In this document: positions 1 through 64,000 of the stretch, in pieces
How the letters are laid out: each line of letters starts with the position of its first letter
Numbering within the stretch: position 1 is the stretch's first letter
Source of the DNA: Brachynemurus nebulosus
Taxonomy: Eukaryota > Arthropoda > Insecta > Neuroptera > Myrmeleontidae
Length of the DNA: 64,000 nt
Assembly (NCBI GenBank): GCA_035578155.1
Contig: JAPWDM010000012.1
Span: forward strand, 15,287,619 to 15,351,618
Reading direction: 5' to 3'
Notes under the pieces: model-generated
Seen by the model: only the letters and a program-made list of their open reading frames with translations
Databases searched by the model: none
Told to the model about the DNA's origin: nothing
Position numbers and translations under genes: made by a program

Positions 1-179
1 AAACGGTTGAAGTAAAATCAAAATATTTTGATTTTACGTGAGTGGAGAAAATTGTCTATGAACATGTTGTACTGTGTGTGGGGTAGTTGAACAACAAAAC
101 CAGTACATATATGGTGTAAAGAGTGTAATCAACAAAATATTTACAGCGGTAACAATTGCAAAGTTTAAATATTTGCTTT

Positions 180-547
180 TGTTTGTTATTTCTAATAGCT
201 TGCGGTGATACCGCACTTGAAAATTTTAAGTTTTCAAGAGAATTTTCCGTTGAAATAAACCTTAATGTAATTTCTAAGCGTGTTTTTGCAAAAATTGTAT
301 CACGCATAAATATAACTTCTTTGCTTATTAAAAGTGTTATTTTTACTAAGATATCATTAGAAATTTCTTCGTTCATTCGCATATAATTTTTATAATCGTC
401 TGGTTCACATTCACTAATTTTTTTAAATAGTTTTTCATTAGAAAATTTTTTTCCCAACCATTCTTTGCTCCATTTTCTTTATTTTCGTTTACTCAAGCTT
501 TCTTTACTAATTTCTGCAATTACTGCTAAGGCAAGAATTTTATTCAT
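180..547 (-). pseudogene. PIF/Harbinger-type nuclease, N-terminal fragment with one premature stop
   Basis: Reading from an ATG at 547, the frame gives about 22 codons, then an in-frame TAA (481-479), then about 95 further codons. It contains EWLGKKFSNEKLF, DDYKNYMRMNEE, MRDTIFAKTRLEITLRFIST and SLENLKFSSAVSP. That order matches the N-terminal part of Harbinger nucleases, whose usual forms are YKNFLRM, then RLAITLRFLATG, then a SFRSLAF-like stretch. The DDE catalytic region is absent. The fragment lies in the downstream intron of the NRF6-like gene on the same strand. It is a dead copy or a deletion derivative. Confidence 0.68.
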
Positions 548-589
548 AATTCTAACGAAGTTCTCTTTTTTAAAAATTTTGAATAACTG

Positions 590-690
590 AAGTTGGACAA
601 CAAGTTGAATGAATAGTTTAATAGTGTATGGCAAACAGTTCAACTTGTAGTACAACTAGGTAGTACAACAAGTTGAACCGTGTATGGGCC
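590..690. repeat. Probable 5' terminal repeat region of the Harbinger-like remnant
   Basis: The word ACAAGTTGAA and its reverse complement TTCAACTTGT occur several times in 100 bases just upstream of the Harbinger-like start codon. The block ends with the GTGTATGGGCC edge. Repeated inverted words immediately outside the coding start suggest the element's end. A matching opposite end was not clearly found; 60-100 has only a weak resemblance (TTGTACT). Confidence 0.35.
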
Positions 691-1117
691 GCATAAGGAC
701 TATAACATAGAAACACTAACGACAATAAAAAATTTCTTTTACTTCTTGCACTTACATTTTATAGATTATGCCCCTTTTCGCCGTGCGCCCTGAGGCAACT
801 ACTCCACATGCTTCACTATAGTTACGCCTCTGCTTATTGAACTATAAAATATATCCTTAATTTAATGTTTTTCCGTGCAATAGACAAAATTTTCTTACAT
901 TTTTGTCATTTTTTTGCTTGGTTCTAAATAAGATATAGTGTTATAATCTTCCGTGACGTTTTAAAATATTCCCACTCTTTGTGACGTGACTGAGCAAAAT
1001 TAATATTATTCTAGTATCAGGAATGATACCACCTATACATTCCAGGGTATGTTGTTCTTGAGGTTTTTTTAGTGTTGCCCAGTGTAATTTCTCTAATTGA
1101 AATCCAACATCTCTTAC

Positions 1118-4100
1118 ATATGTCTCGGAATTCACATAATTTTGAATGTAGAGTAATTGTGCCCACCAATAATTACGACACGCTGAAGCCAAACCATCTA
1201 CACTAGCCAGCCACATTGGTCCCGAAAAGAGATATTTCAGTAGCGTAGCATAAAATAGCGACACGAAAGCCAATGAGGGTGTAAGTCTAATTTGAAACCA
1301 AACAATATTAATATTTAAATTTGCTGGAAATTGAAGACGTAATAAAGTAATACCTTAGATATCGATGCAAATAATATCGAAAAATGTTAACTTTATTCTC
1401 TTTGTCCATCGATTTAAAGAAGGACATTAGAACCAACATGCCGCTAATCGTAAAAAAAGTATCAACAGAAACAGTACTTCCCATCATAATCATACTGTGA
1501 TAGTGTCTCATCCACTAAAACATTACAATTCAAAATTAGACACATCAATTACAATTGGAGTCGATTTGTACTGATTACATTTTGAATATCCACAGCATTA
1601 ATGTTGGCCGAAAAAAGACGTAACAGGAATCGATGCAAAAAAATCACCCAAGCTGCACTCAAAAATCGTAAACCATTCAGAACTCTCATATCCAGGGTAC
1701 TTCCGCCACCATGGTCAACTTTCATCAAGCTTATCGTATTTTCGTAGAGTGAAAAACATTTTAGCATTTTATTGGTCTTTTCCACGTTCAACATTTGACA
1801 TGTGCAATCGTAGATTGTACTCAATGTTATCGATACAACCAGCGTGATTAAAATGACACTAAAACACATTATAGAGAAGGATTTAGGATAATTTCCAATG
1901 TACCACTTTTCATAACGGCAACTAGAAGTGGTTGGTAGGACTGATTTTTTAATCAGAAGTAGGGTAAGTGCGGGAGAGATGCCGCAGTAGCCATAGTTCG
2001 TCCGTTGATTGAAAGATAGCGCTATTAATGGATTATATGTTTAAAAAGTGTTACTTATTTAAGCTCTATATGGTAACGTTTACGATTAGTCTATCAGTTT
2101 AGTAATTATCCAAATTTTTATTATTGAAAAGTAAGTTTTTTAACATAATATTTTATCAAGCATTTAATTCATTAGAATAAGAATGTATACTTCATTGTTT
2201 TAACGAAAATGAGTTTTGTTATTAATTTAGGTATATTTTAAAAGTACTGTATAAAATTTTAGGTTGGAATTCCGCACTACGCTTGCTATAGCAACATGCG
2301 GCATCTATCCCAAAAAAAGGAGAGAACCCGCATTTAAAGTTGGTATAGATGCCGCATCATATTACATGTTCAAAACATAGACTTATATACCTTAATTATG
2401 CAATATTTTTTTTTTTTTTGGACTGTAAATTATGCCACGTGAATATAAAAGATCCATTAATGGATCAGGAAGAGCCCTCATATTAGTGAAAATAACGAAA
2501 ATAATGATGATTGCCTGTGTATTGAATGTTTTGAAAAGTACTCAGAAACAAAAAAAAAGTTAACTGGTTAAGATGTATAATGTGCCAAAAATGTTTACAT
2601 ATGGCATGCATCATGTATGGAAATGTGTTAAAATGCAAAACTTTTAATATAAACTATGCGGCATCTCTCCCATAGGTGTGGGAGAGACGCCGCTTTGCAG
2701 GCTCTACAAAAATGTTAATTATGAATCCTTTATGACTCAAAATTTAAAATTATTTATAAATAATTTTAAAGAACAATATTTACATTTATTGTGTACCAAA
2801 TTTCAAATCAATTAAATGCATATTTTAAGAATTATCAAGTGTTTTCAAAATGTGCGGCATCTCTCCCGCATTCACCCTATCATGCATGTTGTAAATAGTT
2901 AAATTCTATACCTAATTGTGTCATATTATACAAATTTCGTGCGAAAAATTTTCTAGGTACGGTCAGAATTAAGGCTGGGAACCATTTAAAATGAATTCAT
3001 TTTTAATATGTATTTAAAGTGCAAATTGACATTTTCTATTTTAAAAAAGTTTATAGTCAAACCATTTTCCATTTTATATTTAAAATTCAAATTTAAAACC
3101 GTTTTGTATTTAAAATTTATAATTCAAAACTTGCTAGATCTGATATGCTTCCACCTCCAATCTACTAAGTTTCTAAAGCGAAAGTTTTGATTCTAATAAG
3201 GTTTCGACTTCGAAAAAAATTTTATATGCTAGACAGAAGCTTAATTAAAATGAAGTAGGTAGAGCAGCAGGCTGACGAGATTTTTTTTTTTTTGTTCGTC
3301 ATCCTAAATTTTCGAGAAAAAGTTTGCGCTTTGGGGAGCGCCTGATTAAAGTCGCTTCAGGGCACAAAATTTATAGTTACGCCTCTGATGCTAGCTGTGC
3401 GAGTACGATTGGCTTCTATCGATTTTTTACACCGCGCTACTTTTGTGCTTAAAAAAATTTTAATTATTTGGTAACTGTTTCTGTTGTCCTAATACCGTCT
3501 TCAAGGAACACTAACTGACAAATAAAAACTCAGTAAAGTGGACTCTTTCTCTCCGGGGTATGGAGAGAAATGGCGAGCCCGGGAAATAAACAAACCTTTA
3601 TTTTTTTAAAATTTTCTCCCAAAAAAAAAACGAATGAAATTTTTAACTTTTTTACTGGGCCCACTACCGACAGCTACGGGCCCCCTCCTAAAGTTCGAGC
3701 ACTGAGGCTACAACCTCGGCTACCGCACCCTCTCGTCGGGCCTGTAAAGTGATATTGATTGGATCATATACTTCCAGGCTATAAGGACATAATTTTTTTT
3801 TTTACATATTAAAAAAAATCTCTCAATTCGTTATAAACAACAAAAGAATAGTAGTGTGTCTGCCACGAAAATACCCTAAAACAGTCTAAATGCTAAAAAT
3901 ATTTTAGTATAATTTACATAGTAAACCAATCGCTTTTCCGAAACTTCACCCGATAATCTTCCATCGTATAACACGATCCATTATTCGCCTGAATCAAAAT
4001 TCCATCCATATTTAACATTTTTGGAATTACAATTTTATAATATTCCTGTATATCCGACAGTGTACAAGAATCAGGAATACAGACACTCCAAGTAATTCCA

Positions 4101-6635
4101 TACGTGGTACGTAGCGACATATTGGCAAAACGTTCTGGTGGCAATTTCAAAGCTGGCAAAATTTGTCTGGTCGTATAATTATTTGGCACAATGGAAATTG
4201 TACAGTATTTTCCATTGATAATATCCGACGAATCTTCACCATTGTGAATTTTGAGACATTCATGAAAGTTGCCGAATTCGATTAAATTTCCAATTAGTAT
4301 TCCCGGTTGTAATTTTGACGAGGCGTCGATCACTAAAATGAAAAGATGTTTCAAATTTTGTTTCTCTATAATAGGGGTTCCCAAAGTTTTACATTGACGA
4401 GCCAAATCGTAAATCATGAAATGTTTGGTGGCCCAAGAAAAAATTTGCAGCTAAGAAGTACAAAAAGGAAAGACTATTTTTTATATAAAACAGTGATGCT
4501 CAACCCGTTGATTACAGAGCGAATTTTGGTCGACATCTTATTCAAGAATTGAAAATAGGGCTTAACAGAAAAATCACATCAAGGAAATAAGTCACATTTT
4601 CGGAACAAACTCGACCATTTTTAACGGAAAATTGAAAATTTGGCGTTCAGATTACACATATTTCACCAACACATATGACTGCATATCATTCTTGTAACCA
4701 TCAATTTAAAAATAGATAAAATTGAACGTGGTGACGTTATCACGGATAAAAAATTTTTTAAAATGCTTCAAAAACTGTACTTTTAATGCTAGAAACATGA
4801 TATCTGAAGCTGCTCGTAGGTCTTTTTTTCATTCTTGACGAAACCAGAAATTAGGTTTTTGAAGAAAAATTTTTTTTGTCATAAATGAAAATCATATATG
4901 TTTTATATATAAAAAAAAAAAAAAAAAAAAAAAAAAACATTTTTTTTAAGATAAAAATTAAGAAGTTATATTAAATTAAAAAGAATTTTTTAAACTTAGA
5001 ACCGATAACGGGCCGATAGTTCTCGAGCGCTTATGTGACGTAATAAAGGTTATATGACCTGAACATATAGGTACATTAGTGTCTTTTTATTTTCAATTAG
5101 ATTATTGTTACTATGAAATTATTGTTGTTGTGAAATTGTTGTTTCTATCCAAATTATTGCTTGCTATAAACATCACTGTATTTAATAACTTATTGAAAAT
5201 GTCTAATTTAAAGAAATTTCGAGCTTGATTTGTACCAATACAAAAATAAATCCGGAGGAAATATCCCTCAAGATTCTGAACGTCGAAATCACTGAAACAA
5301 CCACCAAAATTTTTCCTACTAAATTTTAATAATTCTGACACTTTTGACATATTTGTTTTTATGATGTTACAGACATTGTGATCTTTTATAGTGCTGTTTT
5401 TAACCAATTGATATATTTTAAAATATTTTTCGCATCGATTATCAATATTATTTATGATGTATCATAGATTTAAAATGAAACAAATAAAAAATGATATTTA
5501 TTTTTTATTCAAAAACCCAATTGTGTAGATAACAGAAAAATCACATTTCCTACGTAAATTTGGTTATTGGAGGGGAGGGGGGGGCAAAACGGGGTACTTA
5601 AGAAACAGCTATGATTTTAAGGACCGAAATATGCTGAATTTTATTATTTTCAGTCGTAGTTAAAGTAAAGTAATCAAATTTCGAGTTGCCGTAAGAAAAA
5701 AACATTTTTTTTGCGGGTAAAATGGGTTAGGTACCCCTTAATAATGTAAGGTTATAAATATATTCATAAGAAAACGAAGCTACTAAATAATAATATTATT
5801 TTAGGAGTAATTTACGTAAAACGAATCACCATTTATATTAGTAGTAGATGCAGAGGCGAAAAATAATTATTTTTTTAATAACTCTTACTAAATAAAGTTA
5901 TATTATCAATATTTTTTGCAAATATTGATATATTATAATATATTTATAATATATTATAATATATTTATAATATATTATAATATATTTATTTGGTTTTCCA
6001 TATTATCAAATTTGAAAATATAAAAATTTTTACCAAATTTTTGGGGTACCCCATTTGCCCCCCCCCACCCCTATACCTACAAACCTAATTTATGTGAAAG
6101 TAGATCAGAGAGTACATTATATAATACAAAAGTAACTCGCATGGAAACAAAGGTTAAACACTACTGACATACAAAGTCTATATAATAACTAGAATTATAG
6201 TTAGAATTATTGGTTTTCTTATAAAAAAAATCTTTATGAATGTGAGATTTGATCTGATATCGCGGGGTGCACTTTTGGAGTCCGTGGACCACGTTTGGCC
6301 CGAAAGCCGCACTTTAGAAACCCCTGCTCTACAATACTAGAAACAATGAATCACTTACTTTGCAGGGCCCATGGCTTAGCTACTTTTAAATCTTCAAAAT
6401 ATCGTTTAGCTTGTTTTTCACAATTTGGATTCAAAACACTATCATCCGTCTGTAGCGTATAGAAATCGATAAGAGTTCGCGAAATATCGTATTTATTTTT
6501 ATCGCTTAGTTGACTTTTATCTACCAATGTCGCATTGACTGCAACAATTGAAGATACAAAATAAAATACAATAATAGGAAAATACAAATTAAAAATTAAA
6601 AAAATCATTTTTATTTCGGAAAACAAAAAATGCAA
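1118..6635 (-). CDS. NRF6-like (nose resistant to fluoxetine) membrane acyltransferase, 5' five exons, 3' end missing
   Basis: Five minus-strand exons join in phase: 6635-6359, 4332-3918, 1858-1579, 1514-1354 and 1286-1118. Together they give 434 codons without a stop. All donors are GT and all acceptors AG. Residues 1-35 hold a hydrophobic signal segment; the internal Met at 6608 would give a more typical signal peptide. The NRF domain follows, with PWALQ completed across the first junction as PWALQMIDASSK, then GILIGNLIEFGNFHEC and the CIPDSC motif. Exon 3 begins with a membrane segment and then has RVLNGLRFLSAAWVIFLHRF, the start of the acyltransferase-3 domain. Exon 4 has SVDTFFTISGMLV and YYLHRYLR, and exon 5 LTPSLA and WWAQLLYIQNYVN. 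The family usually has about 600-700 residues. The exons with the conserved C-terminal half were not found between 1 and 1117, so the gene probably continues off the left edge. The family is a set of multipass membrane proteins linked in worms to lipid and drug uptake; the substrate here is unknown. HRF replaces the more usual GH at the domain start. Confidence 0.88.
1962..2877. mobile_element. TA-flanked TIR element, GGGTAAGTGCGGGAGAGATG type, non-autonomous
   Basis: The left end GGGTAAGTGCGGGAGAG and the right end, read as its complement GGGTGAATGCGGGAGAG, form an imperfect inverted repeat of about 25 bp extending through ATGCCGCA. TA lies on both sides (1960-1961 and 2878-2879), as expected for a mariner-like or related insertion. 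No coding frame is seen inside. The terminal word GCGGCATCT(C/A)TCCC recurs internally near 2299, 2345 (inverted), 2656 and 2683 (inverted). It sits in intron 2 of the NRF6-like gene. Confidence 0.75.
3541..3743. mobile_element. Short hAT-like insertion with 8-bp target duplication
   Basis: GTAAAGTG occurs exactly at 3533-3540 and 3744-3751, bracketing a 203-bp GC-richer segment. The right edge, read as complement (AGGCCCGACGAGAGGG), resembles hAT-type ends. The left edge does not match it, so the inverted repeat is degenerate or partly lost. It lies in intron 2 of the NRF6-like gene. Confidence 0.5.
5571..6072. mobile_element. Nested G-rich TIR element
   Basis: The left end AGGGGAGGGGGGGGCAAAA and the right end, read as complement AGGGGTGGGGGGGGGCAAA, match over about 28 bases including GGGGTAC. 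An internal copy of the terminal phrase lies near 5713-5740 (GGGTAAAATGGG, then GGTACCCC). TA follows on the right; the left flank is ambiguous, so the target duplication is not proven. There is no coding sequence. Confidence 0.5.
5928..5992. repeat. Tandem TATAATATATT-type repeat
   Basis: A unit of about 21 bases made of TATAATATATTTATAATATA is repeated about three times. Simple AT-rich tandem sequence inside the nested element. Confidence 0.85.
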
Positions 6636-6639
6636 AATA

Positions 6640-7243
6640 GCAGGAAAATGTTATGAATGGAACTTTTATATTATATTAACTTATCAAATATTTAATAGGC
6701 AAGTTAATAAATTTATTATACGTTAATGTAATTTTTCTGTTTAAAAATTTAAATTTTAATATGTATATCATATGCCAGTATTCCATGTTCAAATATTTAA
6801 AAAGTAAATTTAATTTTTCATACATCATATTTTTTTTTTTTTTTTTTTGAAGAACTAATTTCTGTGTCGCCTGGACACTAGAAGAAATTTATAAACCAAT
6901 CATCACCCCCCCCAAAAAAAAAAAATTCAAAATTTCAATTTAAAATAGTAATGGATATTTAGGAAAATTGATTAAACATTTTGCGTTAGGTATTTAATTT
7001 TAAAATTTAATTTATCTAACAAGTCTAGATTTTCATAGTCTTTAAATCAAAAACTGAGCGTCCGCTAATTGTAAGTTAGAAGCGTGCAGTTAGCATTAAA
7101 AAAACGGTTTCGAACCAAAAAGCAATAATTCTGCCCCAGTTTCATTATTCTGTCATTTCATTAACGATTCTTAGGGCATTGAAGAATTTTAGTCAACTTG
7201 TTGACGTCATCAAATTAAAAAAATAATTTATACCATCAAACTT
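6640..7243. other. Upstream region of the NRF6-like gene, no feature recognised
   Basis: AT-rich sequence upstream of the first NRF6-like exon. It probably holds the promoter and any 5' UTR, but I see no decisive TATA box or initiator. A T-tract lies near 6831-6848. Confidence 0.4.
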
Positions 7244-7245
7244 TA

Positions 7246-7683
7246 GGCCTGATTTACATTAACGCTCCGCTCTCGGTTCGATATAATATTCTTACACAGT
7301 AAACAATGAGTGTATTCACATCATCGCTCTGATATCAGTCCGATATCAGTCACGGTTGGCTCTCACTCCAATGCCACTCCAATATCAATACCACTCAGGT
7401 AATATTTTATTGGACTGATATCAGACTTGTTATGGCTTGTACCTATAGTGTAAACACTTTTTTGATTCCACTCCGCTCCGCTTGCATTCAGTTGTTATGA
7501 AAAGATATTAGTATCGAACTGAGACCGAACTGGGAGCGTACCCAGAGTGGCATTATAATGTGAATAGAGAACGAATAGGTACCAACATGTTATCAGCATT
7601 GTAATGTGAATACAACAAGATTATATCGAATCGGGAGCGTAGTGATATCGTACCGAGAGCGGAGCGTTAATGTAAATCGGGCC
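7246..7683. mobile_element. 438-bp TA-flanked MITE with about 40-bp inverted termini
   Basis: The left end GGCCTGATTTACATTAACG and the complement of the right end GGCCCGATTTACATTAACG continue to match through CTCCGCTCTCGGT and a GATAT step. TA lies on both sides (7244-7245 and 7684-7685). No coding capacity. The inner region repeats GATATCAGTC-like palindromic words several times. Confidence 0.82.
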
Positions 7684-7770
7684 TAATGCGAGTGATTTGA
7701 AATAGGGTGGTTGGCTAAATTTGAATAACCTGGATGATGAAATTTTTATTTTTACTTTCAAAACGACCAA

Positions 7771-8527
7771 AGGGTATAGCTGGATAAGAATAGGTAGGGG
7801 CCCGGAAGTGAATTATTTTAATAACTATATTAACGGTATGGTGAGGCTGTAAGTAACTGATATCAACAATTTTGGCGGCCAAAACTGAGTAGTTACGGAG
7901 ATAACTAAAAAAATTTAAAAAATTACAAAAATTGTTTTCTTGGTAACTACTCAATAAAGGAAAATAATTCCAAATCCACATGAAGGCAAATACTCTCAAG
8001 AATATTAGGTATATTTATTATCGTGCCAGTCTACGTTATTAAGGATAATAACAAGGATAATATTCGATCCAATGTTATTTTTATAGGGTTCCAATTGAGT
8101 GGCCACTTCAAAAAAAATTCAGTAAATGTGCCTTAATGCACTTAATTACTGCACCAAGTCTCATTAAAATTTAAGGGGTACAACATGATAAAAAAAAATA
8201 TTTTTCATTTTTAATTTACTTAACCGCCTCTCCAGTGGGCCCGACCCTGGACTTATATACATCAATTGAAAGTACTTTAAAAATAAAGTGTTGTGTCTCA
8301 TAAAGCGTTTTTTCCTATCTCCTATAGTTTTCGAGAGAATCTAAAACAATCGAAAGAGGTATAGGCTAATAGACTAATTTTTTTAATTACCTCCATAATT
8401 ACTCAGTTTTAGCCGCTAAAGTTGTAGATATCAATTTCTTACAGCCTCAACATACCGTTAATATAGTTACTAAAATAATTCGCTTCTGGGGCCGATTCAC
8501 CTATAGGTACTTATCCGGCTGTACCTT
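7771..8527. mobile_element. Fold-back element with long (about 160 bp) inverted arms
   Basis: Left-arm blocks AGGGTATAGCTGGATAAG, the ACGGTATG(G/T)TGAGGCTGTAAG type and GGCGGC(C/T)AAAACTGAGTA reappear in order and inverted at about 8375-8527. The spacer contains GTGGGCCCGACCCTGG (near 8236), which looks like a hAT end. No coding frame. Ends are estimated from where the match stops. Confidence 0.6.
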
Positions 8528-8754
8528 TTCTTTCAGAAATATTACTAATTTCACAAAAGTCTTCTTACTAACAAGGAGAGGTTCAGGTATGGTCGTCACC
8601 GATTTCGATCAAATTTCGTCCGCTAGTAGAGCATAATATTTATATTAAAAATTTATAATATTAAGGTCCACCTCTCAAAAACAGAGGAAATATTTTTATT
8701 TATAGTCAAAAATACCGGTAAGATATAATCAAGTTGTTTAGTGCATTTCATCGA

Positions 8755-8818
8755 AGTACCTGTAGCTTAGCGGTAGAGCGCGATGTGCGAGGTACCCGGA
8801 TCGAATCCCGGTACAATT
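8755..8818 (+). other. tRNA-like sequence with pol III A and B boxes (SINE head or pseudogene)
   Basis: TAGCTTAGCGGTAGAGCG matches a split A box and GGATCGAATCC a B box at about the right distance. The ends GTACC and GGTAC can pair, and the D arm (GCT/AGC) can form. The anticodon arm is too short for a working tRNA, so this is a degenerate tRNA or the head of a SINE. Confidence 0.45.
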
Positions 8819-9605
8819 GATTGTTCAATTTTTTTTTTAATAACAATTAATTTACTATATTCATTAACAAAATTAAGCTACGAAATATTACTTGTTGCAA
8901 AATTAAAGAATTAAAATATTTTTTCTTAATTTTCTTAGACTGCTTACAATTATGTGACGTCTGTAAACTTTTTCTAACAACTGTATGAAAAGTACCGACT
9001 ATCTATGTAACATTTCGCTAGCAAAATATTTTATATCTATGCAAATTTTTACGTATATAATAATATCGATTGCTCACTTCAACTTCGTTTGAATAATTTA
9101 TAAATGGTCCTCTTCATGCAAAACTTCATGAATCGAAGCTCATAACCATTGATCGTTAAAGTCACGGGGCCGACAGTATTGTCTTTATATTTTTAAGGTA
9201 TTAAAAATTGTCTATTTTATTTAGATAAGACATTTTGATGCGATTTTGGAAATAAATAATACATGATTGTCTATACCTATTATGAATATACCGTTTTATA
9301 CATATCCGTATATTTTGAATATATTTTAGATATATTGTATGCATACATTTCTTGTCAAAACTTGTTTGTGTAACTTTAATTCAAATAGATACATATGTAT
9401 TGTGTAAGGTATTTTTTGACGTTACAGATAAATAAATGGTTTCTGTGTATCCATTGTCTTTTTTCTTCCAGTAAAATGTGAGAGAGACAACACATTGTTT
9501 TGTTTTTGTAAAAATATTTTTTTAAATGACAATTTATTTTTTTATTAACAATTTTTAAGTTACAGTCAATCAGTCAAATTTTCAGCAATTTTAATTTAAA
9601 AAAAA

Positions 9606-10394
9606 AGTGTTTTCAACCTGTGGGTCGCGACCCCCTGGGGGTCGCGAAGCCTTTTTAAGGGGGTCGCAGTTACTTTAACACTAATAAGTTACCACTCTAG
9701 TTAAGTATATAATATTTAATAAAGAAAAGGTTAATTAATGTGATGGTTTTATACTTTCGCTTGGTAAAATTTCAAAACGAATAACTACGGCTTATTTTCA
9801 ATAATAGTAAATCCGATTTTTAAATAATTTATTGTCGTCATATAGACGCTTTTACTTTGCTTTTGTTTCATTACTCTCATTGAAACTTGAAGTTGACGGT
9901 TGTGCATGTCTTCCCAGAAACTCATCCGTTTTCAATAATTACAATGAGCACAGAATTTTGGATATTAGACAATAAAAGACAGTGAGCAACTACTAAACAA
10001 ACAACAAGTCAATTCAATAAATTTAAACACAATTCAAAGCGAATTTCACAATTCAAAGAATTCAAAAGTGTCATCCTTTGCTCACCTGATGCTTCACGCA
10101 ACGCTCATCACGTTGCGCTATGTCTCGCTCATACAAGTCACGCACGCGTTCAGAAGCTACTATAAGTCGTCAACTTCGACGTCGATGTAAAAAGATCATT
10201 TGTAACGATTTAATTGATACCTAACTGAAAATAATCAATAATGATGAACGGATTCGATATTTTTAACATGGAATAAAATAAAAGTTAAAAATAGCAGAGG
10301 GTAGGGGTCACGAAATATTTTTCTATACTAGGGGGTCGTAAAATACTTTTCCATACGAGGGGAGTCGCGCCATGAAAAAGGTTGAAAAACACTG
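9606..10394. mobile_element. hAT-like MITE with GGGTCGCGACCCC ends
   Basis: The left end GTGTTTTCAACCTGTGGGTC and the right end, read as complement CAGTGTTTTTCAACCTTTTT, are of the common hAT type (CAGTGTTTCTCAACC). Words such as GGGGGTCGC and GGGGTCACGAAATA recur near both ends. The 8-bp duplication is unclear because both flanks are A/T runs. No coding frame. Confidence 0.6.
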
Positions 10395-11012
10395 CTTTAA
10401 ACTAATTTTTATCAACAGCTAATGATTAATACAGAATATATCAATACAAAATTTTTTTAAATATATTTTTAAAATATAAGTACGGCCCTGTCAGCATCGT
10501 AGCTTGCGAAGTATACTCATAACTTGTAAAATAAAAGATGAATACATTAAGTATATACATTTTGCAAAAAAAAAAAAAAAAAAAAAACTCGACTGAATTA
10601 AACACTAATACAGTATCAGACGACGGGCGCTTATCTTTTGCAGGCAAATGAAAAATAGTTGAAGACGAAATTAACTGAAAACCGACGATAAAAAATTCGA
10701 TACAGTCATTCTTTTTCTCATCATTAAAATCAAATTAGATGTCAATAAATTTTCGATTTCGTTCGAGAGCTATTAACCGTTTCCACGAGAAAGAAAATCA
10801 ATATATGAGTCATACGAGATGAGATGAAGAACGCAATTTTGCTATTTTGAAAATACTTATTTAAAAAAAAAGAGAATATTACATTTTTCGAACATACGAA
10901 ATTTATCAGTTTTCGATTAACGGAAATATTTTTCATAAGAGAGATATTTACAAGATCGAAAAAATTCGAATTTTTAATATCACTGATGATTATTAAATAC
11001 GTAGTTTTATTA

Positions 11013-11229
11013 AGGTGGCCAACTATTTCACTAGTCAGTGCGGGACAATATAAAGCCGGATACACACGTGAGCACGAATGCACGAATGATATCAATTTTG
11101 AATCTTCTGAATGCAAAACTTCCGGGATGCAGTAAACTCATTGTGGGACTATTTTAACAAAAATATCAGTGCGGCACAGCAACTGTTTTTCCGGGACAGG
11201 CCCGCAGAATCCGGAACGGTTGGCCGCCT
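11013..11229. mobile_element. 217-bp TA-flanked MITE
   Basis: The left end AGGTGGCCAACTATT and the complement of the right end AGGCGGCCAACCGTT form inverted termini, with TA on both sides (11011-11012 and 11230-11231). Inner words GTGCGGGACA and TGTCCCGG strengthen the fold-back. No coding sequence. Confidence 0.65.
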
Positions 11230-11231
11230 TA

Positions 11232-13147
11232 AGGTTTATAAGTTACATATTATGTGTATACTGTACAATAAAAGGCTTTTAAAAAATTTCAAATTAAACT
11301 TCCTAGAACTCGATATTCCAAATTTCAATATAATTTAAAATAAGCAAATTACCATTACTATCCATCATATATTATATTGTCACATGTGTCGTTGTGTATT
11401 TTTCAATGTAGATAAAAATTAGTTTATATTCTAAATAATGAAATTTGGAATATGTAATTCCAGGAATCTTTATATGAAACTTTTTCGAGCTGTTTCTTCG
11501 TGCGTTTTAAAACCATTTTATTTGAAATTTATTTACTGTGAATTCTTAGAATTTCTAATTTAATTTTTTTGAAACATTTTAGTATTTTGTCATCACTCCT
11601 GGTTAAGGAGCACCTAAATCCTTGTTTTAAGAAAACTGTATTGTATGGAACTCTATTGAAACAAGTATGATTCCACTAAACAAAAATTTATCAAACCTAA
11701 TTAAAAACCATCCTGCAATTATCAGATTCCAAAGTGGTATGTTAAATATTTTACTTATTTTACTTTTATCCTGGAAATTCTGGGTTACCCTGAAGTTTGG
11801 ACCCGTTTTCATCAAACCTGGTTAAAATGAATCGTACAACTTTGAAAAGTGATTTTTAAAAAATTTTATGTTTATCCCGAAAATTCAGAAATATTCTGGA
11901 AACGGTTAAGCTAATTCTCCACAAACCTGGCTAGAAGCCATCCCAGAACTACCAACTTTCAAAAATCAAAAACCGTATTAAAATTTGTTACCATCGGTGG
12001 GGCGGTAGCTTCTGTAGTTTTTCTGTAGTTTCCCTTCGCAATTCCAAATGACTATCGCCATCCTTTCTTGAGAATACTACCGTAATCATAAACCTACCAA
12101 ATCCTAACCCTTACACCACTTTGCCTTGTCTTCCACCCACATCATAATGAAATAAAATTTGTAACATACAATTGAACAATGATGTGGGTGGCGTCTGTTA
12201 TAGACAATTTTCTGGAGATGGTCGTTAAACCCCATCATTAAAAATGGCTAAGCCGTTTTGAAGATAAACGGAAACAGACCCACAAACACACATAAACACC
12301 GTTGTAGATAAATATTATTTTCATAAAAAAATGGACCCTTTCTGACGCCAAAAATTTTCGCCCATGTTAAAATTTCTATATTCTTACTTCTCCAGAGCCG
12401 ACTGTTTGTAATTAAACATTCTAAAACAATTGTCAATTGCTTTAAATGTTCATCAAAAATTTTTTAGTCGACACTGGTGCATAACTACCATATTATAAAC
12501 GTTTGTGTAATGTTATTTTGTTCCACCTCTGTACTTACACAGAACTATATTAAATATTATAATTGCTACCATAATCAAGACAAAGTATATATCTGATTTG
12601 AGACATAAGTTTTATCTTCTTGAATCTCTTTCAAACAAAAGAAGATTTCGAAAAAAAAGCATTTAAACCGATTCGATTCTGTTTCATTTTTTTAAACAAA
12701 TCTCAGTTAGCGTAGTCGAAGTTAATCGAAACGAAAAGAAAAAATCCCGGTTACACAACTCTCGTTTCGGATGGCTCTTATATCTATCAATATATTGTGG
12801 TGGGGACGGAGGAGGGAGGGTGGTTGGTAAGTTTATATACGATCGATGAACAACCAGTTTCCTTCCGTAAAACACGATAACTAATGTCGTGTTTCAAAGC
12901 GATAAATAGCCTGGATAATTGTTCAAGATAAAGTGTTCACCGACATGAGATTGTTTCGCTTCTCTGCCGCGTACAACGAGGGATAACGCGCGAAGGAAAC
13001 TGGAACAGCTAAACCTTTAATTTCGAATGCATTAGAAAGAAGCGGGTATGAAACAACCCATTCAAGTTCCTTTCACCATTTCGATCGTTTCTTTTTATAT
13101 CTCTCCTTATTTATGAATATGTAGGTACATGCATGCATGTATGCATA
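11232..13147. other. No gene recognised
   Basis: AT-rich non-coding sequence with short chance frames only. The stretch around 12740-13060 is less AT-rich (GAGGGATAACGCGCGAAGG and nearby) and shows no repeat structure, so it could be regulatory. I have no direct evidence for that. Confidence 0.4.
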
Positions 13148-13149
13148 TA

Positions 13150-14460
13150 GGGTAATATCGGGAGAGGCGCACCACGGGAATAAATGTACCACTTTTCTTT
13201 TCAAAAATTTTCATGGACGGGTCATACATACTGGATTGTCCGAAAAGATGGCACTAGAATACATATAACTAATATGTTATCAGATTGGATAGGTTGGGAA
13301 CAGAGGATCGTTGGTCTAGTGGCAAGATACCTGGCTAGTTACCGGAAGATCCTGGGTTCGATTCGCAGCCGATCCAATCTGAATATTTTTTCAATCGCTT
13401 TGTGATTTTTAATTTATATTTGGATTTTGGTCATACTAACCAAAGAAATAGAGTGCTTAAAGTTTAAGTTTAGCTGAACGATAAGTGAACATATGAATAT
13501 TGCGTGTGTTTAAATGCGAGCAAAAGTTCGTCATACGTAGTAATGTTTCACAAGCTCTCGATAATATTTGAAATTTAAAATTTTAAGGTTATTGAAAACA
13601 TATGATTTGGGTACGTATTCTTGAAGGTAACATTTTAACGCATCTTTACAGAAAAGTTGAAGCATCTTTACAGAAAAGATAAACTGATTTGAACTCTTTT
13701 GAAGACTATACCCAGGGCAGTGCCAAATCTCTCATGTCTCTTTGGCTATCCGACAAATATTGTTGAATGTACCAATAGTTTTCGTGTAAAAAAATGAAAA
13801 CAGAAAATAATGGTAAAATTTAAGAATTTGGGTTTGCCCTTGAATTGAACCTGATCATTGACCTTGAGATCACGATCAAGGTCATATTCGGATGCAGAAT
13901 TTTCCGCTCTTTCCATTTCCGGGATCAAAAGTGGGGGTTTCCACATAAAGACACGGATTTGACCTTGATATGACCTTGAACCTTGACTGAGTTCAAGGTG
14001 AAAGTCATCATCGGATGCGCCGTAACAAATGGTAAAACTTTTGTGCTCATCATTTATCCCAAAAATGCTTTCCCGCTGAGATTTTTGACTTTTTTGTACT
14101 TTTGACCAGCCCTGTATACTGAAAATACTTAAATTTTAACGTTGCCTTAAAATTTCATTTTTTTACACGAAAACCGTTAGGTATATCAAAAATTTGCATA
14201 TTTTAGACCTAAATTTTAAAACATTTCATTGCAAACAAACTGAAAAAAATTTCGTCACTGTACGGTCAATAATAAGCAAGATATAAGCGATCTCCCGATC
14301 GGCTTTTTCTGCAACTTTCTCACCTAAGACCCCCTAACAATAATCAAAAGTCAAATTCTAAACTTATTTCGGTGCTTACTCAATGTCACCTGAGCTATTT
14401 TGTGTTAGTTGGACTTGATGAAAACAACAAAAATGTGGCGCGTCTCCCCTGAAATTTCCC
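13150..14460. mobile_element. TIR element GGGTAATATCGGGAGAGGCG type, about 1.3 kb
   Basis: The left end GGGTAATATCGGGAGAGGCG and the complement of the right end GGGAAATTTCAGGGGAGACG followed by CGCCACA form an imperfect inverted repeat. It resembles the ends of the 1962-2877 element. TA precedes the left end; the right flank is TCTA, so the duplication is not clean. Inside are a tRNA-Thr-like sequence and a block where the word ACCTTGA and its complement TCAAGGT recur (about 13850-14000). No transposase is seen. Confidence 0.5.
13305..13376 (+). tRNA. tRNA-Thr(AGT)-like sequence, probable pseudogene or SINE head
   Basis: This 72-base stretch folds as an imperfect cloverleaf. Acceptor GGATCG pairs with CGATCC, followed by A. 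The D stem GTCT pairs with AGAT and the T arm has GGTTCGATT. The anticodon loop CTAGTTA reads AGT (Thr). The variable loop and T stem AGATCCTGGGTTCGA are typical of threonine tRNAs. Mismatches occur in the seventh acceptor pair, the outer anticodon pair and the T stem. Its position inside a TIR element argues against a working gene. Confidence 0.5.
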
Positions 14461-15715
14461 TCTACGTACATTCATATATTTATTTGTATATTCTGACAAT
14501 ACTAACTTAGAGCTTATGTCCCTAGGATACGAAAATTTACTAGGTTTTAATACGAACAAAAATCGTACATATCTCTATGTCCACTGGAAGATTTTGATAT
14601 CGATATATTTTATTGTCAACGGAATTTTTAAAGATATTAAAAAATTGCAAATTATACGGTCGCGATTGTTATCGGCGTAACAACGTTTATTTGTAAGAAC
14701 AGAAATTTATTGATAGATAATAATAATGAAAGTAGAGTGAAGTTGTTTTTATTTAATTTTTTATGAGTAGAAATATTAATTTAATCCTGGGAATGCTTTT
14801 AGTATGTATAATTTATATTTATTTATATTTTATTATTGACAAAAATTTCATTAAAAATAGGATTTCTCGGTAGTGATATTAAATAATAATATTAAATAAT
14901 ACAAAATATGACATTAAGAATTTTGCGGATGAATCAAACAATGGCTAACTAATCACATTACCGTTTTCATTATACTCTCGATCATCATGGACCCTTACTG
15001 TAGGATATTTTACTTCAAAAATTATCAAAAAGTGTATAAACGGTCTGTATACTTTTTTCTTATGCATCCAGTTTGAGGATAATCATTGTTTAACACGAAG
15101 TTTACATAGCTAAATATATGACATTGGTACATATTCACGTATCGTATCTTATAATTTGATATGTTGAGTAAAACCAGCATATAAATACTTTACCTAGATA
15201 TAATATTAATTAACACAATACACAATGGTATTATTTGCTTTACCCGATTCGGGTAAATTGGATGTGTGTATGTGTAAACCGTATAAATTACATATCTCGT
15301 GTGTACGTAAGTAGTAAAGATATTTTGGAAACTTAATTTTACTTTGGTACAGAAAGTTTTCTTCAACTTTCAGTCACGATACAAATTTTCCTTAACCAGA
15401 AAATTAAGTACAATCTTTCTTTGTTTTCTTTGTTACATATGTTTGCAGGTACTGTCGACGCAAGTAAAAACTATTCAAGTGGAGCGGACGAATTTTTAAA
15501 GTGATAAATTCTATAGCGAGAGTTATTGTGCATTTATATATGTCAGAAAAGTGTGCTAGCCAGTTTCGGATATAGGTAAAATCGATCTATACTATATTTT
15601 CGCACTTATTTTGCGCTGTTCCAAAATTCAGGAGAAAAGTTGGAATCCAAAAAAATATATTTGACTAGTTGACAGAGAAATACTTACCTAGTAGTACAGG
15701 ATACGTATAGGGAGC
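14461..15715. other. No gene recognised
   Basis: AT-rich sequence with no long frames, TIR pairs or arrays that I can support. Confidence 0.4.
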
Positions 15716-16115
15716 GATCTTCACCGATGAGGTAACCGGATGGAATCTATTTCTTATGAAATAAAATAATTAGTTAAGAAAAATAACGGTAATGGGTTGC
15801 CTAATGAAATCTTGTCAAGACTATGTTTAATTAAAAATTCAATAGTTAATTTTTTTTGTCATACCTTCACCGATCTTGTAACCAAAAAAATTGAACACTA
15901 ATCGAAAGTTTGAAGCCACTAGAATATGTAAACGTAGGGTTGCCTACCCTTTTTTTGTCAAGGCTATATGGTTGCCAGGTTTAAACAGGTGAATCGAAAG
16001 TGATATCTTCACCGATCTGGTAACCAAATAAATTATGTATCAAAATAAAGATAATTTCATTACAAAACGACTAGTATAAGGTTGCCTGTGAAAAACCAGT
16101 CAAGACTCAGGGTTT
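15716..16115. repeat. Three-unit tandem repeat, period about 145 bp
   Basis: CTTCACCGAT followed by GTAACC recurs near 15720, 15867 and 16008. GGTTGCCT followed by GTCAAGACT or GTCAAGGCT recurs near 15796, 15940 and 16079. The units are diverged. No coding sequence. Confidence 0.7.
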
Positions 16116-16316
16116 TAAGGCTTTGAAATTCAAAAACTGAAGCGTATAAAAATGTGTGTGAAAAAGAGGTTATCCGTTTTAATAAGTGCGGTAGAGAATA
16201 TTTCATTTAAATTTAATTTTTTTTTACTTAAAAGCATGTTAACGATATATGCTGACTTTACAATTCGGTTGACAATATTTTTATATTTTTTTATCACTTA
16301 AATTATAATACCTATA

Positions 16317-16319
<3 letters not shown>

Positions 16320-16383
<64 letters not shown>

Positions 16384-16404
16384 TATGTAGGCATAACTAA
16401 CAAT

Positions 16405-16461
<57 letters not shown>
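16320..16461. repeat. Two (TA)n microsatellites
   Basis: Long uninterrupted TA runs at about 16320-16380 and 16409-16461 are separated by a 30-base non-repeat stretch. Length is likely variable between individuals and vulnerable to assembly error. Confidence 0.95.
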
Positions 16462-16464
<3 letters not shown>

Positions 16465-17079
16465 CCTTATGAATAATAAAAATATTTTTTATTCTCTAAA
16501 ATAAATAATTTGCAACTTTGAACTATTCGAACTTACATATTGTTTAATATTATTCAGTATCTGATTCTTCGAGCGTAAAGCTATTATCTAATTCGAAGAT
16601 TCGTCATCATTTTCTTTATCTATCATTTTTACTATATCTTCGAGTTTCAAAGGCGTTTGGTCGCCAACAAACCCTATTGGTTTTTAAAAAATTTTCGAAA
16701 AACCACCCGCAATTTTTAGGCTTTAGTTTAACACAATCCAACTCTGTTGCATTGAGCCACATGGAATTAACGTAAATTGTGCCTAAAATTTTCTTCTTCA
16801 GTGACATTCAGCATGGTGGTATAGAGTAAATAAATGGAATAGATTAGGTTTTTTTGCTAAAAAAAAGCTACGTAAACCCTAAACTTCTGTTCGCTACTGT
16901 ACGTAATATTTTAACAATAACAATTCTGAAGCGGTCAGAGTCATGTCAGCATGTAAGTATCGAATACGTGTCTGATCAACGGCTTCCTCTCAAGTGTCGT
17001 ATAGACCTGTTTTCCGCCAAGAATATGAATTTTTCCAATAGAAAACTAATTTACGAGTTGTTTATAAATTTTTTCAAGA

Positions 17080-17148
17080 GCGGGGCGGCAGTGGTAAGAT
17101 TTTTTATAGAGGGGGCGTTAGTGCAAAAAGTTTGGAAACCGCTACTCT
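17080..17148. mobile_element. hAT-type terminal fragment
   Basis: Read as complement, the right edge (AGAGTAGCGGTTTCCAAAC) matches the common hAT end CAGTGGTTCCCAAACTTTTT, followed by GGGGC-rich subterminal words. A partner end was not located. It is immediately followed by a repeat shared with 38480-38830 and 59040-59400 (CATTTCATATTACA with AATGATTCCAG). Confidence 0.4.
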
Positions 17149-17412
17149 AATGCTTAAAAAATTGTCGATATTTTTTGTCTGAAAATGACATTTCATATTA
17201 CATGATCTAATGGTAGGTATTCTAATAAATGGCGGAAATGATTCCAGTTTAAAAGAAATCTACTCAGGGGTTAAGGAATTGTTTTTAAACATTTGACATA
17301 AAGTGTCTTTAAACATAAAGTGTCGACAGAGCGGATTAATCCACTTTGGGGCCCTAGACATTTTTTTCATTTTTTTTTTTCATTTTTTCAAAATTTTTGG
17401 GTAGGCCCAGAC

Positions 17413-17917
17413 TAGGGATGATCGATATTAGAAAAACATCGATGTTAACATCGAATTAAGATTATCGATATATGATATATATCGAAAGAAAAATATCGAT
17501 GTTCGAAAACATCGATGTTTCTGTAGCAAAATAAACTACCATTATAATCTATTATTTTATTTATTAAAAATTAACATTGCCAGTATTTATTTGGTTCACT
17601 TTGCAAAATAGTAACTTCGTTAGAAGTTTCCCTTTTAATCTGTTCCTTTGGTGATACAAATGCTGCCCAGTTTTTGAAAAAAGTCTCTCTGAAGCTGTTG
17701 AAGTTGTTGTGCACAAATATTTAATGGCAATTTTTTTCAAGTTTGGATAAGTGGGTCCTAGAACTTGCCATAAAAGTAATGGATCTTGTTTTAAATCAGC
17801 TGTAGGACTTTTTAAATACTGGATAGCTTAGATTAATATCGAAACATCGATGTGTGGATGTTATCAAGGACATAGCATCGATGTTTTTCTACCATCGATG
17901 AATATCGATCATCCCTA
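17413..17917. mobile_element. 505-bp hAT deletion derivative with perfect 8-bp target duplication
   Basis: The termini TAGGGATGATCGATATT and AATATCGATCATCCCTA are perfect inverted repeats at the ends. GCCCAGAC occurs exactly at 17405-17412 and 17918-17925. Subterminal ACATCGATGTT words are repeated near both ends. The interior still carries the end of a hAT transposase frame (next entry), so this is an internal-deletion copy of an autonomous hAT. Confidence 0.92.
17570..17828 (-). pseudogene. hAT transposase C-terminal dimerisation domain, fragment
   Basis: The minus strand reads AIQYLKSPTADLKQDPLL, then YPNLKKIAIKYLCTTTSTA, then SERLFSKTGQHLYHQRNRL and KGKLLTKLLF, and soon a stop. This is the hAT family C-terminal dimerisation signature (KYLC..TSTASERLFSxxG....RNRL). 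There is no start codon and a stop lies just upstream of the fragment. The catalytic domain and BED finger are gone, so it cannot work alone. Confidence 0.88.
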
Positions 17918-18685
17918 GCCCAGACCTACCCGGCCTACCTCCTAAAATCGCCATTGCTTGAAGTCTAAGTTGTCTGCACCCACTGCAGATTCAATCTGTT
18001 TATTACGTTCTAAAAGAATATCTCTACCACGGATTTAAATTAAATTAAATTATTCCGCAAACTTGAAAATTTCCAATCATTACAAAGCATTGGTAGTAGG
18101 TATTCGAATTAAGTACCTACTGAAGTTTTGAAAGCAACGAAATACATACAGACACACCTCTATGTGTGCATAGATCAAGGAGTTGAAGCCACTGGATAAA
18201 TTATCGAAATTAAATGTTAGCAGTTAAGATGTTAATAGTATCGAAATATTGCAGTAGGTACTGTTAGTATATTGGAATAGTATCGCTGTCTATAGCACAG
18301 TACATACACATTATATAATGTGCATCAATAACACGAAACTTTTCGATAGAGAGTTTCTCTAATAATACAATCAATGTTTATATTACTACAGATGTAAACA
18401 GTTAAATGCATTTAGTTTCACAACTAACTAACTATCCTTCTACTTAAATTGGTAGAAATTTCCAATTTTCATTTTGCGATATTCACTATATTGCATGTTC
18501 CAGATAATTCTGGGACATACCGTCCACAATCTTCCAGAATACCTAGTAGCGTAAATTTTGAAATCGTTTTGCGGTTCTGAGGGATAACTTTGATTTCATA
18601 TTAATTTTTAAATTCCATTTCATATTTATTTATTTTGTTCTTATTATTTTATTTTCGTAATTTTTTTTGATAGGTACCTCTTGTG

Positions 18686-18850
18686 ATTGTTATCTTACTA
18701 CTTTTGGTATAGAACTGCTGGTACCTTACTACTTTTGATACAGAACTGTTGTAATCTTTTGCTTTTAGTATAGAAATTGGATGAAAAAATTACTGAAGAA
18801 TTAAATGGATCTCAGCTAACGGCAAATCCGAAGTAATATTTTATTATATT
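18686..18850. repeat. Short copy of the 31-bp CTTTTGGTACAGAACTG minisatellite and its 3' flank
   Basis: Three degenerate units of CTTACTACTTTTGGTATAGA type are followed by CCGAAGTAATATTTTATTAT. The same order occurs at 26776-27625. Farther right, GATTCTGGAATTTTGATTTC (near 19830) matches the stretch near 28247-28290, so both may be copies of one larger repeat. Confidence 0.65.
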
Positions 18851-18912
18851 CAGGGTTTAATTGATTTTTTTTTTTTTTTTTTGTAAATACAATTTTAATA
18901 AATAAAAGAAGT

Positions 18913-19163
18913 AACGTAAAAACCCCCATTATGGAACGGTATCTATCATAATACTGGAACAGTTTTGACATTTACATATTTATTTCTTTAACTAAATAAG
19001 GAAACATTAAATGCGAGGTGAATTTAAATTGAAAAACAATCATTCTATTAATAATAATTTTGGTTATCAGACGTTTCTTTCAGAAATAACTTCATTAATA
19101 TGTAAATGTCAAAACTGTTCCAGTATTAGATACCGTTCCATAATGGGGGCTTTTACGTTATGG
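18913..19163. mobile_element. MITE with TAACGTAAAA(A/G)CCCC ends, copy 1
   Basis: TAACGTAAAAACCCCCATTA at the left is answered by the inverted TAATGGGGGCTTTTACGTTA at the right, and the match extends through GGAACGGTATCTA. A TA-type target is likely but merges with the palindromic ends. There is no coding sequence. Confidence 0.75.
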
Positions 19164-19214
19164 TAACAAAATTCGGATACATTTAAATAAATTACATAAT
19201 TTTAAAAAAAACTT

Positions 19215-19394
19215 TAACGTAAAAGCCCCTATAACGGAACACGATCATAAGTCCGAAGAGTTTTGACATTTATATATTAATGAAGTTATTTCTGAGAGAA
19301 ACCTCTGATAACAAAAATTATTATTAATAGAATGATTGTTTTTCAATTTAAATTCACCTTGAATTTAATGTTTTCTTACCTTACTTAATTAGAG

Positions 19395-19468
<74 letters not shown>

Positions 19469-19811
19469 TTTGGTTATATATAGTATTTTGATCCATTATT
19501 TACGTCTGATACTTAAACCATTCTATGTTTCCTACTTTGACGCCTAGATGTCACTCTATGTGTCATATTACTCATATTACACGTCTGTTTGTATATCGGT
19601 TCCCAACTCCTAGTGTCATTAGTATTTCTTTGTTTGGATATAGATGTCGACATTTTGTAAAAGAAAAACAGTAATAAATAAAAATTTTTGGGTTGCATTT
19701 TTTTAAAAACGTATTCATTGAATTAAAAAAACTTTCTTTCATGCATATTAAGAAAAAAAAATGGGTGTTTACCTAATAATAGTGTTCCGGTATAAGGGCT
19801 TTTACGTTAGT
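19215..19811. mobile_element. MITE with TAACGTAAAAGCCCC ends, copy 2
   Basis: TAACGTAAAAGCCCCTATAA and the inverted AAGGGCTTTTACGTTA bracket about 600 bases. The inner part shares blocks with copy 1 in inverted order (AATAGAATGATTGTTTTTCA). It has gained a long (AT)n tract at 19396-19465. Confidence 0.65.
19396..19465. repeat. (AT)n microsatellite
   Basis: Uninterrupted alternating AT run of about 70 bases inside a MITE copy. Confidence 0.95.
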
Positions 19812-21837
19812 ACAATTTGTAAAATTATGATTCTGGAATTTTGATTTCATTAAATAAATCAATCTTGTTTCTTAAAGATTTGCGGGGACTAGTGCGGTAC
19901 ACCGTTTGCATCTTCCTCGGCCCAGATCTAGTCGTAGGCCATATTGAATTAAATCACACCCTTACGTCAAATTCTAGTAAAAAATAATATTATGAACACT
20001 AGCGAACCAGTTGAATTTCATGGCTCTATGAATCCATTTGAACATATTCTTCAATTGATAACACTGTGACTTCTACTCTAATAACTTTTGGCGAACGTAC
20101 AACCACTCTATGTTGACGATATTACCTGTAACATTCTGTACGGATAGGTCCATTTATATTTGCAATATAGTTGTAACATTATTATTTATTCAAAATACAT
20201 AATACATAGAGTGAATAAATGTTTTAACGGGATGCCACATATATGTATATATAAGTTAATAAATACTTTACTAGCTCTAGCGTACTAGTGTACTAGTAAT
20301 AGATTACTTTATATTCAAAGTATTATAACATTTCGATGTGGACCAGCTTGAAATGGAATATACTTATCACTTCTATATTGATTGAAACTACTCGTTCACG
20401 AGTTATTAGCTATTTCAATAAATTCAATACTGTATATCTACATTAAGTTGAAAAATTTTATCTTTATCTTCTACGTTATTACTGGAAAATTTGGTTTGTA
20501 TATTGCAGCAAAAGTGTTTATAGTTCACGGAAATGATATTGAATAATTTTACTGTAAATTTTAGTATTGATAAATAATTTAATAAAAACAAAGCTATTGC
20601 GAAATATTTAAAATACTTATTGTTAATGTTAAAAATAATAATAATACGTTTGATATTTTACGAGGAGTTTATTAAAATTCTAGTTATGTACAAAATTTAT
20701 GCCAACCATAGAAAAATTACTTAAACAAATCAAACCAACTGCGGGGAAAAAAGTTACAATTAGTACTAAAAAAGACGACAAGCCCGCAAAAAGCAAGTGA
20801 TAAAAATCACCACATAAAATTCAGCATCAAAAAAAAAAGAAATCAAAATTAAAAATTAAAAAATAAACAAAGAAAATAATAGAGGTCACGTTTGACTAGT
20901 TTCGACTGTATTAACAGTCATTTTCAAAAACAGCGGACCCTAAATCGTAGCCAATAAAACGTAACATTTAAGAGAACGTTTTGAAACGTTGTGAAAGGGC
21001 CGGTGAGTAAAAAAGGCTGACCCCCGGGCGCAATAAAAATTTTTTGAACACATTCTTCTCCAAAAATACAATTGACGAACAAAAAAAACCCTCTTTTGAC
21101 TTTCTCCGGGCCCTAATCCCCCCCCTTTTTAAACCCGGGTCCTCGGGTAATTGCCCCTGCTGCCCTACCCTCTCGCGGGCTCTGTTCATTAGTAACAAAT
21201 ACACTCTCTGTGTGATAATTTCTATAAACATGTTTATAGACGGATAACATATAAAAATATTTGTTTTATTTTTTTGTAATTGTATTGAAATGTGTAAATG
21301 TAATTATAATAAAAGTGTTTAATTACTTATGTTTTTTTTTTTTTTTATATTTTGTATAGTGTTAATTACATGACACATTTAACAAGTAGTAGTAGACAGC
21401 TATACAAGGTAAATTGTAGGAAGATATTTAAATAAAATCAGTTTGTTTAATATTAAAGTACAAATGATAATTGTTTTTCACGTTGAAACAAACAAACCGC
21501 GTGGTGCAATTCTATACAATCGCACACAAGTTACACGATAGAAATACATAATATTTGTATCGTGTAAATATTCACCGTATTCACAAGTTTGAAACCGCAC
21601 AAAATCTTCATCACTGTAACAAATTTTATAATTTATATAAACATTTTATCACTATCTCCCGAACGAAATAAGCGTTTTACAATTATTATTATAAAATAAT
21701 ACTTACACACGGTGAACGGCTGAGACGACATCACGACGGTGTGTTTATATAAGCCGCTTTTGTACACCTGTACACTATAGCTATGGCTAAAGTTACAACA
21801 CTGTAACTATAGAGCTACACTAAACTACAAATATTAG
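19812..21837. other. No gene recognised; one GC-rich transposon-like scrap
   Basis: Mostly AT-rich. At about 20995-21185 there is a GC-richer scrap with GGGCCGGTGAG, CCCCCGGGCG and CTCTCGCGGGCTCTG. These resemble the ends of hAT-type elements, but no target duplication was found. Overlapping short frames in it on both strands look like chance. Confidence 0.4.
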
Positions 21838-23741
21838 GTCTATTGAATAAAAAAAAGAAGTATTCACTTTTACTTCCTATTAAGTTCTTACTTAAATAAA
21901 ATTATACGTGATTACTTAAAATAAAATAAAGTAAAAAAAATGTTTTTTGAGAAAAAGCTTTTGTTTAAAAATGGGCTAAAAAAATAAAATAACTTTTGAG
22001 TGAAGTTTGAAGCAATATGCAACATAATTTATAAAAGCTTGAGGCGTTATCATTAATTATTTCTGTTTTGGATATAAGTGTAGCTATTTTACTTTTCAGT
22101 AGTTACCAAATTTAATTAAACGCCTCAAGCTTTTATAAATTATGTTGCAAATTGCTTCAAACTTCACTGAAAAGTTATTTTATTTTTTTAGCCCATTTTT
22201 AAATAAAAGGTTTTTCTTAAAAAACATTTTTTTACTTTATTTTATTTTCTACTTTTTAGTGTGATTACAATTAATTTAAAAAAAAAAATTAAAGAAGTAA
22301 TTGTTTTACCTATATTTTAATCGGTTAATTTACCCTAATCAGACATAACTATGGAAACGAAAAATTACAATGTAAAATCAATGAGCAATATTTGATAATT
22401 CGAAATGTCAAAAAGTTGCATAGGACTAAAAATGAACAATTTTGGTTTTGGGCGAATTAGGGAAAAACTAATTATACAATATTGCATTGTCATCAAGGTT
22501 AGACACGTATGCAAAATTTGAAACCTCTAGCTCAATTAGAACCTGTCTAAATTTTGATTCCAAGATTTGATCTAAACCAACATACTAACATAGCAAGTTA
22601 AATATGAGCTTTTAATAAAAAGGAGTTTACTTACAGGAAATACAAGTAAACTCAAATTATTTTCAGTATTCACTTAGTGTGGAAATAAGTATTTACTGAT
22701 ATATTTTCAGTAAGTGCCTACTTCTTTTTAGTTGAATAAAAACAAGAAATAATGATTTAAATCAGTAAGTAATTTGGCGTTTGTTATAATTCTCCGAAAT
22801 CAAAGGTTTACTTACAAGTAAAAGTTAATATTTTATTAGTAAATACTTGAGGGAGTATTCTAGTCTAGAGACTCTATTATGAGATGATTTTACGAGCGTA
22901 ATAAAAAAAAGAAAACAGTATCCATTTTAGTATCCATTTGTTCACAGTTTTTCATTGATATTTGTAAAGTATAAAAGTGTATAAAAATTTTAAATAAATT
23001 CAAAATTGACATCGGTACAGACCGCCAAAGTGGGGAATCGAAAAAAAATGGTGTCTCCTGGTTGACGTGATTCCAGATTCCAGCCATCCTGGCGATGTGA
23101 AACATAAAATTTTAGATAATTTTTAATAAACAAGGATGTAGAATTACTTGGACGTAGCCGATTTGAAAAAATATTTTTTTTCGTAAAATAGCGTCCATTT
23201 AAAAAGAAAAATCTTTTCCTCGCCTCCTTTTTTCAAATTTGGTAATTTTTTAAAAATAGTAAAAAAAAAAAAACTTTCAAAAACCTCTGCGTCGGACCAA
23301 TTTTGATAGTATTAAGAAGGTCTGTACCAAATTTCAAGTAAATCGTTGCATTAGAACTTAAGATATCGTGTCAACCGTATCGACAAAAGTAGTTTCAAGT
23401 AATTTAAATTAAAAATTTGAATTTACCACTGAAAAGATACACAGTACACAGGGAAAAAATTACCATAATTTCGAAAATAATTCGAATTTCCGTAAATCAT
23501 TTTCGAGGCTTATTCTTAAAGGTCTAAACTTTGAATATGTGAAAGAAAAAAAAATCGGTTTTTTCGAATTTTTGGACTAGAATACCCTTAAATGTTTAAA
23601 TTTTTTTCCAGTATTTACTTTTAAGTAAAGGTATCTTCTATTCAAGTAAAATGAAGTAATAATACTTTATATTTAAAAGTATTCACTTCTCTGCATAAGT
23701 AACTACTTAATAAGGTTTTACTTTTTTTTTATTCAATAGAC
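21838..23741. mobile_element. 1.9 kb TIR element with GTCTATTGAATAAAAAA ends
   Basis: GTCTATTGAATAAAAAAAA at the left and its inverted form at the right edge bracket the region. Words of the AAGTA(A)ATACTT type recur at both ends and inside (about 22625-22860 and 23610-23710). A near-perfect hairpin is embedded near the left end. No coding frame. The target duplication is unclear. Confidence 0.55.
21904..22270. repeat. Large inverted repeat (hairpin), arms about 150 bp
   Basis: The left arm (GTGATTAC, TAAAATAAAGTAAAAAAA, GGGCTAAAAAAATAAAATAA, GAAGTTTGAAGCAAT, TTATAAAAGCTTGAGGCG) recurs inverted and in order at 22117-22270. The spacer is about 65 bases. The arms are almost identical, so it is a young fold-back or recently homogenised. 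Confidence 0.85.
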
Positions 23742-24969
23742 TCATTGTATATTTCGCATTTCTCCACACTATGTGTCTTGGTTAGTTACTTGTCGCAACT
23801 TCTCTCATTTGCTTTAAGGAGACATTATTGTTTGTTTGTTCTTCTTACTAAGCAAATATATAGATTAGTAAATTTGTTAACAGCAACACACCAGGGTTTT
23901 TGTGTACACATTCTGGCATAATACACAGGATGTTATGGTGTAAAAATAATAGGGTATGGTTATGTAAAGAAACAAAATACGATTTATTTTTAGTCTAGAA
24001 AGCGGTATTCTAGTTTCAAATTTTTTAAAAATCGATTTGTTTTGTTTCATTTGCTGAAAATATAGGCCTTTAAAAATGTGTCCTTAAGAGGAAATTTAAA
24101 AATTTTAGAAATTTATGAAATTATAGCTATTGTAATATAGAAGGTTCCAGTATAAGGTATCATACTTCAAAACTCTAACTGTATAATATTTTTCTAGAAA
24201 TCAAATTTTTCAAGCTAGTCGACATAATATCTCGAGTTCTATTTATCCAATCGACTTCCAATTTCGCATATACCTACCTTCAATACATGTTGCTTTATGG
24301 TAAAACAACGGATACTGCAAAATTTTAAATTTTACTATTTTTAAAAAATAAAAAACTGAAAAAAAATATCAAAGAAATAATTTTTTTAAACAGCCACCAT
24401 TTTTAGATTTTAAAAAAAAATTTTATTGTGGTTCCTGCCAGAATGACAACCTTTCTAAACCATAATCGTTTTCTTTTTTTCGATTTTATATATTCTTAAA
24501 TTATCAGTAAAAAAAAAAATAAAATAAAATAAAACGGGAATTCCTTTATCTCTAAACTCGACGACCCCATTAACTGTTTAGTTTCATTTAATTTGTACTG
24601 AGAACGTGGAGTACCACAATTTTGTAGTAAAAGAACTATGGAACTATGGAACTATACCGGTGTAGTAAAAGAACTATATTAGGAATATAGAAATATATCC
24701 TATAATAGGAATTTTCAAGAGGTCAAAGAAAAACAAATATAAAAATAACCTCATTAGAAGCGAATTTAGAAAATACATTAAGATTTTGAAAAATGAAACA
24801 ATAACCAATAATTAATGACTACTGTTGAGTTTTTGAACTGTTCAAATTTATGTTGAGAAAATCTTTTCTTAAAAATTATGCCGGAAACGCAGACTTACTC
24901 TTCTAGACAAGGATAGGTAAAATCAAGGACATTCAGAAGCTTGTAACAATATAGGACCAGATAAAGACA
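23742..24969. other. No gene recognised
   Basis: AT-rich sequence without supported frames, TIR pairs or arrays. GAACTATGGAACTA-type short direct repeats lie near 24630-24680. Confidence 0.4.
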
Positions 24970-24971
24970 TA

Positions 24972-25859
24972 CAGTGGCAAAGCAAAAGTATTTGGACAGT
25001 CATATAACAAACAAATTTTAGTGGTTAAAACCAGGTGAACAGTGAAATTAGTAAAAATTTTGACTTGTGTTCTACATAAAATGATTTATTAACTATTTTT
25101 TTTACAAATTAATAAAAAAAAAACTAAATCCAATTCAGTTACTATTTAAAAATTAGCATTTTTTCACTTTAGAGTAAATAATTAACACGTTTCAAAAGTA
25201 TTTGGACGATACAATTTCCATTCGTTATTAACAAGTATTTAGTATTTAGTAGCTTATTCCATTAACTTAATCACTTGTTTTAGTCTATTACGCATTAACT
25301 TCACTAGTTTTGATGTCGCTTCTGGCCAAATTTTACTCCATTCAAAAGATTACTGACACCACCCCAATCGTTTGATTTCAATCCAATTGTAATCCTTTGG
25401 CATCATTTGGGGAAAGAAATTCGAATCCATCACATTTCAAATCAACAAAGCTTAATTAAGACTTTAAAATTGGAATGGAGTAAAATTTGGCCTGAAGCGA
25501 CATCCAAACTATTGAAGTTAATGCCTAATAGACTAAAAGAAGTGATTAAGGCAATGGAATACGCTACTAAATACTAAATACTTAAAACAATTTTCTTTTA
25601 TTGCTAATAAAGAATGGAAATTGTATCGTCCAAATACTTTTGAAACGTGTTAATTATTTACTCTAAAGTGAAAAAATGCTAATTTTTAAATAGTAGCTGA
25701 ATTGGATTTTTTTTTTATTAATTTGTAAAAAAAAATTGCTAATAAATCATTTTATGTAGCAGACAAGTCAAATTTTTTACTATTTTCACTGTTCGCCTAG
25801 TTTTCACTATTAAAATTTGTTTATTATGTGACTGTCCAAATACTTTTGACTAGCCACTG
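24972..25859. mobile_element. Fold-back Tc1-like derivative, TA target
   Basis: CAGTGGC at the left and GCCACTG at the right, with TA on both sides (24970-24971 and 25860-25861), give a Tc1/mariner-type insertion. The inverted match is not limited to the termini: arms of about 370-390 bp (24972-25342 and 25472-25859) are near-complete complements. Both contain the sequence encoding EWSKIWPEATSKL near their inner edge. Two copies of the 3' end of one Tc1 transposon are therefore joined head to head around a 129-bp remainder of the transposase. Confidence 0.9.
25362..25577 (+). pseudogene. Tc1-like transposase C-terminal fragment
   Basis: The frame reads PQSFDFNPIVILWHHLGKEI, then LKLEWSKIWPEATSKLLKLM and PNRLKEVIKAMEYATKY, then a stop. 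It corresponds to the Tc1 family end (PQSPDLNPIENLWxxL ... KGxxTKY). The conserved glutamate of IEN is replaced (IVI), and everything N-terminal is missing. Inactive. Confidence 0.88.
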
Positions 25860-25862
25860 TAT

Positions 25863-26775
25863 TTATTACACATTTCTAATTAAAGTGCGATAACTAGTAC
25901 AAACGTGTGATATACGACATTTTCGTTCATCCTGTATATCCCGTACAAGGGATGTGTGTGTGTGTAGGGCATGTAAGTGGCAGCGCCCGTATACACAAAC
26001 TAAACTTTATTACAACTTATTCAAGGATAATACTTGTGTGCTACTACAACCGTTTGTATATTTCACTTACATTCTTCATTTTCTCCTCACCTATGTATTC
26101 AATTCTCCTTATCTCATTTTCTTTAATAAACACACAACTTACTACAGAATAATTTTATTATTTAATTTTAAGTTCACGTCATCAAATGGTAGTGACGAAT
26201 ATTTGCATATTTGCTATATAAATTATAATGGGCAGCATTCACAATTCTTATAAGCGGAGTTTACACGATTAACATGTACCTGAAAAATTTTTTTAATTAT
26301 CGTAACCGAAAAACTACCAGATTTTTTTTTTTTAGTGAAATACAATGTTAAATTTTATCTGGTTACAGATGAATCGTTATGGTTGGCGGCAGATTTTTAG
26401 AACAGGGCGACAAAAGTTGTAAGATAAGGTTTTTTGCTTGCTCGTCGGTTATGTTTTTAGGGAAAGTCAAGAAAAACAGTAGGAAAAGTTACGATTTTTT
26501 TGTATTTGAGTAAAAAGTGGGGGTGGCATCTTTCACGGTGCCTAGGAAGGCACTTTGAGTTAATATGGCCCTGGTTAGTTAGCAATGTACAAATAATTAT
26601 ATTCTATTATCAATGTAATCAAAACAATACGCATATATTCCGGGCCAACCCCACCTAAGGGTCCAGTGCAAAGTTAATTTACGGGGCTTTGAAATAAATT
26701 TCCTGCAACAACGTAATAATTTAGGCATTGTATGATTGTAACAAAGTTATAACCTTGACCCTACCTAACTAGCTA
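25863..26775. other. No gene recognised
   Basis: AT-rich sequence with short overlapping frames (25907-26253) that have no recognisable domain and simple composition. Confidence 0.35.
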
Positions 26776-27625
26776 CCACTTGGTGCAGAATTGCTGTAAC
26801 CTTACTACTTTTGGTGCACAACTGTTGAGACGACTACTTTTGGTACAGAACCACTGTAATCTTACTACTTTTAGTACAGAACTGCTGTTATCCTAATACT
26901 TTTGGTGCAGGATCGCCGTAACCTTACTACTTTTGATATAGAACTACGGTAATCTTGCTACTTTTGGTATAAAACCGTTGTAACCTTACAACTTTTGGTG
27001 CAGAACCGCTGTGATCTTACTACTTTTGGTGCAGAACAGCTGTGGTCCTACTACTTTTGGTGCAGAATTGCTGTAACCTTACTACTTTTGGTGCAGAACT
27101 GTTGAGAACTACTTTTAGTACAGAACTGCAGTGATCCAGAATCGCCGTAACCTTACTACTTTTGGTACAGAACTACGGTAATCTTACTACTTTTGGTACA
27201 AAACAGTTCTAACCTTACTACTTTCGGTGCAGAACCGCTGTGGTCCTACTACTTTTGGTGCAGAATTGCTGTAACCTTACTACTTTTGATGCAGAATCGT
27301 TGAGGCTACTTGGTACAGAACCATGTAATCTTACTACATTTAGTACAGAACTGCTGTGATCCTAATAATTTTGGTGCAGAATCGCCGCACCCTTGCTACT
27401 TTTGGTAACTTTTGGTACAAAATCGTTGAAACCTTACTACTTTTGGTACAGAACCGTTGTAGTCTTACTATTTTTGGTGCAGAACCGCTGTAGCCTTATT
27501 AATTTTGGAATAGAAATGCTGTGGACCTCACTACTTTTTTGTATAGCAATTTGATGAATAAAATAAATTACTCAAAAAGTAAGTCGATCGTTTCGGTAGA
27601 TCCGAAGTAATATTTTATTATCTTC
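26776..27625. repeat. 31-bp minisatellite, about 24 degenerate copies
   Basis: The unit is close to TTACTACTTTTGGTGCAGAA followed by CNGCTGTAACC. Copies vary mainly in GTGCAG/GTACAG and in the pyrimidine-rich junction, and some are truncated. It ends in GTATAGCAATTTGATGAATA and CCGAAGTAATATTTTATTAT, the same flank as the short array at 18686-18850. Confidence 0.92.
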
Positions 27626-29403
27626 AGCCTTATTATCTCTCTGTAGACACAATGGTAATAATTTAATGAATAAAGTTAGTATAGTTTTCAAAATAGTAAC
27701 CAAAGTTCAAATTCAAGTGTTTTTAAATACACATTATAGACAATTTAACTCATGTGTATCAAGTCCGATAAGAATATTGTAGTTTTTTTTTTTCACTTTT
27801 ACCATTGGAAAAAAGTTAGGACAGATTTTTACAGTGAAAAAAATGGTACAAAACATTTCATTGGTCATTTCATTGCAGGTAAACGCGACAAAAATAGAAA
27901 AAAAATTCGTATTGGTAAATTTAACTGATTTCAGAACCCCAGTAACAATGTATTAAACAATGATATGAATTATACTAATTTATTTTATTCGTTAAATTAT
28001 CTTTCCGTAGTGCACTTGAGTTTTATATTTTTTCTGAATAAATTTGTATTTTCTACAACTCAAATTTCTTGCCTAAAAGCAATTTAACTCGAATTACTGT
28101 CAACTAACAAAAACGTTTCGGCTTCGCTGTCGCGTTTTTATTAGTTGACAGTTTTTCTCGTTAAATTTCTTGGCAAAAAATTTTCATTAAACAAACACAA
28201 ATTTAATCGGAAAAATATAAACTTCTCATACCGATTTGTAAAATCATGATTCTGGAACGTAAAATTCCACGATAAATTTTGATTTCAATAAATAAATCAA
28301 TACCCTCTTTCAGAAGTCAGATAAGTTTTTGATTTTAAGTTAGTCATCGCCGCGGCGTTTGAATGGGTCAGATGAAAAGGGTACATATTCCAAAAACCGA
28401 TATTTTCGGAAAACTAAAACAAACTGTTTTATATAAAAAGTAATTTTTTCACAGCAAACTTTTCTATAGGAAAAGTGTTCATCTAGGTTAGTAGCCCATG
28501 TTTAGCCATGAAAATGAAATAAATGTTTTAAAGTATATAAACTATTTACATAAAAATTCCGTGGAATATGTTCCTTTTTCAAGTCAATATTTACAAGTTG
28601 AATAATTACTATAACTAAACTAAAGTTTCTGAGAAATCAAAGTCCACTTTACAGTACTCCGTTAAATAAATGAAAGTAAGGGTCTACAGCATTAAAAAAA
28701 TCGTATTTATAAATACCTAAATGAAATGTATTCAATTTTATTGAACTACCTGATGCAATCATAAAATCTACTTTTGTAATGTTGTTATTATTATAAATTT
28801 CTTAATATTACTTGTTTAATTTAAAATTACTTATTTAAGTAGGTATATCACTGTATTACTATATAAATAAGCAAACTATTTCAAGATCTATTACTTTTTT
28901 TACAACATAGTGTATTTTTAATAATTTGTATATACAGTGCAATATTACCTGAGTGAGAGATATAAAAACTAATAGCGGAAGTTTAGATATAATTATACTC
29001 TATATCCATCTTTATTGCAAAAGTATTTTATCTTCTTAATGTAACAAAATATGTATATCTCTTATTAAAATATATCTTTCCTTTTTGTTGGACTTTGATC
29101 CCTCAAGAATTCTGCGTTTAGTTATACTTTTTAATGTTTTTACAAGATTTGATATATTTTAATATAATTATTTTACTTTTTTGCTATTTCAAAAAGGATA
29201 TTAAGGCGATGTAAGGTCTAACTAGGTTATATCGTTTACCAAACATTCTAATTTGGACTTCTGGTTCTTTATGTGAATACAATATGGTCTTTTTTTACAC
29301 CCACCAGGCCAGTCTAAAATACAAAATGGCTATCTCAACTCCTCTTGTCATTTTTATGGAATATGTACCTTTTTCAACTGACCAATTTAATTATAAAAGG
29401 TCA
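27626..29403. other. No gene recognised
   Basis: AT-rich sequence. A hairpin-forming pair TGTCAACTAA(C/T)AAAAACG and CGTTTTTATTAGTTGACA lies at about 28098-28152. GATTTCAATAAATAAATCAA near 28270 matches 19844-19863. Confidence 0.4.
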
Positions 29404-29407
29404 CTAA

Positions 29408-30325
29408 CCCTAGAATCATACGTTGGTCTACGAGTCAAGTTAATCATACATCGGCGTCGTTTCGACGAATGGACTTTTTACGGGGAGTTTTAGAGTTTAT
29501 TTTCAAAAAACATTTTTTTACATAACAATACTACAAAAGCGAACAAAATATTTAAAAAAATTGGATTTGGAGAAATTTCTTAATATAAATATTTATTAAT
29601 TTTTTTAATCTTTTTATCAAAGTATATTTTCACTATAAAAATTAAAAAATAGATAAATACATCAATTGTATCATAAAACATGTCTTTCAAATAATTAATT
29701 TATGAACTATTATGAGTCAGTGGACATGTGTGACTTTACAGAATGTGAAATTTCACAGTCATAAATATTCCTATAGATATGTAGTTATTTCCCCATTAGG
29801 CACATTTGTAAATTTTCTAAAATTTGTTAGTAATTTTTAGAATAAGATCTCAAAAAATAATAAAAATTAAAATATTTTCCATAAAATAAATTGTTAACCT
29901 TTTATTAAGTCACTTGAAACGCATTCTTTAGTTTTCGATTCAATATATTAAAACTTCAGTATTATGTCGTCTCTATAAGTCAAACAGCTGTAATCATCTT
30001 TCACATTATCATAATCATTGAATAAATTAATTATAACATCCATATCTTTAATAAATTTTAGAATAATTAGGAAAACTTTTATATGTGGAGTACAAAATCT
30101 TTAAAAAAAAATATGGGTTAATAATACATCGTCGTCCTTTTGACGCACACTATTTCAGTATAAAAAACGACAATAGCTATAAACAAAATTTATACGTCTT
30201 ATGTGTTATAATAACAAATAAATTAGATAACAGAAGTTTCACAGCAAGCAGGCACCGACAAGTTGTGTATTGGACCAGGTAGAGAAGTTCGTTCGTCGTT
30301 TTGACGAATACGTATGATTCTAGGG
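29408..30325. mobile_element. piggyBac-like non-autonomous element with CTAA target
   Basis: CCCTAGAATCATACGT at the left and its exact inverse at the right end bracket 918 bp. CTAA flanks both sides (29404-29407 and 30326-30329). piggyBac family elements typically have CCC(T/C) ends and TTAA targets; CTAA is a one-base departure. Subterminal TCGTCGTTTTGACGA-type palindromic words occur near 29455, 30130 and 30290. There is no transposase. Confidence 0.8.
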
Positions 30326-31419
30326 CTAAAGGAACTATTTCGAGTTGATTAAAATTTCTTTAATTAACAACAATAAAACAACAATTAAATACAAAACTTC
30401 CAAACTCTGTTAGCCACCTTGACTACTTGTTGCCATAAAATTTACTCTCTGGCGACAAAGGAAAACTTCAAGTACCGTCACAAACTACATTTCTTCTAAC
30501 CATCCACTCTTTCTTATACCCAAAACTAATCTCGATGACGCAATTAATAATTTATACAAAAAAATCTACTTACTGTGTGAAATATCTCCTTCACAAAACA
30601 TAACATAACATAAAAAATCTTGTTTAATACTTACTACTATTCTTGTTTTGGGTATTTAACCTACAAATTTATTCAGGACTAAATAATCCCTCTATTTATC
30701 TATTAGATTATAGAAAGTTGTAACAAATAGAACATACCCCATAGATGCCATGGCGTTGGTTGGTGGGGATACGTGTGGTGGGAGTAACCTTCCTCGCCTC
30801 GATTGTCACATGTGTGTCTAACATATTAATAACCCCGCGCAGCGGCAACGGGAGAAAGAGTTGACAAATGAATAGAATAGCGAAATCTTAATATGTGTGG
30901 AAAGGAGGATACTGGAAGACACATATGCTCCTGATACATACATAATATATCCCGTATTTATTATATTACTCTATAACATTGGGTTTTGTAACTAACCAGA
31001 TCATTTTCGTGAACACAACACATTTCCCAATACGATTTTATAGAGAGTAATTTGTTTTAAATTTAACGTAAAATTAATATTTAGTTGATAATTTTGTTTT
31101 GTTGTATCGCGTCAGACAGAGTTATAATGACGCAATTTATTGTCTTAATTTGCTTACGTAAGTGGTTTTTCTTTAGTTGAATAAAATTCACGTTTAACTT
31201 TTAAACAACATGAAATATTATTGAAAATATTTTTGCTGATAAAATATGTTAAACTTTTAATTCCGAGTGTGAAGTTTGTTGCTAGAGGGCCTGCTGAGGA
31301 CAACAATTCACACGAGGGATCAAAAAAAAAACTTTAGTCCTGTGACGTATATTTTATTTTTTGCAATTTCGAATTAAAAATTTCGTTTATAATTTATTAT
31401 CTGTACATATAACAAAAGT

Positions 31420-31580
31420 ATAAATCTGTCTCTGTCTGTCTGTCTGTCTGTTCACGCATCACGTAAAAACTACTGGACGGATTTTAATGAAATTTGGTGA
31501 TGATAATTTTATTACCTGGGTCAACATCTAAGATACTTTTTATTCCGGGAAAATATCTCATTCCCACGGGAAAATGGAAA
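31420..31580. repeat. (TCTG)n-headed dispersed repeat
   Basis: A TCTGTCTGTC run is followed by ACTACTGGACGGATTTTAAT, GAAATTTGGTGATGATAA and CCTGGGTCAACATCTAAG. The same order is present three times in tandem at 58446-58950. An interspersed family, class not determined. Confidence 0.85.
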
Positions 31581-32639
31581 AACTATTTTAAGCATCTACA
31601 CACATTACGCCAATTTACATATTTCCTAAAGAATTTCATAACTATTGTAACAAAAATTGTAAATAAATTTTGTAGTTTGTAAATTTTTCTGAATTTTAAA
31701 TAAAAATAAAAAAATGTTGCTAATTGTGTACCGAAAAATACAATAAATACACAATTGTCAATTTGGAGACAATTTAATGCATTTTAAAATAAGTAGCTAA
31801 TTACCTAGCAACGATATTTAATTTAAGTCAAATTTCGCTAGCTGATTGGTGAGGTCCTATTTAAATTCTGCTCGCTAGTTGGCTTAAAACTATGAGGGAC
31901 TAAAGTATGTATTTTAGCCCAAAAATTATAAAAAAAAATATTTTCACTGGTCACATTATTTTTTAGTTTTGTTCCAAAATTTCCAAATTTACAATTAAAA
32001 ATATTTGTGTTCCATAGTGCCACCTAAAAAAATTTAACGCTCCAGGTCCGAATCTAGTGGACCTAAACTTAAATCTGTTGTTGATTTTATAATTATTTCT
32101 GTTTAACATGACATGATTTCTAATTTCGTTCTATATCACGAATTTTTCGGCGGTTCTTACAGTAGTGGAAGCAATTTACGTCTATAATTAAATTGAAGTT
32201 CGCGGGAATGAAAGTTGGAGAGTTTTTGATTTAAAAAATATTAGTTATCATATATTTTATCTTCACCATATAAAAATAGTTCTAATGGAAAATGAAAAAT
32301 ACCCCTACCGCAGCATCCTGCATAACATAGCGAATTTCCGTTTATAAAAGTTAGCTTTTCTTGGAAACTAATTGTCATGGAATAATAGTTTAAAGACCTT
32401 TTTTATGTGATTTTTTCTCCTCTTTCCAATGATGTAAAAAAATTTCACTAAAGTTTTTTAATAAGGGGAAATGTTGACAAAAAACTAATTGTTTTTACGA
32501 AAATTGCGAAAATTGCCGGAAAAACCATGTTACGGGCATCGGACGTGTCTGGTTAACCAACTCGCCTAACGGTTTGGGACTGCCAATATTTTCAACAAAT
32601 TTCATAAACGTAAAACATTTCGTTCGAGAGCTATCGCCC

Positions 32640-32642
<3 letters not shown>

Positions 32643-32698
<56 letters not shown>
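32643..32698. repeat. (AT)n microsatellite
   Basis: About 55 bases of alternating AT. It creates artificial Tyr-Ile frames on both strands, which are not genes. Confidence 0.95.
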
Positions 32699-32699
<1 letters not shown>

Positions 32700-33546
32700 A
32701 GGTTTCTAGGGACCTCAAAAAAAAATTTCTGGCATAGTTCCGGGCTCAAGTCGCGTCATGACAGTGGTTGTAATAGCTGAATTCCATTCTGGAAATTCGC
32801 TAAAGAGAGGGAGAATAAATTGACAGAGGCAGGTGGGGGAAGGCGAAGTAGTTAAGCTTATAAAACAAACAAACGTTTAACATTTTCATAATTAAATATA
32901 TAAATATAAAAAATTACATTTTATCCTGTCATGCCTCACCTGTGGAGCAAAATTGGGTTTCCAACAAAATAAAGTGTTTCACAGTGTTCTCTTATGACTG
33001 ACTCGGATTGTTGGAAGGACAGACCGATCGTAGATACTTGCTTGTGGCAGGGTATTCCATCTTGTCGCATCTTTCCCTACTCGTCAACCGTCCCAATTTC
33101 ACGCGGAAGTGTATAAATACACTGAGAAATCAAAACTTTCTATTTTTGCAAATTAGACAAATAATTTTTCTTAAAACTTCTCTTTTCATTCTCTTCTCAA
33201 ATAACATTCTCAAATTTATTTGTGGAATATTTTACTATAATATGTACCTTACCAAAAAGCATAATTTCACTCTTTATCCGTTAAAGTTTAATCTTAATTA
33301 CCGTATAAACGTGACTAACATGATTCATGAATTTTATAAGAAGTTTTATCTCTCTAGTTTTATCATTAACTTACCAAGAATAGCAAGTCATAAGTATTCT
33401 TTTTAAAAATATATTATGAACTACAGTTATATATGTACAATTGTTTTACAAGTTCAGAACATTATATTATGTGTGTATTCTTTCACACAAGTAGATGCAA
33501 ATATACATACAAGCTTTAAATAATATTTTTCAATCCTTTTCGTATA

Positions 33547-35226
33547 GGGGAAACCGGGTAAACGTGCCTCACAGTGCTAAAGGTGGGAATGAAACTCGCA
33601 AAATCAGTAAAACAATTTATTTGAATAGTTAGATTGATTCTTTGATTCAAGGGACAGAAATTGAATCAAATATGTTTTTATGAAATTTACGGATTTGATG
33701 GATTCATTCGTTTGTTATTCGCCTTTTTTCTACTTCACTCCACACTTCTTTCGCAGATGTGTCTCCAATTTCATTAGTTCCTTTTCTAATCCCATCTTCT
33801 ACTGCTTTTTATAAATTATCTTTGAATTGCTTCGAAGAATCTTTCTTGCCTTTGCTCATTTTCTAGAAAACATACAAAAAAATTACATAAGTTACTTAAT
33901 AAAACACAATAAAACTGATTTTAAGCCCGAGGCAGATTTTACTGAAACTTTCCGGAGTACTTGCAAAAATCATGCAAACATGGTATCAAAGAACCAATTA
34001 TCCTTCGTAAAAACCATTAAAAATTTGCACACTTTTGTCTAGACAAAAACTATAATAGTATAACCACAGTTTAAATAATAGTTTATTTCACAAACAGTTA
34101 CGAAACGAGATGACGTAAGAGTGTCATTTGGAATTCAAAAATTCCAAAGGGTTATCCACGTTATGTATCTAAATAATGCACAACATTATGCATACTAATA
34201 TAGTGAAAATATCATCACTAAAGTAAATTTAATTTAGAAAAATAAATTTGCAGGTCAAATTATTTTATGAAAATTTACAGTTGATAATTATATAAATTAT
34301 TTAATTTTGTCTAAGTTTCACTGACTTTTGTAAAGTTTTTAACAACGATGGCAGTGGAATTTTAACTGTCATTAAATTTTTTTTATCTAAAGCTTGTCAT
34401 ATGTTATTTTCGATATTTTCCTGTAATTTTAGTGGGTTTTGTGATCTGTAAGATATTTCTAATATGTATTTAATTATTATGGTGGCTTAAAATGTCTGGT
34501 GATAACTCTTATGCTGCTAAATTTTGTTTAAATCATTCAAAACAAAATTTCAATTTATGTTTTTTCTGAGGGCCGTTTGATGCAAATTTTTAAGTATTAT
34601 TATAATTTGAATGGTTATGTAAAAATACGTTAAATAATAAATAATTATTAATATTTTATAATAATTCAGTTAATATTTTCGATTTCGACAGTGGTTGGTG
34701 CTAATAGGTCGTGACGATCTAAATTCTCGTGTTGAATACTGTCATCAATTTCGCGTTTCCTCAATTCATTTTGAAGAAAGTTGCTTTTAGTTGTTCATAT
34801 AATTCAACATGACTATTATCAACCCTCAATCTCACATGTACAAACACATACTATCACATAAGTAAAAAAGACAAACATAATTGTTTATACTTATATCAAA
34901 AAAGGTTAGAAAGTGCGTTTCGCTACTGCCAATGGTAATAATCTTTTATTCATACTGTGATATAACTACGTTTTATAGCACCCACTCACGCCTAATTTTA
35001 CACTTTCATTGCCAAACTAATACTATTGACTTTGTGAGATGGCCAGAGATTTTATGTTAAATAAGTAGATTCTTATTTTTGTCACGCAATATCACGTGAT
35101 TGGCCATATAGTAAAGAAAATGTATCACGCGATATCGGGTGATTGGCAATGAACATGTTAAAACACGTTTTGAAAGAGTTTAGGTAGAGAACACTTTAGA
35201 CTGGAGTGCATATACCAGGTTTCCCT
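33547..35226. mobile_element. TA-flanked TIR element, GGGGAAACCGGGTAAACG type
   Basis: The left end GGGGAAACCGGGTAAACGTG and the complement of the right end AGGGAAACCTGGTATATGCA align over about 21 bases with five or six differences. TA lies on both sides (33545-33546 and 35227-35228). No coding frame. Near the right end, a GATAT/CACG-rich word (ATCAC(G)TGATTGGC) occurs twice (about 35088-35150). Confidence 0.55.
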
Positions 35227-35639
35227 TATTGAATTTTATATTCGTCAAATTTTCAATTTTAAAAATAAACAAATTCGGTAATTTGAGGCTTCACTCCTAT
35301 CACTTTGAAGAAAAATGTTTCGCTGACCGGGCTTAAAAATAAAAAATGGTAAAAGAAACTATAACCTCATTTTACAAGCTCTTTCTGACGATATCCTACA
35401 CAATTTGTACGTAAAAAAAATTTTTATCACCACTTTTCAATTTCCGGGAAAATACCAGAAACGTATTAGGTGACTTATATAAGGATTTCATGAAATTATA
35501 AGTTATTCGAGAAATAGATCACCTAAAAAAATTTTTTGAAGTACGAAAATCTGAAGAGTGTTTTCGAAAGAAAACTATTGAAAATCTGGCAAAAAACCAC
35601 TTTACACAACCTTTATTTTAAATGCTGCAGACAGATCTA

Positions 35640-35850
35640 CAATTATTATGAGGGGGGGGGCAAGCTTTGTTACTGGCACCCTTCTCGAGAAAAATTCAAA
35701 TTTTAAAATTCAAAAATCCCTGCAAGAAGCAAGTGACGAGCAAAAAAAAACCTTAAATCCAACATTTTCACACCCTCAAACTTGCACTTTGGTCGCCCCT
35801 AACACCTGCAGGGGGGCACGTGCCCCGCTGCCCCCCTAGATCCGACCCTG
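35640..35850. mobile_element. GC-rich hAT-type terminal fragment
   Basis: Read as complement, the right edge CAGGGTCGGATCTAGGGGGG is a typical hAT-like end. It is followed by GCAGCGGGGCACGTGCCCCC. The opposite end is probably near the G run at 35650, but no duplication was found. Confidence 0.45.
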
Positions 35851-37422
35851 GCTAACAAAATAAATTCTAAAAACTAATAAGTCGATACCGTAAGTTTTAA
35901 GATACCGTAATTTACCACTCGTTTCCGGTACACGTGTATTTGTTTACCTTTCTTCTGGGTTTTCCCCATTTCTTAACCAGTCCATTTATTGTTTTTAATT
36001 TATATATATACTGAGTGAGTTTTTCGAGAGTTGCCATTTTTATTACAGCCAAACCGTTGATTTAATCGAAAAATTGTTCAAATAAGAGTTGTAGATATCG
36101 ACGTGGGCAATCGATTGCTATAGTCAGGAGCTTTATAGCTCTGATGATTTTCGAGCTATGATACAAACTTATAGATTTTTAAATGAGACTATATATTAAT
36201 TTTTCGATAAAACTGATCTAATGCATTAGTTAACAACATAAATGAGCAAAAAGAACTTTTTTTACCCAAGTTTAATTTCTTAATTTTTCTTTAATTTATC
36301 AGTTAGGCGGTAAAAATATGCATATGTACTTGATTGAGGCTACTTCAACCGACAGTGTTCTGGTTGGTTACATTTCCATTACATCCAAGAAAGGAACCTT
36401 TTCCAGTACCATTTCTATCATACAAATTTGGTTGTAATAAAAGTGGAAACTCTCAAAAAACTAACACGGTATATATATTCTTTTATCCAAACTGAATTCA
36501 GTTCAGTTTAGTTTTCACCTGAAGATGATTTAATCAATCGAAAACTAGTTCGTGAAAAATAATATCTCTATATTTTGGTGAAAATTTGACAAAATTAAAA
36601 TTTTCTTCACCATATCCAATTAATTTTATCCAAAATTACTCTTTTACAAAATACAAGTCAACTCTTTCTACTTTTCAATTTGATAATACTTTTCCATAAA
36701 ATATTTTTATACAAAAAAAAAAAAAAAAAAAAAAATTATTTATTTTTTTCAAAACAAATATTCAGACGATAAATATAGCAGCAATATACAACAGCTACAT
36801 ATATTCGGAGTTAGTAGTACAGTGAATGAGATCAAACGAGCTTAATTTTATTTACATTGGTTAAAATAAATACTTTTGAAAGCTTTCTTCTTTTTCTCTC
36901 GGCTGTTGTTTGGGATTTTGTACAACAAACTTTTCCATGTCATACATGTTCATCATCAGTTTTGATTCAGCCAGTCAGTCAGGCGGTCCGTCGATCGTTT
37001 GTTGTATATCAAAAGCCCACTTACCAACTTAACCCGCAAACCGAGCGTTTTAAAGCCAAACTCATACTCAGCAGTGTTTGCGGTTTTTAGCCTCTCAATG
37101 TATACGGTACATTGGTACATATCTCATCATGAGTCACAGTCAATTTTGCCGCACAATTTTCTACAACGTTATATTTTCGGTTAGGCAACATTTGTTTTCA
37201 TACATGTAAGTAGGTATTAGTTTGTCATAAATACTTGCATAGTGTATAGTAAAAGTGATAAAAGTTGTTTTTGAACATTTTATTGAAAATTTGTGTTTAT
37301 AGTAGGACCATAATTTAAGACATCTTGATAAAGATAACAGATAATTCGTTTCGAGGAATCGTTATCTAGATAAAATTTTAGATAACAGATAAGATATTAT
37401 TTACAGAAATAATTCACTAGGT
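35851..37422. other. No gene recognised
   Basis: AT-rich sequence with a poly-A tract near 36713-36735. CCTGAAGATGATTTAATCAA with ATCGAAAACTAG near 36520 resembles the tail region of widespread insect retroelements, but no reverse transcriptase is present. Frames at 36857-37184 are short and unassigned. GATAACAGATAAG and ATCTAGATAA words begin at 37330 and recur at 38890-39030. Confidence 0.4.
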
Positions 37423-39043
37423 CAGGGTTTCTCAACCGCAAGTCCGTGGACCGGTGCTGGGCTGCGAAAGTACCTCGTCGGTTCTCAAGAAGATGTGTTA
37501 ATTACAATAAACTACAAAAATGTTAAAGAAAGATTTTTGGCGACAAAATTGCATGTTTTGGAATTTTGTTTCTTTGTTTACGGCCCATGATAGCATACAC
37601 CCAGCACAGTAAAGTACGACATTTTTGCATGTTTTGGAATTTAGTTTCTATATTAACTATTTTTTCTTTAAAAACAAAATTACTTAATTGATTAATTTTA
37701 ACTTTTAATTTTAATATAATGACTTTTTCCTTGTTTGGGAATGAAATTAGTGACATAAATTATATATGTTTCAATATATAATTTTAGAATATTTTTTAAC
37801 ATGTGATATTTTCCAAAAAATTTGTTTGCATGGTGAGTAAATTTATAAATTAAACTAATTATTTCAAACGCTTCAATTCTGAAACCCTTGGTTCATTTTG
37901 TGTTTTTGTTCTGTCGGTCTTTATTACTATCTTACTACCAAGTAATTAATTTTTTATTTTTTAACAAACTTAAATCCATATTTCTTATGTAAACTAAAAA
38001 ATTAAAAAAATTATAATTGAGAGATAATTCTAAAAAAAATTTTTTTTAAAGATTCTTCTGTTTTTTCTTTTTGGAATATAGCCTTTCTTACAAATTATAA
38101 AAAAATAATTATATTAAGAACATGTGTAATATATACTAAAATTAATTGTATATTCTTACTTTTAATGTTTTTAAAAATTTTTGTTGATGTAAAACTATAA
38201 ATATGTTTTTGAATTCTAGATAATCGTCCTTGAAAAAGACATCAACCATGTCGAAATATATCAGACAATAATAAATAAACGTTTTCTATGGGATTCTGGG
38301 AATTTTGTTTTATTCTCCTTAAATCCTGTTCATCAATCGTTGGGTCAACGGTCAAAAAATAATTAAGGAATTTAGTTTCTTTGTTTACGGCCCATGATAG
38401 CACACATCCAGCACAGTAAAGTACGACATTTTTTATTTCAGAAAAAGTGCTTAAAAAATGTCGGTATTTATTTGAATTACATGATCGACCAAGTGGTCGG
38501 AAAACGACATTTCATGTTATACGACTAAATGTTATTCCAACTAATGGCCGAAATGAATCCAGGCTATAAGAATTATATTTACATTTAACGAAAAGTTCTT
38601 AAGCATTTCTCTAATGCTTAAAAAATTGTCGATACTTATCTAAATTACATGGTAGAGCAAGTGGTCCGGACTACGACATTTCATATTACACGACTAAATG
38701 TTATTCTAACTAATGGGGGAAATGATTCTAGACAACAAGAATTCTGTTTAAAATTAAATAATTGCTTTAAAAATTTTTGTATTTCTTAAGAAAGTATCAA
38801 AATTTATCTGATTTATATGGTCGGCCAAGTGAATATAGGTAAATGGTGAATATAGCTTCAATTTTTTTTGTTTCAGGAAAAATAAAGATGTATTCTTATT
38901 ATCTTATCTTTTTCCTTCGCTTAGTAAAAAGATAAGATAAAAGATAACTTTTTTTAAAAATTTCTAGATAAAAGATAATAGATAACAAAAATGTTATATC
39001 TAGATTAAATTTCAGATAACGTTATCTAGATACGCACAACACT
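37423..39043. mobile_element. Composite of hAT-like ends with internal tandem units
   Basis: CAGGGTTTCTCAACCGCAAG at 37424 is a hAT-type left end, with GTCCGTGGACCGG following. Inside, the block TTTGTTTACGGCCCATGATA with AGCACAGTAAAGTACGACAT occurs twice (37572 and 38382). A unit containing ACATTTCATRTTA and CGACTAAATGTTATTC recurs at 38500 and 38680. The right edge GCACAACACTGG near 39043 looks like the end of another hAT-type element whose GATAAC words also lie left of 37423. The nesting order is not resolved. Confidence 0.4.
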
Positions 39044-39988
39044 GGTTAGGACATTACTATCTAACAACTTATTCATTCAATATTATAATGTTTTTATTGT
39101 AGTTGTTGAGTTCAGGGCCGGCGAGAGAACTAACGAGCCCGAAAACATTTTTTGGAAAAATTTTTCACTTATTATTACACGAGAGGTTTGTATTTTTTCG
39201 AATAAATTTAAGTTTAAAAGTATGGGATCGTTGCTTTGTCACTTTTCACAACAAAAATCGTACAAACACGAGTCGACTTCGGCAATTACGCCATCATCAG
39301 ATGAAAAACACAACTAAAAACTGTTCTTTTAGGCGAAGCTATTTATATTATAAATTGAAGTGAATAATGTATTGGTGGGGGATGTTAGAGATAGAGGCAG
39401 ATATATGCACATCAAACAAATGTAAGGGAAAACCCAAATTAAAAAATTTTTTCAATAAAAGTAAAATTTTTTTTGTATTATTTGCATATAGGTACCTATG
39501 CATATGATAAAAAAAAATTTATCGAAAAAATTTGTTAACTTGGGATTTCCCTTACATTTGTTTGATGTGCTTATAGCTGCCTCCATCTCTCCTTTCAGTT
39601 CTTTTGTTTTTAGGTGGTTTATCGTATTATCTTCAAAAATCTTTTTTTCTTTTTTTATAATATTAATGTCCATTAGAGATTAAACCAGTACTAATTACAG
39701 TATTATCGGTTTTTCCATTTTAATAGTCGGCATTTTAACACGTTGATGGTCATAACTTTAATGACGAAACACCCCACTAGCGCAGTATTTTGACAACTAA
39801 TACACTTTATACATAGGATTGTTGACGTAGTGCAGCGTTGTGTCTTAGTTAGGTTTTACTTAACGGTGTACATACAACGCCCATGACCATTAAAGTATCA
39901 ATAAGGAAGCACTCCTGCTAGGTTGTTTTCTATTCATCTTATGCAACACATCGTCAATCATTGTTATCATAAAACCTTTTTTTTAATT
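39044..39988. other. No gene recognised
   Basis: AT-rich. CAGGGCCGGCGAGAGAACTA at 39114 looks like one hAT-type end without a partner. An inverted pair AAATGTAAGGGAAA(A/T)CCCAA and its complement spans about 39418-39560. Confidence 0.35.
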
Positions 39989-39990
39989 TA

Positions 39991-40859
39991 AGGGGATGGT
40001 AACGTATTAAAAAATTTTATTTCTCATTTTTTTTATTGTTTCATATGATGGTACAACATCTTAAGATTGTTGTGTCAAAATTTGAAACAAATCGGAATAA
40101 AACTAACTAAGATATAGAACTTCGAGCGTTTGTTGCTCCGATACGTTTTCGTATCCCTGCCCAGCAGGTACGTGGCTTTGTGCTCTCGGAATCCCTGAAT
40201 TCTTTTATTCATGGATGGGTCTTTGTAAGTATACTAATGTATACTATAACCAATAACGTAGGTATAAAAAATTTTTTTCATATTTAATTTTGGATTTTCA
40301 CGTATACAAAACTTTAAAGTGATTTTCTGATACTTGTCATTTTTGAAACCGGTGAACAGTTTAAATTAAAATCTACTCGACCAATTGTTTTAAAATTTTG
40401 TATACAGCTTCCTTACATAAATGACCGGGTATCCCTGGGAGCTTTTTTTTATTTTCATAATTATTAATTTTACAGTAATAAATAGGTCAATTTTTTAGAC
40501 GAAAATCGGTGCTTTCAATTCTAAGTGTCACCAAAAATTAAAAAATCGAAAAAAAGAAAATTCCTCCCAGGGATACCTTAGGAAAGGGGTTGTCTAATGA
40601 TATCATTCATTTTTTTATTTCGGATGATCCACTAATGAGTTATATTGTTCACCGATAGACAACTTTTTTTCGCGGCGCCTCTGAAGATTTGCTGCCGTTG
40701 ACTTAATTATTTATATTTTGTTTTAAAAAATTAAGGAAGTATTGTTCGTATGTTGTACTAAAACGCTACGATCGATTAATTAAATTTGTATTACCTTTAG
40801 CGTCTGAAAAAATTCTTAAAAATGGGCCTTTTTATGCCGAATTAACATTACCATCCCCT
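39991..40859. mobile_element. TA-flanked TIR element, AGGGGATGGTAA ends
   Basis: AGGGGATGGTAACGT and the complement of the right end AGGGGATGGTAATGT bracket 869 bp, with TA on both sides (39989-39990 and 40860-40861). Inside, GGTATCCCTGGGAG and its inverse CTCCCAGGGATACC occur at 40428 and 40563. No transposase. Confidence 0.72.
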
Positions 40860-40899
40860 TAAACTGTTGTCTGTTTTCAATATAGATATGACGACCCAC

Positions 40900-41100
40900 T
40901 AAATAATTATCACGAGTTTGTTTTATCTCGAGATATTTTTAAAACTGTTCGATTGAAAAATAATCGAATGATTTAATTTTTCGAGATATTTTTTTTAAAA
41001 TCTTTCGAATGAAAAATAATCGAATGACTTTATTATATCTCGAGATATTTTAATTATCGAATCATCGATTAATTTTTACTCGATTATGCCCATCACTACT
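40900..41100. mobile_element. hAT-type fragment with ATGGGCATAATCGA end
   Basis: Read as complement, the right edge AGTAGTGATGGGCATAATCG is a common hAT-type terminus. Upstream, ATCTCGAGATATTTT and GAAAAATAATCGAATGA are each repeated two or three times, as in hAT subterminal regions. The left end was not found. Confidence 0.5.
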
Positions 41101-41344
41101 TTAAATCTCGTTGCAAAAACTTTTTGATTCACATCAAAAACGTATTTCTAATTTCTTTCATTCATCTGCGCAACTTTGAAATAAAGTTATTCGTATCAAA
41201 GCACGTTGTAACATGATACTCTCTCTACTTAATAAATTAAGGGATGTAGTAATTTTACAGATATAATATCCATGTTTATCCATACTTCAAGCTTCCATGC
41301 AAAATATCTGTAGGTACATCACATTATACCCATATTATTATATA

Positions 41345-41356
41345 CACGGAAAAAAA
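41345..41356 (+). repeat. Left terminal inverted repeat of the two-gene transposon
   Basis: CACGGAAAAAAA, directly preceded by TATA. This is the end distal to the transposase stop codon. Confidence 0.88.
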
Positions 41357-42003
41357 GAATTATTCCCATCAAATAAATTTTATTCCAGTCAAATAAAATT
41401 TTTGTTTGCATACCGTCAAATAAGCTTTTTATTTCAACCAATTAATTTTTTTGTTTGAAATTATTCTCAGTTTCAAACAGAAAATCAGTTCATTAGAATT
41501 AAGAAAAAATTTAATCAAATAAAAAGTATAATTCAGACAATTACTAACATATTTAAATGAAATAATTCTATAGTTTGCACAAAACAAAGATGTTGCTTAT
41601 ATGAATTTGAATAACGATCTGTTGAAATAATATTTTGTTTCAATGAAATAAGGATTTTATTTGAACTAAACATTTTATTATATAGGTGAATTCATTTTCT
41701 TATTTGAATGAAATAAATAATTTATTTCAATTAACAATTATTGTTAATCCACTGTATTTTATTTTTATTTAAGTGAATTCATTTTCTTATTTGACTGAAA
41801 TAAATAATTTATTTCAGTTAACAATTATTGTTAATCCACTGTATTTTATTTTTATTTGAATTAAGTAGTATTTCTTATTTATCTGAAACATAAATAAACA
41901 TGTATTGGATACAATAAATAAAACGCGTTTATTTGTTAATATTGTATTTTGTTTGTAAGATGTACTACATTATTATTAATAATATGACAATCAAATAATA
42001 TTA
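41357..42003. repeat. Left subterminal region with repeated AAATAAA words and an 87-bp duplication
   Basis: Many short copies of TCAAATAAAAT, TTATTTCAA and TGAAATAA occur in both orientations. Two tandem 87-bp copies (41686-41772 and 41773-41859) begin GTGAATTCATTTTCTTATTT and differ by only a few bases. In CACTA elements such subterminal motifs are the binding sites of the element's proteins; here that role is inferred. Confidence 0.8.
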
Positions 42004-42371
42004 GGGCGATTCTCGCGTGACATTTTTGCAACAAAAAAATTTTTTTTAATTAAATTAATAACAAACAAAACAAAAAGTTTATAACACGAGGCAACTGGAT
42101 GAAAATTTTTTGAACATATTTTAATTTATATCTGAAATGCAGTACTCCAAATATAAGACATAAACTTCGTTTCGTACGATGTCCCGTGCGTCACGTGAGT
42201 TTATGCCTTATATCTTGAGTACTGAATTTCAGATAAAAATTAGAATATGCTCAAAAAAATTTACTTCATTTTCTGCGTATTATAAACATTTTGTTTTGTT
42301 TATTATTAATAGCATTTTTTTTTAAATGTTTTTGTTGTAAAAATGTCCTGTGCGTCACGCGAGAATCGCCC
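42004..42371. mobile_element. 368-bp fold-back MITE nested in the transposon, ATTA target
   Basis: GGGCGATTCTCGCGTGAC and its inverted form GTCACGCGAGAATCGCCC form the ends, with ATTA on both sides (42000-42003 and 42372-42375). The two halves continue to pair through most of their length (TTTTTGCAACAAAAA, TATCTGAAATTCAGTACT types). Near the centre GTCCCGTGCGTCACGTGAG resembles the end again. It lies between the transposase stop codon and the left end, so it does not interrupt a gene. Confidence 0.85.
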
Positions 42372-42414
42372 ATTACATAATAACAAAATTACACAAAAGT
42401 ACCAATTAATAAAA

Positions 42415-44847
42415 TCAAATGCGTAAAGAAATCAAATTCTTGCCATTACCAATGGTATGATAATTATGTGGAAATAAAGAGTACAGTTCTTTTACACATC
42501 TAATATCCCATTCTACATTTTCATGATTTATGACTACCTCATATGCTTGTCTGTGTAAATCATAACCAATAGTTTTTAGTATTTTTAAAACAAAATATAT
42601 TTCTTTATTTTTACTACTTAATATATATTTTATTAAACCAAATAAAGGATAATCTTCATCTATAAAACTAATTAATAAAATGTAACCAGGTTTGTATAAC
42701 ATACCATTCAATTTATATCGATTATAACTTAGACAATTTTCCTGGAAATTTAAAGGTAATTTTTTATAAAAGAAAATATAATCCTCTAAAGATTTTATAA
42801 ACGTCACATCTGTACTGTAATCTATTTTATCTGAAAATCCCAAATTACTAGAGAGACGATAACAAAATTTTAGTTGATGTTTGAGAGCTAAGGTGTATGG
42901 TATATTTTTTCGACATGCTATTACATTAGCATTAGTTTTGAATTCCTTATGTTTTGCTTCGTACCGCATACATGAAAAATTTACTAAAGGTCCAAAACGA
43001 TATAAAATTTCAGGATAATGAATTATTATGTGATGTTTTGGTTTGAGTTTTTCGTTAAATAATTTTAAATACAGTACATGATGTTCTTGTATTAAAGTTG
43101 CCAATAATTTAATGGCACCTTTATGTAATGTATTACTAAATGAAATAGCAACAATTTCTTTTAATATCAAGTAAAGTTCCCACACATTATCGTCAATAGG
43201 TACAAAATCTCCAGCAATAATACCAAAATAAGTAACAAATGCAAGCATTTCTGATGCTGACATAATGACATACTCATTATTTATATGTTCTTTAGACAAC
43301 AATGGAATTTTATTTCCAACATTACAATTCTCAGAATGATTAAAAAATTTGAGTTTATTATTTAAATGTTTTAATGTAACAAATTTTTTATCTTTTATTA
43401 TATATTTTAAAATCTTTGCCATATCATATCTACAAACTCCTTCCAATAAATCATGCATTACATCACATGATATATTTTTAGTTACATGAAAATGAGACAA
43501 TTGATTCCAAACTGATTCTTCTTTAATTCCGTTTGTTTTACAATTAACGTCTGTATTGTAAGTTATATTATTTCTTAATAGTGACTTATCTTCTGTCACT
43601 TGACTCTGTGTAAGAGATTTATCAGCTTTACATGTACGACAAAAATAAGAACCCGAAAAATTTTCACTGTAACCTAATATTGAATTTAATCCTAAATTAT
43701 CTCCTAATATAAGTATTACATTGAAAAATATTTGATATTTTTTATTATTAACAATAATTTCAATTCCCTTTTCATATAGTTCTACACATTCGTTAATTAA
43801 TTTAGAAAATGTTGCTCTATTGCCGAAATTTACTCGATCTTGTGAAAAAAACAACTGTGCCAGAAATATATTTTCTAAACGTGAAGCATACTTTGGTGGA
43901 ATACAAGCTAATGAAAAATATATTGCACCTAACTTGTATATAGATGCGTGGCTACCCAATACATTTCCAATTTGAAAATCATCAAAGAAAATATATAACG
44001 GCAAAACAGTTTTATCATAAAAATTACATTTTAATTCATTCCATACTATTCCATTAAAAACACTTTGTACGTTTTCACTATCGTAACAATCTTCCATATA
44101 ACTAATTATTGACTGAAATACAAACGGTAACTCTAAAAAACACTTAAGCACTTCTTTCATAGAAACAAATTGTCCTAAATTATCCTTTATTTGCATAGAT
44201 GAAACCTCTTGATTACTTTTTTGAAATTCAGACGTTCCAATAACAAACGGAACTGGTTTAATTAAAAAATTTGAACGTTCAAAATATTGAAGTCTTAAAT
44301 ATTCTGATTCAAAACCACTAAAAGGAGATTGTAGTTCAGAAATAATATTTTTAATATCAGCCAATATGGATTCAAAAGAATCAGTCTGTCCTCTAACAGA
44401 ATTTAATAAGTTAATTTTAGTATTCAGCTGTGTCACAACATTACAGTTAAATATTTCACTTACGAATTCAATTATATCTTGTATCACTGATCGTGTAACA
44501 GTATTATTGTTATATAGTTTTGAAATAAATTTCTGTATTGATTGTTTGAATGTTATATCCGGATTCAATGGAAAACTTTCAAAAGTTTCAGATAATTTAT
44601 TTTTATTAAATTTTTCAGTTTTATTGCTTAAATCTACATATTTTTTAGTAACTAAAGAACAATCTTCTATATTTGTTGTTTCATTTGAATGCTTAGAAAT
44701 TAAATGTTTTTTGAAATTCCATATATCTTTATACAAACGTAAACATATGCTGCATTGAAAATTTGAAGAATATTGATGTGAAAACTTCAAATGAGAAAAA
44801 AATATTTGCATATCATTAAAAGAAATATTACATTCTAAACATTCCAT
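42415..44847 (-). CDS. CACTA/EnSpm tnp2-like transposase with two N-terminal C2H2 fingers (810 aa)
   Basis: One uninterrupted frame runs from ATG (44847) to stop. Residues 3-24 (C3, C6, H19, H24) and 32-53 (C32, C35, H48, H53) are C2H2 fingers. The core has LPLYIFFDDFQIGNVLGSH (D289/D290), then VILILGDNLGLNSILGYSEN (D383) and the CRTC pair (C403, C406). Then come CDVMHDLLEGV (D462, H465), HHIIIHYPEILYRFGPLV, and MRYEAKHKEFK (E630, H633). This order matches the transposase-21 (tnp2) group common in animal EnSpm elements; D290, D383 and E630 are my candidates for the acidic catalytic residues. It would cut and join the transposon ends in the nucleus. It lies downstream of the SAM gene on the same strand, with 785 bases between the two coding ends. 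The start was chosen because it includes the complete first finger. No inactivating change is seen. Confidence 0.87.
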   Translation of the reverse strand: MECLECNISFNDMQIFFSHLKFSHQYSSNFQCSICLRLYKDIWNFKKHLISKHSNETTNIEDCSLVTKKYVDLSNKTEKFNKNKLSETFESFPLNPDITFKQSIQKFISKLYNNNTVTRSVIQDIIEFVSEIFNCNVVTQLNTKINLLNSVRGQTDSFESILADIKNIISELQSPFSGFESEYLRLQYFERSNFLIKPVPFVIGTSEFQKSNQEVSSMQIKDNLGQFVSMKEVLKCFLELPFVFQSIISYMEDCYDSENVQSVFNGIVWNELKCNFYDKTVLPLYIFFDDFQIGNVLGSHASIYKLGAIYFSLACIPPKYASRLENIFLAQLFFSQDRVNFGNRATFSKLINECVELYEKGIEIIVNNKKYQIFFNVILILGDNLGLNSILGYSENFSGSYFCRTCKADKSLTQSQVTEDKSLLRNNITYNTDVNCKTNGIKEESVWNQLSHFHVTKNISCDVMHDLLEGVCRYDMAKILKYIIKDKKFVTLKHLNNKLKFFNHSENCNVGNKIPLLSKEHINNEYVIMSASEMLAFVTYFGIIAGDFVPIDDNVWELYLILKEIVAISFSNTLHKGAIKLLATLIQEHHVLYLKLFNEKLKPKHHIIIHYPEILYRFGPLVNFSCMRYEAKHKEFKTNANVIACRKNIPYTLALKHQLKFCYRLSSNLGFSDKIDYSTDVTFIKSLEDYIFFYKKLPLNFQENCLSYNRYKLNGMLYKPGYILLISFIDEDYPLFGLIKYILSSKNKEIYFVLKILKTIGYDLHRQAYEVVINHENVEWDIRCVKELYSLFPHNYHTIGNGKNLISLRI

Positions 44848-45460
44848 TCTGAATAATAGTATTTGATATTTAATTCAATAAGTAAAAACAAATATATAAA
44901 ATTTGAAGAATATTGATGTGAAAACTTCAAATGAGAAAAAAATATTTGCGTATCATTAAAAGAAATATTACATTCTAAACATTCTATTCTGAATAATAGT
45001 ATTTGATATTTAATTCAATAAGTGTAAAAACAAATATATAAAATTTGAAGAATATTGATGTGAAAACTTCAAATGAGAAAAATATTTGCATATCATTAAA
45101 ATAAATATTACATTCTAAACATTCCATTCTGAGTAATAGTATTTGATATTTAATTCAATAAGTAAAAACAGATATATAAAATTTGAAGAATATTGATGTG
45201 AAAACTTCAAATGAGAAAAAAATATTTGCGTATCATTAAAAGAAATATTACATTCTAAACATTCTATTCTGAATTATAGTATTTGATATTTAATTCAATA
45301 AGTGTAAAAACAAATATATAAAATTTGAAGAATATTGATGTGAAAACTTCAAATGAGAAAAAAATATTTGCATATCATTAAAAGAAATATTACATTCTAA
45401 ACATTCCATTCTGAATAATAGTATTTCATATTTAATTCAATAAGTGTAAAAACAAATATA
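44761..45460. repeat. Five-copy, about 140-bp tandem array of the transposase start region
   Basis: Copies begin at about 44761, 44901, 45043, 45181 and 45323 (offsets 140, 142, 138, 142). Each carries the start codon and first-finger segment of the transposase gene; the first copy is the actual start of the open frame. On the minus strand, copies 1, 3 and 5 keep ATG while copies 2 and 4 read ATA. Copy 3 also has a 2-base deletion. The alternating pattern implies that a two-unit block was duplicated. The copies lie where the transposase promoter and 5' UTR should be. Confidence 0.92.
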
Positions 45461-45632
45461 AAAATATTTCGGAAATGAATTTTCAATTTTGGATATATAA
45501 ATAATTCTTCAAATTGACAGTAAACAAATGTATTTACATTACAAAAATAATCATAAATGTATTTCAAAAGTAACTTTGAAATTTTAAATATCAAAATTTT
45601 AAATATTGTAATAAACAAATGCAAATGGACTT

Positions 45633-48599
45633 TCACTGTCTATTTTCGTTATTCTTTAAATCGGAAATAAGTTCAGAAATTGATGGAATTTCGGAATCCC
45701 ATTTTGTTTCAATGTTATATATATAACGTTGTATTAAAGTTAAAATGTGACTACATTCAGAACTATACCGTGCGTTTAAAACATGATAAGCTTTAAAACA
45801 AATGTCAAAAGCCTTTAAACATGAATTTATTTGATACTTAATATTGTCTATAATTACGTATGTTTCGGTAATATTTTTTAAATTTGGTCCTACCACTAGT
45901 ATAAATGGTTGTACTGTAAGTCCATGTTTTAACATACGGGTGCGACGATTTTCTATAGTGACGTCAATTTCAGATGGCGTTGTTGAATGTAACAGTAGTC
46001 CTTCTAAAATTTCGGGTATTGTTGGCTTCCACTGCTTTCTTTTGTTGAATATTCTTGCTCTGGATTGTATTAGATATGGTAATAATGATATTTTTAATGT
46101 TGTTTTGCTATCTGAAAAAGAAAATATACGTATTTAAAATAAGTTAAGTACGAGTCTGACTCACGCACGGAGGGTTTCGTATAATATCTTCCTTCCTAAA
46201 GGGTAACTTCCTAAACCAAAAAGGTTATGTAAATAAAATTTCAGCTCAATCGGAGATATTTATATGGTTTTTGGAACTCCAGCCAAAATTTTTCCATTTT
46301 ATCTAAAAAAAAAAACTATAGACATTTGGACGAAGTTCGTTTTACTTTTCCTGTAATATATATGGAATTTCCTATTTGTATGAATTTTTTCAAAGTTTTC
46401 GGTTCGAAAACTTCGAAGATAAGAAAGGGGGACGGTATTTTTTCGCACATTTTTGGCCATAACTTAAGAACCTACGTAATTTAAACTTTTAAAAAAAGTA
46501 GTTTTGAAATGTGTAAACAAAGCCCTTTCAAATGATATCCCACTTGACCTTGGTTTCGCACTTACAAATTTCAACCGTCCATTTCTAACCCCTTTTCAAA
46601 TAAAAATAAAAGGATTTCTGAAATTAATTTACCTGTAATAGATGTAGACAAACGATTTCTATACGGACGGACATTGAAGTCTCACTCTAAGGGTTCCGTT
46701 TTTTATTTTTTTACGGAACCCTAAAAACAACAGAAAAATAGTAAATAAAAAGAAATGTTTCTTACTTTCAGATAAGTTAATGTTGTCTAATTCCTTGAGT
46801 GTACACCGAGCCTCATCTGGTAAATACTTCCTTTTTAATTTTAACAAAGACTCAATAAAACTGGAAAAATTTGATAATAGGCATAACTCCTTTTCTGGGA
46901 AAAGTTCTGCAAAATCTTTTTCAATCTGTAAAATTTTAAGAAAAAAACAAAACTGAAACGTTTTTTACATTACAGTTTCCAAATATGAAATATATTTTTA
47001 ATTTTTTACCAAAGTAAATCCAAAAGAACATTTTAGAATAGGCCATTGTGAAATAAACTCATTTACGGTTAATAATTGATTACTTTCATGTTTCCTCAAC
47101 GGAAAAGTTTTTTTCCAAAAATCAATAACTTGATCAAATGGTTCAGTATTATATTCCAACCATGTTTTAAAATTTACAAGATTTTTTGATTCACCTAAAA
47201 TTAAGTGAAAAATAAACAAAAAATATTTGTTAGATTGTAAAAACGAAAAAAGTATGATTTTACCTTCATCAGACTCCACACTTAAGGATTCACTAGGCGG
47301 TGTAGGACTCCAAAGACCTGAAGTTCTGAAATAACGTAATTTGTTTCTATATTTATCTATTAAACGGCCTTTCGCTGGCGTACATTTTCCAGTAGAAGAT
47401 TTTTTTAGTGATGGTACATAGTAAGTTTCTTTAACTTCATTTGGGAAAATATCAATAATATCTTGAGCCAATTTTTCAAAATGGCTTGCATCCAATTTTC
47501 TAAAAATTAATAACGAAATTTTTTTTTAATTCTATATAATTAATATTCAACTTTAATTTGAAAAATACCGTGTAGTCGATTTAAATATTTCTGATATGAT
47601 TAAATCACAAAGAATATTTCGTGATTTTCGATCTAAGATTCGGTTTCCCGCATAAGTTGCTAGAATAATTTTTCCGTTACAAGTATTATTTAAAATATCA
47701 TTTAAATTAAAATCTAACTGTTGACAATTATTTAGTTTTTGTATTAATTCGTCTCCGTAACATGCGTTATATCTTTTTATTTTTGCTGGTGATACTTCTA
47801 CTGGATCAAAATTTTCTAAATCCGAAAAATTAGTAGATACAGTCGAGCAACTGGAACTGGTTTCATATTTATTTGGCTAAAATAAAATATTATATATTAT
47901 ATTACAAAAAAAAACCGTCTATTTTTTTTCTTTCAATTATTTAAAATTAATTGAATTTACCAGAACAGTTACAGGTAATTTTTCCCGTTTAAAGGCATTT
48001 AATTTGGAAATAAACTTGCTACGTGGTCCTATTTTTTTAAATATTTCAGCTATCATGTCTTCAGTTAAATGTAATAATGACGTAATATCTATCTCGTTAT
48101 CTAACAAAAAACAATTTAGTATTATACTACTGAATAAACTAATTTCATAAAATTAAATTCATATTATGAATGCATAAAGATTGGGCACATATTAATTATT
48201 TATTGCTTTGAAAAAAATATGAACCAAAAGCAATACATTTTAATTTACAACAACACGGCTGATAACTTAGGTATTGTTTGTTAAAATAATAATGACGTAA
48301 TATCTATTTCGTTACCTAAAAATGATTTAGTATTATAATAAACTAATTTAATCAAATTAAATTCATAATTAGTATAAATGTAAAAAAGTTTGGGCAGGTG
48401 CTAATTACTAATATCTTTGAAATAAATGAAAAACCCAAAACAACAGATTTTATTTAGAACAATATGGCTGATAAAGATATGTATATGTACTATGTACCTA
48501 CTATTTGTTAAAAAAATTATTTTTTTACTTACCGATAAAAACAGATATATACTCTTCGAAACCCCAATTTTTCAAAATGGTCTTTGTTTCCTCATCCAT
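45633..48599 (-). CDS. SAM-domain accessory protein of the transposon, seven exons, 524 aa
   Basis: The exons are 48599-48533, 48100-47961, 47876-47569, 47499-47264, 47194-47010, 46925-46766 and 46111-45633. Their lengths (67, 140, 308, 236, 185, 160, 479) sum to 1575, that is 524 codons plus stop, with GT-AG at every junction and agreeing phases. Residues 5-60 form a sterile alpha motif: TILKNWGFEEYISVF, a junction Asp, NEIDITSLLHLTEDMIAEIF and KKIGPRSKFISKLNAFKRE. Residues 172-250 have LAQDIIDIFPNEVKETYYVP and the basic GRLIDKYRNKLRYFR. Exon 6 has DFAELFPEK. The pattern recalls animal proteins annotated as SAMD3-like, whose role is unclear. SAM domains mediate protein-protein association. 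A structural or DNA-end-binding partner of the transposase, as TNPA is in En/Spm, is my inference. It lies immediately upstream of the transposase gene. Confidence 0.85.
46146..46722. repeat. Interspersed repeat inside the last intron of the SAM gene
   Basis: It begins near ACGAGTCTGACTCACGCACG with GAGGGTTTCGTA and ends in the hairpin AGGGTTCCGT...ACGGAACCCT followed by A-rich sequence. Words of this kind (GACTCGCGCAC, AGGGTTCCGT) belong to a repeat common in several insect orders. It makes the intron 654 bases long, whereas introns 2-5 are only 69-84 bases. Confidence 0.6.
48076..48485. repeat. Tandem duplication of SAM exon 2 start and part of intron 1
   Basis: AATGACGTAATATCTAT at 48076 recurs at 48291 and the similarity continues for about 200 bases (AAACTAATTT, AATTAAATTCATA, TGGCTGATAA types). 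The right copy retains an AG acceptor (48317-48316) in front of a degenerate exon 2 start. Using it would hit a stop after about 11 codons, inside the SAM domain. Confidence 0.75.
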
Positions 48600-49119
48600 T
48601 TTAATAACTAATGTTAAACATATATATTACATATATAGAAAAAAATACAAAAACACACAATGGCGTCACTTGGATGTTTAGAACGGAACGTTTAAATATT
48701 TCTTTTAATGTTAAATCACTTTAAACTACTCAATACAACCGACGCGAATGCCGAAACAGTACATAATGATGTATATGTATATCGTATATCACATGACCAT
48801 ATTCTACATGCGCAGTTTCAAATGTGTTGAACATATTTAAGTTGTGTTCAACTGGAATAAAATATACTGGACTGAAACTAAATGTCGTTTGCATAACTTT
48901 TAAAATAAATTCATTCAAATAAAATTAAATAAACAAATGGTTTTTAAAACTGAAATAATGTGTTTGTTTGGAACTTATTAAAAAATGCAAACAAAAAAAT
49001 TAATTTTTGGAAATAACAGAAATGATTAGGTAAACTGTATGATAATTCATTGGACAAAATTTTATTTGGGCAAAATAATACTTTTCAAACATTCAGTTTT
49101 ATTTCATTGAACTGAATCG
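48600..49119. promoter_or_regulatory. 5' region and right subterminal repeats of the transposon
   Basis: This holds the presumed promoter of the SAM gene and the right subterminal segment. AAATAAA, GAAATAA and TTTATTTG words recur towards 49119, as on the left. I cannot point to a specific TATA box or start site. Confidence 0.5.
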
Positions 49120-49131
49120 TTTTTTTCCGTG
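49120..49131 (-). repeat. Right terminal inverted repeat of the two-gene transposon
   Basis: Complement of CACGGAAAAAAA, directly followed by TATA. This is the promoter-proximal end. Confidence 0.88.
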
Positions 49132-49135
49132 TATA

Positions 49136-49853
49136 CCAACGCAAATTGCAAAATACTAAATTAGATATAAAGCTAACGTTAAAAAGAAGAAAAAACATGG
49201 GGACAAAATACACTGTATATTTTGACAAGCACGAGTTGGCAATAAGCGTAATAAAATTTTACAAATCGGTTTTACACTGAAAAAAAATTAAATGATTAGT
49301 CAGACATTGTTCTTAAAGTTCTTATAACAGTATATGAATATAAAATTCAAAAAAAAAAACAAAAATAATCATCATTAGTTTTATTAGTTACTAGCCCGAG
49401 TTACACTTACTTTGCTTGGACAAAGCCAGTCAGCTCCCATAAAATGTAGATTAAAAGATCCCTGTCGCAGTATCCTGCATAATATGACGAATTTCCAAGG
49501 ACTGGGGACTGGCGGATCTCATATAACAACCTGTATAGTTGTTACCTAAAACAGTTTAGCTCTTTAACAGTGAAAAAATTTTGAAAATCGGTTGAGTATA
49601 ATTGATTTTTGGCGCTTTTAGGTCGCTAACATCATGACTAATCTCACGTTCATTTATATTAATTTAAATTTTTAACGGTGAAAGAATTTTCAAAATTAAT
49701 TGGATAGTTTCTTTTTGGTGTTTTTGGAACCCCAGAACCATGACAGATCTCATATAATATAACCTATATCCTTCTAAAATAGTTAAGCTAACAGTGAGAA
49801 AATTTTCAAAATTGGTGATGACGCGTTTTTGGAAAGTTAGTTTATTTTTATTT
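49136..49853. repeat. Non-coding region with a diverged tandem repeat
   Basis: From about 49500 to 49830, a unit of ATCTCATATAA, then AAAACAGTTTAGCT, then AACAGTGAAAAAATTTT and AAAATTGG(T/A) occurs about three times with divergence. The block GTCGCAGTATCCTGCATAAT at 49464 is shared with 32307-32340. No gene. Confidence 0.5.
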
Positions 49854-49855
49854 TA

Positions 49856-51614
49856 AGAGGGGAGGGTCCTCCAGACAACAGGTTTTTTAATAATTTTTTT
49901 AAGAAACAGGATACATTTATTTTATCAAATGAAGTTACATAGGATAGTACATGTTATGGTGTATTCACTCAAAAATTTTTATGCAAAAAAAAAAAAAAAC
50001 AAAAAATGGCGGCGCTACAGCTATTCCAAGTTGACTCTCTTAATTTGCGCCGTGAAATGCCCAGCCTCTTGTAATCAACAGAATTCAATCGGACAAAAAA
50101 ATTTTATTAAAATAAGTCATTACGCTTTGCATATAGGGTTGACCGGGGTAATTGTGAATGAATTTTCATGAATTGAGATAAAAGCGTTGTTTTAAGTATT
50201 TTTTATTTCATATATATCACATTATGGTTGATTTATTTCTAATTCTACATTATTCGGGATGCACCACACAAATTTTGAGCAAATTCGTATGAAAAACAAA
50301 AATTTTATAAGCCATTCACTTTTCCCCAGTGCGGTTTTGCAGATCTTATGAATTTCGGGGTAAATGTGAATGCCATCAGAAAAATTATTTAGAATGGATT
50401 ACAAGAGGAGTGAGATACATCAGAGTAAGGACCAACTCAAATTCTTCATATTTACCCCACTTTCAAGTTTTTCATCATCCTCTAACGGTCACAATTTCTT
50501 TTTGTTTAATGCAAGTTACGCATACCTCAAATTTGTACAAAAAATCAAGGTTAAATAAAAATAACAAATATTGTAAGAACAAATTTTTTATAAGCTAAAA
50601 ATAATATTTTGATGATATTTTGTCATTTTATCAGATTAAAAAATCAAAAAATTACATGATTTTCACACAAAAACAAGGAAAATAAGACTTTTTCAAGGAA
50701 ATACATTCAGTTTACATGAACAAAAAACAATAATCTATTTTTTTTGTGTTGTTTGTACAACGGAATCTTGTACAATAATGTCATTGTACATCATCATCAA
50801 CATTTTCAACTCTGAAAAAGACACTACTGAAATTTTTGACCAGATGCGGGCATTTGTGAATAACGTTCACAATTACCCCGGAATTTTAAAATCATGGGGT
50901 AATTGTGAATTGGTAATAAATTGTCCAATTTATTTAGCAGTTAATAAGGTACTCCCTCAGGCTTTAGACCACTTCTTTAGAAGTACCTTTATCAATTTCT
51001 TACCTTTTAAGAAAATGTATTTAAAAAAAAAAATTTTTTTTCAGGATGGGTCGAAGTAAGACACAAAATTTTGCAAGGTTTTTTTCAAAATAAAAAAAAA
51101 GATACTAAGATTTTATTTTTAACAAAATTAATGTTATTTTAGAAATTATAGGCGCCATTCACAATTGCCCCAATTCACATTTACCCCGGTAAACCCTACC
51201 TATTTCTGATGAGAAAATATTTTTTTTTTCACAATTTAAAATCAAAAAGAAAAAAATTTCACTTTTATTTTATAAAGAAATTGTTATAAACAATACTTAT
51301 AGTAATAATTTATGCAAAATTTTAAGTATATGCAAAGGTCAATATCTTAAAGAATATCTGTACAAAATTTCAAGTTAATACCTTAATAACTTTTTAAGTT
51401 ATGCTCCACGGCGCGGAAAAAAACCTGTTTTGAGAAAAACGCTATTAAAAAGTTTTCGTTCTTGAAAAGTAGAGTTAAAAGCAGTTTATCGTTATCGTAG
51501 ATAATCTTTCAGTTGGGATTAAAACATTAGAAATATATTCCTTAAGGTTCAAATGAACTTTTAAAGCAAAACAAAAAATGAAAAATTTGAAAGTTCTGGA
51601 GGATCCTCCCCCCT
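49856..51614. mobile_element. TA-flanked TIR element, AGAGGGGAGGGTCCTCCAG ends, containing another element
   Basis: AGAGGGGAGGGTCCTCCAGA and the complement of the right end AGGGGGGAGGATCCTCCAGA match over about 20 bases. TA lies on both sides (49854-49855 and 51615-51616). The element at 50136-51196 is inserted in it. No coding frame. Confidence 0.72.
50136..51196. mobile_element. TA-flanked TIR element, GGGTTKACCGGGGTAA ends, internally repeating its terminal word
   Basis: GGGTTGACCGGGGTAATTGT and the complement of the right end GGGTTTACCGGGGTAAATGT are inverted termini. TA is on both sides (50134-50135 and 51197-51198). The word GGGGTAAnTGTGAATn, in either orientation, recurs near 50320, 50355, 50870, 50898 and 51150-51185. 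Short frames inside are not recognisable proteins. Confidence 0.85.
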
Positions 51615-51616
51615 TA

Positions 51617-52601
51617 ATAAATGAAATAGTAATATAAATATTGTTATCATAATGATATATATATAAAAACGATAAAGCAATTATCGTAAAGAAATTCGGT
51701 AAATTACTTAATTTTTCATTTCTCTCAAAAGCTGTGTCAAAAGGTCAAGGTCAAAGATTTAATTCTGGTCAATTTTTGCAAGAAACCGTCAAAAATGGCC
51801 AAAATTCGGGCTTCTAAAAATCGGACAATTTTTAAATAAAAAAAAAATTGTTATTAGTAACCCACTGTCAACTCATAACTGTTAAAACGTACTTCCTCTC
51901 CTTCTTTCACACACATTTCCTTCGTTTTTTTCTGACACCCCCACCATCGGATGTTATTGGTAATGGGTGCCATGCCAGTTGGCTGCCAGCTACATACATA
52001 GCAGGCTGACTGTGCCAGAATGGTGTTGACGATGATGAAATAAAACACTTGCGGTGGATGAATTGGACATTGCAAGAAAAAATTGCTTGTAATTTTACTG
52101 CCATAACTTAAAACCGAAACCCCACATCACATCGCTGTACCATTCGTTCTAAATATAGTAAGTAGCGTGCTATATTGTACAATAGCGTGCTATATAGTGT
52201 ACAATGTGTTTGTACAATTTGTCAAATAAACGTTTTTATATTAACACCACATCCTTACAATTTACAACAACACACTCTTCTGTTTGTATCTGTCCATATA
52301 CTTACGCGTTGGTTCATGGAAAAAGAAAAACTGGAGAAAATATGATGTTACATTTTTATTTTATAGACTGTATATGTTGTATGTATATGTAACCATTATC
52401 ACTCGTCTACATATGTATATGTGTGTTGTAGGTTATGTACTGACAACAGCAAAAATATATTACATCAACGCGCTATCACCATAATTTTTCACATAGAAAA
52501 CGTCCTACGTTTCAAAAATGAAGGTGTCATGTTCAGTTGTAGCTACAATCAAAAGATGCCGCAAGTTGTTTTTCTAAATTAATAATATACAGGGTGGAAA
52601 A
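51617..52601. other. No gene recognised
   Basis: AT-rich, with short frames on both strands at 51854-52104 and 52204-52484. Their composition is ordinary but they show no domain or splice context that I can support. Confidence 0.35.
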
Positions 52602-52603
52602 TA

Positions 52604-54410
52604 TGTGGGGTGCCAAACCATAACGTTGTAAGTGCCAAAAAAATAAGTTTTCAGTAGAGACAAAAAACCGTTTTATTTGAGAAATTACAAACGAATTAAT
52701 GTATACAATATTTGTGGAGTAGTCGAACAGAAGGTAACATTTCCACTTTTTGACTTTTTGCTTTTTTTTGCAGAATCGTACTTATATCTATCAACTACAC
52801 GTCCTAGTTGAATTTGGTGTATTAAATAGCATTAATTCTCACCTAAAAACGAGTCCCAATCTCGGTTTTCGAACAAAAAGGAACATATCCACATCTTTAT
52901 AAAATTATTATTTTAGTTCTATCAAAAAGTGACATTTTCTTATGTAATATTAGATCTAGATTTAGATTATTCGATTTAGTAGCTGAAAACACTAGAGAAA
53001 GGTTGTTTTTTAATAACAAAAAATGGCTTTTATTTTTTTTTATTTTTTATTTTTCTTTTTTTTATTTAAATTTTTATTGATGCATCGACATCTAAAGGGG
53101 CTTTTATTTTATTACTTTTAATTAAGTTCCTTCAATTTCCATTCAATGATTATCAAAAAGTGACATTTCCAAGTTTTACTGACAAAAGGTAACATTTCCA
53201 AAATTCAAACTCAGTTATGTCCTGTAGTATGAAAGTTTTTAAATTGATAAAACAGTGACGTAAGGTAACTTTTTTCAACGCACAGTTGTGCATAAACAGA
53301 ATATTTTTAAAAATAAATGCTTACTCTTTAATCACATTTTGGTGATTTCTGAACAAAAAGCAACAATGGAAATGTTACTTTCTGTTCGACTACTCCACAT
53401 TTATTATTAAGCTTCCATTTAATGCACATAATTAACATTACAAATTTGTAATATGCCGAAAAACAGATATAATTTTAATATTAATTTAAAAAAAAACTGA
53501 AAACGACAAAACATTGTAAGTGCCATTATTTATGCAAGTCATAACGTTGTAAGTGCATCTGTACTTGCACTTACCAAATTAAAATTTTAAGATATTTGTT
53601 TTATGAAGTTTTCTTAAAACAATTTATTTTCTCCTGATAAATACGGCAATGCATGAATGTCCTTCTTCTTCTCAGCAGCTAAAGGTGCAGGTGCTCCCGT
53701 CATCTCAATTTCCAAGTCCTCAAAATTCGTCTTTCTGATTTCAAGTTTCAACAGTGAAATTGTTATCCATTAGGCAAAGTCGCTGTAACTTTTCTTTGTA
53801 TAAATTGCACCAAAATTTTCAGATGTTACTCGAATCATAGTAGCCGAAGATATTTGTAGTTTGTTGGTTGTTAATTATCGTTTTAGCCAGATTTATCCAA
53901 TCAAAAAATGTTGTAGTCTCCACTATTAAGAATAATATTTCTTTACCGGCATTCGCAACAAGCTCAAGCTTTGCACATTTTTTTGTTTCTTGAATAACTG
54001 AAAAAATTCGTTAAGTGTGTGTTTTTGCACGCACTAAGTAATATCACCTCAGTGAAAGTGTTAATTTATGACTTTTTGTTAACTCTACAGCCCTCTTGCG
54101 TTTATTCAGTATGGATGTACAACTCTATAATTATTCAATATGGATATACAACTCTATAATAATGTTTCCCCCACTATGATCACACAACGATATTAATATG
54201 CCATCCTTCGATGACATAAAAGTCACGATCAGAGGCACATACAACATTATGGCTTGCTTTTTAACAATATTGAGGATGATGGCCGTCACAGAGTCTGGAT
54301 GGTCGCAACTTTAAGGATGCAGGTAAATACCAGCATATACAACGCTTTACTGCAACAAAACGTATTCGAGTTTGTGTGGCACTTACAACGTTATGGTTTG
54401 GCACCCCTCA
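52604..54410. mobile_element. 1.8 kb TA-flanked TIR element with perfect 30-bp core inverted repeat
   Basis: GGGGTGCCAAACCATAACGT followed by TGTAAGTGCC is exactly inverted at both ends (52607-52636 and 54378-54407). The ends extend outward to TGWGGGG, with TA on both sides (52602-52603 and 54411-54412). CATAACGTTGTAAGTGC recurs inside (about 53509-53575). Another TIR element is nested at 52714-53398. There is no transposase. Confidence 0.85.
52714..53398. mobile_element. Nested 685-bp TIR element, ATTT target
   Basis: GTGGAGTAGTCGAACAGAA and its inverse form the ends. ATTT lies on both sides (52710-52713 and 53399-53402). The next words, GGTAACATTTCC/AGTAACATTTCC, recur several times inside as AAAGTGACATTT and AAAGGTAACATTTCC (about 52926, 53158 and 53186). 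Confidence 0.75.
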
Positions 54411-54755
54411 TATATAACTCTCGCTGCGATAACAGTGGGAAAATCTCACCAATTACATTCGGCAATTTCGTCTATTTAGCGCGACAAAAGTCGAAAAATC
54501 ATTTTGGTATTTTAACACCAATTACTATGAATTCAGATTCTCTAGTAAAACATACCCATAAACCTATTGTTTGAAGCTAATACAATAACTGAAAGGCTCC
54601 GCAAGTAGAAGTTTTTCTGTTTCAGCTGGTGTGTTTAATTGGTTCCGAAATTTAAAACAGAGTAACAATGATTTTTTTTGAGAATTGTACCAAATATTAT
54701 TTGAATTTTGATAATGGATGTTGTAGCTTCAGGTACGTGCTACAAATTAATAGTA

Positions 54756-55133
54756 CAGTCGACTCTCGTTAATACGAAACTCGAGGGAATCTTAAAATAT
54801 TACGAATTATTAAGAGGTTCGAATTATCACAGGTAACAATTTTAATTTTTAAGCATTTGCAATGAATGAACTTGAACTTGTCTCAAAATGTACTTACAAT
54901 CTTTCTGTCTCTTTCTCTCTGCAACTTTGAATTGTCGAGTGTTTGACGCCGATGAGTTCGAATTAACGCGTCGTTTTGTTACGTAGCAATGATTTTTTCG
55001 TTCGAATTACCAAGTGTATAAAAATGTATTGTTTTAGTTCGAAATATAAAGAGATTTTGTAGGGAACTCGTGATACCTTTGAATTATAGAGAGTTTCGAA
55101 TTATCGCAGGTTTGAGTTAACCAGAGTATACTG
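54756..55133. mobile_element. pogo/Tigger-like MITE, TA target
   Basis: CAGTCGACTCTCGTTAATAC and the complement of the right end CAGTATACTCTGGTTAACTC form inverted termini, with TA on both sides (54754-54755 and 55134-55135). CGAATTATCGCAGG and CGAATTATCACAGG are repeated near the two ends. The terminal sequence is typical of pogo-type elements. No coding frame. Confidence 0.82.
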
Positions 55134-55680
55134 TATTATTTTTAATGTCCTTTATATTTTGACCATATATTACATTAAAAAATAAAATTATGATTTTTTA
55201 AAAATTTTTTTTCCATATAATACAATTTTGCATGGAGTTTTCAAAAATGTTCCGCTTTGTTTGCTATTTTAGTTCTTTGTTTAGTATTCCAATAAACTAT
55301 AAAACAAATTTTAGCTACCTTTTTGATCCTTTTTTAAATTGCGACCTTTTATTTACAGGAAGTCGCGATTATCTAAATTCAACCACGATGACTATTGTGA
55401 GGAGAGGATTTAATTAAATTTTCCGAACACTAAACAGATGATGATGAAGACTAATAAAACTATACCTTACTTCATTACATCTGTACATTTTGTTTTATGA
55501 AATTTTAATTATCTATTTTCTTGTCTTATTTTTTACTCTCATTGAACCCGACAACTTTGTAATTAAATAAATTAGGACAAAATATCATAATAATGATTTA
55601 ATGCATATTATTTTATAATAATTAGTAAGAAAAGCATTTGGTTTTTTTCATATTAAAAAAAATAGTATATTGTACAATAA

Positions 55681-55779
55681 GTGCGGGAAATTGTCGATTG
55701 CCCAAGAAAGCGAAGTTGAGCGCACAAACGTAGTGAGTGCGTTCATTCGCTTAAGTGGGGCAATCGACAATCCCGCACG
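55681..55779. repeat. Hairpin GTGCGGGA...TCCCGCAC, about 24-bp stem
   Basis: GTGCGGGAAATTGTCGATTG and the inverse CAATCGACAATCCCGCAC flank a loop region that itself contains GTTGAGCGCAC and GTGCGTTCATTCGCTTAA words. An open frame passes straight through it (55670-55864), but the frame has no known domain. It may be a MITE centre. Confidence 0.75.
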
Positions 55780-56004
55780 AGTTGCACATACTATTTTTTA
55801 TTACGAATTTCACATACCTTTTTCTATTATTATCACTATTTCTGACATTTTTATTACTTTTTAAAATAATACTCTTAAGTGTTCGTCTTTTTTTTTTTAA
55901 TTAATTATCGTTTAAATTACTTTGTTGGTGGTTTCTATAGAAATAATTATGAAATATTTATTAAATGAAAAATTAAGAGACGGCTTTGCGTGTTTTATTG
56001 TCAA

Positions 56005-56037
56005 TTTGCGTGTGGAAAGTTACTTTCCACACGCAAA
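56005..56037. repeat. Short near-perfect palindrome
   Basis: TTTGCGTGTGGAAAGT followed by ACTTTCCACACGCAAA gives a 16-bp stem with almost no loop. It lies inside an otherwise unassigned stretch with GTATGCGGGAATAG and CTCCCGCATGAG words nearby, probably part of the same repeat family as 55681-55779. Confidence 0.75.
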
Positions 56038-56125
56038 AAAGTATGCGGGAATAGTACAGTGGGTAAACAGCTATTTTGCGTACAGAAATGTGTGCGCCAA
56101 GTTAATACTTCTCCCGCATGAGTAA

Positions 56126-58120
56126 TAAAAAATTATTTTTGTCGTGCTAAATGGGTGAAACTGTCGTATGTGCGATGCAATTAACATTTGTCAAAATTTA
56201 CTTAGGGCCGTATTTAGAAAAATTTGGAAACGTCGTGAAGCCAGTTGTAACAGTTGGGGTGGTTTTTGCTTATATTTAAAATTACTTAAAATTCGCGCCC
56301 AACACTGTTACTTGTTGTCCCACGCAGAATTAGCGCTAAATTGGATGCCAAAATTAATAGAAGTTCCAAAGGTATCGGGTTCTGTCGAAGAATTACTCTC
56401 CGTTGTGTGTTTAGCGTCGAACAATTTGTCGATTACAAAAATAAAATTGTATTAATCGATAGATGTTTAAAAATGGTATTTTGAAATAATAAAAAAGTTT
56501 TATTTTAATATTTTATATTTATTTCATATTCTTAGTATTTTATATTTTTTAAATAATTATAAAAATATTTTACAAATTTAATTCAAATATTGTTTTAGAT
56601 CTTTATTATGACTCACAACAAAAATACGTTTGCACCTATCTAAGGTCACATTGTGAGTGAGTGCTTGATGCGCGAAGCAACATCATAGCACTCCTTCATC
56701 GTTGTTCGTTGGTCGCTATTGTTACAGTTCTCTGTTAAAATTCACTTAGCTGGGGTAATCCCAAAATCAACCCATGCTGTAAGAAATCAATATCGGAATC
56801 AAGATGGCGGCCTCACATAGTTCACGTTACAGCCGCTAGTTGGCGACATCAACCACGTTACCTGGGGTTTGAGCTCATGATAAGTTCCCAAAAATTAATC
56901 AATCTCACAGAGGCAATCAACACTACATTAGTGTAAATTTGATTGCCTAAAGTACTCGGCTGACACCTACCACCATTACACAGTTCATTTGCGATTTTCT
57001 CAAACTGTTAATTCCGAAAAAATTCCTGTGGTTTTAGTGTCAGCTATGAGTCATCTCTGTAAACGACGAGAGTTATTTATTTTCCACCCTGCATACAAGG
57101 ACGGGTCCAGCTTTTAAATTAAGAGATCATATTTTTTGAAATTGTAAATTTTAAGGAAATGTACCTATGGTCAAAGGCGCCCATACTCGGGTGCAAGGGG
57201 GGAACTGTTAGAGAAACGTTAAAATATATACGTGATTTTAACGTAGCCTAGTATTTTAGCAACAGTGTAAAATTTTTTACAACATGATCGAAAGAAATTG
57301 GAACTTTTTATATGGCTACTTGTAAATCGCCATTCGTCATCCAAAATATCAAAAATACTCCTTCCCACCAGTTCTAAACCCCACCTCCGTACAAATCATC
57401 ATATGGGCGCACTTGCCTATGGTAGCATTAATATAACGACTTCGAAAATCAATAATTCTCTTCCAGTTACATCGTTTATAGTCTTATTTTCCTGGTTTTT
57501 GTGTGAATACATGGAATTTTTTGATTTTTTATATGACAAAATGACAAAATATCATCAAAATATCATCAAAATATCGTCAAAACTGCTCAAAATGTGGAAA
57601 GTGTCAAGTTTATTTATGTTACAATGGCAAATAAAATTGCATAGAGATTTTCATAAAATATAATTGTATTTTTTATTTAACGCATACGAAGTCATATATC
57701 GATTATAATTATAATACTAGAATGCATACGAAGCCATATATGGCTTCGTTAAGTAATTTCTAAACAATAAGACTTAATTTTTTTTGCTTAATTTGACTAC
57801 TAAAATAAAAGAAGTGCAAGACATTTTCAGTAAAAAAAAGTTTTTTCTTCACCTCTTTCAGAATTCATGCAATAAGTGGTTAAAACTATTTATTCATATA
57901 ATTCAGCTAATTTTCGACAGTTACTCTACAAAATATAATTTTAATTTAAATACTCCTTTATACGTGTACCTATGTGGAACGTTCGCATATAGATAGCGTG
58001 CCTTAAAATATACGTCTATGATATGTCAACCATAGATAAGTAGACCATAGATAAGTAGACCATAGAAAACATTGTAAACACAACTTATTCCACAACCCGA
58101 CTGCTATATTATGTACTAGA
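56126..58120. other. No gene recognised
   Basis: Frames at 56168-56455 and 57298-57663 have no recognisable domain. TTTTCCACCCTG at 57082 is the inverse of CAGGGTGGAAAA at 52590. That may indicate the two ends of a larger element or just two ends of one family; no matching target duplication was seen. A hairpin CATACGAAGCCATATATGGC lies at 57725-57750. Confidence 0.35.
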
Positions 58121-58122
58121 CC

Positions 58123-58165
58123 AGCGTTTGGCAACCTTTTTTCAGTTACGGCCTGGCGAAATTTT
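58123..58165. mobile_element. hAT-type terminal fragment
   Basis: CCAGCGTTTGGCAACCTTTT resembles hAT ends of the CAGTGTTTGGCAACC kind, followed by GGCCTGGCGAAA. The partner end is not identified. Confidence 0.4.
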
Positions 58166-58445
58166 GGATAATTTTGTGTGGGCCAGTCACCTATTATATA
58201 GGATGGAATATGACGATTATCAGTTTTATCAGTGGTTTCGACCACTTGCGGCCGACCATATAATCCAGATAAATATTGATACTTTCTTAAGCATTAAAGA
58301 AATGTATAGAAGCCATTCGTTAATCTATACATATAATAAAATTGTAACGAGACCATTTCTGTACATGGGATATTTTTTTAAAATAGTACTGGTACTGTAA
58401 ATAGTTATCGATGTAGATACCGAAACAGCGATTTTTAGAATTTTT

Positions 58446-58950
58446 GTCTGTCTGTCTGTCTGTCTGTTTCCGCATCACGCAAAAACTATTGGACGGATTT
58501 TAATGAAATTTGGTGTGATGATAACTTATTACCTGGGTCAACATCTAAAATACTTTTTACTCCGGGAAAGTTTCTCATTTCCACGGGAAAATGGAAAAAC
58601 CATTTTGAGCATGTGCACACATTAGGCAAAAACTACTATTGGACGGATTTTAATAGAATTTGGTGTGGTGATAACTTATTACCTAGGGCAACATTTAAGA
58701 TACTCTTTACTCCGGGAAAATACCTCATTCCCACGGGAAAGTAGGAAAACCATTTTGTGCATGTGCACGTATTAAGCAAAATCTATTGGACGGATTTTTA
58801 TGAAATTTGGTGTGGTGATAATCTATTACTTGGGTCACCATTTAAGATACTTTTTACTCCGAGAAAATTCCTCATTCCTACGGGAAAATAGAAAAACCAT
58901 TTTGAGCACGTGCATGCATTATTATTCCTTGCATGTTCTGTATAATTATT
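58446..58950. repeat. Three tandem copies of the TCTG-headed repeat body, period about 150-160 bp
   Basis: After a TCTG run, the order TATTGGACGGATTTT, AATTTGGTGTGGTGATAA, CATCTAAAATACTTTTTACT and CACGGGAAAATGGAAAAACC occurs three times. A single copy lies at 31420-31580. The local amplification has diverged little. Confidence 0.9.
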
Positions 58951-59039
58951 ACCCTTACATACTTCTCATTGAGTTTATAACAATGCTTTGCGCGAACGAC
59001 GTCGCGGGTACGGCTAGTCTTAAATAGAATTATTATCCT

Positions 59040-60186
59040 GGAATCATTTCCACCATTAGTGAGAACAGCATTTGGTCGTGTAATATGAAATGTCGTTTTC
59101 CGACCACTTGATCAACCTTGTAATTCAGATAAATATTTCTCTTAAATAGAGTTATTGTATCCCGAAATCATTTCGGCTATTAGCTAGAAGAACATTTACT
59201 CGTGTAATATGAAATGTCGTTTTTCGACCACTTGGTCTACAATGTAATTCCGATAAATACTGACACTTTCTAAAGCATTAAATAAATGTTTAAAAGCCAC
59301 TCGTTGATCATAAATAGAATTCTTGTATCTTGTAATCATTTCCACCATTAGTGAGAATAACATCTAGTCGTGTAATGTGAAATGTCGTTTTCCGACCATT
59401 TGGTCGACCATATGTTCCCATCAAGTTACCCCTACCTTTTTTTCCAACAAAAAGATTGTCCGAAATTGTGCTAGTCGTGTGCTATTATGTGAATAAAAAG
59501 ACTAAATTCCAATAATTTTTTTTTTTTTTACAGCCAAAAAGCTGTTTTTAAGTATAAATTTAACCCCGGGTTTCTTTTTTTAAAACAAAAAATGTTGTAC
59601 TGCTTTGTGCTAGACGTGTACTATAATAGACTGTAAATAAATAAAAAAGCAAATTCCAAAATATATGACTTTTATCGCCAAAAATCTTTTTTTTCATTGA
59701 GCTAACCGCATCATTTTCTTATTTTCAATGCTTAACAAGGGGAAATAGTCTCTAGTCTTAAAAACTAGAGACTATTGTACATTGCCCCTGCACCCCAATC
59801 GAAAAAATTCGAGACAAAAAATATTTCACAAAAATTTTTTAATTTCGTTTTATTTCTTGTGATAAAAAATAAACCGCTAATCCAAACTTTCTGCAAACTT
59901 TATCTGTTTTTCTTTCTTTAATTAGGCATATAACGAAATTGATACGTAGTCGATATCATCATTAACTAACGAAGAAACGAACGCCCGAACAGAATTCGGA
60001 ATCTAGTGACCTTGAAATGTGGAGATATGTCCAGATTAGCGATTTATAAGGTCGGACAATAACTTCCAAATGAAAGTTAAAAATTATAAATATTTTTATT
60101 GTAATCATTTTAATTCACACATCTTTCTGCGGACCAGTCGCGGCCCAACACCAGTCCGCGGACCAACGATTGAGAAACACTGCACT
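59040..60186. mobile_element. hAT-like end with internal tandem units, related to 37423-38830
   Basis: Read as complement, the right end CAGTGTTTCTCAATCGTTGG with GTCCGCGGACTGG matches the left end at 37424. Units with CGTGTAATATGAAATGTCGT and CCGACCACTTG recur at 59090, 59205 and 59365, in inverted orientation to those at 38480-38700. The left boundary is not determined. Confidence 0.45.
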
Positions 60187-60701
60187 ATAGACCTTACTGC
60201 AGGATTGAATGATGTTGCTGTTGTTGAAATGTATGGAGAAAATGGAGTAAATTTCCTTTTATACAAAATTTCATGTATTTAGTCAATAAATAAACATCAG
60301 CTCAATTTAATTATGGTGTTTACAGTACATCATATTAGTCATGTACTCACTGTATGTACAGTTATTCATTTATATGATGTACTTATATATATGTATATGT
60401 ATGTTGGTAAAAAGGAAGTGAGATAGATGGATAGTGACACTTGAGAGTGCTATTTGCATATGTCATATCTGCAGAATATAAAATAGGCGACTTGCTCCTC
60501 ACTTACCCCCCACCCCGGCCGCCATAAATACATATAGACGACCGTGGTGTACCCAACATATATGTACGTACATTTACAATATATGTAAAGGCGGTTTACA
60601 CATGTGAGATTCATATGAAATGTCTAATTGCAAAGTAAATTTTATCTTAGAAGAATTTTGGCTTTCGCGAGTACTAATGTAGCAGAAGCACTTTATTTAC
60701 T
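60187..60701. other. No gene recognised
   Basis: Mixed composition with TATATGTATATGTATG-like simple sequence near 60385 and a C-rich patch near 60505. No supported frame. Confidence 0.4.
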
Positions 60702-60705
60702 TTAA

Positions 60706-60965
60706 CCCTAGAACGACAAGTCGGTGTCACACATGACACCTACGTTTTTTTTTCAGCGTTGTAACTTTTGATAATGTAAAAGTTTGCAATAATGTAATAA
60801 ATTTCTTTTTTGGAAAAGATTGGAAAACCATCTGGACAGATAGACGTTGACACTGACATCAATTAAATATCGATTTGACCTGTAATTAATTTAAAGAAAT
60901 AGAAAAAGAAATAGGTGTCGTGAATGACACTCACTTGCTAAATTATGAGCCTTGTCGTTCTAGGG
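60706..60965. mobile_element. 260-bp piggyBac-like MITE, TTAA target
   Basis: CCCTAGAACGACAAG and its exact inverse are the ends, with TTAA on both sides (60702-60705 and 60966-60969). Subterminal GGTGTCACACATGACACC and GGTGTCGTGAATGACACT are palindromic. The CCCTAGAA start is shared with the CTAA-flanked element at 29408-30325. Confidence 0.9.
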
Positions 60966-61266
60966 TTAAAAAACGTTTTGGAGCTTCCTGAACGATATTG
61001 ATTTCATGTCCGTCTATCTGTGTGTCCGAAGAGCCCACCCCAAGTGGTAAAACTTCGGAAATCGGAAGTAATGGATCGAATAAGAGGATATAGTAAGTCA
61101 AAACAACTGTTTCTTTCATCGTCATTTTCCTTTTTGAGAAATTTTTTTATGAAAAGCTAAAAGACTTTCCAGCATCTACAATTTTAGAAATTAAGCCCTG
61201 GTTACAACCAAAGGAAATATTTTATCACTATTAAATAATAATTACATAACACAAATATCAACAAAT

Positions 61267-61920
61267 GAGGAGTCCAGTTTCCAAATGGGTCATGTCCACT
61301 TTTTATGATTTTGAGATATTGGGTGCGTTTGGCAGAAAATAGAACTTACAAACTTTTATAAGTAAAATGGCGGTCGTGCTGTGTATGCTACTTTCCGCTA
61401 GGACACAAAAATAGTTTTCACTGAGAAACATAACCTCTAATATATTAAATCTACGATTTTTGTATACATAGGTCTTCATTATTTGTTGATTCATTGTTTG
61501 TAATTGTTAATAATATTAAATAAAAAAATTGCACAGAACAACTATTCACAGAATAACTTCTTTAAAAATAAATATAAACAAACATGGCGGAACAAATTAG
61601 CGCCTAATATAAGCGCGTTCTGGCTGAAAATGGTATAGTATAGTTTGTGATTTAGTCCTAACAAGAACTTTTTTCTGCCAAACGCACCCATTGACAAAAA
61701 ACTGTTGTAATGTGACATATATGTTTAATATAATGGATAATATGACAAGACCCATTTTGAAAACAAAGTAAGTTTTCTAATACTAAAAACAATGGAACAG
61801 GATTTTTTTGCAACTTAAACTGTTCAGAATCGTATAAGGCTTTATATGCAGAATCCATTACTGTGTGTAACTCAATTTTTGATCTTTTTGGACAAGACCC
61901 GTTTTGAAACTGAATTCCTC
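61267..61920. mobile_element. TIR element GAGGARTYCAGTTTC with AAAT target, interrupted by a second element
   Basis: GAGGAGTCCAGTTTCCAAAT and the complement of the right end GAGGAATTCAGTTTCAAAAC continue through GGGTC(A/T)TGTCC. AAAT lies on both sides (61263-61266 and 61921-61924). AGACCCATTTTGAAAAC near 61747 is a further internal copy of the terminal word. The inner element is at 61321-61689. Confidence 0.68.
61321..61689. mobile_element. Nested 369-bp MITE, GGGTGCGTTTGGCAG ends, ATT target
   Basis: GGGTGCGTTTGGCAGAAAA is exactly inverted at the right end, with ATT on both sides (61318-61320 and 61690-61692). GGG(T/C) ends with a 3-bp target are usual for Harbinger-type elements, so that is the best guess. 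No coding capacity. Confidence 0.75.
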
Positions 61921-61924
61921 AAAT

Positions 61925-62639
61925 ATACGAAATATTAATAAATGTACTGATTTTAAAGAAAATTTCATATTTTTTTTTTTAAATGTTCTATAATTATCAG
62001 GGATTACTTTAGAAAAAAATACTAGAACCTGATACCAATACCGGATGGCTGGGAAACTTTTTTTAATTCTGAAAAATTCAGATATTGATAGAAATGTGTA
62101 GCAGTAACGAAGGGTAATTATTTACAGTTAAAGTTCATTATTAACTTACCCTTTGCCCGGAAATGATTATTAGAATTATATTTTCAAAATATGCATCATT
62201 ATATCATTTCCAAACTGATACAATTTTGCAATACGACGAAATATAGTAGCCAGAATATTAGCAATCGTTTTTGCAATACGACTGAACCATAATTTTCCAT
62301 CTTACAAAACCACATAATACATAATTCAACTAGCAGGATCACTGTGACAGAAAGGTAACGTAAAATCCCCTCCGCTTCCCACCACTATGTAGTGTAGGTA
62401 CACACTGTTTGTAGTGGTGTGGATTTGATGTTTGCTTCTGTATGAGCATTCACACACACACACAACTACATAACACGTATTATCGGACAGAGCAACCTGC
62501 AGTTCAAGCAATAATGGTCGTACAATACATAACAATCGTTGTGCATTCGGTGACCGACACCGACCGACTAAATGCCTTAAGCTGTGACAGACCAACAAAT
62601 AACTCCAAACGAACTACACTTTTTTGATTTTAGTTTGCT
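61925..62639. other. No gene recognised
   Basis: AT-rich in the first half. From about 62330 the composition rises in GC, with a CACACACACA run at 62452. Frames overlap on both strands and none is convincing. Confidence 0.35.
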
Positions 62640-63480
62640 TCTAGTGTTCTATGTACAAGGCAGCAACGTTATGTAAAGTGGCTATCGGCACACAACTAAA
62701 CTGGCTCCTAATTAACACTCATCTCGCTAGTGTGGACGCTCCATAACAGTATATTCTTCGCCCGTACAGTGAACGAGTTTTGGTAGATGATGGTTGTTTT
62801 GCGCTTGTGTCTGTCCGTCTGCCGCGCGTCTGTTATCATCCGGAAGAATCACACTATGGATGGCACACACAGAAAGTGCCCGAAGCATCACCGGAAACAT
62901 CACGACAACCCGTGCACCCCCCCCCCCCGTGTACCAGTGTCGACCTCACCATTGCCACCACCGTGGCCCTACCTATCCCTCTCCCCGGGCCTCCCCTCCC
63001 ACGAGTTTACTCAATGGAATTCTCAAGCAATGCTTTTAGTTATCTCACTACTTGCTGTAATATATTACATACACATATCAACTACCACCGTCAGCCAGTA
63101 CCCAACACCTTCACCCCCCCCCCCCCGTACTACTGCACTGCCACCATCAGAAACATACATAACATGATATTATGTAGGTATGTACCATGTTCATTACAAG
63201 CCCAAAAACACTAACACAAGTATAATAATAATATATTATTATTATTGTTATGAAGACGAGGATCATCTTCGTGTGCTCGGGTATAATGGGCGTTAGTTAG
63301 TGGTATACGGTGACAAGAATAATTCTAAGACTTTGGAAAATTTAATGCGCAATGACCACCGGAGAAAATGATCAAGTTTTAAGTCTATCAATCGTGATCG
63401 GTTAGCAGCTTGCTGTTAAAAAGATGCTTGGAAATTAAAAAAGTGTGGTTCTTTTGTCTGTAAAAAATTGATTAGAATTA
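62640..63480 (+). other. GC-richer segment, possible promoter or first exon of an unidentified gene
   Basis: This segment is much less AT-rich than the rest, with CCGCGCGTCTG and two C runs (62917-62928 and 63114-63126). Three overlapping plus-strand frames (starting 62780, 62787 and 62794) are open together, which is expected from low-AT, stop-poor sequence and does not show which is real. The frame at 62787 is proline-rich with a hydrophobic stretch MLLVISLLAVIYYIHI. No domain is recognised. Confidence 0.25.
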
Positions 63481-64000
63481 TAAATGTCTGTGTAATCGTT
63501 TAAAAGATATTTTACTTTCATTGGCACAAAATAAAGACATAATTACTCCTGTTGGTTTATGATGACTTTAGAGTCATATATAAAAATCAATGGGTTATAA
63601 AAAGAGAGTAAGAAAAAACTAGTCTATCCCAATACTCTATTTCGATTGACGCGTTGAGATTTTGATAATGAGAACATACCACAAAAAGAAAAAAGTTATG
63701 CAACAATATTAAAAATTTCAGAATCGGCACGAAATATGGAAATATCAACTAGAATGACGCGTTTTAAACATTAGACAATTTGAAGCCACCTGTCGTACGA
63801 CGCGGAAACTATTAGAATAATATACAAAATACACAATTTTTTATGTAAAGAAAATACCTTTGATACAACAATAAAAATACTACTACTACTAAGATACAAA
63901 ATACACGCATCTACAAAAACTAAGATTTTTTTGTCACCTAACTTCATTCCTCCGATTATAAAATTAAATTATAAACATAACATAACAGAACATAAAGACA
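63481..64000. other. No gene recognised
   Basis: AT-rich to the right edge. Short TACTACTACTACT and ACAAAATACAC repeats lie near 63825-63905. Confidence 0.4.

Follow-up and report, generated by a model that had tools for sequence, protein, structure and literature searches.

The stretch of DNA analysed here (the window; 64,000 nucleotides from Brachynemurus nebulosus) harbours a complete transposon at 41345..49131 on the minus strand. The element is 7,787 bp long and carries two genes, both on the minus strand, i.e., a transposase gene and a gene for a protein with a SAM domain. An earlier sequence-only reading of this DNA had claimed inverted ends, and these were borne out by a 12-bp terminal repeat, CACGGAAAAAAA, which is identical and inverted at 41345-41356 (plus strand; supported by genome-wide counts) and 49120-49131 (minus strand; supported by comparison of copies). 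The termini are therefore of the form CACGG...CCGTG. Judged inside the window alone, the short end motif gives weak evidence for the ends: CACGGAAAAAA with at most one mismatch has 8 matches against 3.54 expected, two of them exact and located at both element ends. Genome-wide, its abundance is not due to chance, with 75 occurrences of TATACACGGAAAAAAA against 2 for the reversed control, and 218 matches to the 30-bp left end (at most 3 mismatches) against 0 for the control.

The element is flanked by a TA target-site duplication at 41343..41344 and 49132..49133. Across copies the duplication is 2 bp, mostly TA, in 47/48 cases and is absent in the remaining one. The TATA noted earlier on both sides is indeed present. 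As a 4-bp target duplication, however, it was rejected, four identical bases being found in only 1/48 copies, that of the window, where TATA is TA plus neighbouring bases by chance.

Both subterminal regions contain the motif T[CG]AAA[TC]AA, with 18 copies on the left (41345..41904; 0.83 expected) and 3 on the right (48812..49131; 0.5 expected). Arrays were found at three of four tested ends (0/300 simulations each), the fourth, the right end of the window element, being weaker, with as many copies in 7/300 simulated sequences. Since this motif had been picked from the window element, only the ends of a short element, from a related family of non-autonomous elements also present, constitute a separate, though related, test. 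Repeat and copy comparison also revealed a 140-bp tandem repeat in 5 copies (44758..45465), which overlaps the transposase start; the spacing between SAM exon 7 and the transposase takes four values among copies.

The transposase and SAM genes

The transposase gene (42415..44847, minus strand) is a single open frame of 810 amino acids plus stop. The protein begins with two C2H2 zinc fingers (residues 3-24 and 32-53; 44689..44841, minus strand), recognised from conserved C and H columns and a sub-threshold zf-C2H2_4 match. A RAG1/Transib-like region follows (residues 96-669; 42841..44562, minus strand), identified by its fold and the conserved residues D289, D383, C403, C406, H465, H606, H610 and E630, and the C-terminus is a BAH-like domain (residues 673-806; 42430..42831, minus strand). 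The fold is that of RAG1, with DDE, C(2)C and H(3)H conserved, the putative catalytic acids having been chosen from the published motif order. The search yielded 189 transposase relatives. Among 70 aligned proteins picked from 120 listed relatives, the window protein included, D289, D383, C403, C406, H606, H610 and E630 were present in all 70, while in a second set of 46 members, which includes partial sequences, H606 and H610 were conserved at 90% or more without being invariant.

A Pfam search of the window transposase returned no tnp2/Transposase_21 match, nor any match for the catalytic part. At E ≤ 0.1, Transposase_21 was matched by 9/46 aligned members (best E 0.0014), DUF4218 by 2/46 and Plavaka by 3/46 (best E 0.0015); the Transposase_21 (PF02992) scores of two proteins, P0081 and P0101, were 12.9 and 12.6 against a curated cut-off of 28.6. 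Scanning viral contigs with the transposase alignment gave 53 pattern stretches and no relative.

The SAM gene comprises seven exons and six introns, all GT-AG, which together encode 524 amino acids without a stop. In the gene model (minus strand throughout) exon 1 (48533..48599) holds the start codon and the beginning of the SAM domain, and exon 2 (47961..48100) the rest of that domain (residues 9-59), which was also located by domain search. Exons 3 to 6 lie at 47569..47876, 47264..47499, 47010..47194 and 46766..46925, and exon 7 (45633..46111), which ends with the stop codon, is additionally supported by copy comparison. All splice sites and the frame were kept in 4/4 further copies examined, so that the gene is intact in all five copies read whole, the window copy among them. 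This agrees with the earlier description of two same-strand genes without inactivating changes. Between two lineages pN was 0.107 and pS 0.425, a ratio of about 0.25 over 150 codons (exon 3 against L115, 6 codons, was dropped), which indicates that the gene is under purifying selection.

The SAM domain matched PF07647 with 23.0 bits (cut-off 20.5) and PF00536 with 22.9 bits, just under its cut-off of 23. The Pfam search found no other domain in this protein, and structure prediction gave no confident fold outside SAM. The predicted structure of a beetle gene model in which the two genes are fused had a mean pLDDT of 54 and no Foldseek match at E ≤ 0.001; SAM folds in that search (BICC1, ANKS3/6, Shank, tankyrase and Eph) had probabilities of 0.89-1.00 and E-values of 0.78 or worse. 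Weak sequence matches of the domain were to ANKS4B (E 0.0021) and Polyhomeotic (E 0.014).

Copies in the genome and pairing of the genes

The host genome contains 50 near-identical copies of the full-length open transposase gene. Both 30-bp ends are exact in 48/50 of these copies, with different flanks. The two others, C74:30521323 and C1:47713342, lack the expected right end, the former being cut within the SAM gene and the latter missing the stretch of the element that should lie upstream of exon 3. The 30 best-scoring transposase copies have 2 variable sites and 0 singletons across 2,433 bp. Empty sites, which are paralogous ones, were found for six insertions, with a single dinucleotide at the junction; in one example 356/356 bp are identical across it. 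Junction-spanning matches at C1:131186242, C84:47979497, C106:33500962, C2:16144762, C58:65544757 and C11:5166674 were discounted, being tandem repeats, self repeats or weak, and the only one of them put through the empty-site comparison, C84:47979497, gave nothing above threshold.

The last SAM exon lies 509-830 bp upstream of the transposase in 54/56 listed cases. The same gene order occurs in a lineage of 40% identity, and three gene models, from Brenthis ino and Holotrichia oblita, fuse the two genes into one. Two protein searches, in which scoring was confined to the 7,995 and 7,996 candidates with the most words in common, gave 2 matches each and three SAM relatives in total; set against the 189 transposase relatives, the SAM partner is thus attested for only a minority of them. 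In the stretches read around the divergent C84 relative there were no convincing inverted ends.

Discussion

The element is a real DNA transposon that has recently been jumping and is present in dozens of almost identical copies in a single genome, and we are highly confident that it is mobile as a two-gene unit. The sequence-only reading had proposed just such a unit, and its proposal is upheld by the many copies with both ends, the simple (paralogous) empty sites and the constant position of the last SAM exon beside the transposase; these also exclude that no other copy shares the ends or that simple empty sites do not exist. A fossil or an assembly artefact is ruled out by the exact ends, duplications, empty sites and near-identical copies. 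The near identity might in itself suggest segmental or assembly duplicates rather than products of transposition, but 48 copies stop exactly at CACGG in different flanks, 47 of them with the 2-bp duplication, and empty sites exist, which makes duplication extremely improbable.

We consider it probable that the element is autonomous, belongs to the CACTA-Mirage-Chapaev-Transib (RAG1) clade and has multiplied in its host only very recently; the SAM protein may be its accessory subunit. This CMCT clade unites CACTA/EnSpm, Mirage, Chapaev and Transib including RAG1, with a RAG1/Transib-like transposase fold, mostly 5'-CA..TG-3' termini and a duplication of 2 to 5 bp (PMC12730594). The termini and duplication of the window element, its RAG1/Transib-like fold and the seven residues found in 70/70 proteins all correspond to this. 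The label 'tnp2-like' given earlier therefore holds in the sense of distant kinship, i.e., a fold and catalytic signature shared with CACTA, Chapaev, Transib and RAG1, and not in that of a Transposase_21 match. Membership of EnSpm/CACTA in the strict sense, for which the CAC start, subterminal repeats, two genes and the Transposase_21 and DUF4218 matches of some relatives speak, appears somewhat doubtful to us, given that the window protein lacks the tnp2 match, that PF02992 scores stay below the cut-off, and that the ends are CACGG rather than CACTA and the duplication 2 bp rather than 3 bp.

Maize Spm/En resembles the window element in its two proteins, CAC ends and subterminal motif arrays, but has CACTA ends and a 3-bp duplication, and we know of no SAM domain in it. 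Transib/RAG elements make a 5-bp duplication against 2 bp here, and in Transib, ProtoRAG and RAG1-RAG2 the second protein is RAG2 instead of a SAM protein. In maize, TNPD and TNPA are both essential and derive from one alternatively spliced unit (PMC1636069). The same source places the TRC elements (SmTRC1 and its animal relatives) in the CACTA superfamily with a terminal core CCC; they share with our element an animal host, a tnp2-related transposase, a 2-bp duplication and spliced transcripts, but have CCC... termini and a recognisable Transposase_21 domain, and the available part of their description contains no SAM-domain gene (PMC1636069). ESTA elements, i.e., EnSpm-like elements with TA duplications and a RAG1-like transposase, likewise belong to the CMCT clade but are fungal and described with a TET/JBP gene (PMC12730594). 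A literature search of partial coverage found no such element with a SAM or other second gene.

Fold and conserved residues suggest cut-and-paste movement, in which the transposase, with zinc fingers at its N-terminus, a DDE core like that of RAG1 and a C-terminus resembling BAH, would cut at the CACGG ends and join them to staggered TA sites. With less certainty, and in line with the sequence-only reading, which took the SAM protein for the animal counterpart of the second plant protein and thought that SAM association could bridge the ends, this protein may serve the element as a specialised accessory subunit. It would bind to the subterminal arrays, to the transposase or to both, and its SAM domain would let it self-associate and so bring the ends together in a manner comparable with TNPA of maize Spm. 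Gene pairing, selection and the motif arrays give this end-joining role roughly an even chance. The gene might instead be kept for another reason, e.g., as an anti-silencing or host-interaction factor, with the transposase alone mobilising the element. Several fungal CMCT transposons offer a precedent in a TET/JBP gene with a presumed role in evading silencing (PMC12730594), and the weak SAM matches to ANKS4B and Polyhomeotic point the same way. The gene order shared with a diverged lineage and with the gene models of the two insects argues weakly against it, being a tighter bond than that of the fungal cargo genes, which moved between superfamilies (PMC12730594). On balance we regard such another role as possible but unlikely. 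Still less plausible, indeed very unlikely, is the capture of a host gene that does nothing for the element. Host sequence capture is common in plant CACTA elements, but the pN/pS between two lineages, the seven open exons in 5/5 copies and the same pairing in other insects all stand against it.

Returning to the accessory role, a tentative extension is that the element represents a distinct animal RAG1-fold lineage, in which the SAM partner polymerises on the subterminal arrays and brings the ends to a transposase bearing the BAH-like domain. Were this true, it would be a second-protein solution unlike TNPA and RAG2, the BAH-like domain would be chromatin-reading, and such transposon SAM partners could be the ancestors of SAMD3-like genes in hosts. 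The element is an apparently complete and very recently mobile animal CACTA-clade transposon, with 50 open transposase genes and the SAM gene intact wherever read whole. The need for a second protein in animal elements, the part played by the SAM domain in transposition, and the working of RAG-like transposases with partners other than RAG2 are therefore now testable. SAM-domain genes occur in many copies in animal genomes, and the element may bear on these as well.

Structure and genes of the element

The element occupies positions 41345-49131 and has inverted ends, CACGGAAAAAAA (41345-41356) and its inverse (49120-49131), with TATA outside both. As the sequence-only reading had described, these features accompany two genes on the same (minus) strand, and neither carries an inactivating change. 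The transposase, which is RAG1/Transib-like, is encoded in one uninterrupted frame (44847 to 42415; 810 codons), and a Pfam search of it gave no domain at cut-off. Its C-terminus holds a BAH-like domain (42430-42831), possibly a histone reader within a RAG1-fold transposase, and DUF4216 of plant CACTA elements may be the same domain.

The SAM gene lies upstream (48599 to 45633), in a hand-built model of seven exons in which all introns are GT-AG, the reading frame continues from exon to exon and the predicted product of 524 aa is free of stops. Pfam places SAM_2 at residues 9-59, above cut-off (23.0 vs 20.5 bits). Within intron 6, a stretch (46145-46725) bordered by CGGAGGGTTTCGTA on one side and CGGAACCCT on the other resembles a nested short repeat. 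Five 140-bp tandem repeats (44758-45465) repeat the beginning of the transposase gene together with the sequence preceding it, and the spacing between the two genes varies among element copies. A foldback element is nested between the left end and the transposase stop (42004-42371; arms of 113 nt, 84% complementary; inverted GGGCGATTCTCGCG ends, ATTA on both sides).

Copies, target duplication and empty sites

We searched the window's own assembly (960 Mb, 138 contigs), where the transposase gave 56 matches, 50 of them full length, stop-free and at a rounded identity of 100%. Both ends were inspected in all 50, and in 48 both 30-bp ends were present with zero mismatches, which bears out the expectation of several copies sharing both ends. 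The right end was missing from its expected place in two copies: at C74:30521323 (contig:position) the match begins only inside the SAM gene, and at C1:47713342 a stretch expected within the SAM-side end does not match the element.

A perfect 2-bp repeat flanks 47 of the 48 copies (TA in 42, TG in three, AA in one and CA in one), C122:30216291 being the single copy lacking a duplication. A 4-bp target duplication, TATA, was rejected: among the 48, four identical bases occur at the window copy only, so TATA there is TA plus chance. Preference beyond the dinucleotide is weak across these copies, e.g., T at -3 in 3/48 and G at -4 in 3/48.

The joined flanks of the 48 copies were compared with the DNA stretches retrieved, and simple empty sites, as had been predicted for a mobile element, were found as paralogous sequences with a single dinucleotide; the match is clear at five of the insertions and fair at one more. 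The clear cases are C74:57228802 (356/356 bp identical), C95:35725405 (98.5%), C95:39335545 (97.8%), C17:16853823 (92%; counterpart at window 1957-2137) and C74:50974102 (91%; counterpart at window 7265-7556), and the less clean one is C109:631411 (81-89%). At C74:57228802 and C95:35725405, the full element has inserted into a copy of a short element related to it. A window repeat at 49454-49612, only 78% alike, also matches element-copy flanks without the insert.

Pairing of the two genes

SAM exons gave 317 matches in the assembly, with 56 of the last exon among the matches listed. In 54 of these 56 the transposase is found in the same orientation, 509-830 bp downstream, the remaining two being relics on contig C116; reciprocally, a SAM exon lies upstream of 54 of the 56 transposase matches. 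The proposal that both genes form one unit therefore stands. Of the two exceptions among the transposase matches, C84:41468767 appears to be the latter half of a copy that was split. The other, C84:33835516, has a transposase only 40% identical with one stop, and upstream of it a SAM gene that has diverged (35% over 155 aa, 26% over 180 aa); the ends of this element were looked for and not found.

The pairing recurs in public gene models, which may be mis-joined and are used here to show adjacency. In P0082 (Brenthis ino, a butterfly) and P0081 (Holotrichia oblita, a beetle), an N-terminus of SAM type runs into the transposase within one model, the SAM parts being 26% and 27% identical, respectively, to the window SAM protein, and in P0101 (Holotrichia) a segment from the middle of the SAM protein precedes the transposase, the SAM domain being absent. 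Pfam SAM_1 scored 19.3 in P0082, below the cut-off of 23, and in P0081 Pfam matched no SAM family at E of 0.1 or less; a structure model of P0081 predicts a five-helix domain at the SAM position (pLDDT 80-92), and SAM folds are among the rows of its Foldseek search.

The three C116 loci (L114, L115 and L116) are SAM-gene relics, with no transposase detectable in the stretches examined there. By simple counts without multiple-hit correction, exon 7 of L115 differs from the window at pS 0.425 and pN 0.107 over 150 codons, and the younger L114 at pS 0.049 and pN 0.022 (exon 3: pS 0.065, pN 0.013). The SAM exon search found stops in both relics, so decay after inactivation should raise pN; the L115 ratio is nevertheless 0.25. 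These codon counts show selection on the SAM gene.

Subterminal motifs and a proposed mechanism

The motif T[CG]AAA[TC]AA, chosen after inspection of the window element, is present in 18 copies within the left 560 bp (vs 0.83 expected; as many in 0/300 simulated sequences), three within the right 320 bp (7/300) and nine within 6,100 interior bp (44/300). In the short element, each of the two 330-bp ends holds five (0/300 each) and the interior none. Binding of TNPA, one of the two proteins of maize Spm, occurs at such subterminal arrays, and self-association is common among SAM domains.

The structure, target duplication, empty sites, gene pairing and selection are established here; the movement would be cut-and-paste, with DDE cleavage beside CAC and a 2-bp stagger at the target, and the SAM protein would act as an accessory subunit. 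The SAM gene could instead be cargo or an anti-silencing factor. For an accessory subunit the model would be Spm, in which, according to PMC1636069, neither TNPA nor TNPD is dispensable, and TNPD interacts with TNPA, stabilising its binding to DNA.

Animal CACTA-type elements are already known, namely TRC (PMC1636069) and Spongebob (PMC4298943), and published work relates Chapaev and Transib to RAG1 (PMC4411706) and EnSpm to these (PMC12730594). In a literature search of partial coverage, with Repbase outside it, we found no paper that reports a SAM-domain gene as a component of such an element; a database entry that lacks a publication may exist.

Non-autonomous relatives and age of the burst

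The left 30-bp end, at up to three mismatches, occurs 218 times in the assembly (control 0). At least 53 of the matches listed are exact, and every further one listed has the same two differences. One copy with the two-difference end is 1,563 bp long and resembles the window element at its two ends, by 86% over 118 bp and 73% over 216 bp, and a second short copy measures 1,540 bp. Such short non-autonomous relatives probably outnumber the full element; L004, L005, L006 and L007 are loci of about 1.5 kb with the same termini as the full element.

In the 30 best-scoring copies, a sample biased to near identity because it was picked by score, two positions vary across the 2,433 bp of the transposase gene, neither of them as a singleton. 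The SAM genes of four further copies, three outside that set, show 0-8 mismatches in 3 kb, two also with small gaps. On any usual insect mutation rate, the amplification burst would be very recent. Over the first 1,070 bp of the element, each of the 30 best-scoring copies shows 0-2 differences from the window and thus carries the foldback element too.
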